From positions 6,002,874 through 6,066,873 of the forward strand of contig JAOANR010000001.1 in the NCBI GenBank assembly GCA_030278955.1: DNA of 64,000 nt, given 5' to 3'. This DNA comes from Hygrophila difformis. Lineage: Eukaryota > Streptophyta > Magnoliopsida > Lamiales > Acanthaceae. Positions 1-64,000 of this stretch are shown piece by piece. The notes beneath the pieces are model-generated. The model made no database searches and had not been told where the DNA came from. It saw only the letters and a list, made by a program, of their open reading frames with translations. The position numbers were made by a program, and so were the translations under genes. Numbering within the stretch: the stretch's first letter is position 1; every line of letters starts with the position of its first letter.

Positions 1-830
1 TGAATCACTTGGTAAGCCTAGTAGCATTTGGTAAGTCGGATTATGATACATTTGGTAAGCATGAAACCAAAACTTGGTAAGCGCAATATTGAAACACTTG
101 GTAAATATGTACCAAAAAATTGGTAAGTCGAATATTGAAACCCTTGGTAACCGTGAGCTGGACCGTCCAGTGGTTTCGATTCTGATACCACGGTGAGATG
201 GACGGTCCGCGCGCGCGTGCGGTGACCGTGAGCTGGTCAATGCTTCCTTCAAAGAGGACTCACGAGGTTTGGATGGTTCACACCGCATGTCCCAATGACC
301 GTGTAAAAAAAACAACTTTGTCAATGTGGTAAATCGTGTACAAAGAACTTGGTAGATGTAATAATGAACTTGGTAAGCCTAATACAAATAACTTGGTAAG
401 TGTACTATAGAAACCCTGGGTAAGCCGAATACAAAGAACTTGGTAAGCGTAATACTGAAACCCTTGGTAAGCCCAATACAAAAAACTTAGTAAGTGCAAT
501 ATTAAATCACTTGGTAAGTCAAAAACAAAACACCTGGTAAGAGTAGGTAGAGTAATTATGACAGCCTTGGTAATCCAAATACAGAAAACTTGGTAAGAGT
601 AATATTGAAACCCTTGGTAAGGCAAATAAAAAAACTTGGCAAGTGTAATATTGAAAAACTTGGTAAGCCAAATATCAATACGTTGGTAAGTGTTGTATTG
701 GAAGTTGGAACCCTTGGTAAGGTAAATAGCAAAAACTTGTAAGTGTAATATGAAAAACGTGGTAAGATAAATACAAAAAACTTGGTAAGTGTAATATTGG
801 GGGGGAAGGGTATTTGGGGGTATTTGGGTA
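1..830. repeat. Degenerate minisatellite based on CTTGGTAAG
   Basis: Two blocks (about 1-165 and 345-800) consist of imperfect units of roughly 20-25 bases, each carrying CTTGGTAAG or a one-base variant followed by an AT-rich stretch such as TGTAATATTGAAAC or CCAAATACAAA. Neighbouring units often alternate as pairs of about 45 bases. The blocks are separated by 166-344, which holds GC-rich inverted segments (GGACCGTCCA near 170 and TGGACGGTCC near 190). The short open frames on the minus strand are translations of the repeat and not genes. The array may continue beyond the left edge. Confidence 0.8.
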
Positions 831-1603
831 TTTTCTCAAGCAAGGGCATTTCAGTATTTTCTCATTTTGGCTTAATTAACTATATTGATTTATTTTGTTT
901 AAGTTTCTTAATTGATGGGGCCTAAATTCTAAAAATTTAAAATGTGGGGCTTTGACTTTAAGAAAGTTTGGGGGAGGGGTGTGGGCTGGGGTTTTCCCAA
1001 AAACTATTCAAGATTTTAAAGTGGGGTTTAATTGGAACTTGGAAATTAATAGTACTATGAGTCCATGATTTATAGCTTCTTCCCGAGTACATGAACTCTT
1101 GGGCCTTGGCAGTAAATTCAAAATTTTGATAGCCAATTAAGGGCGTGACCAAACGCGTGACAGCTAGTTAAGGACCTCAGAAATAATTTATGAATTATTC
1201 CGCGTTTTGCTTGTCCTTTTGTTCAGATTGATGTTTTATTTCACACACTTAAGACAATTTATTTATAGAAGATCCTCATGCCCATAATTAAACAAGTCGG
1301 TGTCGGTTGGTTTAAATTCAAGTAACCTCGACCAGGATTACGTTTCGGTAAATCGTCCCGTATGCTTTTGCCCATTCACTAATACTCTCTGAGTTAACAA
1401 ATTACTCTCTGTGAAACATCCAATCGCAAAACAAAACTAAAACCAGACCAAACCAAACCCTGGCCTGCTTATAATAAACTGTCTCCGCAAATTACAAAAG
1501 AAGCCTTCATTCAATACCGAAGCAACACCAAAAGAGTTTTTAAAAAACCATCTCTATTACATAGTAGTACAACGGTTGCTCAGAAGCTCAACAACAATAC
1601 TAC
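831..1603. other. Intergenic, includes 3' flank of the DUF642 gene
   Basis: No coding region is supported here. The part adjacent to 1604 (about 1430-1603) is expected to be the 3' untranslated region of the minus-strand DUF642 gene. The rest is AT-rich without recognisable repeats. Confidence 0.5.
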
Positions 1604-2975
1604 TCAAGCCTTGGGGAAAACCCGAACCTCATCGAGCACGGGGCCACAAAGGGTCCCAAAATCACGGACCCTCGTATGGTAAAACGAGCTAAAGAACGTC
1701 AGCCTGGTCCGGTCGGAGATCGCCGTGAAATCAAATGTGTAGGTCAAGAACTTGCCCTGCCCTTGCGATTTGAACGGCGCTTTCATGGCCGACTTGGCCG
1801 CAAATGCCTCGATCATCATCGACCCGTGGCAGTCATTCTTGGCATCCCCGACGGCGAACGACAGCTTGTACGCTTTCCCGGGGACGGTTCGGATGACTTG
1901 GGCTATGGCGCTCTCCCGTCCGGCAACAAGCTCGATTGCGGCCTTCCCGAAAGGCACATTGAAGTGGGCCGCATCGATGAATTTCACCGCTTTCAGGGAC
2001 TCGATTATCCACCCGGGCAATGGAGAGTTCAGGTCTTCCTGCTTCGGCGGGAGAAGCACGCCGTGGGACGAATTGAATAGCAGGTGAGGACCCTCCTCGA
2101 ATCCGTTGTTCTTCACCAGGTTCCCTGCAAGAAGAAATTACCCTAAAATGTTAGAAACTCCTAAATGTCTCTACGACGTGAAATACATTTGCAGTATAAT
2201 GTAAATGTGAAAATGTCACATAAACAGATCAGATCTGGTAATGGAATTAGGACCCCAAGGAGTCTGGAGCTCCGGGGAGCTCGATACTGCGTCTCCATCG
2301 GACACTCCACAGAACAGTTAAAAACAGATCCATCGGGTCTCAAGCTCCCTGGATATCAGAACAAGTCGGGCAAGGAAATTAAGACAGACCTCTGATGAGC
2401 CGTGGAGGGGCCAACTCCTTAATCGCGACGGCATCCAACAAGGGGCCGCAGGCGGGATCCTCCTGCTTCCCGGTATTGTGAAAAACCACCTTCACGGAAT
2501 CGGCGGGCGCGCGGAATCCCCAGGCGTAGGTATCGCCGCCGTTGCTGCTGTACAGCGTCTGGAGGGGCAGGTCGCCGGCCTGCGGCGGAACGGAGACCCG
2601 GAGGACCTCGTCCTGGGCGCACGTCCTGGAGGCGCCGAAGGTGAGGGCGTAGAGGGCGCCCTTCCTGACGCGGACGGTCTGGGAGACGGTGGCTTCGTTC
2701 CCCAGGCGGACGGCGTGGACGCCGTGGGCGACGGCGAAGTACATGCCGCCGGGCTGGGGGCCGCCGGAGATGTACTCGACGAGGCCGGTGATATCCCACT
2801 TGGGGAGGGCGTGGGGACCCAGGAGGACGGTTTTGTTGAGGTTATTGGGGGCGGGGGACTCCTCGAAGTTGCCATTGGCGAGGAGGCCTTCGAGGGGGGG
2901 AGCGGGTGAGGAGGAGACAGTACTGGAGAGGAACAAGGAGAGAGTGAGGAGGAACAAGGGATTTTGGAGAGCCAT
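1604..2975 (-). CDS. DUF642 family secreted cell-wall protein
   Basis: Two-exon gene, minus strand: exon 1 2975-2390, exon 2 2124-1604, joined by a GT-AG intron (2389-2125). The sum is 1107 nt, or 368 residues, the usual size of plant DUF642 proteins. The frame opens further upstream at a TTG (2996), but the first ATG at 2975 starts a clean signal peptide (MALQNPLFLLTLSLFLSS) and is the chosen start. The mature protein has two related beta-sandwich galactose-binding-like units: residues about 30-195 (starting LLANGNFEE) and 200-368 (starting LVKNNGFEEGP). Each ends in a conserved Cys-Gly-Pro motif (ACGPLLDAVAI and LCGPVLDEVRVF). Known family members are apoplastic, bind cell-wall polysaccharides and modulate pectin methylesterase. 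The particular ligand here is unknown. Exon 1 is very GC-rich, so it also contains spurious open frames in other phases. Confidence 0.93.
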
Positions 2976-3095
2976 GAATGGGCAGTGGTGTGTCAAACTG
3001 TCAGGTGTGGGGGTGTAGGAATTGGGGGATGGGAGAGGGATTTATGGAAAAGGGAAGGGAGGGTTTTTCATGGTGCTCAAATACTATTTTTAATG

Positions 3096-3770
3096 AAAAA
3101 AATAGTCAAATACATCCGTTTTTTTTTTTAAAAAAAGTTAAACTGGTCCTTTTTTAACTTTATTGCCGATTTAGTCCGCTACATATGCTAATTATATCCA
3201 TTTTAGTTCAAAAATCACTAATCCCTCCTAGGACGCTGACGTGGCGTTGATTTATTTTGGTATTTTTCATTCTTAAAGGCGATTCAAGATTAAACACAAT
3301 GAGACAAAAGGCATGTGACTGTCCTTTTCATTCTTCGGCCCTCAGTTTTGAGCCAAACGTTCCCATTATCATTTCTTTGTTGCCGGAATTTGAATATGCG
3401 CCGCGGGATTATGGTTCGAATTGGGGTGCTGCGATATGGGAAGTGATTGAAATGAAGGGCTTCGAATTTGGGTGATTGAAAAGAAGAGCTTCGAATTGGG
3501 GTGCTGCGATTGTGGGAAGTGATTGAAATTAGAGTCGGGTAGGGTTGCACACTTATTTGGCAAACACATTGGAATGAGAACAATTCAAAACAAATCCAGC
3601 GTGTATGGTTTAGAATAAATCATTGCCACGTCAGCGTCCTAGGAAGGATTAGTGATTTTTGGACTAAAGTGGATATAATTAGCATAGGTGACGGACTAAA
3701 TCGGCAATAAAATTAAAAAAGATCCGATTTGACTTTAAAAAAAAAACGGATGTATTTGGGTTTTTTTTCT
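3096..3770. mobile_element. Mutator-like foldback MITE with long terminal inverted repeats
   Basis: A 675-bp element whose ends are inverted copies of about 120-150 bp: the left arm (3096-3240) reappears in reverse complement at about 3630-3770. Shared landmarks are ATACATCCG, TTTAGTCCG, GCTAATTATATCCA, CACTAATCC and the GACGCTGACGTGGC block. Both ends are flanked by the same 11-mer, TATTTTTAATG (3085-3095 and 3771-3781), which looks like a target-site duplication near the 9-11 bp of MULEs. The centre contains a 75-bp-offset direct repeat (TTCGAATTGGGGTGCTGCGAT at about 3415 and 3490). There is no transposase, so it is non-autonomous. Confidence 0.75.
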
Positions 3771-3781
3771 TATTTTTAATG

Positions 3782-4912
3782 TTAGTAATTTACTACTCCA
3801 CTGGGATAATAATTGAGGGCACGTGAGGGAAGGGTATGGGTAAATCAGTAAATGAAGAAACTTGTCTAGGGTTGCATTTGCAATCTACTTACTGGTAAAA
3901 TAAAAAAACATTGGTGCGCGGGAGAAACATGAATACTCACTCTTATCTTAGGTTATTTTTATTAAAAGATTTACTCTTTAAGCCATGATTTGAATTACAC
4001 ACATTTGTGATTGAATTATGTTTCAGAACGCCATGATATATCACCCCCAAAAAAAAAAAATTGCCATGATATATATGTTGACACATCATCAATATCAGCA
4101 GTATGGTTGAACCGACTTTATGTTTGAATTTTTAATTTAAACTTATTTCTATTAAAATGATAGTAATAGACAAATAGAAGTAAATCATTCAAGTGAGCCC
4201 AGTGGTATGGAAAATATAAAATACACAAGTACCATATCTCTTTGGGAGGGAGGCCAGGCCACGGCGGCGGCAGGTTGATGGTGGTGTTTTTGCTTTTAAA
4301 TAAATCGGGGCCAATTATTATTAACATATACTAGTACTTCTACTACAACTCTAGTAACTTATTGCTAGTACAGTATTATTTTCTTAAACTGTAGTAGTAA
4401 CAAATATCCCCTCTTAGATTTGAGATGGGATAGGTGACCTTTTCAAGATTATAGGTATGGACTCGTGCTTTTGGATTTCGTTTTGGTCTTTTGTTTGTTT
4501 CCCCCTTGATTAATGCAAACACTTCTCTAATTGGGGCCCATATGGGCTTTTCGGTGCCATATTGTCACATGGGGTACTCAATCTAGGCTTGTAATAATAA
4601 TTGTTTCATGTGTTTTGCTTTGGTGTTTTCCCATTCCCAACTTCTTCTCGGCTAATCCTGTATTTACGTATATGTCCATAAGTTATACTAATAATCACAC
4701 AATTCAAAAAAAAATGTACTATATAAATATAACAAATTTGGTCTTATATAGAATTCTCAAGTTATAGAAACAACTACTACAAAATGATAGTATTAAAAGT
4801 TTTAAAAAATATTCCTACTAATATACAACTTTTTTAAAGGAAAAAAAAAAGAGTTTATATTGTGAATATAATAGGAACCCATTTTGAACTTCAGTTATTG
4901 AAAAATACTAAG
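3782..4912. other. Intergenic, no feature seen
   Basis: AT-rich sequence with only short chance open frames. No exon, RNA gene or clear repeat could be supported. Confidence 0.5.
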
Positions 4913-5224
4913 ACTACGGTCATCCATGACCCAACTCAACTCAATCTTTCAATATAATATTAATTTCTCTCTCCTCCCCTACAGAACTCACAATCAATTT
5001 TAATTTCTACTACCATCAATAACCCAACCCAACACAATCCAACTCAATTCTAAATACATATTTATAATTAAAAATAATTATTTGCACATTCATTACCCTC
5101 TCATGATTTGAGGTTGGCCATCTAACCTAAGTCATTGAGAGTCATGGCTTTTATATAATTTTTATTATTTATTTCTTGTGTTTTTTCTTATGACCCCCAC
5201 TTCGGGGTCATGAATGGTTATAGC
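4913..5224. mobile_element. Possible short MITE with imperfect inverted ends
   Basis: The left end (ACTACGGTCATCCATGACCC) and the reverse complement of the right end (GCTATAACCATTCATGACCC) resemble each other. The interior is low-complexity and CAACTCAA-rich, as in many small non-autonomous elements. CTAAG stands beside both ends and may be a short target duplication. The inverted repeat is imperfect, so this is tentative. Confidence 0.35.
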
Positions 5225-5540
5225 CTAAGGGGAAAATTGCGCTTGAAATAGTCGAATTTTGTTGACATTCTATCTGATTTTTATAGTAAGCAATTTCAAG
5301 TAATTTTTAACTATTACTATAAGGAAAATTATTTAAAAAACCCCCAACACCACCAACTTATTCCTCCAAAATACCCACACAAATTTTTATTCCTTTCAAC
5401 CCCCTGGAGAGAAAAAATTTTCAAAAAATCCCCATTTTACCCCTAAATAACCAAATTAAGGAAAATAATGCCTAAAAATGATTCAAATGAGTTTAACACT
5501 TCTCTAAAAAGTGCCCAAAAACACACCCCCTCTAAAAAAT
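5225..5540. other. Left flank of the viral insertion; boundary uncertain
   Basis: Contains an AC-rich stretch (about 5338-5540) leading directly into the primer-binding site. It cannot be decided from the sequence whether the last 200 bases are viral non-coding DNA or host DNA, because no second copy of the viral circle is available in the window for comparison. Confidence 0.4.
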
Positions 5541-5552
5541 TGGTATCAGAGC
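5541..5552 (+). promoter_or_regulatory. tRNA-Met primer-binding site
   Basis: TGGTATCAGAGC is the canonical 12-base complement of the 3' end of plant initiator tRNA-Met, used by Caulimoviridae (and some Copia elements) to prime minus-strand DNA synthesis. It stands 22 bases upstream of the first viral ATG. The match does not extend clearly past the twelve bases. Confidence 0.88.
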
Positions 5553-5574
5553 ATAAGTTGCGATTTTAGGGCTT

Positions 5575-5829
5575 ATGGCTAATGACGGATTAAAAGATAA
5601 TCAAAACACAATTAAATTAAATGACAATATTAATTACGAAAAATTTTTAATAATTGATATTGAAAAGAAAAGGCTATTCAAAAACCAAACTAAAGATTGT
5701 AAGATCTGTAAACAAAATAAAATAAAAATCAAAAGAATAAAACTCAAGAAAAATAGAACTTTTAAAAATTATTGCAAACTAATCGTAAGATTAGAAGCTT
5801 TAAGACAACACTTAAAAACTCATGAATAA
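5575..5829 (+). CDS. EVE small ORF 1, basic Cys/His-containing protein (84 aa)
   Basis: First ORF after the primer-binding site. It encodes an 84-residue, strongly basic, Lys-rich protein with a Cys-X2-Cys pair (DCKICKQNK, about residues 42-45), a further Cys in the C-terminal third and a C-terminal His-X3-His (HLKTH), together suggesting a small zinc-binding or nucleic-acid-binding module. I do not recognise a family. Its stop overlaps the start of the next ORF by 8 nt, so both are probably translated from one polycistronic RNA. By position it parallels the small first ORF of badnaviruses, but similarity is not evident by eye. Confidence 0.72.
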   Translation: MANDGLKDNQNTIKLNDNINYEKFLIIDIEKKRLFKNQTKDCKICKQNKIKIKRIKLKKNRTFKNYCKLIVRLEALRQHLKTHE

Positions 5830-6223
5830 AATGTTAACAAATAAAAACATGGATATACAAAGAAGTCTTCAATCAATTGAAGCAAAATTAGATAAGTTAG
5901 AATTATTAGGAAAACAAAATAATACAAATCTTAAAGTAATATTAGAAAACCAAACATACTTATCAACCCAGTATGATAAATCATCCAGTGGAATGAAAAA
6001 CTTATCTAAAACCATAACAACACTTCAATATGAAAGTTCTAAACTAGTTAATGATATCCCAAATCCGAGAAAAATCATTAACCATAGTGAGGAATTAAAA
6101 CAACTACAAGATAAGGTTGAAAAACTTGATAAAGAGATAAAGGAAATTAAAAATATTGTTGAAAACAATATTGAAAATGTAAATGAAATGTGTAACAAAA
6201 TTATAAAAATCATTAAAGGATAA
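5822..6223 (+). CDS. EVE small ORF 2, coiled-coil protein (133 aa)
   Basis: A 133-residue protein made mostly of heptad-like helices: residues about 10-35 (SIEAKLDKLELLGKQ) and 90-133 (ELKQLQDKVEKLDKEIKEI). Small coiled-coil proteins with DNA- or virion-binding roles are common in Caulimoviridae (virion-associated proteins), so a structural role is plausible but inferred. The ATG at 5822 lies inside the end of ORF 1. The stop codon (6221-6223) shares its last A with the ATG of ORF 3 (TAATG), an arrangement typical of termination-reinitiation. Confidence 0.75.
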   Translation: MNKMLTNKNMDIQRSLQSIEAKLDKLELLGKQNNTNLKVILENQTYLSTQYDKSSSGMKNLSKTITTLQYESSKLVNDIPNPRKIINHSEELKQLQDKVEKLDKEIKEIKNIVENNIENVNEMCNKIIKIIKG

Positions 6224-6702
6224 TGGAAACAGCTTTGAAAGAGGTTAAAGAAACAATAGAAAACTTCAAACAAGAAATTAATAATAAATTCAAAGAATTA
6301 AACAAAGAATTAGTAGAAATAAAGCTAAATGTTAATAATCTTCATAAGAAGATTGGCGAAATAACAGACCATAATAAAACAAATAATACAAATATTAGTC
6401 TAATTGACAAGAAAATAAAAGAGCTTGTAACAACTGAAATACTAAAGAAAAAAATTGATGATGTACATGTTCAAATGGAAAACATGAAAAAATATCAAGA
6501 CCCTGCATTAAGAATAGCCATTGAAAGCATAGATGAAAAACTTGAAAGAATACAAGCTGTTAGAATACCTGAAGATAATACAATAAAACAACTAGCTGAA
6601 CAAATTGCAAAATTACCTGCAGAAGCTAGAAGGAAAACTAAACCACAAGAAAAACTAAACTTCTGGGTTGTAAAACCAGACGAAAAATATTTACAAAAAT
6701 GA
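6223..6702 (+). CDS. EVE ORF 3, probable virion-associated coiled-coil protein (159 aa)
   Basis: A 159-residue protein with a long N-terminal coiled coil (residues 1-95, rich in E/K/N/I/L heptads) and a basic, proline-containing segment near the C-terminus (about residues 135-145, LPAEARRKTKP). Coiled coil plus basic tail is the layout of badnavirus ORF2 and caulimovirus virion-associated proteins, which bind nucleic acid and capsid. That assignment is by architecture and position only. The start shares one base with the ORF 2 stop. The stop overlaps the next ORF in ATGA (6699-6702). Confidence 0.78.
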   Translation: METALKEVKETIENFKQEINNKFKELNKELVEIKLNVNNLHKKIGEITDHNKTNNTNISLIDKKIKELVTTEILKKKIDDVHVQMENMKKYQDPALRIAIESIDEKLERIQAVRIPEDNTIKQLAEQIAKLPAEARRKTKPQEKLNFWVVKPDEKYLQK

Positions 6703-7664
6703 GTAGGAGATCATTTTCTCTTACTAATGAATCCAAAAACAGTCTAGTAGAAAGGAGTAATTCTCAAAGGATTGAAAGCTCAAACTTTGAAAAAACCTTA
6801 ATAGATAGAATGTTCAGAGAAAAAACCAAACTTGAAGAAGGGCCAACAATAATTGAAGAAATAATTGACCCTGATATTGAATTTGAAAACTTCAAGAAAA
6901 GAACATTAATCCAATTGGAACCAAGATTATTGTATGACCAAAGATTCCTTAATTGGAACACAGGATATTACAAATATCATTATACGGAACCAATAAGCTG
7001 TCTAAAAGATGACAAAAAATTAATAAAATTAATAAGCAATAATGAAGCAATTAGGCTTCAAAGACAAGGACAAAAATACATGCATATGGGATTAATCTCC
7101 ATAGGAGTAAAAGGTTTAACTAGAAAAAACTTAGGAACTAAAGTCCTAATGACTGTTCTAGATACAAGGTGGACTAATCCAACCCAAGCTATCATAGGAT
7201 TAATGGAAATTGATATGAACCCTAATGTGGGAGTATGTTATTTGGCACCAGATTATATGATACAAATAACAGATTTTATGAAGCATATCCAAATAGGAAT
7301 TCAAACGGTAGGATATGAAGAAATGGAAACTGGTCACAACCTAATGGTATGTGTAGGCTTCTTAGGAAGAATCACAAACAATGGCCAAACCAGGCATAAA
7401 ACAAAAATTGAAACTGTGGTAAGTATCATAGGAAGTGAAGGAGTAAAAATGATAGGACCAACTGAAATATCATCAGAAGAAAATGCTGGGAAAAATTGGG
7501 ATCTATCAAAATTCTTTGAAAAACCAAATGTTAAAAATTTAACTCCAAAAAATGTAAATTACTTCATTAACTCTAGAGGAGAAACGTCAGTAAGGTTTAA
7601 CGATTATGAAACTGCAAAACGACCAATAGATTTTACAGAAGAAGAAGGTCAGGAAAATGAATAG
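6699..7664 (+). CDS. EVE movement protein (30K superfamily), separate ORF
   Basis: A 321-residue protein whose central part (about residues 115-260) has the conserved core of caulimovirid cell-to-cell movement proteins: a GLISIGVKGLTRKNLGTK segment, a DTRWTNPTQAIIG motif and a following beta-rich region. The pattern most resembles the movement domain at the N-terminus of badnavirus polyproteins. Here, however, it ends in its own stop codon (7662-7664), overlapping the next ORF's ATG at 7657 by 8 nt. The movement protein enlarges plasmodesmata for virus spread. The frame is intact from an ATG in the ATGA overlap with ORF 3. Confidence 0.87.
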   Translation: MSRRSFSLTNESKNSLVERSNSQRIESSNFEKTLIDRMFREKTKLEEGPTIIEEIIDPDIEFENFKKRTLIQLEPRLLYDQRFLNWNTGYYKYHYTEPISCLKDDKKLIKLISNNEAIRLQRQGQKYMHMGLISIGVKGLTRKNLGTKVLMTVLDTRWTNPTQAIIGLMEIDMNPNVGVCYLAPDYMIQITDFMKHIQIGIQTVGYEEMETGHNLMVCVGFLGRITNNGQTRHKTKIETVVSIIGSEGVKMIGPTEISSEENAGKNWDLSKFFEKPNVKNLTPKNVNYFINSRGETSVRFNDYETAKRPIDFTEEEGQENE

Positions 7665-10600
7665 ACAAATGAAAAGGTTTATTGTAGAAAAACCAATAAC
7701 AGATAACTATGTAAAATATGAAGGAAAACATATATTCCACCCTAGTGAAGATGAAGTGGAAAGAATTGCTAAAGACATTCAACATATTTGTTTAAAAACA
7801 AGAAAATTTGAAAACTTTAAGAAAGGAAAAATTCTAAATAAAAGAGAGTACCATGACAGATATGAAAGAGTTTTCTCACAACATGTGCATTCTGCACTAA
7901 CTAAAAAATTCAAAAACAAAGGAATATTACCTCATAATTGTCAAGATTGTAAAATTGATCTTGATAGAAGATATTCTGATAAGTTAAAACATATGATCCA
8001 TTTAATAGAATGTCCAAAACATAGTGGATATTTTGAGAATTGGATAGAAAATTATGAAGAAATGATAAGAGAAATATCAAAACTAAATGAACAAAAACAA
8101 GAATTAAAGGATAAAATGAAAAGAAAAAATAAAGAATGGAAGAATAATTTAGAAGATATTATTGAGAAAGAAGTACAGAAAAGATTACAAAAAATACAAA
8201 TAAATGAAGAACAACAAGCAGATATAGAAGCTCACTTGTTCTTAAAGAAAAACTCACCAGAAGAAGGACAAAGTTCTGATAATATATTAATGGAACAATA
8301 TATGGGAGACCATATCTCCTTACATTCTGAGAAAACAAATAAAACAGCTAAAGAATTCATGAACAAAGATGTTGTCATGAAAAATACAGGAGACAGTATA
8401 ACAAGAGTCCCTGGAACTCCCTTTGCCCCATACCAAAGAGGGACTGAGTGGAGACCTGGAACTAATTATACTGGAAACAATTCTAGACACTCAATCACAC
8501 ATGTTCATCCAGAATATCCTTATGGAAAAATACAACCTGGGATGATAACAAAACCTAGAGGAATTAGGCAACCTTTAGAAAGAGGATATTATCATAACCC
8601 AGCAATATTAGAAGTAACAAATGTAAGCCCTCAAGAATGGGGCTCAGTAATTGCAAAATGGAAAAACATAGTTGTAGCTGATTACATCAAAAACAAAAAT
8701 GATTATAATGATACAGCTGAATCAATGTATGGATATCTTGAAACCTATTTAGGAGAATTCGCACAGTCAATGTGGGAAGTATTTAAAAGAGATTATCCAA
8801 TGGATTATCAAGACTTAATAGAAAGAGGACCGAATCCTTATAACTTTGTAAATAAAATATCAAGTCTAATAACAGGTGAAGATGGTAATTCAGGACATAT
8901 AACAACACAAATGGATGCCTTAATCCATCTAGACCAAATGCACCTAGATGACTTATATGGAACAGTAGACTTCTTGAATGAGTATGTCTACTATACAGGC
9001 CTAGCAGGAGGAGCTTTTAACCAAGAGTTAGGTGAAAAATTATTTATGAAAATACCAAGACCAATTGGTCAAGAAATTCAAGATACATGGAATAAAATGG
9101 TTGAAAAGAATCCCCAACAATACACTATTAGTATGAGGGCTGTTCATGTGGTAAAAATATTAAAAGATAAGTGTACAAATATAATTGCACAAAAACAACT
9201 TAAGAAAACTGATTATTCATTCTGTAAAAGAATATACACTCCTCAACGATATGGTAGGCCGGAACCATTAAGGAAAAAACCCAAATTCATAACAAGAAAG
9301 AAGTATTTTATAAAACAATCAAATAGCAGAAAACCTTTCTTGAAACAAAAACATCACGTCAGAAAATATAATCCTAGTAGAAATTATACAAAGAAACTTG
9401 CTTGTTTCACATGTGGTGATGAAAGCCATTTGGCAACAGCATGTCCTAAAAGAAAAAACCAACATTCAAGAGAAGCAATTCTTACAGAATGTATACAACA
9501 AGATATATTGGATGTAGACTCAGATGTTTCTGAGACTGAAACAATATATAGCATAGTAACAGTGGAAGAAAATGTTATGGAAGAACAAGGGGATGATGAT
9601 CCCTATGAATTGATTAATATGCTTGCAAATGAAAACTCATATAATGGTATCACATATAAAGAGTATATGATGCCATATGAAACTGAGTATATGATGAGAG
9701 AAATTAATGAATGCGAAAACCATAATTGGCTTTTCAGGGTAGGCACTGATTCTACACCTTGTATAAAATGCTCTTATTACCCATCAAGAAAACTTAGAGC
9801 TAAATGTACAATATGTCATGTAGAAATATGCCAAATATGCTTGTTAAAATATTATAAAATTAAATTCCCCGAAGAAATGCCAATAACAAAAATTGATGAT
9901 AATTATACATTCATCACAAAAAGAATAGATATAATAGAAAGAAAACTTTTTGATTTACAAGATATAATGAATCCTAAGGAATTAAAAACCAGAATTGAAA
10001 ACATAGAAGAAATCTTAGAAGAATATAATATGTTGAGTCCTAAAAATACGGAAAATAAAGGAAAAGAAGTTCCTGAAGAAGAATCTAATGATAAACAAAA
10101 TCCTAGTACAGAGTATATGTTAGCACAAAACCCTGAGTACATACCTGTGTGCCAAGATCCTTCATCATTAACTACATTAAGGGTACCAATAATCTTTAAA
10201 TTAAGAGAATTGGTATTTCGTACTAATGCAATAATCGACACAGGATGTACAAGAATAATAATAAATGAGAAACTTATCCCAGAACATTTACAGAAAAACT
10301 TAGCAAAACCTATTAAATCAGAATTAATGGATGGAAGAATATCATATACAACAAAACAACCTATTTCAGGTGGACAAATATTCTTTGAAACCAATTGTGG
10401 AATATCAGAACCCTATGGAGTTCCTGATAATTCATATATAAAAGACTTAGTAATAAATGCAGATGTAATCTTAGGATTACAATTCTTCTTACAAAATAAT
10501 GGAGGATTATTTATTACAAAGGATTATATCCAAATTGTTGAAAAAGCAACTTTGGCAATGTTTGCACCTAGTATTAGTAATGCGGGAACCAAGCTTTTAA

Positions 10601-12384
10601 CAACATCAGAGTTGCGAGAGAAGCGTGGTGGAGCCCCTACTAATACAAAAACAAAAAATAAAAAACTTTTAAAAGATAAAGATATTGAAAATTGTAAATG
10701 CAAAATAAAAGGAGCATGTAAACAAACTTGTAAAGAAAACATACAAATTACAGAGTTTGAAGAAGAATACATTCCTGAAACTCCAAAACTGAAAGAATTG
10801 ATAAGTATAACTAGATTTAAGCCTGAAGAAACCATAACAAAATGGATTGAGAGGTTAGAAAAATCCCAAATTATAGGAGATAACATCCAGAAATATTGGG
10901 AAAAAGATGGAACAATATGTAAGCTTGAAATAATAAATCCAGAATTAAGAATCTCAACTGCAGAAATAAATCCTACAAATCTGGATATAGCAGATTTCAA
11001 AATGCATATTGATGAATTAAAAACTTTAAAAGTAATTAGAGAATCAAACTCCAGACATAGGTCTGCAGCTTTTATTGTGAGAAAACATTCTGAAATTGTA
11101 AGAGGAAAATCAAGAATGGTCATTAATTATAAAAGACTCAATGACAATACAAAAGATTTTGCTTACAACATACCAGATAAAACAGTCTTAATAAATAGGA
11201 TTCAAGACTCAAAAGTATATAGCAAATTTGACTGTAAGTCGGGATTCTGGCAAGTAAAAATGCATCCTGAGTCAGTTGAATGGACTGCATTCACATGTCC
11301 AGAAGGTTTATTTGAATGGTTAGTAATGCCATTTGGACTAAAAAATGCACCAGCTATATTTCAACAAAAAATGGATAAAATTTTCAAACCATACCAAAAA
11401 TTTGTTTTGGTATACATTGATGATATTCTAGTATTTTCAAAAAATAGTACTGAACATATGAGTCATCTTGATACAGTGTTTAGGCTATTTGAAAAACATG
11501 GAATAATCATCTCAAAGAAAAAGATGGAAATTAATAAAACTAAAATAGCATTCCTTGGGGCAGAAATTGGAAAAGGAAAAATAAAACTCCAAGATCATAT
11601 TGCTAAAAAGGCTATTGAATTTCCTGATAAAATGGAAGATACAAAACTATTACAACAATTTTTGGGATTGGTTAATTATGCTAGACCATACATTAAAAAC
11701 TTATCCTCATTAACAGGATCATTATATAACAAACTGGGAAAAAACGGTCAAAGATATTTTAATCAAGAAGATATAAAAAATGTACAAAAAATTAAAGAAG
11801 CATTAAAAACACTTCCAGAATTGGTTTTACCAGAAGATAGTGATTATCTTATTGTGCAAACTGATGGATCACATGAAGGATGGGGAGCTATCCTTTTGCG
11901 AAAAAAGGATGTCTACTCACCTAAAAGTAAAGAAGAAATTTGCCAATATGCATCAGGAAAATACAGAGAAAAGGGTAACCTTTCCTCGATTGATGCAGAA
12001 CTATTAGCAATAAAGTACGCACTTGATAAATTTGAACTGTTTTTAACAGGAAAACCAGGATTCACAGTAAGAACTGATTGTGAAGCCATAGTAAAATTTC
12101 ATAGCCAACTCCAAGAAAAAAGATCAATGTCTAGGAGAAGGTGGTTGAATTTTACAGATGTTATTAGTCAGAAAGGCTACAAAATAAAATTTGAACATAT
12201 TAAAGGAGAAGATAACAAAATTGCTGATATACTATCTAGAATTCTGATTAAAGAAAGGGAAAAACCATTATATGACACTGAATTTAAAAACGAATCAATT
12301 GATAATTATGATGAAAATGATGAGGAAAAATATAAATTAAAATGGGATCAATTTTACAGGGAGGATTGGAATATTGAGAATTGA
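7657..12384 (+). CDS. EVE polyprotein: capsid, protease, reverse transcriptase, RNase H
   Basis: One uninterrupted 1575-codon frame. The N-terminal 580 residues contain a helical region and the capsid-like domain (about residues 310-520). A retroviral-type zinc knuckle follows (C583, C586, H591, C596). A second cysteine region at 702-728 has the exact spacing CX2CX11CX2CX4CX2C described for badnaviruses. The aspartic protease active site is D861-T-G. Reverse transcriptase spans about 1120-1340 with YIDD at 1253-1256. RNase H has the expected acidic residues D1403, E1448, D1474 and D1524. In related viruses the protease cuts the polyprotein into capsid protein and replicase. No movement domain is present at the N-terminus because it is encoded upstream. 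No stop, frameshift or missing catalytic residue was seen, which is unusual for an old insertion. Confidence 0.95.
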   Translation: MNRQMKRFIVEKPITDNYVKYEGKHIFHPSEDEVERIAKDIQHICLKTRKFENFKKGKILNKREYHDRYERVFSQHVHSALTKKFKNKGILPHNCQDCKIDLDRRYSDKLKHMIHLIECPKHSGYFENWIENYEEMIREISKLNEQKQELKDKMKRKNKEWKNNLEDIIEKEVQKRLQKIQINEEQQADIEAHLFLKKNSPEEGQSSDNILMEQYMGDHISLHSEKTNKTAKEFMNKDVVMKNTGDSITRVPGTPFAPYQRGTEWRPGTNYTGNNSRHSITHVHPEYPYGKIQPGMITKPRGIRQPLERGYYHNPAILEVTNVSPQEWGSVIAKWKNIVVADYIKNKNDYNDTAESMYGYLETYLGEFAQSMWEVFKRDYPMDYQDLIERGPNPYNFVNKISSLITGEDGNSGHITTQMDALIHLDQMHLDDLYGTVDFLNEYVYYTGLAGGAFNQELGEKLFMKIPRPIGQEIQDTWNKMVEKNPQQYTISMRAVHVVKILKDKCTNIIAQKQLKKTDYSFCKRIYTPQRYGRPEPLRKKPKFITRKKYFIKQSNSRKPFLKQKHHVRKYNPSRNYTKKLACFTCGDESHLATACPKRKNQHSREAILTECIQQDILDVDSDVSETETIYSIVTVEENVMEEQGDDDPYELINMLANENSYNGITYKEYMMPYETEYMMREINECENHNWLFRVGTDSTPCIKCSYYPSRKLRAKCTICHVEICQICLLKYYKIKFPEEMPITKIDDNYTFITKRIDIIERKLFDLQDIMNPKELKTRIENIEEILEEYNMLSPKNTENKGKEVPEEESNDKQNPSTEYMLAQNPEYIPVCQDPSSLTTLRVPIIFKLRELVFRTNAIIDTGCTRIIINEKLIPEHLQKNLAKPIKSELMDGRISYTTKQPISGGQIFFETNCGISEPYGVPDNSYIKDLVINADVILGLQFFLQNNGGLFITKDYIQIVEKATLAMFAPSISNAGTKLLTTSELREKRGGAPTNTKTKNKKLLKDKDIENCKCKIKGACKQTCKENIQITEFEEEYIPETPKLKELISITRFKPEETITKWIERLEKSQIIGDNIQKYWEKDGTICKLEIINPELRISTAEINPTNLDIADFKMHIDELKTLKVIRESNSRHRSAAFIVRKHSEIVRGKSRMVINYKRLNDNTKDFAYNIPDKTVLINRIQDSKVYSKFDCKSGFWQVKMHPESVEWTAFTCPEGLFEWLVMPFGLKNAPAIFQQKMDKIFKPYQKFVLVYIDDILVFSKNSTEHMSHLDTVFRLFEKHGIIISKKKMEINKTKIAFLGAEIGKGKIKLQDHIAKKAIEFPDKMEDTKLLQQFLGLVNYARPYIKNLSSLTGSLYNKLGKNGQRYFNQEDIKNVQKIKEALKTLPELVLPEDSDYLIVQTDGSHEGWGAILLRKKDVYSPKSKEEICQYASGKYREKGNLSSIDAELLAIKYALDKFELFLTGKPGFTVRTDCEAIVKFHSQLQEKRSMSRRRWLNFTDVISQKGYKIKFEHIKGEDNKIADILSRILIKEREKPLYDTEFKNESIDNYDENDEEKYKLKWDQFYREDWNIEN

Positions 12385-12401
12385 ATAATATTGTTACAGG
12401 A

Positions 12402-13847
12402 ATGGCAGAAAACTCCCAGAAAAATTCTTTGAAAATCAGCAATGAAAATGGAGTAAAAACCACAGGGATGGTGAAAACCCCAGAGGGATATTACACAATC
12501 CCTTCTAAAACCAGCATCCCAGAAGGGAAGAAAAAAGATAAACTCCCAGAAAAAGGAGTGAAAATCTGCTTTGGCAAAAGAGCAGAAACAGGCAATAATG
12601 TAGAATTAATCTTATTTGATAACATGAAGTACAGGCCTATCACAGGGTTGAACTACACAGAGGAACAGATCTGCCTTTGTGATAACATCTGGAGAGCATC
12701 ATTTGACAAAAACAACAGCAGGTATATTGTTACTTGTCTCTCTGCTTTAAGCATGTATTTCCAGAAATTCAATAACATAAAACCATTTTTATATTATGTA
12801 ATATATGAAGGTTATAAAAAAGGAATTTATGATAAAAATGATATTTTACCTCTTAATGAAGATAATGAAAAACCTCTTCATAAAGGATTTTATGACATAA
12901 TGTCTGCAATTCAATTTGCAAAAACCACAATGGGCCCAGATTTCTTTGTAAGCCCAAGTTTGAAAAACATTGTTGATGGTTTGAGGCCAAAAACCCAAAA
13001 TCCTACAGGCCCAGTCCAATATTCAATTGAACATTCTTCTAAAACTCACATTGTGTTTTGTGACCATTGTGAAAAAATGGCCAAGGAAGTCTGTAAATAT
13101 GAAGCCCAAAAGGCCGAATGGTTACAGAATTTTGAAAACCAAAAAATGAAAACCCTTGAAGCAGAGGCCCAGATTGAAACCCTCACCAAGAAACTTGAAA
13201 TCCTTCAGAACCAAAATGAGAAATTGACCTCAAAAATTGTGTCCCTTACACTCAAAACACCAAAGCCAGAAGAAAAACCAGTCTATGGTCCAGAACCCAA
13301 ACCCACCAGTTCTATGACTGCAGTAGAATTGGCAAAAGCCTGGATGCAGCAAAACCAGGAAAATTCAACTCCTGAGATCTTTAAGGATCAAAAGTTTGAA
13401 TCTAGTCCGTCTCAAACGGCAGACGGTAAAGACGAATCAAGTCCGTTGATAGCTGATGCTTTGCTAAAAAGCATAAGTTCAGATAATTTTGAACCAAACC
13501 AGGGAAGTTCTAACCCTGAGGTCTTTGAGGACCAAAATGTTGAACTAAGCCCATCTAGTCCGGTAGATGGTAAAAGCACATTAATTCCGGTTATGGCTGG
13601 TAGTTTGCCAAAAACTATGAGTCCAGTACAGACTGGAAAATTTGAGAACCTCAGTGAAGAAGAAATTCTTCATAAGCTTGAAATGGAATTTAAGCCTACT
13701 TTTGCTGAAGCAATGGCAACCAGAAAAAATGGAAGGTTTAGTGCACTGGTAGCACTAAAGAAAAATGAAGCAAAATTCCAGGCCAATAAAATCATAAAAA
13801 ATCAGAAAAAAGAAAGTGGCGGCCCCCACAATGATGAAGAGTACTAA
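12402..13847 (+). CDS. EVE viroplasmin / translational transactivator (481 aa)
   Basis: The open frame begins at a TTG (12381) next to the polyprotein stop, but the first ATG is at 12402, 17 nt after that stop, giving 481 residues. Residues about 131-185 hold the viroplasmin (RNase H1 N-terminal-like) signature: YVIYEGYKKGIY, then HKGFYDIMSAIQFAK and the downstream GPDFFVSP. A coiled coil (about 215-275) and a low-complexity Ser/Pro/Glu region with an internal repeat (PEIFKDQKFESSPS and PEVFEDQNVELSPS) follow. In caulimoviruses this protein forms inclusion bodies and allows ribosomes to reinitiate on polycistronic viral RNA, which matches the overlapping ORFs upstream. Badnaviruses lack it, so its presence beside a badnavirus-like polyprotein is notable. 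Confidence 0.87.
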   Translation: MAENSQKNSLKISNENGVKTTGMVKTPEGYYTIPSKTSIPEGKKKDKLPEKGVKICFGKRAETGNNVELILFDNMKYRPITGLNYTEEQICLCDNIWRASFDKNNSRYIVTCLSALSMYFQKFNNIKPFLYYVIYEGYKKGIYDKNDILPLNEDNEKPLHKGFYDIMSAIQFAKTTMGPDFFVSPSLKNIVDGLRPKTQNPTGPVQYSIEHSSKTHIVFCDHCEKMAKEVCKYEAQKAEWLQNFENQKMKTLEAEAQIETLTKKLEILQNQNEKLTSKIVSLTLKTPKPEEKPVYGPEPKPTSSMTAVELAKAWMQQNQENSTPEIFKDQKFESSPSQTADGKDESSPLIADALLKSISSDNFEPNQGSSNPEVFEDQNVELSPSSPVDGKSTLIPVMAGSLPKTMSPVQTGKFENLSEEEILHKLEMEFKPTFAEAMATRKNGRFSALVALKKNEAKFQANKIIKNQKKESGGPHNDEEY

Positions 13848-14193
13848 GGGAGCCACGCAGAAATGAGCTGGAATTCACAATAAATACCAGCATGTGGAGG
13901 AAGGAATTCTGAAAAGAAAAAAGTCAAGAAGAAAACAAAATGTTAGTGGAACCAAAAGCACTACCAACCATGTGAAAGAAGGAATCCAAGGCGGATAAAA
14001 CCAAAAGGCAGACAAGAGCCATGTGACTCTTGGAAAACCACGTTAATGGGCACTAGGCCCCTCTTTACTACATTATTATATGGTTGCATTATTGTACTAG
14101 TTGTTTGATTTTTCATCCGAACTTTATCGGATAACTTTGCCACTTGGCACGTTTTTATTGGTTGTTGTGGATTACTTAGATGACATTCCCATC
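13848..14193 (+). promoter_or_regulatory. EVE intergenic region upstream of the TATA box
   Basis: Non-coding region between the transactivator stop and the TATA box, where caulimovirid full-length-RNA promoters lie. No individual activator site could be assigned with confidence. Confidence 0.5.
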
Positions 14194-14201
14194 TATAAAT
14201 A
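14194..14201 (+). promoter_or_regulatory. EVE pregenomic RNA promoter TATA box
   Basis: TATAAATA in the context ATCTATAAATAGAGGG, in the intergenic region after the transactivator. Transcription would be expected to start about 30 bases downstream, near 14225-14235, in a CA-rich, then CT-rich initiator region as in other plant pararetroviruses. Confidence 0.8.
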
Positions 14202-14335
14202 GAGGGATGGTCTTCACTTGTAACACACACACTCACTTTGCTCTCTCTCTTTCTTAAGGTTTTTGAGACTGCACTCTTGCTACTCTCGAAAGCTATTTCT
14301 CTCTCTAATTCTCTTGTATTCCCAACCCTTTCAGT

Positions 14336-14341
14336 AATAAA
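14336..14341 (+). terminator. EVE polyadenylation signal
   Basis: AATAAA stands 142 bases after the TATA box. In Caulimoviridae the signal sits just downstream of the promoter, so that RNA polymerase passes it once at the start, then stops at it after a full circle, giving a terminally redundant RNA. The spacing here fits that scheme. Confidence 0.75.
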
Positions 14342-15001
14342 ATTTCAGTTTGTAAAGAAAGACCCGGTGTGGATTGCTTCCTCTTTTCTTTACTTTCTGA
14401 AATACAGGGGCCCGTCTGAACGGGAAAGCCTCTCCTCTCTCAAGGTATGGGTTAGTTTATGATTTATGTTATGGTATGATTGTTCTATGTATGGATGATA
14501 ATGTTATAAACATAAATATGTAACCTTTTAAAACTTAATTGATGAGATATGCCATTAGGGGAGTAAGATAAAAATTTAAAAGGCTTTATGCCATAAAAGC
14601 TGTAAGAAAGACTCGTTAGGGGAACCACAATTCAGGGATGTTTGTTAAACATAATGGTGTTTTGTTACTGTTGTCCCTTTTGATTTGCCCCTTAGACCCC
14701 CTGCTTACATTTCAGATCTAGGTCTGGATAATGCTAATTTGAATTTGAAACCCGAAACAGGCCCAGAAAAATATCTCATCAGTGACAGTAATAAGAGGAT
14801 TGCGGACTTAATGTTTATGATAATATTTCCATAACAAAGGACAATCGGACCCATAACACATAATCAGAAATTTAACACGACCAAGAGAACAATAGGAGAT
14901 GGCAAGTACCTAGTAAGACATCACGACATATAAGTTTTTCGCGTACAGAAAATCAGTGTTTTAAAACCTTTTGAAATAATTAATATCATTTGTCAAAACA
15001 A
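14342..15001 (+). other. EVE RNA leader with possible intron
   Basis: About 660 bases of leader between the polyadenylation signal and the next ORF. Its open frames start with TTG and are not taken as genes. A good donor (CAAG|GTATGG, 14445) and a pyrimidine-rich acceptor (TTACATTTCAG, ending 14715) could excise 271 bases. Leader splicing is known in some plant pararetroviruses, but here it is only a prediction. Confidence 0.45.
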
Positions 15002-15424
15002 ATGGAGAATATGACTAAAACCACTAAAAACCCTAAAACAGATGTGTTTAAAACAGAATCTTTTAAAAACACAGAAACAAGATTTGTTATTGTACCTTAC
15101 CCGAAAACACACTTTCTATGCCAAGAATGTGAAAACTGGCTTACTAGACTGATGAATAAACAAAATCAAATAAACCAGGTTTGCAGAGAACAAAGATTAT
15201 TTGAAAATATTATAAAATGGAAAGTGACTAAAGAAGTTGAATTTCTAAAAAATGAACTAGAAATTCTAGAAAACAGTTATCAAAAGCACATAAGAAACTA
15301 TAAGGTTTTAGAAAAACTACGAGATAACCATATTGAAAAGTGTGAAAACCATTTTATAACCTGTGAACTCGAAGAAAAAATATGGAAAAAATTACAAGAA
15401 GAACATTTAGCAAGAAATAACTAA
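15002..15424 (+). CDS. EVE post-leader ORF A, helical Cys-containing protein (140 aa)
   Basis: The frame is open from a TTG at 14990; the first ATG at 15002 gives 140 residues. An N-terminal CX2C (HFLCQECENW, near residue 40) is followed by a long charged helical or coiled-coil region and a second Cys pair (KCENHFITC, about residues 114-122). No family recognised. Codon use matches the other EVE ORFs and the next ORF begins 7 nt after the stop, so it looks like part of the viral cistron series rather than captured host DNA. On the circle it precedes the primer-binding site. Confidence 0.65.
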   Translation: MENMTKTTKNPKTDVFKTESFKNTETRFVIVPYPKTHFLCQECENWLTRLMNKQNQINQVCREQRLFENIIKWKVTKEVEFLKNELEILENSYQKHIRNYKVLEKLRDNHIEKCENHFITCELEEKIWKKLQEEHLARNN

Positions 15425-15431
15425 TTGGGAA

Positions 15432-15746
15432 ATGGAAGCACAAATACTTTTTGATATTTGCCCAGAATGTGGAAAACTTGGAGAAACCATGTGGAAAATT
15501 GAAAAGGAAATAAAAGATCTTAAAGACACAATTGTAAGGTTAACAGAATATAAAGAAGAAGAAAAAGAAGAAGCACATGAACTCATATATGTGTTAAACC
15601 GTGACGAAGAAATAAAAACTATTCTAAATTCGGTATACATATATGAAGAAGTTATAAGCTACCAAGCAACGGACCTCAAAACAAAAATAGAGGAGCTAAA
15701 AACTTCTAAAACGAACTTTATTAATCATATCAAAAATCAACATTAA
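15432..15746 (+). CDS. EVE post-leader ORF B, CX2C plus coiled coil (104 aa)
   Basis: A 104-residue protein starting with a CX2C element (FDICPECGKLGE, residues about 7-14), followed by a continuous charged coiled coil (EKEIKDLKDTIVRL to the end). It resembles ORF A in design (N-terminal Cys pair, then helices), so the two may be diverged duplicates. That is inference. It is spaced 7 nt after ORF A and 2 nt before ORF C. Confidence 0.63.
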   Translation: MEAQILFDICPECGKLGETMWKIEKEIKDLKDTIVRLTEYKEEEKEEAHELIYVLNRDEEIKTILNSVYIYEEVISYQATDLKTKIEELKTSKTNFINHIKNQH

Positions 15747-15748
15747 AA

Positions 15749-16003
15749 ATGACTTATAAAACAATAAGAGATTTTAGTAAAAGGGAAAAAATTGCGATTG
15801 AAAGATATCGCATTAAAAAAGAAATTATTAGAATACAACTAGAATCAAAAATAGAATGTCTACAACTCTTAAACAAGAAAGGTCTCATAGAAGAACTAAT
15901 GGATGTAACCTTGTGGCTTAACCGAGAGGCCAGAAAATTGAGAAACTGGGAAAGCAACTTAGACCAAGAAAGAAAAGAAAAGCAAGTTAATTGTACTGGT
16001 TAA
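15749..16003 (+). CDS. EVE post-leader ORF C, small basic helical protein (84 aa)
   Basis: An 84-residue, Lys/Arg/Glu-rich, probably all-helical protein with no recognised domain. The ATG lies 2 nt after the ORF B stop. It is the last ORF before the right end of the insertion. In the circular virus it would be followed by the primer-binding site now at 5541. Confidence 0.58.
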   Translation: MTYKTIRDFSKREKIAIERYRIKKEIIRIQLESKIECLQLLNKKGLIEELMDVTLWLNREARKLRNWESNLDQERKEKQVNCTG

Positions 16004-16007
16004 TCAT

Positions 16008-16031
16008 AAAAAAAAAAAAAAAAAAAAAAAA
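16008..16031. repeat. A24 homopolymer at the right end of the EVE
   Basis: A run of 24 A begins four bases after the ORF C stop. It may mark the junction with host DNA or be a viral A-tract. The following 250 bases contain phrases such as GGGGTATATTTGTCAA that look like host intergenic DNA. Confidence 0.7.
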
Positions 16032-16463
16032 TTAAACTGCTCAAATATCCAGAAAAGATATTGAATTTTAGCACAAAAGTACTAAAATCAGAACAATATG
16101 TATAGAAGAGGTAAAACAAATGTAATGAACTTAACCAGGGGTATATTTGTCAATCCGACACTCTCTCTCCACCATGAAAGCGACATCAGGTACCTAAAAG
16201 GAATAAAAATTCCTATAGGTACTGAACAAGTAAGAAATGATGGATGGGAGGTATTTTTCTGTAACTTGCCCTTACTATAAAGGACCAATTAGGTATGGTT
16301 CTATAGTTTTAGTAGTACTAAATTTGTTTCTCCTTCTTTAATCCTGTGGCACTAAGCATTTCTAGATATTAAATATTCCCAGGATGTATTTTTAAATTCC
16401 ATTGTTTTTTCAATATATGATGAAAATATTAAAATACACTATGTCATTTGTTAATTAGTAGTA

Positions 16464-16700
16464 CTTCCTCTGTTTTTTAAAGATCGCTACGGACACACCC
16501 ATCACGCAGTCCAATGCACATTTTAAACCATTAATAACTCAAATTCGGTACATGTAAAAATTCTAAAAGTTCGATATTTAAAAAGTACAAGACGAGACGA
16601 ATCTAACAAGATCCCACTTGACTATATTTTAACTTGTATAACCATAATAAAAATTTAAGTCAAAGTATATGAATGAGCAGTAGTCATTTGTCAAACATAG

Positions 16701-16738
<38 letters not shown>

Positions 16739-16746
16739 GGAGGAAG
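16464..16746. mobile_element. Stowaway-like MITE, family A
   Basis: Starts CTTCCTCTGTTTTTT and ends in AACCGGAGGAAG, both flanked by TA, the Tc1/mariner target duplication. The interior shares the family-A core (ACGCAGTCCAATGCACATTT, then AACCATTAATAACTCAAATTC) with copies at 35471, 47698 and 51324. It contains an A-run of about 33 bases near its right end (about 16704-16736). Confidence 0.82.
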
Positions 16747-17787
16747 TATAATGCTGGATATAGTACTTACAATCCTTCTTCATTCAGTTCCTTCATATTT
16801 TAAAATATAAATCAGGTATGACCAAGAGAACATTGAAACCAGCAAAATAGTTGAAAGGCAATTGGAAAGATATGAGTATTGAATGGAATCAACAAACCCT
16901 TCATAAAGTTTTATGCGCAACCCTTCATAAAGTTAAAAACAACCATGCATACATATTATTGTTACTGTTGCTAGTAATAATTTTTCGGCCGAGTCAAGAT
17001 AGAGTAGAAATTTTCCTTGAAAACTTGTTGGCGCAATCAATGCATTAATTAATTATGCATTTAATTATTTTCCGCTGTCCAGGATATTAATACACAGCAT
17101 ATACTAGTATGATTAAAATTAAATTGTATCCAGATATATTATGATCGAAATGATTATGCTATAAATTATTAAATTTTTAGTGGAAAATTATTTTTAAAGG
17201 AAAAAGTACGTGTGTAGCCGTGAAGGATCTAAAATAAGTATTTAATTAATAGAATCGATTTGGCAGAATAACGTGTAGATTCAAATAAATACTGAATACA
17301 GTATATTGATTAACACTATTTATTTATTTATTTACTTACTTAATTATTTATGTTGTGATGTCCCTGCAGGTTTGATTGGTGGGGGTGTGGGGGGACGGGA
17401 ATTTAGGGGGTTATTTTGGGATGCTAATTATGGAACCGCCACGAATCCTACGCCGTAATCAACTCTTTGGGTAATGCCATGGCAATTAAGTTAATATGCA
17501 TACTATTTTTAGTCAGCATTTGCAGAGGTGTTGTAGTGAAGAGTCCAGTGTGCTACAATAATAAAAGTCCAGCTATAATACCAATTAATGGTGTGCAACA
17601 TTTCCAAACGAAGCCATTTAATGCAAATGGGAAGAGAATTTGTTTGTCCCCAATTATTGGATAATTATACCAAATTAGTGGACGCAATTAAGTGAATGTT
17701 TAGTAACTTCCAAAAGCATAATGTATCAGTTACGGATATTTTGGTGATGCAATTTTGATACCGGAAAAAAAAAGCAGGCCATTCGAC
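16747..17787. other. Intergenic, no feature seen
   Basis: AT-rich DNA. A 65-codon frame at 17467 begins with a hydrophobic segment but lacks homologous features or splice partners and is not annotated. Confidence 0.5.
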
Positions 17788-17954
17788 GGGATACGGGCAT
17801 AACTGATACATTACAGAACACGGTGGCAACGGGATAAGAGCATAACTGATACATTACATAACACAGTGATATCAGGATAATAGCATAACTGATACCATTA
17901 CAAAACACGGTGGCAACAGGGTAATAGCATAACTGATACCATTACAGAACACTT
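17788..17954. repeat. Tandem repeat, about four units of 43-44 bp
   Basis: Units begin at 17788, 17831, 17874 and 17918. Each contains GGGATA (or a variant), GCATAACTGATAC, ATTACAGAACAC and, in most, GGTGGCAAC. A partial inverted copy (AATGTATCAGTTACGG) lies just upstream at about 17720. Confidence 0.85.
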
Positions 17955-18454
17955 TTATGTCAAAACCGTAATCCCAAAATACGTGTATGTCTATTTTTAA
18001 CATGATACCATTACTGGATAAGTTTTCTCAAAAGAACCCCACACAATCTGCATAATTAAATAAATAATACACAAAATCTGAATAAAAATTCAGACAATAT
18101 CACTTTCCCATAATATGTGTATGAATTATTTTATCCACAAATAAAGTCCACAATTACCGGAAGCAATAAATAGTAACATCCCTAGATTAAGACTAATTAT
18201 TAACAATATAAAAAGGAAAGAAATTTAGAGAATACACTTCCATGTGGGAATCAAAGTCAATAGCATGATGTATACATGATAAAAACACTCAGGAAATGCA
18301 GAGGTCAGTACATGAACCTGTTCGATGCCATGGTATTATCAATCCCCAGTGAACACTCCCATGTGCAATTCCCATTTTTATTTTATTTTGTTTTATTTAT
18401 TAGTACTTTTAAAATGAAATGTGGTTTTCAGCTTATCAAAAATTCATGTACCAA

Positions 18455-18590
18455 CAGCAGTTAGCTTGAGTGGATGAAGGCTCTAGTTGCTTAAGCAATG
18501 TTTCAGATTCGAGCCTTGTGTATGCAAAAACTGCTTTGAAAGAGCCGCCCTTAATTGCCCTTGATACCCTGATATTCACATAAAAAATTC
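18455..18590 (+). mobile_element. tRNA-derived SINE, family 2
   Basis: Contains A-box-like TTAGCTTGAGTGG and B-box-like TTCAGATTCGAGCC with the spacing of an RNA polymerase III promoter, followed by GAGCCGCCCTTAATTGCCCTT and ATTCACATAAAA. A second copy of the same family is at 35745. Confidence 0.6.
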
Positions 18591-19458
18591 ATGTACCGGT
18601 GTTGGGGACTTAATCAAGTGGTAACTCTCCCAACTCCGTAACCAATAGCCCCCTATCCATTCCTTTTGTTCGGCTTATAATTATATGGCATGAGCCTCAC
18701 CACCCATTTCTAGAACTTCAATGGCTCATTAAAAATAAAAAATTAAAAATCACGTACCCCGATTAGACATACATATTCCTCAAAGGAAACTTGGACTGTT
18801 CGGCCAGACCATGTGTCATGTGATGTGAGGTCGTCGAAAGCAGCCTTCCTTCAATGAAAAGAATATACTTATGAGGCAAATGCTCGACCAACAGTTCTAA
18901 ATTTATCTTGTCTTAATAATTTTGAACCAAGTTTAACAACATAATTCTAGATGGCGAAATTCCAGATTTGTTATTTGTTAGATAATGAAACGTAGTAGTA
19001 TTAACCCAAAATGCTTCCTCCTTGCTCGAGGCTACAAGCAGCAGTAATGGGCTGGGCTATTATATGGAGTATTAAATGATTACATTATTATATCATGGCC
19101 CAACTTTTCATTCCAATTAGTACTTTGGGCTGAGACGCTTTCATGGGCTTTTTTATTACTGGAAAGCCCAAATTCGGAAATTATAATAATTCACAAATAG
19201 AAGTAAATTCATCCCCCAAACTTCCCCGCCGCCTTGCTCTGCTGAAGTATTTCCTGTTGCCGTCGTCCTCCGCATATCCCATCTCTTTTCGCCGTGTCGC
19301 CGCAAGCTACCAGTTCCCACTCTGGTGGATTTTATTTGTTTTCGTATCAAGGCATAAGAAGGTTAGAAGATGATAGTCGAGTTTTTGTGATTTGGTTTTT
19401 TCTTGTTTCTGCAGCAACTTATGCGTAAATTTGGCTTTGATTAGGTTTGTTTTCCACA
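18591..19458. other. Intergenic and 5' region of the AATF homologue
   Basis: No separate gene. From about 19190 on this is probably the promoter and 5' untranslated region of the AATF homologue; a GTTTCTGCAG acceptor-like site near 19414 hints at a 5' UTR intron. Confidence 0.45.
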
Positions 19459-22350
19459 ATGGGAAAGAAGAAATTAAAGAGGATGCCGGAAAGCGATAGC
19501 GAGCTGGAAAAATCTGATAGTGAAGAGATGGAAGAGGGTTTCATGAATGTGAGAATATTTATCCGATTTTATTATTGCCATACCATTATAATTCACGCAC
19601 GAACACACATGTGTATAATATATGTGCATTCATTTTTGGTATTTTGACAGGTACACAACAGCCGTGATGTTGATTTGAAAGATGACTCCGATTATTCCAA
19701 AGAGAATAATTATGATGATGATGATGATGATATGGCAGATGAGGAGGAGGAGGAGGAGGAGGATGACGACCAGAGTGATGGCGAGAGTGAGGATCAGGAT
19801 GATGAAAACAGCGACATAGATGATAACGAGATAGAAGGCGATGATTTGCATAATGCTATTGATGTTCAAAAAGAACCTGAGTTGGAAGAGCTGCAGAAAG
19901 AGTATAAACAGCTTCAGAATGAAGAACAGTAAGTGATTCGAATAAAATCCCTCTTGAAAAACTAGACATTTAAATCCTCCTTAAGTATTTTAAGGCACAA
20001 TTTCGATTGCCGTTCGTAGTCCCTTTAAGGCAGAGCAGAACAAGTGAGTTTCCGAGGTCATATGACCACATAACTCGGTTACATGACTTGAACAAATCAG
20101 ATTGAACAGGTGCACAGGACAGATAGCTAAATTCTAGATTAGATAGTGGATTCTTGTTTCATTAGTTCTATAAATATTTGTTGTGTATTTTTTGGTAATT
20201 GTTAATGTCGCTAGTGTTGAAAACGTGGGATTTCTATGGGACTACATCTTTGTCTCTTTAATTAACCCGCGAACTGTTTCTGGGTACTTCAATCCCTCCG
20301 TACACATGGTTGTGGCATTGTTGACTGGTTATCAGAGTTTTAGTGAACACTTATTCACCGAATGATACAGAGGTCTTTTGGGGAATCTAAAGCGCCATAA
20401 GGATGAGGAGCTTCAAAAAGGTCAAGCAGTTAAAAATCAAAGGGTATGCAATCGCAATCACTGAATTCACATTAGTGGATGAGATATGGTTTTTATCTTG
20501 TTCGATTATTTGTGCAATGTTTTAGTCAGCATACATTCAAAATTATGATTTTATTGTTCAAGAGAATAAAATTTCCACGTTCTTTGACAAGGCTCTCTGG
20601 GATAAGACTCTTGAATTCAGATTCTTGCTGCAAAAGTCATTCACAAGTTCTAACAGGCTTCCTCAGGTTTAATTTTGAATTTTTCTTATTCCAATAAACT
20701 TGGCCTAGCGGGATGCCACATTCATGACATTGCTTGTGAACTAATATTGCCTGTGTGCAGGAACCAGTTAAGTCATTATTTTGTGATGCAGACGGTAGTG
20801 TTGGTAAAGCATATTCCGATTTAATTACCTCCTCAAAGAAGACATTGGACTCTATACTTGAATTGCAGAAGGTATGCATTCTAGTGACAATATTTTTTTT
20901 TTTTATCCCCATAAAGTCCTGCTTTGACATTCTGTCTACAATGTCTCGATCTTTTTTGTGGGTAATATCATATGAGGGCCAGGAGTCTTGATCTCCAAGT
21001 CCTCTTGCAATTAATTGAGAACTTAATTTGGCAGGCACTCGTAGCAAACAATCCTTCAATTACTCAAATTGGAGAAGGTATTCAAATTATGAGTACTGTC
21101 CATGTAGCCCCTTATTAAAGTGAGTGTTTTTAATGCTAAAATGGTGCTGGTCTTTCTTTCTAAGCTAATTCCACCGGAAAATCTGGGCAATTAGAAGCTA
21201 CTGGTAACAATGGGGATGTTGATGATGAATGGTTACGGATTGCCCAAATGCAATCAAGGTACTTCCATTACCTATTTGATTTTCTTACTTTTTGGTCCTT
21301 TATATGAAGTCCCTAATTCGATATTCATGATGATTCACATTGACTAATTTATATTTGAATTGCAGCATGGCTTTCTTTAGAAACAAGTCTATTGATAAAT
21401 GGCATAGGAAGACCCAAGTCACCACTGGTGCTGCTGCTATTAAAGGCAAATTGCATGCCTTTAATCAGGTTTTCCTTTAATACTTCCAAGATATACTCTT
21501 ACAGGAGACAAATACGAAGCACCTTTAACTAACTACTCACTTCTTCAGAGCATAAGTGAACAAGTGTCATCTTACATGAGGGACCCAAGCAAAATGATCA
21601 AGGGGATGCAGCAAAATAAATCAGCCGTCGCCGTATTTGGAAATGTGCGTTTGAAATTTAGTTGTTCTACGGCTGACCATCTTACACTCCTTGGTGCATG
21701 GATGTCTATTCGTTTTAACATGTTCTGGCTTTTATGTAGGTTCCTGATTCTAATGACAGTATCAAGCAAGAGGTATCTAGTTCCATTCTTCTATTTGCTT
21801 TTAAGAGCAGAGTTTTTGTTCGGAGTCAGAAATCTGAACTGATTTTTGGGAAAATGTGATCCAGGATGCTCTTGAAAATGGCGACCCCGAGCTTCTGGAT
21901 GACTCTGAATTCTACCAACAATTGCTCAAAGAGTTCTTCGAAACAATTGACCCGTCATCCTCTGGTAAGAACATTCTTTGAATGCAATTCCATATGTCAT
22001 CTCACCTTGTTTGCAACCTGTTATTTTACATCATCAGTTTTACTGTTAACAGAAATGGCTTACTATGCCATTAAAAGACTTCAAACTAAGAAACGGAAGA
22101 TAGTTGATCGTCGTGCTTCCAAGAGTCGCAAGATCCGGTGAGTCTTACATGATGATAACCAATCTTAACTATACATTCCTTTAGTTCGCTTTCAGGACAC
22201 TGACCCTCTGAATATTGCTGCAGGTACCATGTTCACGAAAAAATTGTCAATTTTATGACACCGCGGCCCATGAACCTCCCCCCGATGGCCCCTAAATTAT
22301 TTGAAAACTTGTTTGGCCTTAGAACGCAGAAGCCCAGTTCCGGGGCTTAG
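19459..22350 (+). CDS. AATF: AATF/Che-1/Bfr2 homologue (rRNA processing), 13 exons
   Basis: Coding exons: 19459-19548, 19651-19928, 20371-20443, 20592-20666, 20761-20871, 21035-21077, 21165-21258, 21366-21468, 21549-21644, 21740-21772, 21865-21964, 22053-22137, 22224-22350. They sum to 1308 nt, 435 residues; all introns are GT-AG. Residues 31-122 are a highly acidic nuclear region with long Asp/Glu runs. The AATF core follows (LLGNLKRHKDEELQKGQAV, then ALWDKTLEFRFLLQKSF, residues about 125-275). The C-terminal TRAUB domain lies at about 345-430, with a Lys/Arg cluster (TKKRKIVDRRASKSRKIRY) and MAPKLFENLFGL. The yeast and animal relatives work in the nucleolus in small-subunit rRNA processing, and the animal protein also in transcription; a plant nucleolar role is inferred. 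The first ATG gives MGKKKLKRMPESD. An upstream in-frame exon cannot be excluded. Confidence 0.92.
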
Positions 22351-22917
22351 TTGGAGGTTCTTGCCTCGATTGACCACACAGAGAAGTTGCCTGTTTGGGA
22401 TTGTAGGGCTTATGGGGTTTGAGGTTGAACCCTTCAAATTTTGATGATATGCCTATCCTTTGTCAAATTGTGGTTTGTGTTTTCTGAATTGAGGAGCTTC
22501 GTTATGGGAACAGAGGGTGGATTTAGTGTTTAGCTGTTGTAGGAGTATACATGTCATGTCCCAATCATTGTAGAATAATTCATGAAATTCTTTATTTTGA
22601 ATCTATATGTATATTGCCTATTGGCATACCCACAATTGACGGCAAGCGGGCTGATTTCAAATTCACTACAAGCGCAATGTATTTTGTCAAAATTATGCTC
22701 ACCGTGGAAGATCAAATGACTGAAAAATAAAATATATCAAGTTGTGTGTAATATAAGATATTTCATAGGCCACAACAGATAGAACCATCCTACGGTAGGT
22801 TTCTCTAGGTGTAATAAGATAGAGCACAACACTAAGAGTATATATTTCTCAGCACAGTAGCTATACTTTCAAGAGTATACACATGAAAATCGAGTATCTC
22901 GTTGTGCAATGAATCAA
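22351..22917. other. Convergent 3' flanks of the AATF and ZIP genes
   Basis: 567 bases between two genes that end towards each other; it should hold both 3' untranslated regions. No other feature seen. Confidence 0.6.
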
Positions 22918-25900
22918 TCATCGAACTGCTTCAGGTGCAGAGTTGCAATATGGAGTGTGCAGACACACGAGCTTTGTGCAGGTTAGGCACACGGTGGCAA
23001 ACATTACGCCAATGATGAGTCCCACAATACTCTTCCGTTTATCTAACTTAACTGCCCGGTTCACAATGCTCCAGAAACATGGGAATAGTCCTCCGCATGC
23101 AAAGACCATCAAGTGGTTCAATCCACTGTAGTCGATCCCAGTGAGGATCGCTCCAATGGCCGATAATGGGCCAACAAATCCGATTAGGGCCGCAGAAAGG
23201 AGGGATGAGTGCCAGCTGTCCGTTGCTCCAAAAATGCAGCTGGCCACAGCAGCACCCCGGGGGAAACCATGGAGAGAGACGGGGAGGACCATGTGCCTCC
23301 CAAGCCCATATGCCTTGGGTGCAGCTACACCTAATGCAAGCCCCTCGGCAAGGGCATGGAGGGCAATGGCCAGACAGGAAAGGACGGATTGAAGAGTGAG
23401 TGCACTTACTGAAAGGCCAGTGACAGTAGATATCGTATGTGCTGAGGTCCTCTTGCGGCTCCCAAGCTGTGTCACGGATGAAATTGTTAGGTGGACAAAG
23501 GTTGATCCAAGCGCCAAAAGAAATAGAAGTGGAAGAAGCCCCATTTTGAAAGACATTAGTAATTGAAGGGGTCTCCAGGCACCGAGAACAAAAGCAATGC
23601 CAGAGGCGACACCCATCAGGAGGGCATGTTGAAGTCGGAAAGCAAGAGCAAATGCAACAAGGGAAATGCCTCCAAATAATGGACCAAGGCCGAAGAGTAG
23701 GGATACAAGGAATCCGGAAGTATCCTCCGGGCTGCAAAGCAAGAGAACATATCAGTATAAACCAGAAATGGAAAAAGCATATGATACCCTTTTGTCAGGT
23801 TTGGGGAGACCAGATCATCTGTCCCATTGCAACTGAGTCCCCCCCATCCGCCCCAATAAAATTGATAAAATTGAGCCTCATATGCACACACTAAATCCTA
23901 ACCCACGAAATTTAAGGACTCCATGACTAGGAGTTCCTAGGTAATTGTGTGTAATGATATGCACATGTGACACAATTTCAGGACAGGACTGAAATGAGGA
24001 CATAAGATCTAACGCTGGATTTTGGAAACTGGAGGGAGCTTACTTGTAGCTGTGGCTGAAATGCTCAAACAAAGCACCAAGAGCTTCCATAAAGGCCACT
24101 GAAAGTGTCGCTGCAGATGCAACATGAGAAGGAGATGATTCCTGTAGGAGAAAAAAGGTTCTTTTAGGAAACTGACATGGACAAACAAAACATCTTAACA
24201 TTAAAAAATAAAATGAAAAAACACTGAACCAGTTTCAAATCAAAAGGGAGGGATTTTCAATTTATTGTATTCCTTCAGACCATCCTTCTTGAAACAGATA
24301 GAAACACCAGTCAGTCCCAAATGTAACTGAGATCAAACTTGTGGTCATAAATTTTTGTAGTAAAGTACACAAATTTCTAAAATACGCGTGCACTAGTTGC
24401 ATCATATGACGTTTTCTGGTAGTTGAACAGCAGGCATGAAATGAATGTAAGATCATCGATATAACAAGAGAAAATGAGGTACCTTAAAAGCATCTGGAAG
24501 GACCTCAGCAACAACCATCCAAATCATACACCCAGCAGCGAAACCCGTAGCAAATGGCAGGAATTTGTTGAATGCATCAGCACACATAAATGAAGGAACT
24601 GCCACTAGAGGCTGCAAATACATAAACTGTCAACTTTCTGACTGAGCACTATCGCATCACAATGGGATTGGAAGCACCCACATGATATCAATGTTCATGT
24701 TTGAGCCTTACATAACATAACAAAGGGAAACAGAGTTGGCATGCCTTCACATTCCTCGACAATTTATGGCTTTATGCTTCTGACACTATATACTCGGTTA
24801 CTCACAATTCACAAAGATACCATACATAATGTTTCTGGTTTTTCCACATCTGTCAGTTGGATTTAAAAGTTTATATACAATACTATGCTCACAAAGATAG
24901 CATCCACGGTACTCCAGGGTTGATGCATGGTACTCCATCCTCATACCATAAAGTGTGGATTCACAAAGGCACACAATGGTGTGAGGCTTGTACTTTCTCC
25001 CATACCCAAGGATGGTGCCCTCTATGAAAGATTACCTCTTGCTTTTTTCCCTTATTTTCTTCTCTATTTTTATTCTCAATTTTCCTCTCTTCAGTAGATT
25101 TTCGAGCTTTCCTTTAGCTTGTGCTTAAGCACTTCTTGTACCCAAAGGAAACCTCTGTTATTCTCCAAATGAAATTTTTTATTTTGCCTTCTATGAAAGT
25201 TGAAATTATTTATATTTGATGCTACCTATAATTTGTTTCCAATAATGCATAATATCACATAAAACTTCAATTTGGCCAGCAGGGAATGATAGACTCCAGT
25301 TGCTACACCATTGACAAAAATATAGCCTCATCTATTCAATTCTACAGCATAAAAGTCTTCTAATTCATACAACACCCTCATTATATTGCATCCAATAAGT
25401 TAGGCTATTGTGCACAGTTATGTAGAAGTAGAACAAAGTTCACCTACCTGGGGCAGTGATGTAATCACACTCCATAACATGGCATTCTGTGGAGACACTC
25501 CTCTTGATGCCAGGACCATGCTCACAGCCAATCCCTCAGGTATATTATGCACAGCAATGGCCATAGTAACTAACAATCCCTGAGATAAACCTTTAGGGCC
25601 AGCAAAGGAAACCCCAACACCAGAGCCCTCCCCAAAAGAATGAAGAGTCATTATACCAACTACAAGGATGGCTTTAGCAGCCTCTGCTCCCTTTAGATCC
25701 AGCATGCTAACTTCACCATATTGATCGAGAAACTGGTAGTAAAAAAGGTATTAAAAAATAATAAATAATAAAATAAAATAAAATAAAAAGGTAAATCAGA
25801 ATTCAGATTCACAGTTATCATAAGAAGAGAGACTCCTCTTGTCTATAATACGATACATCAATTAGTAAGAAGGGTTTAATTATCATCAAAGGCAACTTAA

Positions 25901-26508
25901 CAGGCAACTGGGATCACCAAAGAAATAATAAACAAATAACAAGTTTGTTCAACAATTTTAAAATAAGAATATGCCCTTGAAGAAAAACAAAATGCAGATC
26001 CAAAACTTCAACACAGGAAATAGAGCTTAAAGAGTCTAACCTTCTTGCAAAGCCATATGAAAATGCCACCAGCCAAAATACCCAACACAACCCAACTGCC
26101 ACTCCTATGGGCTTGTCCTTCCTGAATAAGGTCAAAGCTGGCAGCAAGCATTACGCCTGCAGCCATTCCATTGCATACTCCAGACCATTGAGCATCAAGC
26201 TCCACAAAAAAGAATGGCACAGCACCTAAACCAGTTGCAGCAGCCATTGCAAGTGTAGAAATGGCAACTGTCGACACTGGAACTCTATTATATCCAACCT
26301 TCCACTGGCTGTATCCATTACCACTCTGATCTGAATTGACAATGTGCTCTCTACCTGAACCATCAATCACGACATCCCCTTCAATTCTTTGTGGAGCCGT
26401 TCTTACTCTGTGAGAAGTTCCTTTATCATGTTCGGTAGCAATGCCATGACCAAAAAAGACTACAACAAGAAGAAAGGGCAAAATGGCCTGCTTCACTCTT
26501 AAGCCCAT
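22918..26508 (-). CDS. ZIP-family metal transporter (At3g08650-like), 5 coding exons
   Basis: Minus strand coding exons: 26508-26041, 25732-25448, 24611-24483, 24141-24044, 23731-22918. They sum to 1794 nt, 597 residues. An N-terminal signal-like segment (MGLRVKQAILPFLLVVVFF) precedes a lumenal stretch, then many hydrophobic membrane segments. The ZIP metal-binding motifs are LHSFGEG (around 186-192) and HNIPEG (218-223). The C-terminal half repeats the layout with HALAEG and HGFPRG, where the second glutamate of the usual motif is replaced. This long ZIP type matches my recollection of Arabidopsis At3g08650, listed as a putative zinc transporter; substrate and membrane are not shown by sequence. 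A likely 5' UTR intron runs from 27667 to 26737 (donor ACAAG|GTGC, acceptor ATTGCAG). Confidence 0.9.
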
Positions 26509-28200
26509 TCTTTTGGTACTTCAACCACGATCAAATCATTACACGAACAGAGAAAACAGATAATGCTCCCACATAAGTCAAATTGTATCCCAAAGGTGTT
26601 CTAACTCTCCTACCTATGCAGCCAGGAGAGTAAGATCACAGCAAGCAAGGTTATTCAGCCGACAAAGAATTCATATCTTATCGGTAATGGCAATAATGCT
26701 CTCCTGTGCTAAGGTGTGAGCTATTTGGAACCAAAGCTGCAATACAAACAGAAGAGGTTATCTGCAAGAAACTGACACATAAACAAATGTGAAACCAAAC
26801 ACATGAAAATGTGAAAATAACACAAATGATAAAATATCAAGAATCACAATGCTACTAACACATTCATCCTGGTTTTGTATCATTTATCATTTCAAAGGAA
26901 CCTCAAGCAGCACGATTTGCACAGAGACCGGGGCCAGGAATCTACAAGTATATACTAGATTGGTGTTTCACATTCCCAAAACTTCTGATTCTACCCACAA
27001 TGATTTTAAACAGTTTTAACAAAGTAGTAACACCACTATTTTACTTCAGTGCATTCTTGATATTTTGGAATCTGCAACATAAAAAGTTATTATACTCGTT
27101 TATGTATTCTTGCCACACTTGCACAGAATTTAGAGAATATGAAAACAGAATCTATTTCCTATCGCATCAATGTGAAGCAAACATAAGAAACATAGAATGT
27201 CATGCCACCAGCCACCGATCTTCATTCCTACAAAGACTCATCTTTTCACGTACCAATTTAAAAGTTAGTCCAATATTAATCTGAGATCATTTCTTGCAAG
27301 AAATTTGATTTGAACCAAAACAAGTCAATCTTGATCAACTATAAAGTCCACATACTGAGAAAACGAGAAGCATCAATGGCCAAAACATAAAATCATGGGA
27401 AACAAATAAACCTGACTGACCAGGGTTCGATCAAGAATCATAAACCCAGAAAACAACCAGATAACTTTGAAAACCAATAATATTGAATAAATCGAGGCAA
27501 TAAAATGACCCCAAACCTCATTGATTTGAACCCAGACGCAGTGAACAACCAAATTTAATCAAAAGCTAAATACCCCCCAAAAAAGGAAAAAGATAGAATA
27601 AAATTGCTCAGTTCACAAAACACCACAACTGGAGCAGAAAAACCGTCAAATAGACCAAAAAAAGCACCTTGTTTTCCGCAGGGCAGTCTCGAATTCCGGG
27701 GATTTGTCTTCTCTCCAATGCAATCAAGATTATACCCCAAATTTCTTCACAAATTCAGATGAGAGTGGTGTCGAGAATCGAGTACCAACGGCAGTGAGTA
27801 AAGTACAGAAAAGGGGAATTGACCCACACAAAACCACGTCCCTGACTCCTTCCGTTTGTGTTGGTAAATTTTGATTTTGGGTGGTGACAATGATCGACAG
27901 CTAATGGGATTTATAAAACACAATGAAAATGAACAAAACCGTGGACCGACCACTGTATGCACTAATTAATGGTTTTGCGGATTTACACCCTAACTCTAGT
28001 CTCTAACGGAATTAGGGTTTTCAGTCTTCCACCAATTCCTGATTTGGGGCAAAGAAATTAAGAAAGAAAATCCATTACAGATATTCAAAAAGGAAACATT
28101 ATCATGGGGGTTCTGTACCTTTTTTTTCTTTTTTTTCCCTTTTTGGGTTAAAAATTTGAGAGTTTCTCCCAAAGGGAAGTTTGAACCCTTTACTTAAGTA
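26509..28200. other. 5' untranslated region, leader intron and promoter of the ZIP gene
   Basis: No coding frame is supported. The probable 5' UTR exons are about 27950-27668 and 26736-26509, separated by a 931-base intron with GT-AG ends; the transcription start is not determined. Confidence 0.5.
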
Positions 28201-28493
28201 CTCCTCCGTCCCGTTAAAAGTGGTCACTATTCCTTTTTGGGGTGTCTCATTAAAAGTGGTCACTTTCCCTTTTAAGTAAATTAGATTAACATAAACATGA
28301 TTAAAAACCCCACAATAATGACAATTGTACTGTCTGCACAAAGTCCCTATATATGTTTAACCATTAATATCTCAAAATGGGTATAAATAAAAATTATATA
28401 AAATATATATTCTAAAACTATACGATTAGACGATTCCAACAAGATCACACTTGACTATTTTTGTCTTTCTACATCATTACGATAACATTAATA

Positions 28494-28880
28494 GGGGTGT
28501 ATTCGTTTGAGATTTTAATAGATTTTTATGAACTTTAAAAAGTCGGTGGATTTAGAAAGTCTATGGACTCCACGTAGAGTTGATCGATTTGTATAGAGTC
28601 TATGTAGAGTCTGGCTGATTTTAGAGATATTTCGTGTAGTTATAATTTTTAAGAGAATGCATTAAAATCTATAAAGAATTAAAATCCATAGAGTGTTGAA
28701 TACCTCTAGATTTTTAAAGACTTTTTAAAATCTGTATTGAATACCTCTAGATTTTTAAAAACTTTTTAAAATCTGAATTGAATACATCTAGATTTTTAAA
28801 GACTTTTTAAAATCTAGATTGAATACACCCCAACTTTGAAAGTCCAAAAAAATCCTGTAGAGTCTCAATCCAATACACCC
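28494..28880. mobile_element. Nested MITE with GGGGTGTATT inverted ends
   Basis: Starts AGGGGTGTATTCGTTTGAGA and ends TCTCAATCCAATACACCCC, an inverted pair of about 18 bases. It lies inside the 28201-29047 element. Superfamily is uncertain because no clean target duplication could be read. Its right half contains the 41-bp tandem repeat at 28698-28820. Confidence 0.65.
28698..28820. repeat. Three 41-bp tandem units inside the nested MITE
   Basis: Units start at 28698, 28739 and 28780; each reads GAATAC, CTCTAGATTTTTAAA, then ACTTTTTAAAATCTG, with few differences. Confidence 0.8.
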
Positions 28881-29047
28881 CACTAAGTCAAAGTTAAATA
28901 ATAAATATGGTTAAAAGTCAAATGTAACCATTATAAATTAGATGGATGAATTAGTCAAATTTACTCACGCCACTTTAACTACTAAATCCCACTACCTAAA
29001 TTCCCTTGCCCAAAAGAAAGGGGCCACTTATATTGGGACGGAGGGAG

Positions 29048-30124
29048 TAACAAGTGTCTTGACTATGTATTTTTTAAAATTTGAAAAATAACAATAAAAT
29101 AAATTAAATTAAACTTTGCAAATTTTATTCCTATTATTTGCCACATTCTTTATGAGAAGAATACCATAATTGATTGGTTAACTTTATAAATAGTCCACGA
29201 AAATGAATTCAGACACTTTTTTATTTGATAATTTTTTTTTCTTGGATAAACCGTGACATGAAAACAAACTAGCTTTTTTTATAAAAAAAATTATATGGAT
29301 GCATTTTTAATAATACTACTAAGCTTAGATCAGCAGAAAACACTTTATGCTATAAATAAATAAAAGTCGAGTTAAGCTCCAGCATTTTCAGTTTGACATA
29401 ACCCATCCTTCAATACTTTTTACTTTGTAATTTTATTTTATTTTTTAGTTTCCAGTTGTTCCCAGTCATCTTTTTTGTTTTTTTTTTTTTTAAAGTCTTG
29501 TTTTAAAAAAGTAGGATAAGGTCATAAGTCATAAGCCAGTAGTTGGTGACAACCCCATTGGGTTGACAACTTCACACCATTAATTAACAAATAAAACCTC
29601 AAGAAGAGGAAACAATCCACCAATTATTTTATTCGATGTTTAGGTACAAATTTAACTATTGCAGAGATATATTTTGTGACATATTTGCAATGTTTTTAGT
29701 GTGGTTTTTTCAATTTTCTGTTTTCTAAAATTATTTTATCCCTTCCTTATAATTAGTAGAAAATACAAATGAATAATATATCAATTATCAGATGATATAA
29801 GAATGTTAACGAAGAGATGGAAAGACTGCTCCATCAAACATGAAGTAGTAGTATTTGACAAGAAGGAAACCAAGTTGCGGTCTTGTGGATGCCTTGGCCG
29901 AGAGGGCGGCTTGGGAGTAGGCATTCTACAACACCTAGGGCTTCCCGATGAGATTGTATAGTTGAAATTCGAAGTCTTAGTGCGGTGTTTGCTTAATATT
30001 AATTTTCACTATTTTTTATTTCCTTTTATTTTCTTTTTAATTTTTCTTTATTTCCTTTTTTTTTTTTTACTTTGCTCGCTTCTTAGAGTGTGTTAAAATA
30101 TATATATATATATATATATATATG
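29048..30124. other. Intergenic with low-complexity tracts
   Basis: No gene. Contains T-rich tracts and a (TA)n run ending about 30123. Confidence 0.5.
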
Positions 30125-30372
30125 CTACCTCCATATCAAAATGTTTATTACATACATACTTTTTCATGCAGACTAATGCATATTTTAAATCATTAATAAC
30201 TCAAGCTCGGTTAAGTAAATATTCTAAAAATTCGATATTTAAAATTATACAACAAAACCAATCTAACAATATCTGACTTGACTATATTTGTAACTTGTAT
30301 AACTATGATAAAACTTTAAGTTAAAGAGCACATTACCAAAGGTAAAGAAAGAACATTTCAATACGGAGGTAG
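30125..30372. mobile_element. Stowaway-like MITE, diverged family A
   Basis: Inverted ends CTACCTCCATAT and ATACGGAGGTAG. The interior is a diverged relative of family A (AATGCATATTTTAAATCATT, then AATAACTCAAGCTCGGT and a TCTAACAATATCTGACTTG segment). The left boundary abuts the (TA)n run. Confidence 0.65.
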
Positions 30373-32253
30373 TATATTTTATTTATCCACAAAATCTCAA
30401 GTATTTTTTTGTGCATTTATAATTCATACCATACTTAATCACATTGTTCAATTATTACATACTGATATTTATAATATCATACACATTGAAACATTAAAAT
30501 ATCAAATCAAATAATCACCATCCATTTTTTTTAATCTTACACATAGTATTACTTTTGAAAAAAAAAAATCAAAAATATATCCAAACACAGGAACACCCAC
30601 AACAGCTATAGCTCTCATCACCTGCTAGAAATGTCTCCATCATTCAATCTCTACTCAAGGAGAATGCTAAAATGGACAACCGAGGTAATGTAATGAACAC
30701 AAGTCACAAGGCAATCAGAGAATGCTAAAACAAGGCAGAACAGGCCTATCTGTTCGCCTTACGTCTTCTTATATCTGCAATTCTGCATATCTGATCCATC
30801 CGTGTACTTTTTCTTTTTCTTGAAGAGAGAAGCTAAGGAACATGTAAAGAAGGATGAAATTTACACTAGGAAATGTGTAGACATCATAAATACCAACCCC
30901 GAGTACAAATGTGTGGTTCGGTGTGATGAAGGAACAGAGGCAACGAAACCAGAGAATTTTCTCAATCACCATCTTGCATCTCTAGGAAAAAAGCTTCCTT
31001 CATTCCAGTTCATATTAGTACATACAGGAGGAAATGCAAAGTTACTATAGAACATCAACTGGAAAGCTTACAATAGAGCAGATATGTTTGTGAACGCAAG
31101 CATCTACACAAATTCCATTTTGCAAAAAAGAACCTTAAATAAATAAATAAACAATATAAAACAGGGCATAATTTATTACAGAGAAAAGATCAAAATAGAG
31201 AAACATGGGTCCTAAATTGATGCAGTTCGCTCTTCGCTCGATTCATTGTTTTTCTTTCAGGAAAACACAATATAACAATGCACTTCCTCGGAACAATTCA
31301 TGTCACCAATCCTATAGAGGCAGAAAGCACAATTCCCTTCCCCCCCACCCCCAAGAAAAAAAAAAAGTCTTATCAATCTAAACAGCATCAATTCTACTCC
31401 AATGCTCCTACTATAGAAAATATGAGCTGCTACCAAATATTTAACTGTTCAAGGAAGTAAAAAGGACATATTCACACAGGGTAAAATCTCCATTCTTTTC
31501 CTGGAATATTTGAATATTAGTTGTACAAATAAATCCTGTAGCTGGCATTAATTACCAAAGCATGGATGCAAATAGTGAACAATTCACGATGGCGCACCGC
31601 GCAATGACCTTCACGGTGCTTAATTGCTTATCAGCCGAATTATGTGACAAGTAAAATGCACTTATCTAATTTAGAGTTTTCAAAATTAAATTACAGAACC
31701 AATATTTAAATAATTTCTTAAAAAAGTTTGGCAATTTATACTCTTCTATCAAATAATAAAAATAACAGATCACCAACCTAAAGAATTCATCCAAAAGTAG
31801 AGATGAAGATGGAGAACGAAAAGGACAATAATCTTCTGCAATATGGACCTTAACAAACGAAAGGAACTCACCTACCTAAAAGAGTGGAAAATGGCTATAC
31901 TTGGGTAGATTAAATTCAGAATACAAAAACGGTGCTAGACTAGGCTCGGTATTGGGCAACTATTTGGGGCCATCATATAAACAACTAAGGATTCCATAAC
32001 ACTAATATTGATGAACTTGAATTTCAGGGATGTCGTATCTATACCAAAAGGGCCATAATACATCATATATTTCAAAGCATGATTCATATTTCTCAAATAT
32101 CAATGCAAGTAATACCAAAATTATAAGTACAACAGCAGTTACTTCTACAATGGGGTGCACAGACAACAAAACCATATGCACAAAATTATTACATCCCATC
32201 ATATCCAAGGAAAATTGCAAGCAAGCAATTCAATCAAAATACACAACCTTCCA
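30373..32253. other. Intergenic, including the 3' flank of the FTR gene
   Basis: No exon is firmly supported. The last 200-300 bases are probably the 3' untranslated region of the ferredoxin-thioredoxin reductase gene. Confidence 0.45.
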
Positions 32254-32763
32254 TCAGTCAAGGAACTCGAATTCATCCTCCCTCAAATGCGCAACAAACT
32301 TCACCGGCTTGCCATCGCGGCCCGCAACCTCCTCCGCCACAAACTCCACTTTATAAGGCAAATTAGCCGAAATTCGTTTCCCCTTATAAATCCCAACATA
32401 TTGCTTCACCACGCCGACCTTCCCCGTCAGATCGTACTCAGGCAGTTTGGCCACATGGTAGACCTTCAGCGGCTCCTTAACGCGCACTTTCGACCCAATT
32501 TTCGACTCGGCTCTTTTCACCTCTTCATCATTGATACTATCCTGGTCTAGGGTTAACGAATTGGTTATCGTGGCGGAGTGGCAAGAGCCCGATGAAGAGG
32601 GGGAGCAATCGCCGATGGAAATCGGGGTTGTCGAGTGAAAATGGGTAAAGCATTGCTTTTTCCTCGCCAATAATCTGATCCGAGTAAAACCCACATCAGG
32701 ACTCGCGATTTTTGAATTGGGGATGTTGAGAATTGAGGAGAAGAAGGGTGTAGAAGTGACCAT
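32254..32763 (-). CDS. FTRV: Ferredoxin-thioredoxin reductase variable chain, chloroplast
   Basis: Intronless 169-residue frame from ATG at 32763. The first 65 or so residues are Ser/Thr/Arg-rich, with few acidic residues, as in a chloroplast transit peptide. The mature part (about 80-169) is the SH3-like FTR variable chain: SKIGSKVRVKEPLKVYHVAK, then KGKRISANLPYKVEFVAEE and a VKFVAHLREDEFEFLD end. This subunit pairs with the catalytic 4Fe-4S chain (encoded elsewhere) in the stroma and positions ferredoxin and thioredoxin, passing light-derived electrons to thioredoxins. Several opposite-strand open frames here are shadows. It is isolated from the neighbours by MITE-rich DNA. Confidence 0.94.
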   Translation of the reverse strand: MVTSTPFFSSILNIPNSKIASPDVGFTRIRLLARKKQCFTHFHSTTPISIGDCSPSSSGSCHSATITNSLTLDQDSINDEEVKRAESKIGSKVRVKEPLKVYHVAKLPEYDLTGKVGVVKQYVGIYKGKRISANLPYKVEFVAEEVAGRDGKPVKFVAHLREDEFEFLD

Positions 32764-33161
32764 ATTGGCTCGATATTCCCCCCTTGGAGCTGGAGGTAGG
32801 GGTAAAATACTAGGGTTTGAAGGTGAGTGGAAAATCCGAGAAGTTGGGATTCTGGGACTGGGGAATGGTAAAGAAGATTTTCTTGTGGGCGAGGCGAGAG
32901 GCTTATACAGAGAATCAAATGGAGTGTGGGATTATTATTATCCAATACATATGGCTGAGGAGGGATTGCTTGCAAAAGGGAGAAGAATTGGGATGTTGGG
33001 TACATCGTCGAGGCGCTGACACGTGATCCTCATTGGAGCTGAACTACTCAACTTTCTTGCTTATTGGGCCTCATTAGTGGTTACTGCTTTATTTCTATTG
33101 GGCCTAATTACAAGGAACTATGTTACTGATTTTATGAGGACCTTCCGCCCAAAACATATTA

Positions 33162-33428
33162 CTCCCTCCGGTCCATTCCTTTTTAGTTGTCTGAAAAATA
33201 GTTGTTATTTTACACATTTATATCATATTTTTCTAATATTACCCTTCTACTATCATTAATGATTTGTCTAAAATATTGTGCATTATCTCACATTTTTTAA
33301 AACTAACCAATCCCCACTCCAAACCACCATAATAATGAAGGGCAAAAATGAAATATCTAGAGTAAGTATTACACTCCTTGGTTTGTGTGATTTGGTCCCA
33401 AAAGACCACTAAAAAGGAACAGAGAGAG
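33162..33428. mobile_element. Stowaway-like MITE, family C
   Basis: Starts CTCCCTCCGGTCCATTCCTT and ends AAAAAGGAACAGAGAGAG, both beside TA. The terminal inverted repeat is about 20-25 bases with mismatches. Confidence 0.78.
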
Positions 33429-33444
33429 TATTTTTATTAATGTA

Positions 33445-33939
33445 CTCTCCCCCGTTTCTAAATAAATACTCCCTCCGTCCCAGCTAACGTGTCCTGTTTG
33501 ACTTTTTGACACTGTTCATTGTTCTACTTTGACTCGATTTTATTGCATGTATATATTTGGAAAAAATAGTCGAGTTGGATCTTGTTAGAATCGTATTATC
33601 ATGTAGTTTTAAAATATATATTTTATATAATTTTTTGTTATACACATTTTGAGATATTAACGGTTGAAAAAGTGTCTTGGATTGTGTGTAAAAGTGAAAC
33701 AATACAAGTTAAGTGGGACGGAGGGAGTATAACGTTTTGATTTTTTTTTTTACTGTTTATTATAACACTTTGACTTCCATTTTTGTTATAGTTATACAAT
33801 AAAAAATACAGCTAAGTGAGATCTTGTTGTATTCGTCTCATCTTATAGTTTTTAAATATCAAATTCTTACAATTTTATTTGTACACGAAGTTGAGTTATT
33901 AATAGTTTAAAATGTGCATTGGCATGCGTGCAGAGTTAG
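33445..33939. mobile_element. Family A-like MITE split by a family B insertion
   Basis: The start (CTCTCCCCCGTTTCTAAATA) at 33445 is separated from the rest by the complete family B element at 33469-33727. The right part carries the family A core in reverse orientation (GAGTTATTAATAGTTTAAAA, TGTGCATTGG) and ends near GCAGAGTTAG beside TA. Confidence 0.65.
33469..33727. mobile_element. Stowaway-like MITE, family B
   Basis: Ends CTCCCTCCGTCCCAGCTAAC and GTTAAGTGGGACGGAGGGAG, with TA on both sides. The interior has GTCCTGTTTGAC and TTTTGAGATATTAACGGTTG. A second family B copy at 51205-51765 shares both. Confidence 0.83.
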
Positions 33940-34344
33940 TATTTACCACACGCCTAATCTTTGCCATTAAACTATTTTTCTTATTATGAACTGATTATAT
34001 TAAGCTCTAATCACAATACTCTGTGATCTGCATGACTGCGTGCACCATTTTTATTCGGGCTCCAATGAATCTTGAAAAATCAAAACTTGTAATACATTTA
34101 TACATATTTTCATAGGACTTCGTATGAATTTAAGTTATCACTATTAGTCTTATCATTTTAATTTATATGAAAAATTGTGACATCTAAATAGAAGATAAAT
34201 GGGAGGATAGGATTTGAACCAATGACCTCGTTATTATGTTTATAGATCAGATGACTAATTTACTTCATTATTTTATTTAAACATTCTATACTTAGGAAAT
34301 GGGTAAATGTTTAATTAACATGTTTTTTTTTTTTTTATGAACAA

Positions 34345-34500
34345 TCTATATAGGCTGCGAAATAGGTGGTGGGAACCTATGTCACATAAATTATAAAGTA
34401 ACAAAAGAGAGTGATAGAGGCCGAGTAGGAATTACACCTCCAACCTAAAGGTTTGGAGTTTGAAAATTTGACTATTAGACCAAGTCCAATTGATAGGGGC
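34345..34500 (-). mobile_element. tRNA-derived SINE, family 1, diverged copy
   Basis: Matches the copy at 48697 in order: GGCTGCGAAATAGGTGGTGGG, AAATTATAAAG, GAGGCCGAGTAGGAA, CTCCAACCTAAAGGTTTGGA. A T-run to its left (the tail on this strand) supports minus orientation. The internal promoter boxes are degraded. Confidence 0.55.
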
Positions 34501-35470
34501 CGAGTAGGAATTTGATTTATAATGCGGATTTAATGAATTTTTCCAAATTATGTTTCATTTAATATATTGTACATCATGAATCACAACTACAGCAGGAAAA
34601 TTAATGTAGCCTAAAATATTGCTTATTTGGAGAAAAAGACTTCTTTAAAAAAAAAAAAAGTATTGAATGATTTGAGAATTGTTCTTTTTGTCTATTAAAA
34701 CATTTAGAGCTTCTCCAATGCTCAATGTATTCTGAGGGAGGACGGGAGAATAAAGGATGAAGTCCTCCGATCCAAGGGCAAACGGGAGATGCCATATTCT
34801 AATCTATATTTAGTGTCTGTTTGTAGGGAGCTGGAGTTGTAGGAGTAGCATATTACGTTACGAGAAGTAGCTTCGTAAAAAAAAGTTTTCAAAAGTTCCA
34901 AAAAGCTCTCAAAAGCCAGTGTACAGAACGGAACTTTTGTTTTGAAATAAAAGCTAAAGCTTCTAAAAGCTACCAAAAATTGCTTGCAGAACAGACTATT
35001 AGAGGAACACTGTTCATCACGCTATTCTTTTTTTCTTAAAATAGTATATGAAAATTATAATTATTGGTAAATTATTTTATTCATAAAATATATTTAAATA
35101 TTATTTTTATTTTTTAAATAATTTAATTACGGAATCAAAAAGAAAAATTCTCAAATAGAGGAAAATTTAGAGTGAATTATTGGAAATGAATTGTAGAAAA
35201 CTATAAATTTAACTGGAGAATAGAGTTAGAGTTTTGTAAAAATTATGGCGGAGATGGCCTAGGAGAAAGTCATATAAAAGTGATGATTTAATATAAAATA
35301 CTAGGTAAAAAGAAATTGATTAAATTTTTTTGCATGTACCAGGTATCTTCAAGCCACATTGAACCCTAGATTAATCAAGTAAAATTTTGCATACACAAGA
35401 CTCGAAACCGAACATTGCAAGAATGACTAAAATTTAGACAAAATTTCCAAATCCCAATTGCAATTATATA

Positions 35471-35730
35471 CTTTCTCCGTTTTTAAAAGATAGCTACGGA
35501 CCCACTCAGCACGCAGTCCAATGCACATTTTAAACCATTAATAATTCAAATTCGATACATGTAAAAATTCTAAAAGTTCGATATTTAAAATCTACAAGAC
35601 GAGACGAATCTAACAAGATCACATTTGGCCATATTTTAACTTGTATAACCATGAGAAAACTTTAAGTCAAAGTATATAAGTGAACAGTACCAATTAGTCA
35701 ACAGTAGTTAACAAAAAAAAACGGAGGGAG
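35471..35730. mobile_element. Stowaway-like MITE, family A
   Basis: Starts CTTTCTCCGTTTTTAAAAGA and ends AAAACGGAGGGAG, with TA on both sides. The core (ACGCAGTCCAATGCACATTT and AAGTTCGATATTTAAAATC) is almost identical to the copy at 47698. Confidence 0.85.
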
Positions 35731-35744
35731 TATATAGGATTTTA

Positions 35745-35868
35745 CCAATAGCAGTTGGCTTGAGTGGAGTGGAAGAGGCGCCCTTAATTGCCCTTGCAGA
35801 TCCTCGAGGGATTAGTTTTAGATCCAATGTGGCTTGGGAATACCCTGGTATTCACCTAAAATTATATA
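35745..35868 (+). mobile_element. tRNA-derived SINE, family 2, partial
   Basis: Shares AGCAGTTGGCTTGAGTGG, GGCGCCCTTAATTGCCCTT and ATTCACCTAAAA with the copy at 18455. The B-box segment is shortened. It lies only 15 bases from the family A MITE. Confidence 0.5.
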
Positions 35869-36391
35869 TATAGGATTTTCACAGCATAAATTTCCCAACT
35901 TTTTTAGTTAATCATATGATAAAAAGACAAAAAGAAAAGTAAAAAATTAAACCAAAAAGAAAGATGTAGCAGTATTTTGCAATTTTGAAATATAGAGATA
36001 TTTTGCACCTACTTTTTAAACTCTAGGGGAGGCGTATATAATTCGAATTCAACATAACCTTAGGGACCAAGAGAAAATCTTTATCACGGCAAGTTTCGCA
36101 TCAACATGGGCCAAATTCGAAATTACTCAAACCTTGAAGGACTAAATTTGAAATCGTCACATAATGATGACCCAAAACCCTACCGCGCAAAATCCAAATC
36201 CATTCCGAAAACTCCCCATCTTTATCTCCTCCTTTTACAAAATTTCCAATCATTTTTTTTTTTCAATCATTTCATAGTTAAAGAATAAATCTTTAATTTT
36301 TATTATCGCAAAACCCAAAAGAGAGTAGTGCCCCAAACTCGCTTAAGCACCCCCGAAAATATAATTAAAAAAAAAAAATTATAATTGCATC

Positions 36392-39300
36392 ATGGCTTTC
36401 CATGTTGCTTGCCCAATTACCTGGTAAGCGGTAGTAACTCCTTGAATCTAATTTTAGTACCCATCTGTGTGTCTGTTTGATGCATCTGATTCTGGGTTCG
36501 TGTTTACAGTGTTTAAATGTATGTTTGTGTTGTTTCTCCCTCCTCGGGGGGTTTTTAATTTATGCTTTGGTCTGCACAATTGTGTTTGTGGGCGTTGGAG
36601 TGATGTGGGTTTTGAGTTTTGAACGAATCTTTCTTGCCTTTCCCCATTTTTCAGCCGGAAGATATGTTTCTGTGCGGTGGGGTTCCCGGAGAAGCTGCGG
36701 AGCGAGAAGGGCAGGGCGGGGTTCTTGGAGGAGGTTGCGAGGGTTGAGCAGTTTTTGAATGATCCGTGGCTGATTAAGTCGAGAGAGAATGCAACGATTC
36801 AGGTTAAGGTTCCAAAGGTTGTTGTTTCGCAGACCCCACCCCCTCCGCCGGCGCAATTTGTGGGGGCGGGAGGGGAAGTGGATGAGGCGGCGTCGGGGGC
36901 TTCGGCCCAGGTGAAGAGGGCGGCGCTGCAGAAACAAGCTGCGGCTGCGTCGATGGTGGCTGAGGATTACGCGAGGAGGTTTGAATCGGGTGATTTGAAG
37001 GTAAGGTTTTCTATTTGTGTTTCTGCCCCGCGTTGATTTTTGAGGTTTTTGATCAGGTTGAGATTAATTTGCCCCAATTGGTAATCTATCTTCTGATTCC
37101 TCACATTGACTTGGTTTCCTGCCTTGAAATTTGGGAGACTATGTAATTATGTATTCTCTCTGTGTTGTCTGGGTTATACTTGCATTGCTTTTGCTGCTTG
37201 TTTGTATTTGATGTGCTTGAATGGGATAGTGCTTGCATTTAGTTTGCCCAGAGTGGTGTTTTTGTGTATGTCTTATTGATCTGGTTATGTGCGTTGTGGT
37301 TGTCAGATGGGAGTTTTTAGGTATTTTTATTTCACTATGTTTGTCATTATGAGTTTTTGCATTCTCTACCTTTTTTGTCTTGTACCAACTTCGAGTTCAG
37401 TGAGATCTTGAAACATCTTAAATTGAAGCTTCCGTGTAACTGTTTTTCTGTCCGTGGTTATGACATGTCATATGATGTTCTTTTTGTCGAGGCACGTGAC
37501 TTAGTTACATCACATTGTTTTTGTTGGTATTATAAAATTATTGTCAGCACCATATCTTGTTAAGAATACAATAATGGTTTAAATTGACAAACGGCAAAAA
37601 ACCAGGGCATTATTGTTACAAGCAGACTTTTCAACAAGAGATCCTTCTTTCTATACTGGGCACTTATTATGTGATACGCTTTTATTATTTTTGAGAAGCA
37701 TCTAACTTAGTGTCCTATTAGAGTAAATTTTTTAACGCTGATTGTTTAGATTGCTTGATAAATCGATTCTGAAGTGTTAGGAAGGTGGGAGTGGGTTGGG
37801 ATATTCTATGTGTTAATGTAGAAAGATGGCATTCGCAAAGCCTTAACTATACATTGGACTGTTTTCAAATTAAAAATCTTTTGTAATGTCCTGGCTTATG
37901 GAATTATTTATCATGTTATATGCATGGAGTTTATGAAAAACATGCATATTATTGATTAGATTATGTTGAGTATGTTCACGATCTCACGAATTTGTTCAAT
38001 AATTGTGAGGTTTAAACATTTCATAGTGTTTCTAGTTTCTACATTGGGATCATGTGTGTTTCTATTCCGTCGTCTGGGTCTTGCAGCAATCATGCATATA
38101 ATTAACCTGGACATCCTTTTATCAGAACTTGTATGCTTTCATGTTGGGACATACATCCTTGTTGACTGATTTATGAATGTGGTCAAGATCATGAAACTTG
38201 TTCAGCTACTGTCTGTCTGGGTACCTATTTTAAGGTCTTTTTTTTGTTGCCTTTTTAAAGGATGCTGCTGGAGAAGAGCAGGGGCATTCAAATGCCAAAA
38301 TACTCTGTCGACTATGCTTTTCTGGTGAAAATGAAGGAAGTGAAAGGGCAAGTAAAATGTTGCCTTGCAATAGCTGTGGCAAGAAATATCATCGGGGTTG
38401 TGTGAAAGTCTGGTCTAAAAATAGAGGTAATGTCCGGCTGAAATAAAGTCTTGATTGAGTTATTGTGCTTTGTGTGATGCAATTCTTGGTTGCAGATCTT
38501 TTTCACTGGAGCTCGTGGTCTTGCCCCTCTTGCCGCACATGCGAGGTGAATTAATGCGTTAAATCTTAAATCCGAATATGTATGAAGGCACAGATCATGA
38601 TATCGCATTTAAGCCTAAAATGGAGGCTGATACATGCAATAACTAGTTTGATACTTTGATTTTATGGATGAGTGCTTTAGAAAGTCGTTTTAAAAGAAAA
38701 TAACCAGCCATCTAATTTTGATTATAATGTGTTGGTGTGATAATAAAGCATTTGATTGATAACCTATTATTGTCAGTAGTATCTTGGATACCATCTTCTT
38801 CATATTTATGTACTTTTTATATGTCTGCTTTAGGTCTGCCGCAGAACTGGAGATCCAAATAAGTTTATGTTCTGTAAAAGGTGTGATGGCGCATATCACT
38901 GTTATTGTCAGCATCCACCACACAAGGTTTGATTTGAATTTGGTATCCCTCCACATAAACTCATCAATAGCTTATATCTCTCTCTTTTTGAAACACAGAA
39001 TGTTGGCCAGGGGCCTTATTTGTGCCCAAAACATACCAAATGTCACAGTTGTGGTTCTTCTGTCCCTGGGAATGGTCTGAGTGTAAGGTTTGTATATCTG
39101 CGCTAATTTGAATGCCCTCTTTTGTGTGCGTACCTAGATCCTATTTCTCCACCTTGCTTTCCGTGTTTTGTTTTTTAAAATTTTTCAACTTCCTGCATTT
39201 GGATGGTCCTCGTTCTTTGCTTTCAATCTGTATTTCTTTAATTTTTATGCATTTCAAATTGTATGTGCGCTTAGGAAATCCCTGAAGAATGTCTTTTAAG

Positions 39301-41848
39301 TGTCCATACTTCACATATAAAAGGGAAATATCATCTTTACAAATTACTGAGAAAATTCAGAGTTAGTTTTTCTATGTGGTAGTTTTTCTTCTGTATTTGA
39401 AGAAAATCTGGGAATGGAGGAATTCTGTTATCACAAACACAATCTCACACAACTGACTATTGGAGTACTTGCTTAGTAATTGGATTGAAGATCCTTGTCC
39501 ATAGAGGCTATTCAACTAGTTAATACAAATATTTTGTTGCTAAATTTGTTACTTGCAAAAGGATGAGGTTGTCTTGTTGTTGGTGCTTGTTTTATTATCT
39601 ATATGGAATTAGTACATTATAATCCCCGTAAACATTGCTACCTGCAGGGTGGGAAATAACATGTTCATTAACCATTAATTTAAAATGATGTAGGTGGTTT
39701 CTGGGTTATACATGCTGCGATGCATGTGGAAGATTGTTTGTGAAGGGAAATTACTGCCCCGTCTGTTTGAAGGTGCTGCTAACTTCCCTGTCTGTTCATT
39801 GATTCATTCATGTGACCGGGCTTGTTGCACAAAATACAGATCAGATGAAATACCTACTTATTGAATCATATCAAGTTGATTTATTTGATATTCTTTGCAA
39901 ACTGCAGGTCTATAGAGACTCTGAATCAACTCCTATGGTGTGCTGTGATATATGTCAATCGTGGGTGCACTGTCCCTGCGATGGGATCAGGTTTCTCTCG
40001 CTATAATTATTTTTTAGCATTTTCCAGATTGGTTCTGATATTCCTCTTTTCTACTGAATTTGGCATTTATTGGTTACATTTTGGTGACATTATCTCAGTG
40101 ATGAAAAATATATGCAATTTCAAGTTGATGGTAATCTCCAATATGTTTGTGTTGCATGCCGAGGAGAATGCAGCAAGGTGCGTTTGCTTGTGCAGTTGGT
40201 TTATATAGCTTTGACATTTTGCTTACCTTATTGAGGCCTCCTCTGTCCAGATTAGGAGTCTTGAAGAGGCTGTTCCGGAGCTTTGGAAGCGAAGAGATGA
40301 AGCTGACAAGGATTTGATAGCAAGCTTGAGGGCAGCTGCTGGTTTGCCAACTCAAGAAGAAATTTTTGACATTTCACCCTTTTCAGATGATGAAGAGATA
40401 GGACCTTTTCCGTCAAAGAATGAGTATGGTCGTACACTGAAGTTTTCTGTTAAAGGATTAGGCGATAAATCACCTAAATGGAGCAAAGAATCCGGTAAAA
40501 AGTCCTCCAAGAAGCCTTCCAAGAAAAAGGAAAATGAAACATCGAGTAAAACCAATTCACACCAGAGTACCCGCGGGCAAGATGATGACATGATCAGGGA
40601 TACTGGTGATAATACTAAAAGTGAAAAGACACAATTTTCAGGCGAGCTTGGAACCTTTTCACCTGTAGCTGGGAGTGCTGTTGATGCGACTGCTGTGTCG
40701 AAACGTAAATATGCTGATGAGGTCATGGTTACTAGTGTTGCTAAAGCACCTAGAACCATCCGAATAAAGAGCAACAAATCTCATGGCTTGATTAATGGTG
40801 AGGAAATTAAAACTGATAGTGGTGTGCCAAAGGCTGCACAGGGTCCCAAGCTTGTTATACATTTGGGCGGGCGAGGCAAAAATAGAGCAAGTCCTCTTAG
40901 ATCTGATACTTCAAGCCTTGAAAGGGGCCAAGATTTAACCTCATCAAATGGTTCAATGCTCTATGGTATGTATTTTCACTTTGCTTTTGTTTGCAAGTAG
41001 GAATTGGAAATTACAAGTCATGGAAAAATTATGGTTAAAGCGATGACACTGTGGCCATGGTTTGGAATTTAGATAGTGTCTGTCATGATTTCTGAATGTG
41101 GGAAATTATGTATTCATTGTCCATATTTCACTATTTGTTGGACCCTTGAAGCATCTGTATCTTGTGTGCTGCAGGTAAAAACACCGACCTTATGGATCAA
41201 GCAAAAGGTACTTCCAAACTTCATGATAAGAGGAGAGACTCGATAAAAGTCAAGACTGTGAAATCAGAACTGTCCAGCATCATCTCAAAACATTCTGGAG
41301 GAGAATTCACAGATGCATATGAATCTGTTTCCCCCAAGAATACGTTGTCCACACTTGGGAAAAGGCGCACAGAAGATGCATCATCTATGAGGAGTGGGCC
41401 TGAATATGCCAAGCGGAACAAATATTCCTCAACAAAGGATGCTGAGGATGGTTCCATTGCTGGTGTGTCAATTGATGACAACAGCAGCACACCTTCTGCT
41501 TCTGAGGCTCCAACAAAGGGCCACAGGCCTTATTTAAAGTTCAAAATCCCCAAGAATCCCAACGCTGGTAGCCAAAATGTGTCCACTAATTTGAATGCAG
41601 GAAGTTCAAATCCCTTTCCCATTGCTGACAAGGATGAGATGACTTGCACGAGAGGTCAAAGATCAAAAAGAAGGCGGGCAGCACCAGGTGATGAAGATGC
41701 ATCCCAGTGGCATGAAGATAGTGCCGTTAAGGACTTTGCTGATGCTAACTGGATACTGCAGAAATTGGGAAAAGATGCAGCTGGGAAAAGAGTAGAAATT
41801 CATCATCCATCCGACGATTCCTGGTGAGTTTCTCTTATGTCAGAAAAT

Positions 41849-41890
<42 letters not shown>

Positions 41891-42168
41891 GGGAAACAGT
41901 AATATTAGATATCTAGATTTGCAAGTTTATTGAAGCAGGCTCACCATTTCTGCTTTTCTGTGTGTTTGTACTTAACGTTTTGTTTATAGCCAACATTGTC
42001 AAACTTCTGAATTGATTTCTGTTCCTGTTAATTAGGCATCGCGGAACTGTCATGGGGGTCTCTGAGCGCTCTTCAACAGTTTCAATTTCTCTCGACAATG
42101 GACAAAGCAAGAGTTTTGAGTTTGGGAAGCAAGGAATTCGATTCGTATCTCAGAAGCAAAGGCATTGA
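36392..42168 (+). CDS. Multi-PHD zinc-finger protein with Tudor-like C-terminus, 12 exons
   Basis: Coding exons: 36392-36423, 36655-37000, 38261-38426, 38496-38545, 38834-38926, 38999-39087, 39694-39772, 39908-39990, 40099-40177, 40251-40965, 41175-41823, 42036-42168. They sum to 2514 nt, 837 residues; all introns are GT-AG. Residues 142-337 form a continuous Cys/His-rich run of PHD/RING-type fingers (CRLCFSGENEG, CEVCRRTGDPNKFMFC, CCDACGRLF, CCDICQSWVHCPCDG). The middle is Lys/Ser-rich and disordered with likely nuclear signals (KKSSKKPSKKKE). The last 55 residues (GKRVEIHHPSDDSWHRGTV to the end) look like a Tudor fold. This layout matches plant nuclear PHD proteins of the At3g52100/At3g08020 type as I recall them; a role reading histone marks is inferred. 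The 32-nt first exon encodes MAFHVACPIT. Intron 2 is 1260 bases. Confidence 0.88.
41850..41887. repeat. Poly-T tract in the last intron of the PHD gene
   Basis: About 38 T in a row in the intron between 41823 and 42036, on the transcribed-sense strand. Confidence 0.9.
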
Positions 42169-42838
42169 CCTTACTCTCTTCATTATCTCATAGATGACAT
42201 CCACCCTAATTGCATATGAGTTTGGTCAGTTGACTCAATCTTTTCCAATTAATACATGGGAGTCCATTTTCTTAGCAGATTCCATATTTTAGGATTAAAT
42301 CTTTCGGGCATCCTATTGGTAGCCATGGTCCTCAGTCTGTAAATACATGAAGCTATTTCTTCATGTAATAACATGTTTAAAAGAATTGGTAGGTACATAC
42401 CTTCGTTTACAACTTTTTCATCCACCATAGCCGTTATGAGAAAAAAATGCGACATTTTCTGAAAAAAAACCCAATCATACTTTTGGAATTTTTATCATCT
42501 TCTGTATTGAATTATATCGTCATTCTGCTGAATTGCTGAAAAATCTATGAAAATATATTATTCCCCTAAATGGGATGAAAGAATACAAGACCTGCTGTTG
42601 AGTTGTGATCTAATAATCTATGAATGAGTGTACAAGCAGAAAGCCAAATATCCACAGCTTCACTTGCTTGTGCTTTTATTCCCCCTTATGCTCCTATGAT
42701 TAGCTTATCTAAATAGATGACTATTCTCTAGAATCTTTGAACTGGCATAACTGTGGTATATTCTATTGTATCTATGTGTACACATGAACGCGGTTGATAA
42801 GTGCCGGTACATATGCATCAGGTGTATACTCTACAAAA
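42169..42838. other. Convergent 3' flanks of the PHD and polygalacturonase genes
   Basis: 670 bases between two convergent genes, expected to hold both 3' untranslated regions. No other feature seen. Confidence 0.6.
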
Positions 42839-45702
42839 CTATTGCTGTTGACAGGTTGGGACAGAAATTTGTCTCACACTCATGGCAGAAATCTGGCTGC
42901 AGTGTGCTTCAACCTCTTCCCCTTTAGTTTGGGGAGTTAGGAGAACATTTTGGAGGATGAGATTCTTGCAGGGGACAGACTCACTGCAGTTGAAGTTTAT
43001 GGCTACTTTTGATGCACTTGTGCCTCTTATGTTTCTGTACACTATGTTCTCCACTTGCACCCCTGATTTCTGCCAAATATATAAGCATATTAGATATGAA
43101 TATCAGCTTACAAGAATCACAACCCTTTTTGGAATGAAATTCTTAAAAGATTTTAAAGCAGCATTTTACTTTGCATATAGTAGTATATTTCTTTTTACCT
43201 CTTTTTGGCAATTCTTGTTCTTGTCACAGTAGTACTGATTTATGATTATTGGGTTGTGTACATTCTGCATTTCAATATCCTCAAACACTATGTTCTTTGC
43301 ACTTCCACTTCCTCCCTGTACAAAAATTAATTTAGCACACTGTCTTTTTCAATTTCTTTTGAAAAATTCGAATTAATTATATATAGAATTTTAAATACCT
43401 GCCAAGTCTTGATTCTGACTCCATTTGTGGTTCCTGTCATCTTCACTCCCTTCACCAAAATATCTGATACATGATTCTCTGTATTATCTTCGCCCAAACT
43501 TCCAATGCTGAAAATTTAGATCAAATATATGTTGCTTTGAGAATTCATATTATTTAGAACCAAAAAGAAAATTTAAACAGCTACTGAATTTGAATGGAAA
43601 CAGTACCTTATTCCATGGCCAGGTCCACACATGAGGTTTCTTACTCCCACATTTCTTGATCCATTCACTATAGAAACACAGTCATCCCCTAATTTACAGG
43701 GAAAAAAAAGGAAAAAAGCATACATTAATATATTCAGTAACAAAATCTCCTCATCTCAAGCATTAAACAAGCAAATCAGACACTATTAATCTTGTTGCTC
43801 AAATATGATTTCTTGTTTTTTTTGATGAGGGAATATGATTTCTTGTTGAAATCAATAAAACCTTAATTATTGTTGAAACTGTCTTGACTTATTTGTGAAC
43901 GGATGTATGTATATTATATACACATACACAATTACAAGAAATTAAATTCAAACCTGTCTTAATTAGGGAGTTCAAAATGTTGATATTTGTTGTCCTTGTA
44001 ACATGAATTCCATCTGTGTTGGGACTATCTTCTGGTGCTATTACTGAAAGCCCTGAAGCTTCAACTTTATTGCAATCTTGGAAATTCACATGCATTTGTT
44101 GTGCATTTAGTAGCCTCATATTGCTCACCCTCAAATTTGTGCAGTTTCTGAAGGTTAGTGCCTGTTCGGACACAAATGGATCGAATCAACAATGAATGGT
44201 GTCTGCAAATTCTTAATTACTACATAAAAAGGAAATCACTCGCCAAAATTGAATCAACAGATACATACCGTTGGGGCATTTTGGCTCTGACATGGCTTCC
44301 GGAGACAAAAGGAAACAATAAAAGTGTCAAGTCTATAATTTCCAATGTATAATTCTTAAATGTTTTAAATATATAATAGTAACATTTTTATAGTAAATTT
44401 ACAATAGAAAAACACTCACCTTTGTCTTCTTAATCTTGCAAGAATTTTTCCACCATATCTCACCGTTGCCATCTATCGTCCCCCCACCGGAGATATCGAT
44501 GTTTCTTACATCCTCAAACATGATCCAAAGCCTTTTTGGGACATCATACATTTGAGGCAAGGCCTTTATTGTCCCTTGGATCTACAAATTCACAGGGACA
44601 CATAATTTAGCAATTAGTTGTCATGACATATCCTGAGACCTGCAGAGTTCAAGTATCAAAACATCGATAACAAGAACTCACTTCCATAGAAATATTAGAA
44701 CGACAAGGCCCGGTGAAAGTGACGTGCTCAACATAGTACGTCTTGTCTCTTGGCACGAGAATCTTGGTCGACTGCCGAGAACTACAAGCTTTATCCCAAG
44801 CTGCACTAAATGCCTGTTAACAAGTAATTGTCAGATTTATTACTTATTACCAGTACTATACTGTTTTTCAGTTGACTCTATCATTAAAAATACTATTATG
44901 TCCCAAATACGGTACTATATTCATGTCTATTCTTTGATTGCCAAAAGAGAAGATAAAAGAAATTTTATCCTAACAATCCATGTGTTTAAAAGGATTAGGG
45001 AAAGTAACATTGTTTTTGGTGAACTAAACTTAACCTACGTAAAATGCATTATGCAATAATGCAGAAATCTCATGATCTAATTGACCATATACTAAACCAT
45101 TCACTTATCATTGATCAATAAGAATTTGCTGTATTTCAGTTCAAAACATTTATGATATAAACTTCCATGTGTATATTTTAAAATGATCCTACTTTTTTTT
45201 CTTGTTTTATTAACTTTTTTTTTTTTTGCTTGCAAGCCTTAGAAGGCTGGAGAATTGTTTTATTAACTTGATGTCATGTATCATTATAATCACAATATAT
45301 TAATAGGGACATTTATGATGTATATGATTGATGATGAAATATGTAAACTATTGCAATTCTTGACATATTTATCCAGCATATACATTTATATATATGTACC
45401 TGAGAATTATCCGATTTTCCATCAGCTTTTGCTCCAAAATCTTGCACGTTCAACACTGCAGTGTCTAGTGGTCGAGGTGCCTTCGGTGGGGGCATTGGCC
45501 CCTGCGCTGTAGCCGGTGGTGGAGGGTTGCGTTTTGCCCCGGAAGAATGGCGATGGCAATTATTAGCTTTTCTTGTTGCCTTGCAAGAACACTTCCCATG
45601 CCTTCTGCATCCATACGAAAATGAGGAACAGCACAATAGAATCATGAAAATTATTACCACAACCAAACTAGTTCTTGTTGGCCTCATCATCCTCATCATC
45701 AT
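42839..45702 (-). CDS. Polygalacturonase (GH28 pectinase), 9 exons
   Basis: Minus strand exons: 45702-45400, 44813-44682, 44581-44420, 44295-44269, 44161-43954, 43688-43607, 43507-43399, 43315-43199, 43069-42839. They sum to 1371 nt, 456 residues; all introns are GT-AG. A signal peptide (TSLVVVIIFMILLCCSSF) is followed by a Pro-rich stretch. The four GH28 signatures are complete: NTDG (256-259), GDDC (278-281), GHG (301-303) and RIK (336-338), with catalytic Asp 258, 279 and 280. The enzyme hydrolyses homogalacturonan in the cell wall. Exon 4 is a 27-nt micro-exon needed for frame and for the PCQSQNAPT segment. The last exon must start at 43069 (acceptor TTTGGCAG), because the nearer AG (43066) breaks the frame. 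Several Met codons lie at the N-terminus; the most upstream is used. Confidence 0.93.
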
Positions 45703-46556
45703 TATTTTAATTTAATTCACTTCTTGGGCTAATATTGCGAGCACACAATGCAATACATTCATAGACATAACGTACATATATATATATATATGAACTCGGA
45801 GGAGGAGGAGGAGGAGGAGGGAAAAGCAACAAAAATGTCAAAGGGAAGAATGTAATGAGTTGAATTTCAGATGGTCAATCAGGCAGGATTCAACTGGGGA
45901 AAAAATTTTGTAGTAAAGGAAATTAAAAAGTTAGTAAATATTAGGGTTTATGCTAGTTTACCAACATTATTGTTGTTGCTTGAAATGAAATTCCAGTTGA
46001 GGGAAGGCATAAACTGCATGAGAAGTGGGTGAGGGTTTTGTAATTTGGTCAAAGCTTCAAACCCCCATTTTCTCCACTTTATTAATTTATATTGGTGGGG
46101 TTGGAGCGCAATTTTTTCTTACCTTTATTTTGTACTATAATTTTTCTTACGAATTGAAGGATTTAGGACTAACCCATTTCAGATAACTATAGTATTAATT
46201 AAGTTATTATTACCAGAACCTATTATGTTCGAATGCATGATAAAAGTTCGTTAATATGGACAAATAAATAGAGGAGACACGAGGGTATTTTTGGCATCAC
46301 GAACTAAATGAAAACAATGTTTTGGTTCTTTTTTTCTTAAAAAGTTTGGAAATCAATATTAACATCCCATTAATTGATGGCATTATGGGCAAATAAGAAG
46401 GCTTTTGCTCTTTCAATAATTTCCTCGATGTAAAAAAGGGGCTGCCTGAACCATTCAAAATATCGAATTTCCAAAATAATAATGATTAGCATATTGAATT
46501 CCATTCTATTTTTCATTATTTGGTGGAGTGAGAAATTTTCTAATTTTGGGTGGAAG
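45703..46556. other. Promoter region of the polygalacturonase gene
   Basis: No gene. Includes a (TA)n run and a (GGA)n run (about 45795-45821) close to the start of the minus-strand gene; otherwise AT-rich DNA. Confidence 0.5.
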
Positions 46557-46571
46557 ACTCATTACAATATT

Positions 46572-46663
46572 TTTTTTGGAGGAGCCATTGCCGATAGAAA
46601 TCGAACCTCCAACCTTCCGTTGGAAGTCAAGGGACTTAACCGCTTGGGCTAGGTGCTCATCCC
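46572..46663 (-). mobile_element. tRNA-derived SINE with perfect 15-bp target duplication
   Basis: A 92-bp minus-strand element flanked by two identical copies of ACTCATTACAATATT (46557-46571 and 46664-46678). On the minus strand it begins GGGATGAGCACCTAGCCC, has A-box TAGCCCAAGCGGTTAAG, B-box GGTTCGATTTC, and ends in an A-run, as expected of LINE-mobilised SINEs. It is the shortest family 1 copy in the window. Confidence 0.85.
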
Positions 46664-46678
46664 ACTCATTACAATATT

Positions 46679-47697
46679 GGGTTGCCATAACTTATGTTCT
46701 ATTTTGACTTCATTTTGAGTTAGAAAATTGAAGTGTACATATTATATGAAGAAAACCTAATTTTTCTCACATTTTGACCCGTCTTGACATTCCACAATTT
46801 CTACTATGCCAAATTAAATAGTGCAAATCACCAAAAAGAATTGGGCAAAACACACTAATCTATATTTGGAAAAGAAACCGAGTCCTTGTCCCTTAACATG
46901 CGGTGAATCTTAGATGTACTATATTTTAAATAAAACTATACATTTTTATTAAACTTGAATTCTTTTTAATAATTTTAGATAGTTTATTACCTTCTAAAAC
47001 TTAATTATACGAAACTTATAAGATAATTTATGCCGCCTATATAAAACCGATTTAGATGTAAGTTTTTTTTTGATAAGGATTTAGATGTAAGTTGAAAAAG
47101 ATAGAAGTAAACAAAAATTCGCTCAATTTTTACTTGTTTAGAAGCAATTCTAAAACACGGTAATTATTAGTATGTTTTTTTAGTACTTCTACTTTATTTA
47201 TAAATTGCAACTCGTCTGAATATAAAAGAAAACAATTGCTGTAAATATTACATTTTAAAATGAAAGTCAAAATTATATATATTTAAAAAAAAGCTCATTC
47301 AAGCTGGTTATATTAGCCAAGAGCCCATCCAATAACATTGTTCAGAAGTAACTAAATTTGGTGGATGAGTTAGGGAAAGCAGCAGAAAGCCATTAGGTAA
47401 TTTGCAAATTTCACACTTTAATTTAGTCAAGAGGCTAAGACCAAAAAACTGAAAAAGAGAAAAGTCAGAAATGTACATAGTATTGGACTATTGGTGACAA
47501 GTGGGGTTGAGCAGCCAAATGGAATTTCTCTGTCATTTTTTGTTGCCTACCAAACAACACCACAATTTTCAACCAACTCATCTGGAAACTATATCGGGGT
47601 TGTGATACTTGTAGTGATTTTTTCATAGAAAAAAAATATTATGTCTCAAACGACAATTTTTTTTACACGTTTCATGATTAGTAAATGTTTAATAATA
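46679..47697. other. Intergenic, no feature seen
   Basis: AT-rich DNA without supported gene or repeat. Confidence 0.5.
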
Positions 47698-47959
47698 CTT
47701 CCTCCGTTTTTTAAAGATAGCTACGGACTCATTCAGCACGCAGTCCAATGCACATTTTAAACCATTAATAATTCAAATTCGGTACATGTAGAAATTCTAA
47801 AAGTTCGATATTTAAAATCTACAAGACGATACGAATCTAACAAGATCGCACTTGGCCATATTTTAACTTGTATAACCATGAGAAAACTTTAAGTCAAAGT
47901 ATATAAGTGAACAGTACCCATTAGTCAACAGTAGCTAACCAAAAAAAAAACGGAGGGAG
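47698..47959. mobile_element. Stowaway-like MITE, family A
   Basis: Starts CTTCCTCCGTTTTTTAAAGA and ends AAAACGGAGGGAG, with TA on both sides; core as in the copies at 35471 and 16464. The close similarity to the 35471 copy suggests recent spread. Confidence 0.86.
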
Positions 47960-48365
47960 TATAAACTAGTGTAATAGAATAAAAATCAAAATACCAAAAC
48001 CTGGTTCTAGATAAGAGACAAAAGTACAAAATAAAAATCTCTTCACACATATGGATGAAAAGGGTGAACAACAATAGTTTATGAACTCTGATCAGTTAGG
48101 GTACAGATATCCAATCAAATGATAAAAACAACTAGTATTTATGAACCTCATCCGCCATCAATTACATGGAATAAAGGCAAAAAGAATTACATAGTGAACC
48201 CGGCCTCAGCTGATACTCTATTACATTCCAAACCCAATGCATGTGTACCAAGCAATCATCCATTTTATTCATCTAAGAAACCATACATACCTCAGTGGAT
48301 AATAACTCAAGGGATATGTTCGAGGACTGAAATATAGAAGACCTTATTGCGTGCTCCCCACCAAC

Positions 48366-48490
48366 TCAACTATCAAAGTCTCCACTGCCTCGAAAGGGAA
48401 TGCATGGGGCAAAGAATGAGGGCGGCACCTTTGATTGCTGCATCATCTGATTGCCATAGTAGAACCCATTCTTGATGTGGAAATTCTCTG
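48366..48490 (-). pseudogene. Possible terminal exon or gene fragment of unknown protein
   Basis: The minus strand is open with protein-like composition: ENFHIKNGFYYGNQMMQQ, then about 24 residues ending in GSGDFDS and a TGA at 48368-48366. An acceptor-like GCTGCAG lies just before it. A second short minus-strand piece, EVEEPLHKILCQ, sits between an acceptor and a donor at about 49415-49455. No family recognised; the rest of the gene could not be assembled, so this may be a remnant or a false exon. Confidence 0.3.
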
Positions 48491-48696
48491 CAGCCACCTC
48501 CTCCACATAGGTGTAAATATGCATCACATGCTTACAATGGACAAGGTTGTATTATATTTTTCCAACCATCAACATACTAACAAGTATCAAGGGAAAGCAT
48601 ATATCGACATCTTAGAATGCAGCAAATGATTTGCCATTGGCAACCATATTAAAACACGCATTACAAACAGAGATCAGAAAAATACTTTTACTCAAC

Positions 48697-48850
48697 AGCC
48701 TATACAGGCTAGGAAATAGGTGGTGGGAGCCCATGCCACACAAATTACAAAGGGAATAAAGGGAGAGATAGGGGCCGATAAGGAATCGAACATCCAACCT
48801 GAAGGTTGGAAGTCAAGTGACTTAACAACTTGGGCTAAGTCCTCATCCCC
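48697..48850 (-). mobile_element. tRNA-derived SINE, family 1
   Basis: On the minus strand it begins GGGGATGAGGACTTAGCCC, with an A-box (TTAGCCCAAGTTGTTAAG) and B-box (GTTCGATTCC), then a tRNA-unrelated body containing GGCCCCTATCTC and CACCACCTATTTCC. It is longer than the 46572 copy and shares its 5' half. Confidence 0.75.
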
Positions 48851-49358
48851 AGAAAAATACTTTTAGTTCATTGTAAGAAATAATATCAAAATAATAATAT
48901 ATTTTATTTCCTTTCATAGTAGTATTTTTTAGGTTTGATTAGAAACTTATTAAAAAATAGTGATATGTTTTAATATGAAACTTTTAATATTTTCATAGTA
49001 CTATGATTCACTCCTAAAATGACAAAAACCCGGTTGAACTTCAATGAGAAAGATGCCAAACACTAACTTCATATTCTAACCTATAATTAAACATTGTAAA
49101 AGTTATTAGAAGTATACTGTATCATAGTATTGCACTTCATAGATTCCATTACTTGAATAATCCGAGCCATTCTCTTGGCGTGTCCTTTAAAAATGAAAGT
49201 GAGGAAAAGGTGGAAATTTGAAAACATAGAATCCCTAGAAGTTGGCCATACTTTTCAAAAATACAACATGAAGGAATCATCTTAGCAGAAACCAAACAAT
49301 AAAAGGCTCATTTTACTTAAATAAAAAGAAAAAGAAAAAAAGGATAATCCAAGTTACA

Positions 49359-49396
<38 letters not shown>

Positions 49397-51204
49397 CAGA
49401 ATGCCTATTCTCTACCTGGCACAATATTTTATGCAATGGCTCCTCAACCTCCTGCAGGAGGGAGCACCAAATGTGCGAGTTCAGATTACTAAATGTTTCA
49501 TCCATGGGATATATACATATGCTCAGTTTTCTAACATTGCACAAAAAGTAATAGATTTCTACAAAAAGTAATTATCAAGGAAACAACAAAAATATGAGGA
49601 CAGAGACCTATCCCTTCGTCAATAACCAAAAGAATTTAAAACCACATAGAATTACATCCAACAATCGGTTTCATCAGCCTTTAAACCAAATAAAAGGCAT
49701 AAACTTTTTCAATAAAAGCAAAAGATGCTTGCAAAATTGAAGCTTCTAAACAGCGTAATGTGTAGGGGTTTCGAGGTTTCTACTTTGGGAAGTTGGAAGT
49801 AGGGATGAAAACGGTATGGATACGGCTAGATAGTATCGAATACGAATACTATACAATATATATTTTTTTTTTCTGAGTTTTAAATATTTCGGGATACGAA
49901 CTTATGGGACAAATTCTCATCCATCACTTAATTTAGGGGCAACAGACAATTATTGCAATGAAAAAAGAGACATCCTAACCCCTTTCATTCTCAAGAACCT
50001 CAAAAATCCTTCCAGAAACTAGACAAGCAAGAAAAGTAATGGTCCGCCGTCCAAAAATTACTGAAGAAAGAAAAATCAGAACGGAAATTATTAGTGAAGA
50101 TAAGAAGACAGAGATCTAAATATGATCAAACCAATTATCAATTTTTAAAATCACAACACTCAATTTTTGTCTATAACCATATGAACCGGAAGGAAAGAAG
50201 ATAACTCGAATTATATATACATATACGTATATGTGAGTATATATTAAAAACCTGACAATCAAATTTCCTGCGATCTAGCAACATTTCTTTCCTTCAAAAA
50301 CGGGAAAGGAATCAACAAGAATTAAAAACCTTCCAAGCGTTTCAAGCAAACATTTGAAGATGATTCATAATCAGGCCAGATAAGATGATATAAGACGCAA
50401 AAGTAAACAGTTCAACTTCTAATGAGATTCATTTGATTCGGGGCCAGAATTTAAACAGTGAGGAAAACTCAACAGAGCGGCTGCGAGGATAGAGCGGAGG
50501 AGAGGGCGGAGGAGAGTATGGAGCGCCGGAGTGGGTGACTGGCGCCGCATGCTGAGGCAAGCCGACCTCGGGAGTGAGTGACTGAAGGCGACCTCGCGAG
50601 CAACAGCGGCGGCCCGCGAGCGGGTGAGCAGCGGCGGCCCGCGAGCGGGTGAGCAGCGGCGGACGAGGCGGAACGGAGGCCAAGGCGCAGGGCTGATTTG
50701 GGGATTCATTAGGTTGCTTGCCTTAAGCCGCCTCTGCTGATATGGTCACGAGAATTAAAGTGTAAGATTAAACTTCGTTATATTTGATTTTGACACTATT
50801 TATTGTTTAATCTTAATTTAATATTATTGTTTAACCTTAATTTAATATTTAATAGTAGTGTGTGGATGCGCAAGAAAGGGGTAGGGCTCTTAGGAATTTT
50901 TAATATATATATACAAAAAAAAAAAAGGGAGGGGGGCTGGAGCCCACCCCAACCTTAAGCTGGGTCCGCCCCTGAATGTAGTCTTGTTATAATAGCATAA
51001 TCTCTATAATTTTAGAATATATATTTTATATTATAATTTTTACTTATACCCATTTTGAAATATTAATGGCTAAATAATTACATTGGACTTTGTGCAGAAA
51101 GTACAATTGTTATTATTGTAAGATTTTTAATCATGTTTATATTAATCTAATTTGTTTAAAAGGGAAAGTGACCAACCTTACTGGACACCCAAAGAGGAAT
51201 AGTA
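48851..51204. other. Intergenic with simple repeats and hAT-like ends
   Basis: No confident gene. Contains a (TA)n run at about 49361-49392 and a GC-rich segment (50460-50700) with two tandem GCGGCGGCCCGCGAGCGGGT units (near 50602 and 50632). TCCGCCCCTG (near 50975) and GCCGCCTCTG (near 50730) resemble one end of CAGGGGCGGA-type hAT elements, but matching opposite ends were not found. Confidence 0.4.
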
Positions 51205-51765
51205 GCCCCTCCGAGTCCTATCATCTAAGTATGTAACATGTCCTGTTTGACTTTTGATACTGTTCATTATTTTTTGATATTGTTCATTATTTAGCCTTGA
51301 CCCAATATTATTAAAATTATATACTTCCTCCGTTTTCAAAAAATTGAAACGGACCCATAGTTCACGCAGTCCAATGCACATTTTAAACCACCAATAACTC
51401 AAATTCGCTACACGTAAAAAAATCTAAAAGTTGGATATTTAAAAACTACTCGACGAGACGAATCTAACAAGATCTCACTTGGCTATATTTTAACTTGTTT
51501 AACTATGATAAAACTTTAAATTAAAGTGCATATGTGAATAGTACCAAATTCCCAACGTTTCAATTTATAAAAAACGGAGGGAGTATTTAGCAGAAAAAAA
51601 AAATAGTCAGACTCGAGTCTTGTTAAAATCATATGATCATGTAGTTTTATAATATATATATATACATAATTTTTCATTATACATATTTTGAGATATTAAC
51701 AATTAAAAAGTATATTAGATTATGTGCAGAAATCAAACAAAATAAGTTAAATGGAACAGTGAGAG
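51205..51765. mobile_element. Family B MITE split by a family A insertion
   Basis: The left part (CCCCTCCGAGTCC, then ATGTCCTGTTTGACTTTTGA) and the right part (AATAGTCAGACTCGAGTC, AATCATATGATCATGTAG, TTTGAGATATTAACA) match successive segments of the family B copy at 33469. They are separated by the family A element at 51324-51583. Ends are approximate. Confidence 0.65.
51324..51583. mobile_element. Stowaway-like MITE, family A, nested
   Basis: Starts CTTCCTCCGTTTTCAAAAAA and ends AAAAACGGAGGGAG beside TA, with the family A core (ACGCAGTCCAATGCACATTT). It interrupts a family B element. Confidence 0.83.
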
Positions 51766-52489
51766 TAGTAACTATATTTTAAATTTTATTTATTCCAATT
51801 TCACATCATACCGGCATGGTCCTTAAAAATATGCCTCTATTTCATATGGGTCCCCTGCCCCCAAACTTGATTCAGTTGATAAATCTATGATCTGTGGTCT
51901 TTGCTATTACAAACCTCAATTCTTATAGCCTCATGGATTCATATCAAAGTAATTTCTGCCAACCCTGCATTTTAGGACAAACTCGCCTTATTCAAATCCA
52001 ATCCAACACAAATTGAGCATTTTCTTTTACATGCATACATAAAGACGGCGACTTAGTGCAACCCAGTACTCAGTAGCATCACATGAAAGTGATGCGATCA
52101 ACTAATGAAGTATTGAAGTACAGTACAAACCAAACACAACAAGCTCTCTTTTGAGGAGAAGAATTTTTGTGTGGCGAACATTAGACAGCCCCAAACTTGG
52201 GAGGTATAAAGGTCTCATACTCTTTTTGTCCTAAAAATTTACAGGTGGGATGAAACATCGAAGAATGGAACCCTACCCGAGTCCAACAAGGAACCACTCC
52301 CGAATCATCACATCCCTGCACAACATAAGTAACCAAGCCAAGAATGAATTGCCTGACAGAGAGATTCATGCCAGAAGATGTTACCCGGTGTGTTGGCCAG
52401 ATGAGTCGACAGCAACATGTCGTTTGTCTACACAAATTAGTTAGTATGCAGACAAAGACAGCTCATCATGCACCACAGTGGGCAGTTTC
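51766..52489. other. Intergenic and 3' flank of the NF-YA gene
   Basis: The stretch from about 52150 to 52489 is expected to be the NF-YA 3' untranslated region. No other gene seen. Confidence 0.5.
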
Positions 52490-55212
52490 TCAGTTGCTGG
52501 AGGGAGGTCGCCCCTGTGGGGCACGGTTCACCAGCGAGTTCCAGTCATTGTTGAAATGTGTGTTTTCCTGATCCCTCCTGGTCGACTGGGCATAATACAA
52601 GGTCAGATCGTGGCCATTGTCGAACCCATTTGAGAGGATCTGGTCTTTGTGCATTTCTTGAATAATATGTGCCTTGTCATCTATTTGATTACAGGAACTG
52701 TGGCTGTTGCCGGACACGTGTGCCTCAGCAGAAGAGCTTGAAGTAATTTCACCTGATTTTGATTGTTCACCAGATGCGAAATTTTTTACATCGCCATCAG
52801 GAGTTTTTGTATTGAGGAAACGACCACCAGAACCTCTTGCCCTCCTCATTGCATGTTTGTGCCGAGATTCATGAAGATAAGGCTGTACTTGACATTGAGA
52901 GGGGGAATATAAGCAGACTGACATATAGCATACAGAACACAAATCTAATCCACCATAGCACCATCAAAGAAAATGAAGAAGATACACTCTTCAAGGACAT
53001 AAAACAAGAATGTCAACACCAACCAAAGCCACCAAAATTTAAGGCCACCGAGTGTTGTCCAAGTATTAAATGCATAACCCTTCTTCGCAAACTTTAATAT
53101 ATGACAAAGACTGGTCGCTTAAGTACCAAAAAAATAGACACATGATTACTTGATAAATATATCCTATATAGACAACCAAGTGACATGCTCAATCCAATTT
53201 TCAGGTTGTCTGCTTAGTCATTTCATGCTCCAACCGTGTATTTGCCATAGAGAAAATACAATTATATGCCTTTGAAGTCCTGAAATGACCAATTCCATTT
53301 CCCAGTTCAATTTCCTGACCTTACAGGGTAGTGAATATTGGTGCATAGGTTACATAAATAAAGAAACACTACTCTGATGCAGTATTCACCAACATCCGAT
53401 CTGCTAGCAGCCTAGCACAAACATAGTTCAGAGATGCAAAAGTAGAGTGGGGATTAGATTGTGTACCTTCCTGTTTTTTATTGATTTCTTTTCCAATTCT
53501 GCTTTTGCTCGTATTTGTCTCCTCCTTAAAATTCCGTGATACTGTTTAGCATTCACATAAACAGGCTCTTCTTCCATTTCGAGAGGCAAAGGCACTCTTG
53601 TTGAGTGATAGCCCAGGAAGTGAGGATGGACCTGGATATGAATACAGAAGGCTTTTAAGTTCATATCCAAAGAATAGCCAAAGTACATCACCCAGACACA
53701 CAATATTAGTAACATCCATATGGCAAGAAAATATATGCATATCCTCATCGTCATCTAAAGACCATATCCGATATGGCAGGAACATCCAGTTTAGCATGTT
53801 TGCCCATTCTGTTGTATCTTTTATCACCTCTAGTTTATTGAATAATAATGAATATTGATCTTCACATGCATTTAACTAAGATCTGAGTAGATTATATCAT
53901 CTTACCGGTGCACCGTAAGTGAACATCCCCCCATATTGTGGATCTGTGTATGGATACGGCGTCAACATCTGTAAATGATGTTCACCATGTTAAATATCAT
54001 GAGGACACGGGATGACTAGACTTGTGATGTTTGGTACAAACTTGGAATGCATGTGGATATAATCCTGCCCCACACAATGTTGTGGCAGTGTGTGTCATAC
54101 CAAGACAGAAGTGGAGAGAGTCTTACAATTGAATGGCTAAAAAGCTCCATCTGTGCATTTGCGTCATGTGCCTGCAGTGCATGCCCATTGTTGTTTCCGT
54201 GATGTTGATCTGCAGGCATATAGAAATAAAATTATTGATTGTATGAAGAAAATTTAATTTCAATGATCCAATATCTTATACTTAAGCGTTCCAAAATCTA
54301 GAAAGAATGAAACCAATGGTGCTTATATTGAATACACTCACACAACAGTATAACACTCTCCTGGAGCTGGAATTGGCTTTCAAGTATGCAATGAATTCTT
54401 AAAACATATTGGAGATGTCGTGAACCCGGACGATACAATTCATTTGTCACAATAGTATTTGGACTCTCTCTTTCCACAATTCTAGTTAAATGAAAATATA
54501 TACCATGTAAATTAACCCTTCTCTGTTACATCATAGCTGATAATACTATTCAAGACAATGTCAGAGCTTTAATGGAACCCGGATTCACGCCATCCAACTA
54601 TGCACTCAATTGAGTTCTTGTTATTTGTTTTCACAATTCACACTCCAGAATTTGTTATTGACCAATAATTGAATGCCACAAGATTCACAGGAATTGAGAT
54701 ACCATATAAATTTGTTATTGACCAATAATTGAACACCATCCAACTATGAACTTAATACCTAATAATATACTGTAATTGAGATAACATTGACTTATGGCTA
54801 ACTGCAGGTGTTTAGGAATTCTGTAATATCGAGATATAGGCCTTTGTGAGGATGAAGAGCATAAGAGAATTAATCAGATGGATCCAATAAAACAAGTAAT
54901 GAATTCCACAAGATTCACTCTGTTCTTAACTTGTAAAAGCAATAGGGTATTTATGTGAGAAAACGCCAGACACACGGTAAAGAACAGGTGCTAACCTGAT
55001 CGAATAGCAGCATTAGTTTCTTTATCCTTGACAATCCCATCAGCAGTGCTGAGGTGGCACAGAGTTCCAGTATTTAAGGAACCATTTTCTTGCTGCCCTG
55101 AAGAAGGCATATCATTGTTCCCAAGGCTGTGCCACCAAGGATGACCGTTGGGTGTTGAAGTTGGGAGTCCTGTGTCTGGCTGCCGATCGTTCTTTTTAGC
55201 TAGTGTTGGCAT
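52490..55212 (-). CDS. NF-YA: Nuclear transcription factor Y subunit A, 5 coding exons
   Basis: Minus strand coding exons: 55212-54996, 54209-54127, 53968-53906, 53631-53467, 52882-52490. They sum to 921 nt, 306 residues; introns are GT-AG. The conserved core is complete: the NF-YB/NF-YC binding helix (about residues 142-167, [19 protein letters not shown]) and the CCAAT DNA-binding part (175-196, [19 protein letters not shown], then GGRFLNTK). The last exon starts at the AG of GTACAG, giving the family-consistent RKPYLHES; using the AG six bases earlier would break the frame. The C-terminal 110 residues are Ser/Asn/Gln-rich and disordered. The ATG at 55212 (MPTLAKKND) is the first in frame after an acceptor-like GCGGAG, so the leader is probably spliced. 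Plant NF-YA genes are often targeted by miR169 in the 3' untranslated region; no site was confirmed here. Confidence 0.93.
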
Positions 55213-57781
55213 TATTGAATACTCTCCGCAAAACAATTAAGGACCTAATCATAATCTGACAACAACAGATAATTTTTCAATGGCTCATTCTATGGAAACA
55301 ATTATAAATAAAGTACATCTTGAAAACATAAGTGTTAATAATGAAGCTAAGAAAATGCAGCGAGAGAGCATCCAAATATATATGGCTAGAGTCACAATGA
55401 TCTATGCAAACAACAGCAAAAGATGAACCAAAATATTCAATTGTAGTCATTATTCGTCTATTCGAAGTATTAATGGCCAATTAATAAACAGACCAACACT
55501 TGATTTTGCTGTATACGACTCTGTTACTATCATTTTAGAATTGTTTGGTATACTTAATAACATCATGATTCGCCAATAACTACTATCACTGCTATTGCGA
55601 CTTCGAGGCTTGATTATAGTTTATTTATTTTCCTTAAAAACAGTTTTGGCACCCGCAAATTTGCAATCATTTTGTAATCCCTGCAAGCTTGTGTAAAGTT
55701 GTCCAAATACATGAAAGCATCTAATCCTATTCACCACAGAGCATCATGTTTAGTAAACACTACATAAAGCAAAGAGCCAGAACACCTATCATTACAATCG
55801 TTTTTAAGTCATCCACAGACTCCAGCAGTAAATAAAGAACATCCAATGGGAAGTGACCAACAAGCACAGAACCTGTTAAAGTTTGCAAACATAACGATAT
55901 ACTCCGTATAAACCTTTATAAGCAACCGATACAACAAAGTCAGTAACAAAGAAACGAGGCTTAACCATCCTGATGTTCGCCTTAGAATCAAGATATGTAA
56001 CACAGAGCGGTCCTTAGATCATTAGCTTTACATGACATTCCAGATGAACTATAGCGACAAGGCGACAGCCAGATCACCATCATGAACCACTCCCGTCAAA
56101 GCTCAGGCAAAACAAAACCCTAAGTCCCTAACCAAATCACTAAATTCAATTTTTCAAAAAAAAGAATAGCTTTCAATAAATAGATCAGCATAAAAAAAAC
56201 TAACACCTTCTTGCAACAATTACACTTCATACAAGAGAAACCTGGCTACCAAAATTCAACGGGCTTGAAGCAGGCACAACACAATAATCAATTCCAAAAA
56301 ACTTAGAAGTAAAAACAACCCACCAACTCCATAAATGGTCAAACTTTCATTAATTTCAGCTCTAAACCAAACAGCACGAAACACTAAAACCTAATTAGGA
56401 CACCGAATCCTTCGCCAAAAATAAATAAACAAAAATAAAAACTATACCCTGAATTGGTAGCTCTGGCGAAGCACCCAGAAATCAGAAATCGCCCATTTTT
56501 TCCCACAACTGAGAAGAAAGTCCAAACTTCAAACCAATTTGCTGACGGAACGAGACGGGACAGGACGTCTGCAGATATATAAAATATGCATATATGCTTA
56601 TATCATCTACATCAAACAGTGCATAGTTAAATACTTCAAATGGGAGTAAAATTATTAAAATGGGGAATAGGGGAAAACTTGAATCAGTGAAATTGGTTTT
56701 AAATCATGGAATTTAATTATGATTCTCCAGCCTCAAAAAATAAAAAGAAAAAAAAATAATTTAATCCTCACGCCAATGTCGCCCTCCTTGTCCCTGTTCA
56801 GGAGATACTATATGAAAATCAAAAGCTTCCCGTTCCATAATGGCCGCAACGTGTGTTGGCCAATTTGCCGCATGTGAAAACCCCAAACTACCCCTCTACG
56901 TATGCATAGTAGACAGACTCATTAGTCAGTGAATGTTCAACTACTTTGATGATGTCAATATTTATTTAAATCAGATTCACATTCCTTAATGACTTAATTT
57001 TCATAGTATTATATAGTTTCCATTTAAAAAAATAAAATAAAAATTGTTCGAACCCGAAACTTTTACTTAAGATGTCAGAGCCTCACAGTATTCAAGTGCA
57101 TAGTTTTCAATTTTTTTTTAAAAAAAAAAAGAAGATTTATGCGAAGCAGCTGGAGTTTTCCATAAAATTGAATATCTTTAAATATAAAATATTCATCATT
57201 CAAAATATTTAAATGATTACATGTAACGCTTAATTATCCCTTGGCTATTTAGCAAAAGCTTATCCATTAAAAAGTGATAAAGGCAAACTCTCACTTTTTG
57301 CTCTATTAATCATGGCATCTTGCTTCCTAGGGGTGAGGAATACTCGACTCGATACTCGATTAGACTCTTAAATTTTAAAAATATAAAAATAGAAAAACTA
57401 TTAAATACAACTTAAGCTTTCTTAAGCCTAACAAACTTATATTTTGCAACATAATAAGTAAAACTGCCAATTAAAACTCAAATTATATACTATCTAGCCT
57501 AGTTAAATTCGGGCTTGAACTTTAAATTTTGTTACTGTTCAAGCTCGATACTCGATCACCCATTGCTTCCACTTATTTTGACTCCACTTATTTTGACTTG
57601 ATTTAGAAATCTACCCTTTTTGGATACTTGTCATTTGCAAAGTGGAGGGTGTCCGAGACTAGATGAATTGTAGTAATTGCAAAAAAGGTGTCCTGCATTA
57701 ATACAAGCCAATGAATAATTATTAAAAATTGAAATAGTAAATCACCATAACAATCGACTTTATATAATATACAAGGGATCG
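55213..57781. other. NF-YA leader introns and promoter, then intergenic
   Basis: The region to about 56560 is probably the spliced 5' untranslated region and promoter of NF-YA. Beyond that AT-rich DNA holds no supported gene. Confidence 0.45.
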
Positions 57782-59132
57782 GTTAGGGTGCGATTGCACA
57801 ATCCCACAGCACATCAAGGCAAAGATCTTGAGCGTCCAATTAAAATCCAAGGGTTGTAAATGCAAAAGGGTATAATTGTCATAAAGTCAAACTTCACTCT
57901 TGACGGAGGAATATATAATCCTATATTTAGTATGTTATCAATCTAATATTTGGTAAATCATATCAAATATTTGGTAATCTAATCTATATCTACGATCAAA
58001 AATCCTTATTAAAGAGGGGAAACGATGCTACCAAAAATAATTATGTGATGCTTTCAAAAATATTTCCAGCGGCCCAACATTGAAGAATTCAGCGACACCA
58101 ATTTGAAGAATTCAGCGAGGTTGGCATATACATTTCAGCGATGTTGGCATATACATTTCAGCGATGTTGGCATATACAATTCAGCGATGCTACCAAATAT
58201 CATTCTAATATTTGGTAAATCATATCAAATATATAATCATATATTTAGTATGTTATCAATCTAATATTTGGTAAATCATATCAAATATTTGGTAATCTAA
58301 TCGATATCTACGATCAAAAATCCTTATTAAAGAGGGGAAACGATGCTACCAAAAATAATTATGTGATGCTCTTAAAATATTTTCAGCGGCCCAACATTGA
58401 AGAATTCAACGACACCACTTTGAAGAATTCAGCGATGTTGGCATATCCATTTCAGCGATGTTGGCATATACAATTCAGCGATGCTACCAAATATCATTTA
58501 GCGATGTTACAAAAAATAATTCAATGATGCTACAAAAAAATATTTCAGACCCTACCTAAAGGAATGCATCGACTACTCTCAGACGAATTCAGCGACAATA
58601 ACAAGAAGAATTCAGCGATGCTACCATATACAATTCAGCGATGTTTAAAAAAATAATTCGGTGATGCTATAAAAAAAATATTTCAGTGACCTTACCTAAA
58701 GGAATTCAGCGATGTTGGCATATACATTTCAGCAATGTTAGCATATACATTTCAGCGATGTTGGCATATACATTTCAGCGATGTTACCATATACATTTCA
58801 GCGATGTTGGCATATACATTCCCATCAACAATTCAGCGACTCAATATAGAAACATTTGATGTACTTTTTCATGAACAAATATGTATATTATATAGCTTCA
58901 TAAATAAGCAAATTGGAGTATAAGGTAAGATCGATTGAACGTATTGAAATGCGTAGAAAAAAAGTAGAGTTGAAGAGCATACAGAATTGAGCGATTGTTT
59001 GTTAATACAACTAAATATAGCAAATTTACTATTTTAACCTTTAAGTTAATCTCAACCATCAATTTATAAAGTGATTCAATGGCTGCGATTGACCGCAGCA
59101 CGTCAAGTCAAAAGCATCAATCGCACCCTAAC
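57782..59132. mobile_element. Non-autonomous TIR element with internal satellite-like array
   Basis: Terminal inverted repeat GTTAGGGTGCGATTG at 57782 and CAATCGCACCCTAAC ending at 59132, a 15-base perfect pair. The 1351-bp interior has a direct duplication of about 120-150 bp offset by 318 bp (TTTAGTATGTTATCAATC at 57926 and 58244). Between about 58080 and 58840 are more than 20 copies of CAGCGATG or CAGCGAC in units such as ATTTCAGCGATGTTGGCATA. No transposase and no clear target duplication, so the superfamily is open. Confidence 0.7.
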
Positions 59133-59595
59133 GGAATTGAATATACAAACAATGATACAAATTCAAACATGTTGATTTTAGATAATCTTAACAATCGCTA
59201 ACAAGAACAACTATTTTTTCTGATCTCCATCATCCAATCTTTTTATCAAACTATCATTTTATTGTAATCATCTATATTTCAGTTGATCATCAAAAGTCAA
59301 AACTACAAAAACAGTACTGTTTTAAAATGACTACCATTTATTAAATTAAAATTATTGATGGATTACAAGAATCAAACCACTTAATTTTGATTGAAAAGCC
59401 CATTTGTATTTGCTGTGACTTATTAGAAACAAGCTTGTGTGTGTTTTCATAGATCTAACTAACACACTATAATAAGGACTTAATTCCAAGATCTGAAGTG
59501 ACCACTGTAAAAATATCCTATATTTTTTGCGAAATTATGCACGGCTTTCCTCTTTATGTTATTAAAGGGGATGCCATTTTTTTCCCCTCCCCCCA

Positions 59596-59645
59596 CAAAA
59601 AAAAAAAAAAAAACAAAAACAAAAACAAAAACAAAAAAAAAAAAA
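59596..59645. repeat. A-rich simple repeat with (CAAAAA)n
   Basis: An A-run followed by CAAAAACAAAAAC units and another A-run. Confidence 0.85.
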
Positions 59646-59749
59646 CACTTTTTTTTAGAACAAGGAATTTTATTTATGCTATTAACCTAATTTTTGACAA
59701 CCCACTTATCCACATGCAATATATTTTTCCCCAATTTGTTTCCAAAATA

Positions 59750-60023
59750 CTTCATCCGTCTCACTATAATTACTACATAGCACTGTTTGTCACTATTCAC
59801 TATTTAATTCTGATGATAAAAATTTTGATTTAAATTTTTATCATAGTTATGTAAGAAGAAATATAGTCAAATGAGATCTTGTTAGATTCGTCTAATCGTG
59901 TAGTTTTAGAATATCAACTTTTTATAATTTTTAATTGTATATAATTTAAGTTATTAATCATTAAAAATGTTTTCGGCATACGTGCTGGGAGGGAGTGTAG
60001 CAATTTGAATAAGACAGAGGAAG
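59750..60023. mobile_element. Stowaway-like MITE, diverged, reverse family A
   Basis: Starts CTTCATCCGTCTCACTATAA and ends AAGACAGAGGAAG, flanked by TA. The interior has the reverse family A landmarks (GAGATCTTGTTAGATTCGTC, AAGTTATTAATCATTAAAAA). Confidence 0.7.
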
Positions 60024-61241
60024 TAATATGCCCCGTACAAATTTTAACAGTGAAGAAACAATAGTGTATTTGTCGTATTCAAACAGTTAAAAAATTGTTC
60101 AGGGGCAAATGGGTCGTATACTAAAAAGAGGAAAGCACTAGTGGACTGGTGGTTAGGGTGGAATAATCGTATGGGACCACCACATGTCCAGTGCGGGACG
60201 GCCCCACAGTTGGTTGGCCGACACGTGGTTGACTTAACGGCTCACTAACGGAGTGTTATCCTCCTTGGAGTTCCAGTAACGGCGTTGATGATGAAACATT
60301 TCCTAACACGTGGTGGAGCACTAACCGCACGATTTCTCAGTAAAAAAAAGTCTATTTTATTTTATTTGTTCCCCCCCCCCCCCCCCCACCCCTGATTTAT
60401 CTCTTAAAATTCATCACTAAGGTGAGGTGATAATGATGATGAAACATTTCCTAACCATAAAGTCAATTGTTAGTACTTTATTAATTCTAAATTTAAGACA
60501 GATTCTAGAGATAAAGGGACAAAAAGAAAAGCGTGGTTGTTAGCATTTAGCAACTTCGCAAGTATTGAAACATCCTCTTGGTCCATTATTTGCATCTTGT
60601 ATCAATTAATGATCTTTATCTCAAGATATCTTAATTTGCCATTGTCAAATGTTTATCCACTGATGTCTTATATAACTGCTGACGCTTTGACACTCACCTT
60701 TGGTGCATCAAAGTTATAGTAAGATGTATGAATGTATAGAAAATAAAATTTCCAAATACCTGACTTTGCTAAACTATACGACTTCTCCTCACCTTTGAAC
60801 TATGATTTGCTTGCCTTAACTAAATATTTTTATGTTTGCTGTTCATAGATGAGTTTGAGATAATGTTCTGGTGTTTGGGGTGATTTTGCGGGGGCATTTT
60901 AATTGTTTATACTCTGTTCATTTATGCAATTTGAGAGAATTACATATTGCCCGCAATTGTTAGAATGTTTTTTTTTAAATATGTTATAATATGGGTCATA
61001 GTTAAATTTTTTTATTTAATAACTGTGTTCTGATTGTTGAAAAGTAGTGACACTGTGTTACTTTATGTTCACCTGATCACCTCATTCTTGCTCTTTTATT
61101 TGTAAAATTGTAGTTAAGTTTTAACCTACATGAGTAAGAACAAAAGCAATTCATCAAACCAATCCATCTTCGATATCTTAAGACAAACAATCTAAACCAA
61201 CATTCTTTCAACCAACAACGGGTTGAGTACCTGTCTCTGTG
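60024..61241. other. Intergenic, 3' flank of the FRA10AC1 gene
   Basis: No gene seen. Includes a run of about 16 C near 60372-60387. The last 100-150 bases should be the FRA10AC1 3' untranslated region. Confidence 0.5.
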
Positions 61242-63110
61242 TCAAGGAAACATTCCTTCAAGATACTCTTCGAAGTCGTCGTCGTCATCCTGGCGAGCAC
61301 CAGCAGAAGTTGAAGCCTTCTTTCCTGAAAATCATATTGTGGAGTTCTGAATTCATTGTTTCAACTACACGGAATAAGAAATAATGCAGTGGGTGTACCC
61401 TTTCTTCTGTCTTTGCTGCTCCTGTTGTCGATAACTGTATCATCATCATCTTCTTCAGAATCATCAGTTTCAGGTCTATCCCTGAGAAGATCAGAAATAT
61501 TTAGCCTACCCTAAATCACTAGTTTGCACGGAAATAGAGAAGAAAAGAAAATACATTCTTAACATACGCTACTTTCATGATGCACTTGCCTTTTCTTGCG
61601 GCGTTTTTCATTCTCTTTTTGTTTCAATTGTTCCTTTTCCTTCTCCTTTTGCTTCTTGTAATAAAGCTTCTCTGCACATCTATTTCAAGGGAATTGGACT
61701 ATGGTCATTATACTAAGCGAAAGATCATGCTATCAAAGGGGAAAAACATCATATTTCGATTAAACTAAAAATTTCCATGTCGACATTGTTTCTGAATCAC
61801 AACCATGCCAATATACATGTCGGGAGTCTGTCTCAACCTCTAGTTTATCAACAAGGTGATAAAACTGAGTGTCATATGCTCTACTTTATCTAGTCACTTC
61901 TAAGTTCTAAATTGTAAAACTTTTTCCTCGAATTGCAATAAAGGTTTCTTGTTAAAAAACTGTTGCTTATGAATATTAAAATACTACTATCAGTCTACCA
62001 TGTTTATATAGTGTTTTGAAAGCTAAACCAAAATAAATGAGTATTTATATTCACCTCTCACATGCCACTAATTTCACCAGAGCTTGTTTGTTTTCCCCAG
62101 CTTCAAAATAAGAAAAATTCACCTGCATTTCGATTATATTACTGAGAACAAAGAAAATTAATTTATGACTCTTGATTTCACATAGCACATGTATACTTGT
62201 ATAGTAGTCCTAGTAAAGGATAACCACCATTCACTGGAACTAACCTCATAGCTTGATAAACCGTCTTTTTCATTGCAGTGCTTATTACCGCATTCAAACT
62301 GTCCTGACAGTCAAAAAATTTATAGCTAAGAGTAACTACGGGATAACTGCAAGAAAATGTGAACCCTGAAAACCGACATTCCAGGTTGGACGCCATAGTT
62401 TCAAATAACCATCACTTATTAAGAGTTAAACAAGATAGGAAGAGGAAAAACAGAGAAGTTTAAGAGAGAGAGTACCTTTCCCAGATATTACTTCCTTTTC
62501 AGTCCTCCATCTGAGACCAATCTGAAAAGAGTAATGCCCCAGTTCAAACCAAAGGGTTTGTGTAAACATGAATTTATAAAGAAACAAAACGAAAACAAAT
62601 AACAACTAAATACTCCCAGCCACACTCCATTATAGAGCCAACAACAAATATCATTCATAACCTCATGCTGGAAAAAGTTTTCTAACTCGAAAATGTAGAA
62701 GGAAAAAGTAACTGCACTTTAGCCTGAGCATGCAGAACAGAGTGATTTTGCTTATCTTTCAACAAGACCATCTAACACGAAAAGTTTTAGCAACTAGATT
62801 GATAATTTCCTAATGGTTTTCCTTTGAACGCAACAAACCAAATACTACCAAAATTTGTCTTCTGACTTTGCTTTTAAGAACTACTTATTTTATTCATGAT
62901 GAGTATTCACAAGGAAATAGGTATATATGAAGAAGCATCAAGTTACAAGATATGGAGTAGACAAAATATTGAGAATAACACAATAAAAGAAACATAAAAA
63001 TGCAATGCATAACATCTGAAACATAAAGAATAGTGGCTAATAAAACAGTGACGATGTTAACTATCATTACCTTCCCAGTCTTGTATCTAGACATATCAGC
63101 TATGCAGTAC
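61242..63110 (-). CDS. FRA10AC1: FRA10AC1 homologue (C-terminal part, seven exons)
   Basis: Minus strand, 3' part only: exons 63110-63071, 62521-62476, 62303-62245, 62122-62055, 61679-61590, 61481-61399, 61324-61242. Joined, they read YCIADMSRYKTGKIGLRWRT, then the Cys/His motif FECGNKHCNEK, NFSYFEAGENKQALVKLVAC, ERCAEKLYYKKQKEKEKEQ and an acidic tail ending DDDDDFEEYLEGMFP. This is the conserved domain of Fra10Ac1, a nuclear protein associated with spliceosomal factors in animals. The CX4C and CX2C pairs suggest zinc binding. The 61590/61589 splice uses a GC donor (AAAAG|GCAAGT); the other six junctions are GT-AG. N-terminal exons were not found before the right edge and lie beyond it. Confidence 0.9.
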
Positions 63111-64000
63111 CTTCACTGAGTTAAATGAAACAAGAACATTCCAGAAAAGTGATAATTTAAACAGCTAACGGTTCTGTTTCAGCAGGCATAAAAAATGTAA
63201 CATAATTGGATCAACACAGTCATATTGTATGGCACTGGGGATGCTTCAAAATGTAGGTTACCCAGCAAAGTTTTGTGCTAGAACAACATGAGTATGCATG
63301 TAGATCATGTGTTAAGACTCAAGTTTCAGAACAGACTCTCACTATCAGAATAACTTCCTGCATCCAAATTTTGAAGCATGCCATTTGATTTGACACAAAG
63401 TTCCAATCAAGTTCATAAATAATTTTCTTCCAATGAAAAATTATTGATACTGTAACCATGTATTATGTACAGCATCAGGTAAATATTTACTTTGGAAAGC
63501 AACAATTCAAGTATTTGTAACATTTGACAATGGAGTAACATTCTTGTACTGTGTGATGATGCACAATGGTTCCTGAGCATGCTTTAGAGGGCATATAATG
63601 TTGAATGGTATCAGACAGACTCTATAATCTTAGCTTGTGACATAAAACCATCCCTCCATGCCAACAAAGTAAAGATACCGACACCTTCTCACAAAAAGTT
63701 GCATGCCAAAATTTATGCCCATGTTGTTCCCAACCTCTAAGTGCAAAAATGATGCCTTCATCAAAAAATATATTGTCGAATAAAATTGCTTTCCTGGTAA
63801 TCCACTAAGCCTATAGCAATTTTATATCACCATGTTACTTATTTTCCAACAACTTGCTACATCATGTTCAAATTACTAATAACTCAATCAATAAGTGAAC
63901 ACACTCATAAAAGTCTCTATCAACAAAAACTGCCTTGATATATCCGATTTTGCTAACTTTTTGAGTGCTTACACTTAAATCAATTTCTATTTGGCATTCT
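63111..64000 (-). other. Probable intron of the FRA10AC1 gene
   Basis: The exon ending at 63110 begins with the last base of a split codon, so at least one more exon lies upstream. No candidate exon is visible in these 890 bases, so they are most likely intron. Confidence 0.5.

What the first reader, a model, noticed from the sequence alone, without database searches (positions are those of the whole stretch)
5541..16003. A nearly complete endogenous pararetrovirus with nine open reading frames and about 10.5 kb
All viral domains (movement, capsid, zinc knuckle, protease, reverse transcriptase, RNase H, transactivator) and both promoter and poly(A) signals occur once, in order and without a visible stop or frameshift. 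Most plant EVEs are fragmented. At roughly 10.5 kb it would be larger than the caulimovirid genomes I know of (about 7-10 kb). Seen: nine ORFs. Known: Caulimoviridae domains. Inferred: recent insertion and possibly an undescribed genus.
Basis: partly seen in the sequence, partly recalled or inferred. Interest (0 to 1): 0.95.

Follow-up and report, generated by a model that had tools for sequence, protein, structure and literature searches.

The report
Plant pararetrovirus with DNA-transposon ends
This stretch of plant DNA is a complete-looking virus of the cauliflower-mosaic family carrying the end repeats and 9-base target footprint of a cut-and-paste DNA transposon, which suggests how such a virus, lacking an integrase of its own, could insert itself whole and repeatedly into its host's chromosomes.

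Summary
The finding is real but is not a lone, accidental insertion. The window copy is one of a large family: 150 of 150 scored coat-domain matches (of 1681 candidates) pass the cut-off, 61 of them in a stop-free frame of 1579-1591 codons. The element is 5323-16271 (10,949 bp), not 5541-16003, with imperfect terminal inverted repeats and an exact 9-bp target-site duplication. Of 20 further copies, 19 gave both ends; 17 of 19 show an exact 9-bp duplication. Of 35 paired type-A copies, 32 are 10.93-11.08 kb long. Fixed ends, inverted repeats and 9-bp duplications are the signature of Mutator-like DNA transposons. Every ORF tested is under constraint, most of all movement protein and RT-RNase H (ratios 0.01 and 0.03 for shared variants; the 488-aa ORF was not tested). 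Near-identical cores carry different end blocks. That points to a replicating virus, probably with a circular phase in which both ends form one exchangeable block, inserted by a transposase acting in trans. No transposase partner was found: 43 of 46 genome searches did not complete. The host is of Lamiales by one protein. The nearest named virus is 55% identical in RT-RH.

The parts
5314..5322 (.). left target-site duplication TTACTATAA
   Evidence: identical to 16272-16280
5323..5489 (+). 5' end block with terminal inverted repeat (type C), GGAAAATTATTT...
   Evidence: boundary shared by copies; inverted match to the 3' end 50 of 80, 0 of 1000 shuffles as good
5490..5540 (+). start of the conserved viral core, leader before the primer site
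   Evidence: AGTTTAACACTTCTC... shared by all end types
5541..5552 (+). tRNA-Met primer binding site TGGTATCAGAGC
   Evidence: exact match; exact in 20 of 20 rows of the 5' alignment and in 25 of 30 type-A loci (the sets overlap)
5575..5829 (+). ORF, 84 aa, small protein with CxxC motif
   Evidence: ratio 0.17 for shared variants
5822..6223 (+). ORF, 133 aa, coiled-coil-like
   Evidence: weak coiled-coil matches only; ratio 0.08
6223..6702 (+). ORF, 159 aa, coiled-coil-like
   Evidence: weak matches only; ratio 0.09
6699..7664 (+). movement protein, 321 aa
   Evidence: PF01107 E 7.8e-10; ratio 0.01 for shared variants
7657..12384 (+). polyprotein, 1575 aa: coat, weak zinc knuckle, aspartic protease, RT, RNase H; no integrase match
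   Evidence: RT-RH ratio 0.03, coat part 0.16
12381..13847 (+). 488-aa ORF (TTG start), viroplasmin/transactivator-like
   Evidence: no Pfam match above cut-off; matches P0011, which bears PF01693, 8e-28; constraint not tested
14194..14201 (+). TATA box TATAAATA of the presumed genomic-RNA promoter
   Evidence: read directly
14336..14341 (+). AATAAA poly(A) signal, 142 nt behind the TATA box
   Evidence: read directly
14990..15424 (+). ORF, 144 aa (TTG start), CxxC and coiled-coil-like
   Evidence: ratio 0.27 for the part tested
15432..15746 (+). ORF, 104 aa, CxxC and coiled-coil-like
   Evidence: ratio 0.31
15749..16003 (+). ORF, 84 aa, last gene of the core
   Evidence: ratio 0.23 with only 10 of 31 sequences usable
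16008..16031 (+). A-rich linker of variable length between core and 3' end block
   Evidence: varies among copies
16032..16271 (+). 3' end block with terminal inverted repeat ...AACTTGCCC
16272..16280 (.). right target-site duplication TTACTATAA

Best explanation
It is an endogenous copy of a caulimovirid that carries the ends of a Mutator-like DNA transposon. Shown: fixed ends, imperfect terminal inverted repeats, 9-bp target duplications, high copy number, strong constraint on viral genes among copies, and different end blocks on near-identical cores. Inferred: the virus replicates as a circle by reverse transcription; in the circle the 3' and 5' ends lie side by side as one block of about 0.4 kb; a Mutator-type transposase supplied in trans by the host genome recognises that block, opens the circle there and inserts the whole 11-kb genome into AT-rich 9-bp targets. 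A single chromosomal copy has its promoter 2 kb from its 3' end and no terminal repeat, so it could give full-length genomic RNA only after excision and re-circularisation.
For: Ends and duplications: exact 9 bp in 17 of 19 copies with both ends; mispaired flanks exact in 1 of 342. With one automatic boundary rule the count was 14 of 19; it became 17 when the leading C of type-B ends was counted to the element. Exact in 6 of 10 further copies with shorter frames (one of the six is a run of A) and in the window copy. Length 10,928-11,080 bp in 32 of 35 type-A pairs. Inverted repeats 49-51 of 80 identical, 0 or 1 of 1000 shuffles as good. Constraint: shared variants 35 synonymous to 2 not in movement protein, 57 to 6 in RT-RH; pairwise dN/dS against the window 0 to 0.067. 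End types A, B and C sit on the same core at the same junctions, and 5' and 3' types match in the 19 copies with both ends (by eye). Copies at least 99.1% identical in RT-RH carry A, A', C or C' ends, and type-B copies c05 and c06 share a 3'-ORF cluster with type-A copies. MULE duplications are 8-11 bp (PMC6446971, passages). No terminal direct repeat or LTR; no integrase or transposase match in 8 of 9 ORFs.
Against: No autonomous Mutator element with these ends was found; the searches for one did not complete. In 30 of 30 loci fetched (of 61 matches) the type-A end leads into viral core, so no stand-alone transposon with exactly that end has been seen. No circle junction was seen, because that search did not complete either. 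One copy with both ends intact (L095/L105) has unlike flanks, so no duplication. Five of 40 type-A 3' ends have no exact 5' partner. The 20 copies for MP and RT-RH were chosen for a long polyprotein frame, which favours young copies. The promoter-to-primer distance in the circle would be about 2.3 kb with three ORFs between, which is odd for the family (recalled).
Confidence: 0.65

Rival explanations
1. Passenger model: a caulimovirid was captured once between the ends of a Mutator-like element (a Pack-MULE) and the copies spread only as a DNA transposon; the viral genes are cargo.
For: Fixed ends, inverted repeats, 9-bp duplications; near-identical copies.
Against: Cargo should evolve neutrally, but shared variants show ratios of 0.01 (movement protein) and 0.03 (RT-RH). 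Different end types on the same core at the same junctions need repeated double exchanges at ends 11 kb apart.
Confidence: 0.16
2. Virus-owned integration: the ends and the enzyme both belong to the virus, one of the small ORFs or an unrecognised polyprotein part being a new recombinase with 9-bp staggering.
For: Type-A ends were seen only on viral copies, 30 of 30 examined of 61; several small constrained ORFs have no known function.
Against: The small ORFs are 84-159 aa and mostly coiled-coil-like, too small for a typical DDE transposase (recalled); no Pfam match above cut-off in those scanned (the last 84-aa ORF was not scanned). Several diverged end types would have to be recognised by one enzyme.
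Confidence: 0.12
3. Ordinary endogenous pararetrovirus: viral DNA captured by end joining or with the help of LTR retrotransposon machinery, then copied by segmental duplication.
For: These are the two widely held hypotheses for the family (PMC10377300 section 3.1 and PMC4241990, passages).
Against: PMC4241990 describes nearly all such sequences as fragmented and rearranged; here ends, length and 9-bp duplications recur, flanks at the insertion points differ between copies, and no LTR is present.
Confidence: 0.03

Closest known systems
Endogenous caulimovirids of the Yendovirus/Orendovirus group (PMC5766536, PMC13308828)
   Same: RT-RH 63-69% identical to Oryza and Lolium sequences and 66% to Cornus florida, over 240-377 aa; that the Oryza and Lolium rows are orendoviruses is my inference. 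Coat, protease, RT, RNase H.
   Different: I saw no mention of transposon-like ends or 9-bp duplications in the sections and passages read; I did not have the reference sequences to compare genome plans.
Dioscorea nummularia-associated virus (nearest named virus in the best 120 matches)
   Same: Family-level domains; RT-RH 55%.
   Different: Its contig is 8139 bp; separate branch in the tree.
Mutator-like elements (MULEs)
   Same: 9-bp target duplications, inverted repeats, fixed ends.
   Different: No transposase match inside; the content is a whole virus under selection.
Teratorn (piggyBac-herpesvirus fusion in fish, PMC10175614)
   Same: A virus genome joined to a cut-and-paste transposon; called the first such fusion with a DNA virus (passages).
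   Different: Herpesvirus, 180 kb, with a piggyBac-like transposase; here an 11-kb reverse-transcribing plant virus with ends of Mutator type and no transposase found.

Membership tests
Caulimoviridae | RT, RNase H, A3B protease and caulimovirus coat domain in one polyprotein | tested here: met
   (polyprotein given as three pieces of one unbroken ORF)
Caulimoviridae | 30K movement protein | tested here: met
   PF01107 E 7.8e-10
Caulimoviridae | tRNA-Met primer binding site | tested here: met
   exact 12-mer at 5541
Caulimoviridae | no integrase | tested here: met
   none matched in 8 of 9 ORFs scanned
Caulimoviridae | circular dsDNA genome in virions | not testable with these tools
   only chromosomal copies held
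Yendovirus/Orendovirus endogenous group | RT aa similarity above the 62% group threshold of PMC13308828 | tested here: inconclusive
   63-69% to Oryza/Lolium over 240-377 aa; reference sequences not held
Mutator-like elements | 8-11 bp target-site duplication | tested here: met
   9 bp in 17 of 19, in 6 of 10 and in the window; absent in one complete copy
Mutator-like elements | terminal inverted repeats | tested here: met
   49-51 of 80 identical; imperfect
Mutator-like elements | Mutator transposase inside (autonomous member) | tested here: not met
   no transposase match in 8 of 9 ORFs, so at most a non-autonomous member
Mutator-like elements | autonomous partner with the same ends in the genome (non-autonomous member) | not tested
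   searches not answered; type-A end seen on viral copies only, 30 of 30 examined of 61

The most novel reading that the evidence does not exclude
A temperate pararetrovirus: its circular genome doubles as a transposon circle with abutting ends, so that integration by (host) Mutator transposase, and perhaps excision back to the circle, is a regular part of its life cycle, and it swaps end blocks to use different transposon families of its host.
Probability: 0.42. Interest if true: 0.96.

Novelty: new variant of a known kind. Interest (0 to 1): 0.9.

Why it matters
How caulimovirids, which lack an integrase, enter chromosomes is called speculative in the review seen here (PMC10377300, section 3.1, passages); the same review mentions an earlier suggestion that a transposon-derived integrase might be hijacked. 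This family gives a concrete, testable answer for one lineage: precise insertion with the footprint of a DNA transposon. If the circular phase is confirmed, it would be a plant virus that moves between an infectious and a chromosomal state, and a reverse-transcribing counterpart to the herpesvirus-transposon fusion Teratorn. In the listings of eight paper searches (titles and abstract starts, 25 of 94 and 10 of 53 papers listed in the two largest) I saw no pararetrovirus with transposon ends; most subscription papers, and bioRxiv preprints, are not held.

Tried and rejected
Terminal redundancy (more than one genome unit): the two 84-aa ORFs at either end looked like a repeat, but their sequences differ and no direct repeat other than an A run was found. 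LTR retrotransposon: no LTR. Chance primer site: with up to 2 mismatches the window has 4 hits against 3.35 expected, but only the 5541 hit is exact. Relatives in viral contigs: no pattern match. Movement-protein relatives: one protein, 36% over 65%. Empty target sites among fetched sequences: the one spanning match, L026/L046, is that copy's own flank, so there was no result. Stand-alone end blocks elsewhere in the window: only short, chance-level matches.

Not answered: the searches for Mutator transposase (PF10551), for type-B ends and for circle junctions. The genome search was reported busy in 43 of 46 tries; it answered. In between I waited with sleeping scripts and worked with other tools.

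Results against the reading: no transposase partner and no circle junction; 5 of 40 type-A 3' ends without an exact 5' partner; 2 of 19 copies without an exact duplication at the boundary used. Of the 10 copies with shorter frames, 6 show the duplication (one a run of A); L095/L105 has both ends but unlike flanks; L090 has lost its first bases; for L091 and L098 the 3' end was not in the stretch fetched. In 1 of 20 copies (c19) the 5' end and the movement gene were not found in the stretches fetched. Rows dropped for poor coverage: the 3' 84-aa ORF kept 10 of 31 sequences, the other small ORFs 28-31 of 31; MP 20 of 21, RT-RH 21 of 21, coat part 9 of 9. In each set 0-4 copies have a stop or frameshift.
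Full report
What was checked. Pfam identifies movement protein, coat, protease, RT and RNase H; the zinc knuckle is below its cut-off. The 488-aa ORF is viroplasmin-like only through relatives P0011 and P0017. A primer site for tRNA-Met is exact at 5541; TATA and AATAAA stand at 14194 and 14336. Five minus-strand ORFs of at least 70 aa overlap 4500-17500; only the longest (199 aa, 10524-11123) was tested and has no Pfam match at E 0.001. The surroundings include a DUF642 gene and a ferredoxin-thioredoxin reductase gene whose best named relatives are Paulownia (78%), Phlomoides (74%), Andrographis (77%) and Salvia (76%). Paulownia is of the order Lamiales, the others too by recall, so the host is probably a member of Lamiales. 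That rests on one protein.

It is a family. The host genome (915 Mb) gives 1681 first-look candidates for the coat domain; 150 were scored and all 150 pass the cut-off, 61 with a stop-free frame of 1579-1591 codons. Counts are lower bounds, and unscored candidates may be other elements. Pairs of copies reach 99.9% in RT-RH and 100.0% in the movement gene, gaps aside, so some insertions are young.

The ends. I fetched the 5' and 3' surroundings of 20 copies with long frames. In 19 copies both ends were found. An automatic boundary at the first GG(G)AAA and the last CCC gave exact 9-bp duplications in 14 of 19; with the leading C of type-B ends counted to the element it is 17 of 19. Mispaired flanks agree in at least 8 of 9 bases in 6 of 342 and in all 9 in 1 of 342. 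Of the two misses, one is a run of A with 8 identical bases, the other has 9 if the boundary is set one base further out. The window copy has TTACTATAA on both sides of 5323-16271. Of 10 copies chosen for shorter frames, 6 show the exact duplication (one is a run of A), one has both ends but unlike flanks, one has a damaged 5' end, and in two the 3' end was not in the stretch fetched. The flanking 9-mers are 94% A+T. The first 80 and last 80 bases are inverted repeats with 49-51 identities; 0, 1, 0 and 0 of 1000 shuffles match that in types A, B, C (window) and C (L025). The type-A 22-base end occurs 61 times in the genome against 0 for its reversed control. Of 40 scored type-A 3' ends (of 90 candidates), 35 pair with such a 5' end, 32 of them at 10,928-11,080 bp; the other three measure 9478, 9924 and 18,884 bp.

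What kind of ends. Target duplications of 8-11 bp mark Mutator-like elements, and several plant groups have 9 bp (PMC6446971, passages). Most LTR elements give 4-6 bp (PMC12440569, passages) and have LTRs, absent here. I therefore read the ends as Mutator type; the enzyme itself was not seen. No transposase matched inside.

Virus or passenger. Among the copies, variants seen at least twice are mostly silent once the number of sites is allowed for: movement protein 35 silent to 2 not, RT-RH 57 to 6; the other pieces tested have ratios of 0.08-0.31. Variants seen once have higher ratios in every piece tested (0.09-0.71), though only slightly for the first ORF (0.19 against 0.17), as expected if some arose after insertion. 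The first three ORFs were tested on copies picked by their end sequence, not by frame; MP and RT-RH on copies picked for long polyprotein frames, a bias towards young copies. Not tested: the 488-aa ORF and most of the N-terminal half of the polyprotein. Constraint on the movement protein is hard to explain for a transposon cargo or an intracellular retroelement, and suggests cell-to-cell infection (inference).

Exchangeable ends. Three end types occur. By eye, A and C are diverged relatives and B looks unrelated. All join the viral core at the same places, before AGTTTAACACTTCTC and behind the last stop codon. In the 19 copies with both ends the two types match (by eye). The window, c09, c15, c17 and c18 are at least 99.1% alike in RT-RH but bear C, A, A', C and C' ends. 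Copies c05 and c06 with B ends share a 3'-ORF cluster with A copies c01, c02 and c12. In a linear transposon such swaps need two exchanges 11 kb apart; in a circle the two ends form one block of about 0.4 kb. This, with the internal promoter and the lack of terminal repeats, is my case for a circular phase. It is inference.

Place among known viruses. In a tree of 37 RT-RH rows (36 picked from 120 listed) the window falls with Cornus florida and unnamed contigs (SH-aLRT 84, fork left open), beside Oryza and Lolium sequences, outside badnaviruses, the dioscovirus and Agapanthus tungrovirus. Best identity is 67% to an unnamed contig, 55% to a named virus. Genus-level novelty is undecided, because the references of the published endogenous groups were not available.

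Mechanism proposed, with status. Shown: precise, repeated insertion with 9-bp duplication. Likely: a Mutator-type transposase in trans. Inferred: a circular viral genome with abutting ends as substrate, replication by reverse transcription between insertions, exchange of end blocks by recombination between co-replicating genomes. Unknown: excision, present activity, infectivity.

Literature seen. A survey and a review describe integration of caulimovirids as probably accidental, with loci often near TA repeats and mostly rearranged, or as helped by retrotransposons; the review also mentions a suggested hijacked transposon-derived integrase (PMC4241990 and PMC10377300, passages). Teratorn is called the first fusion of a cut-and-paste transposon with a DNA virus (PMC10175614, passages). 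Of PMC13308828 I read sections 6, 7 and 9 and passages, of PMC5766536 and PMC12440569 passages. In the listings of eight searches of the held library I saw no pararetrovirus with transposon ends.

Noticed in passing
window 14194-16271 and 5323-5552: If the genome is a circle, three ORFs and about 2.3 kb lie between the presumed RNA start and the primer site, an unusually long way for this family (recalled); the primer site lies behind, not before, these genes.
   Followed up: no
window 5575-5829, 12381-13847, 14990-15746: Four proteins share a CxxC motif, in three of them followed by a coiled-coil-like stretch (CKIC, CDHC, CQEC, CPEC), as if they were duplicated from one another; seen by eye only.
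   Followed up: no
window 16008-16031 and other copies (L029-L048): The linker between core and 3' end block is a microsatellite-like A-, TAAA- or TAA-rich stretch of very variable length.
   Followed up: partly
window 16462-16750: A small inverted-repeat element (TACTTCCTC...GAGGAAGTA with a 33-A run), Stowaway-like by recall, lies just beyond the virus.
   Followed up: no
L001-L004 (G000 C9, C5, C1, C9): Copies with a coat domain closer to the Pfam model (91.5 bits) seem to form a diverged lineage; one of them (L001, ends in L097/L107) has type-A ends and an exact 9-bp duplication.
   Followed up: partly
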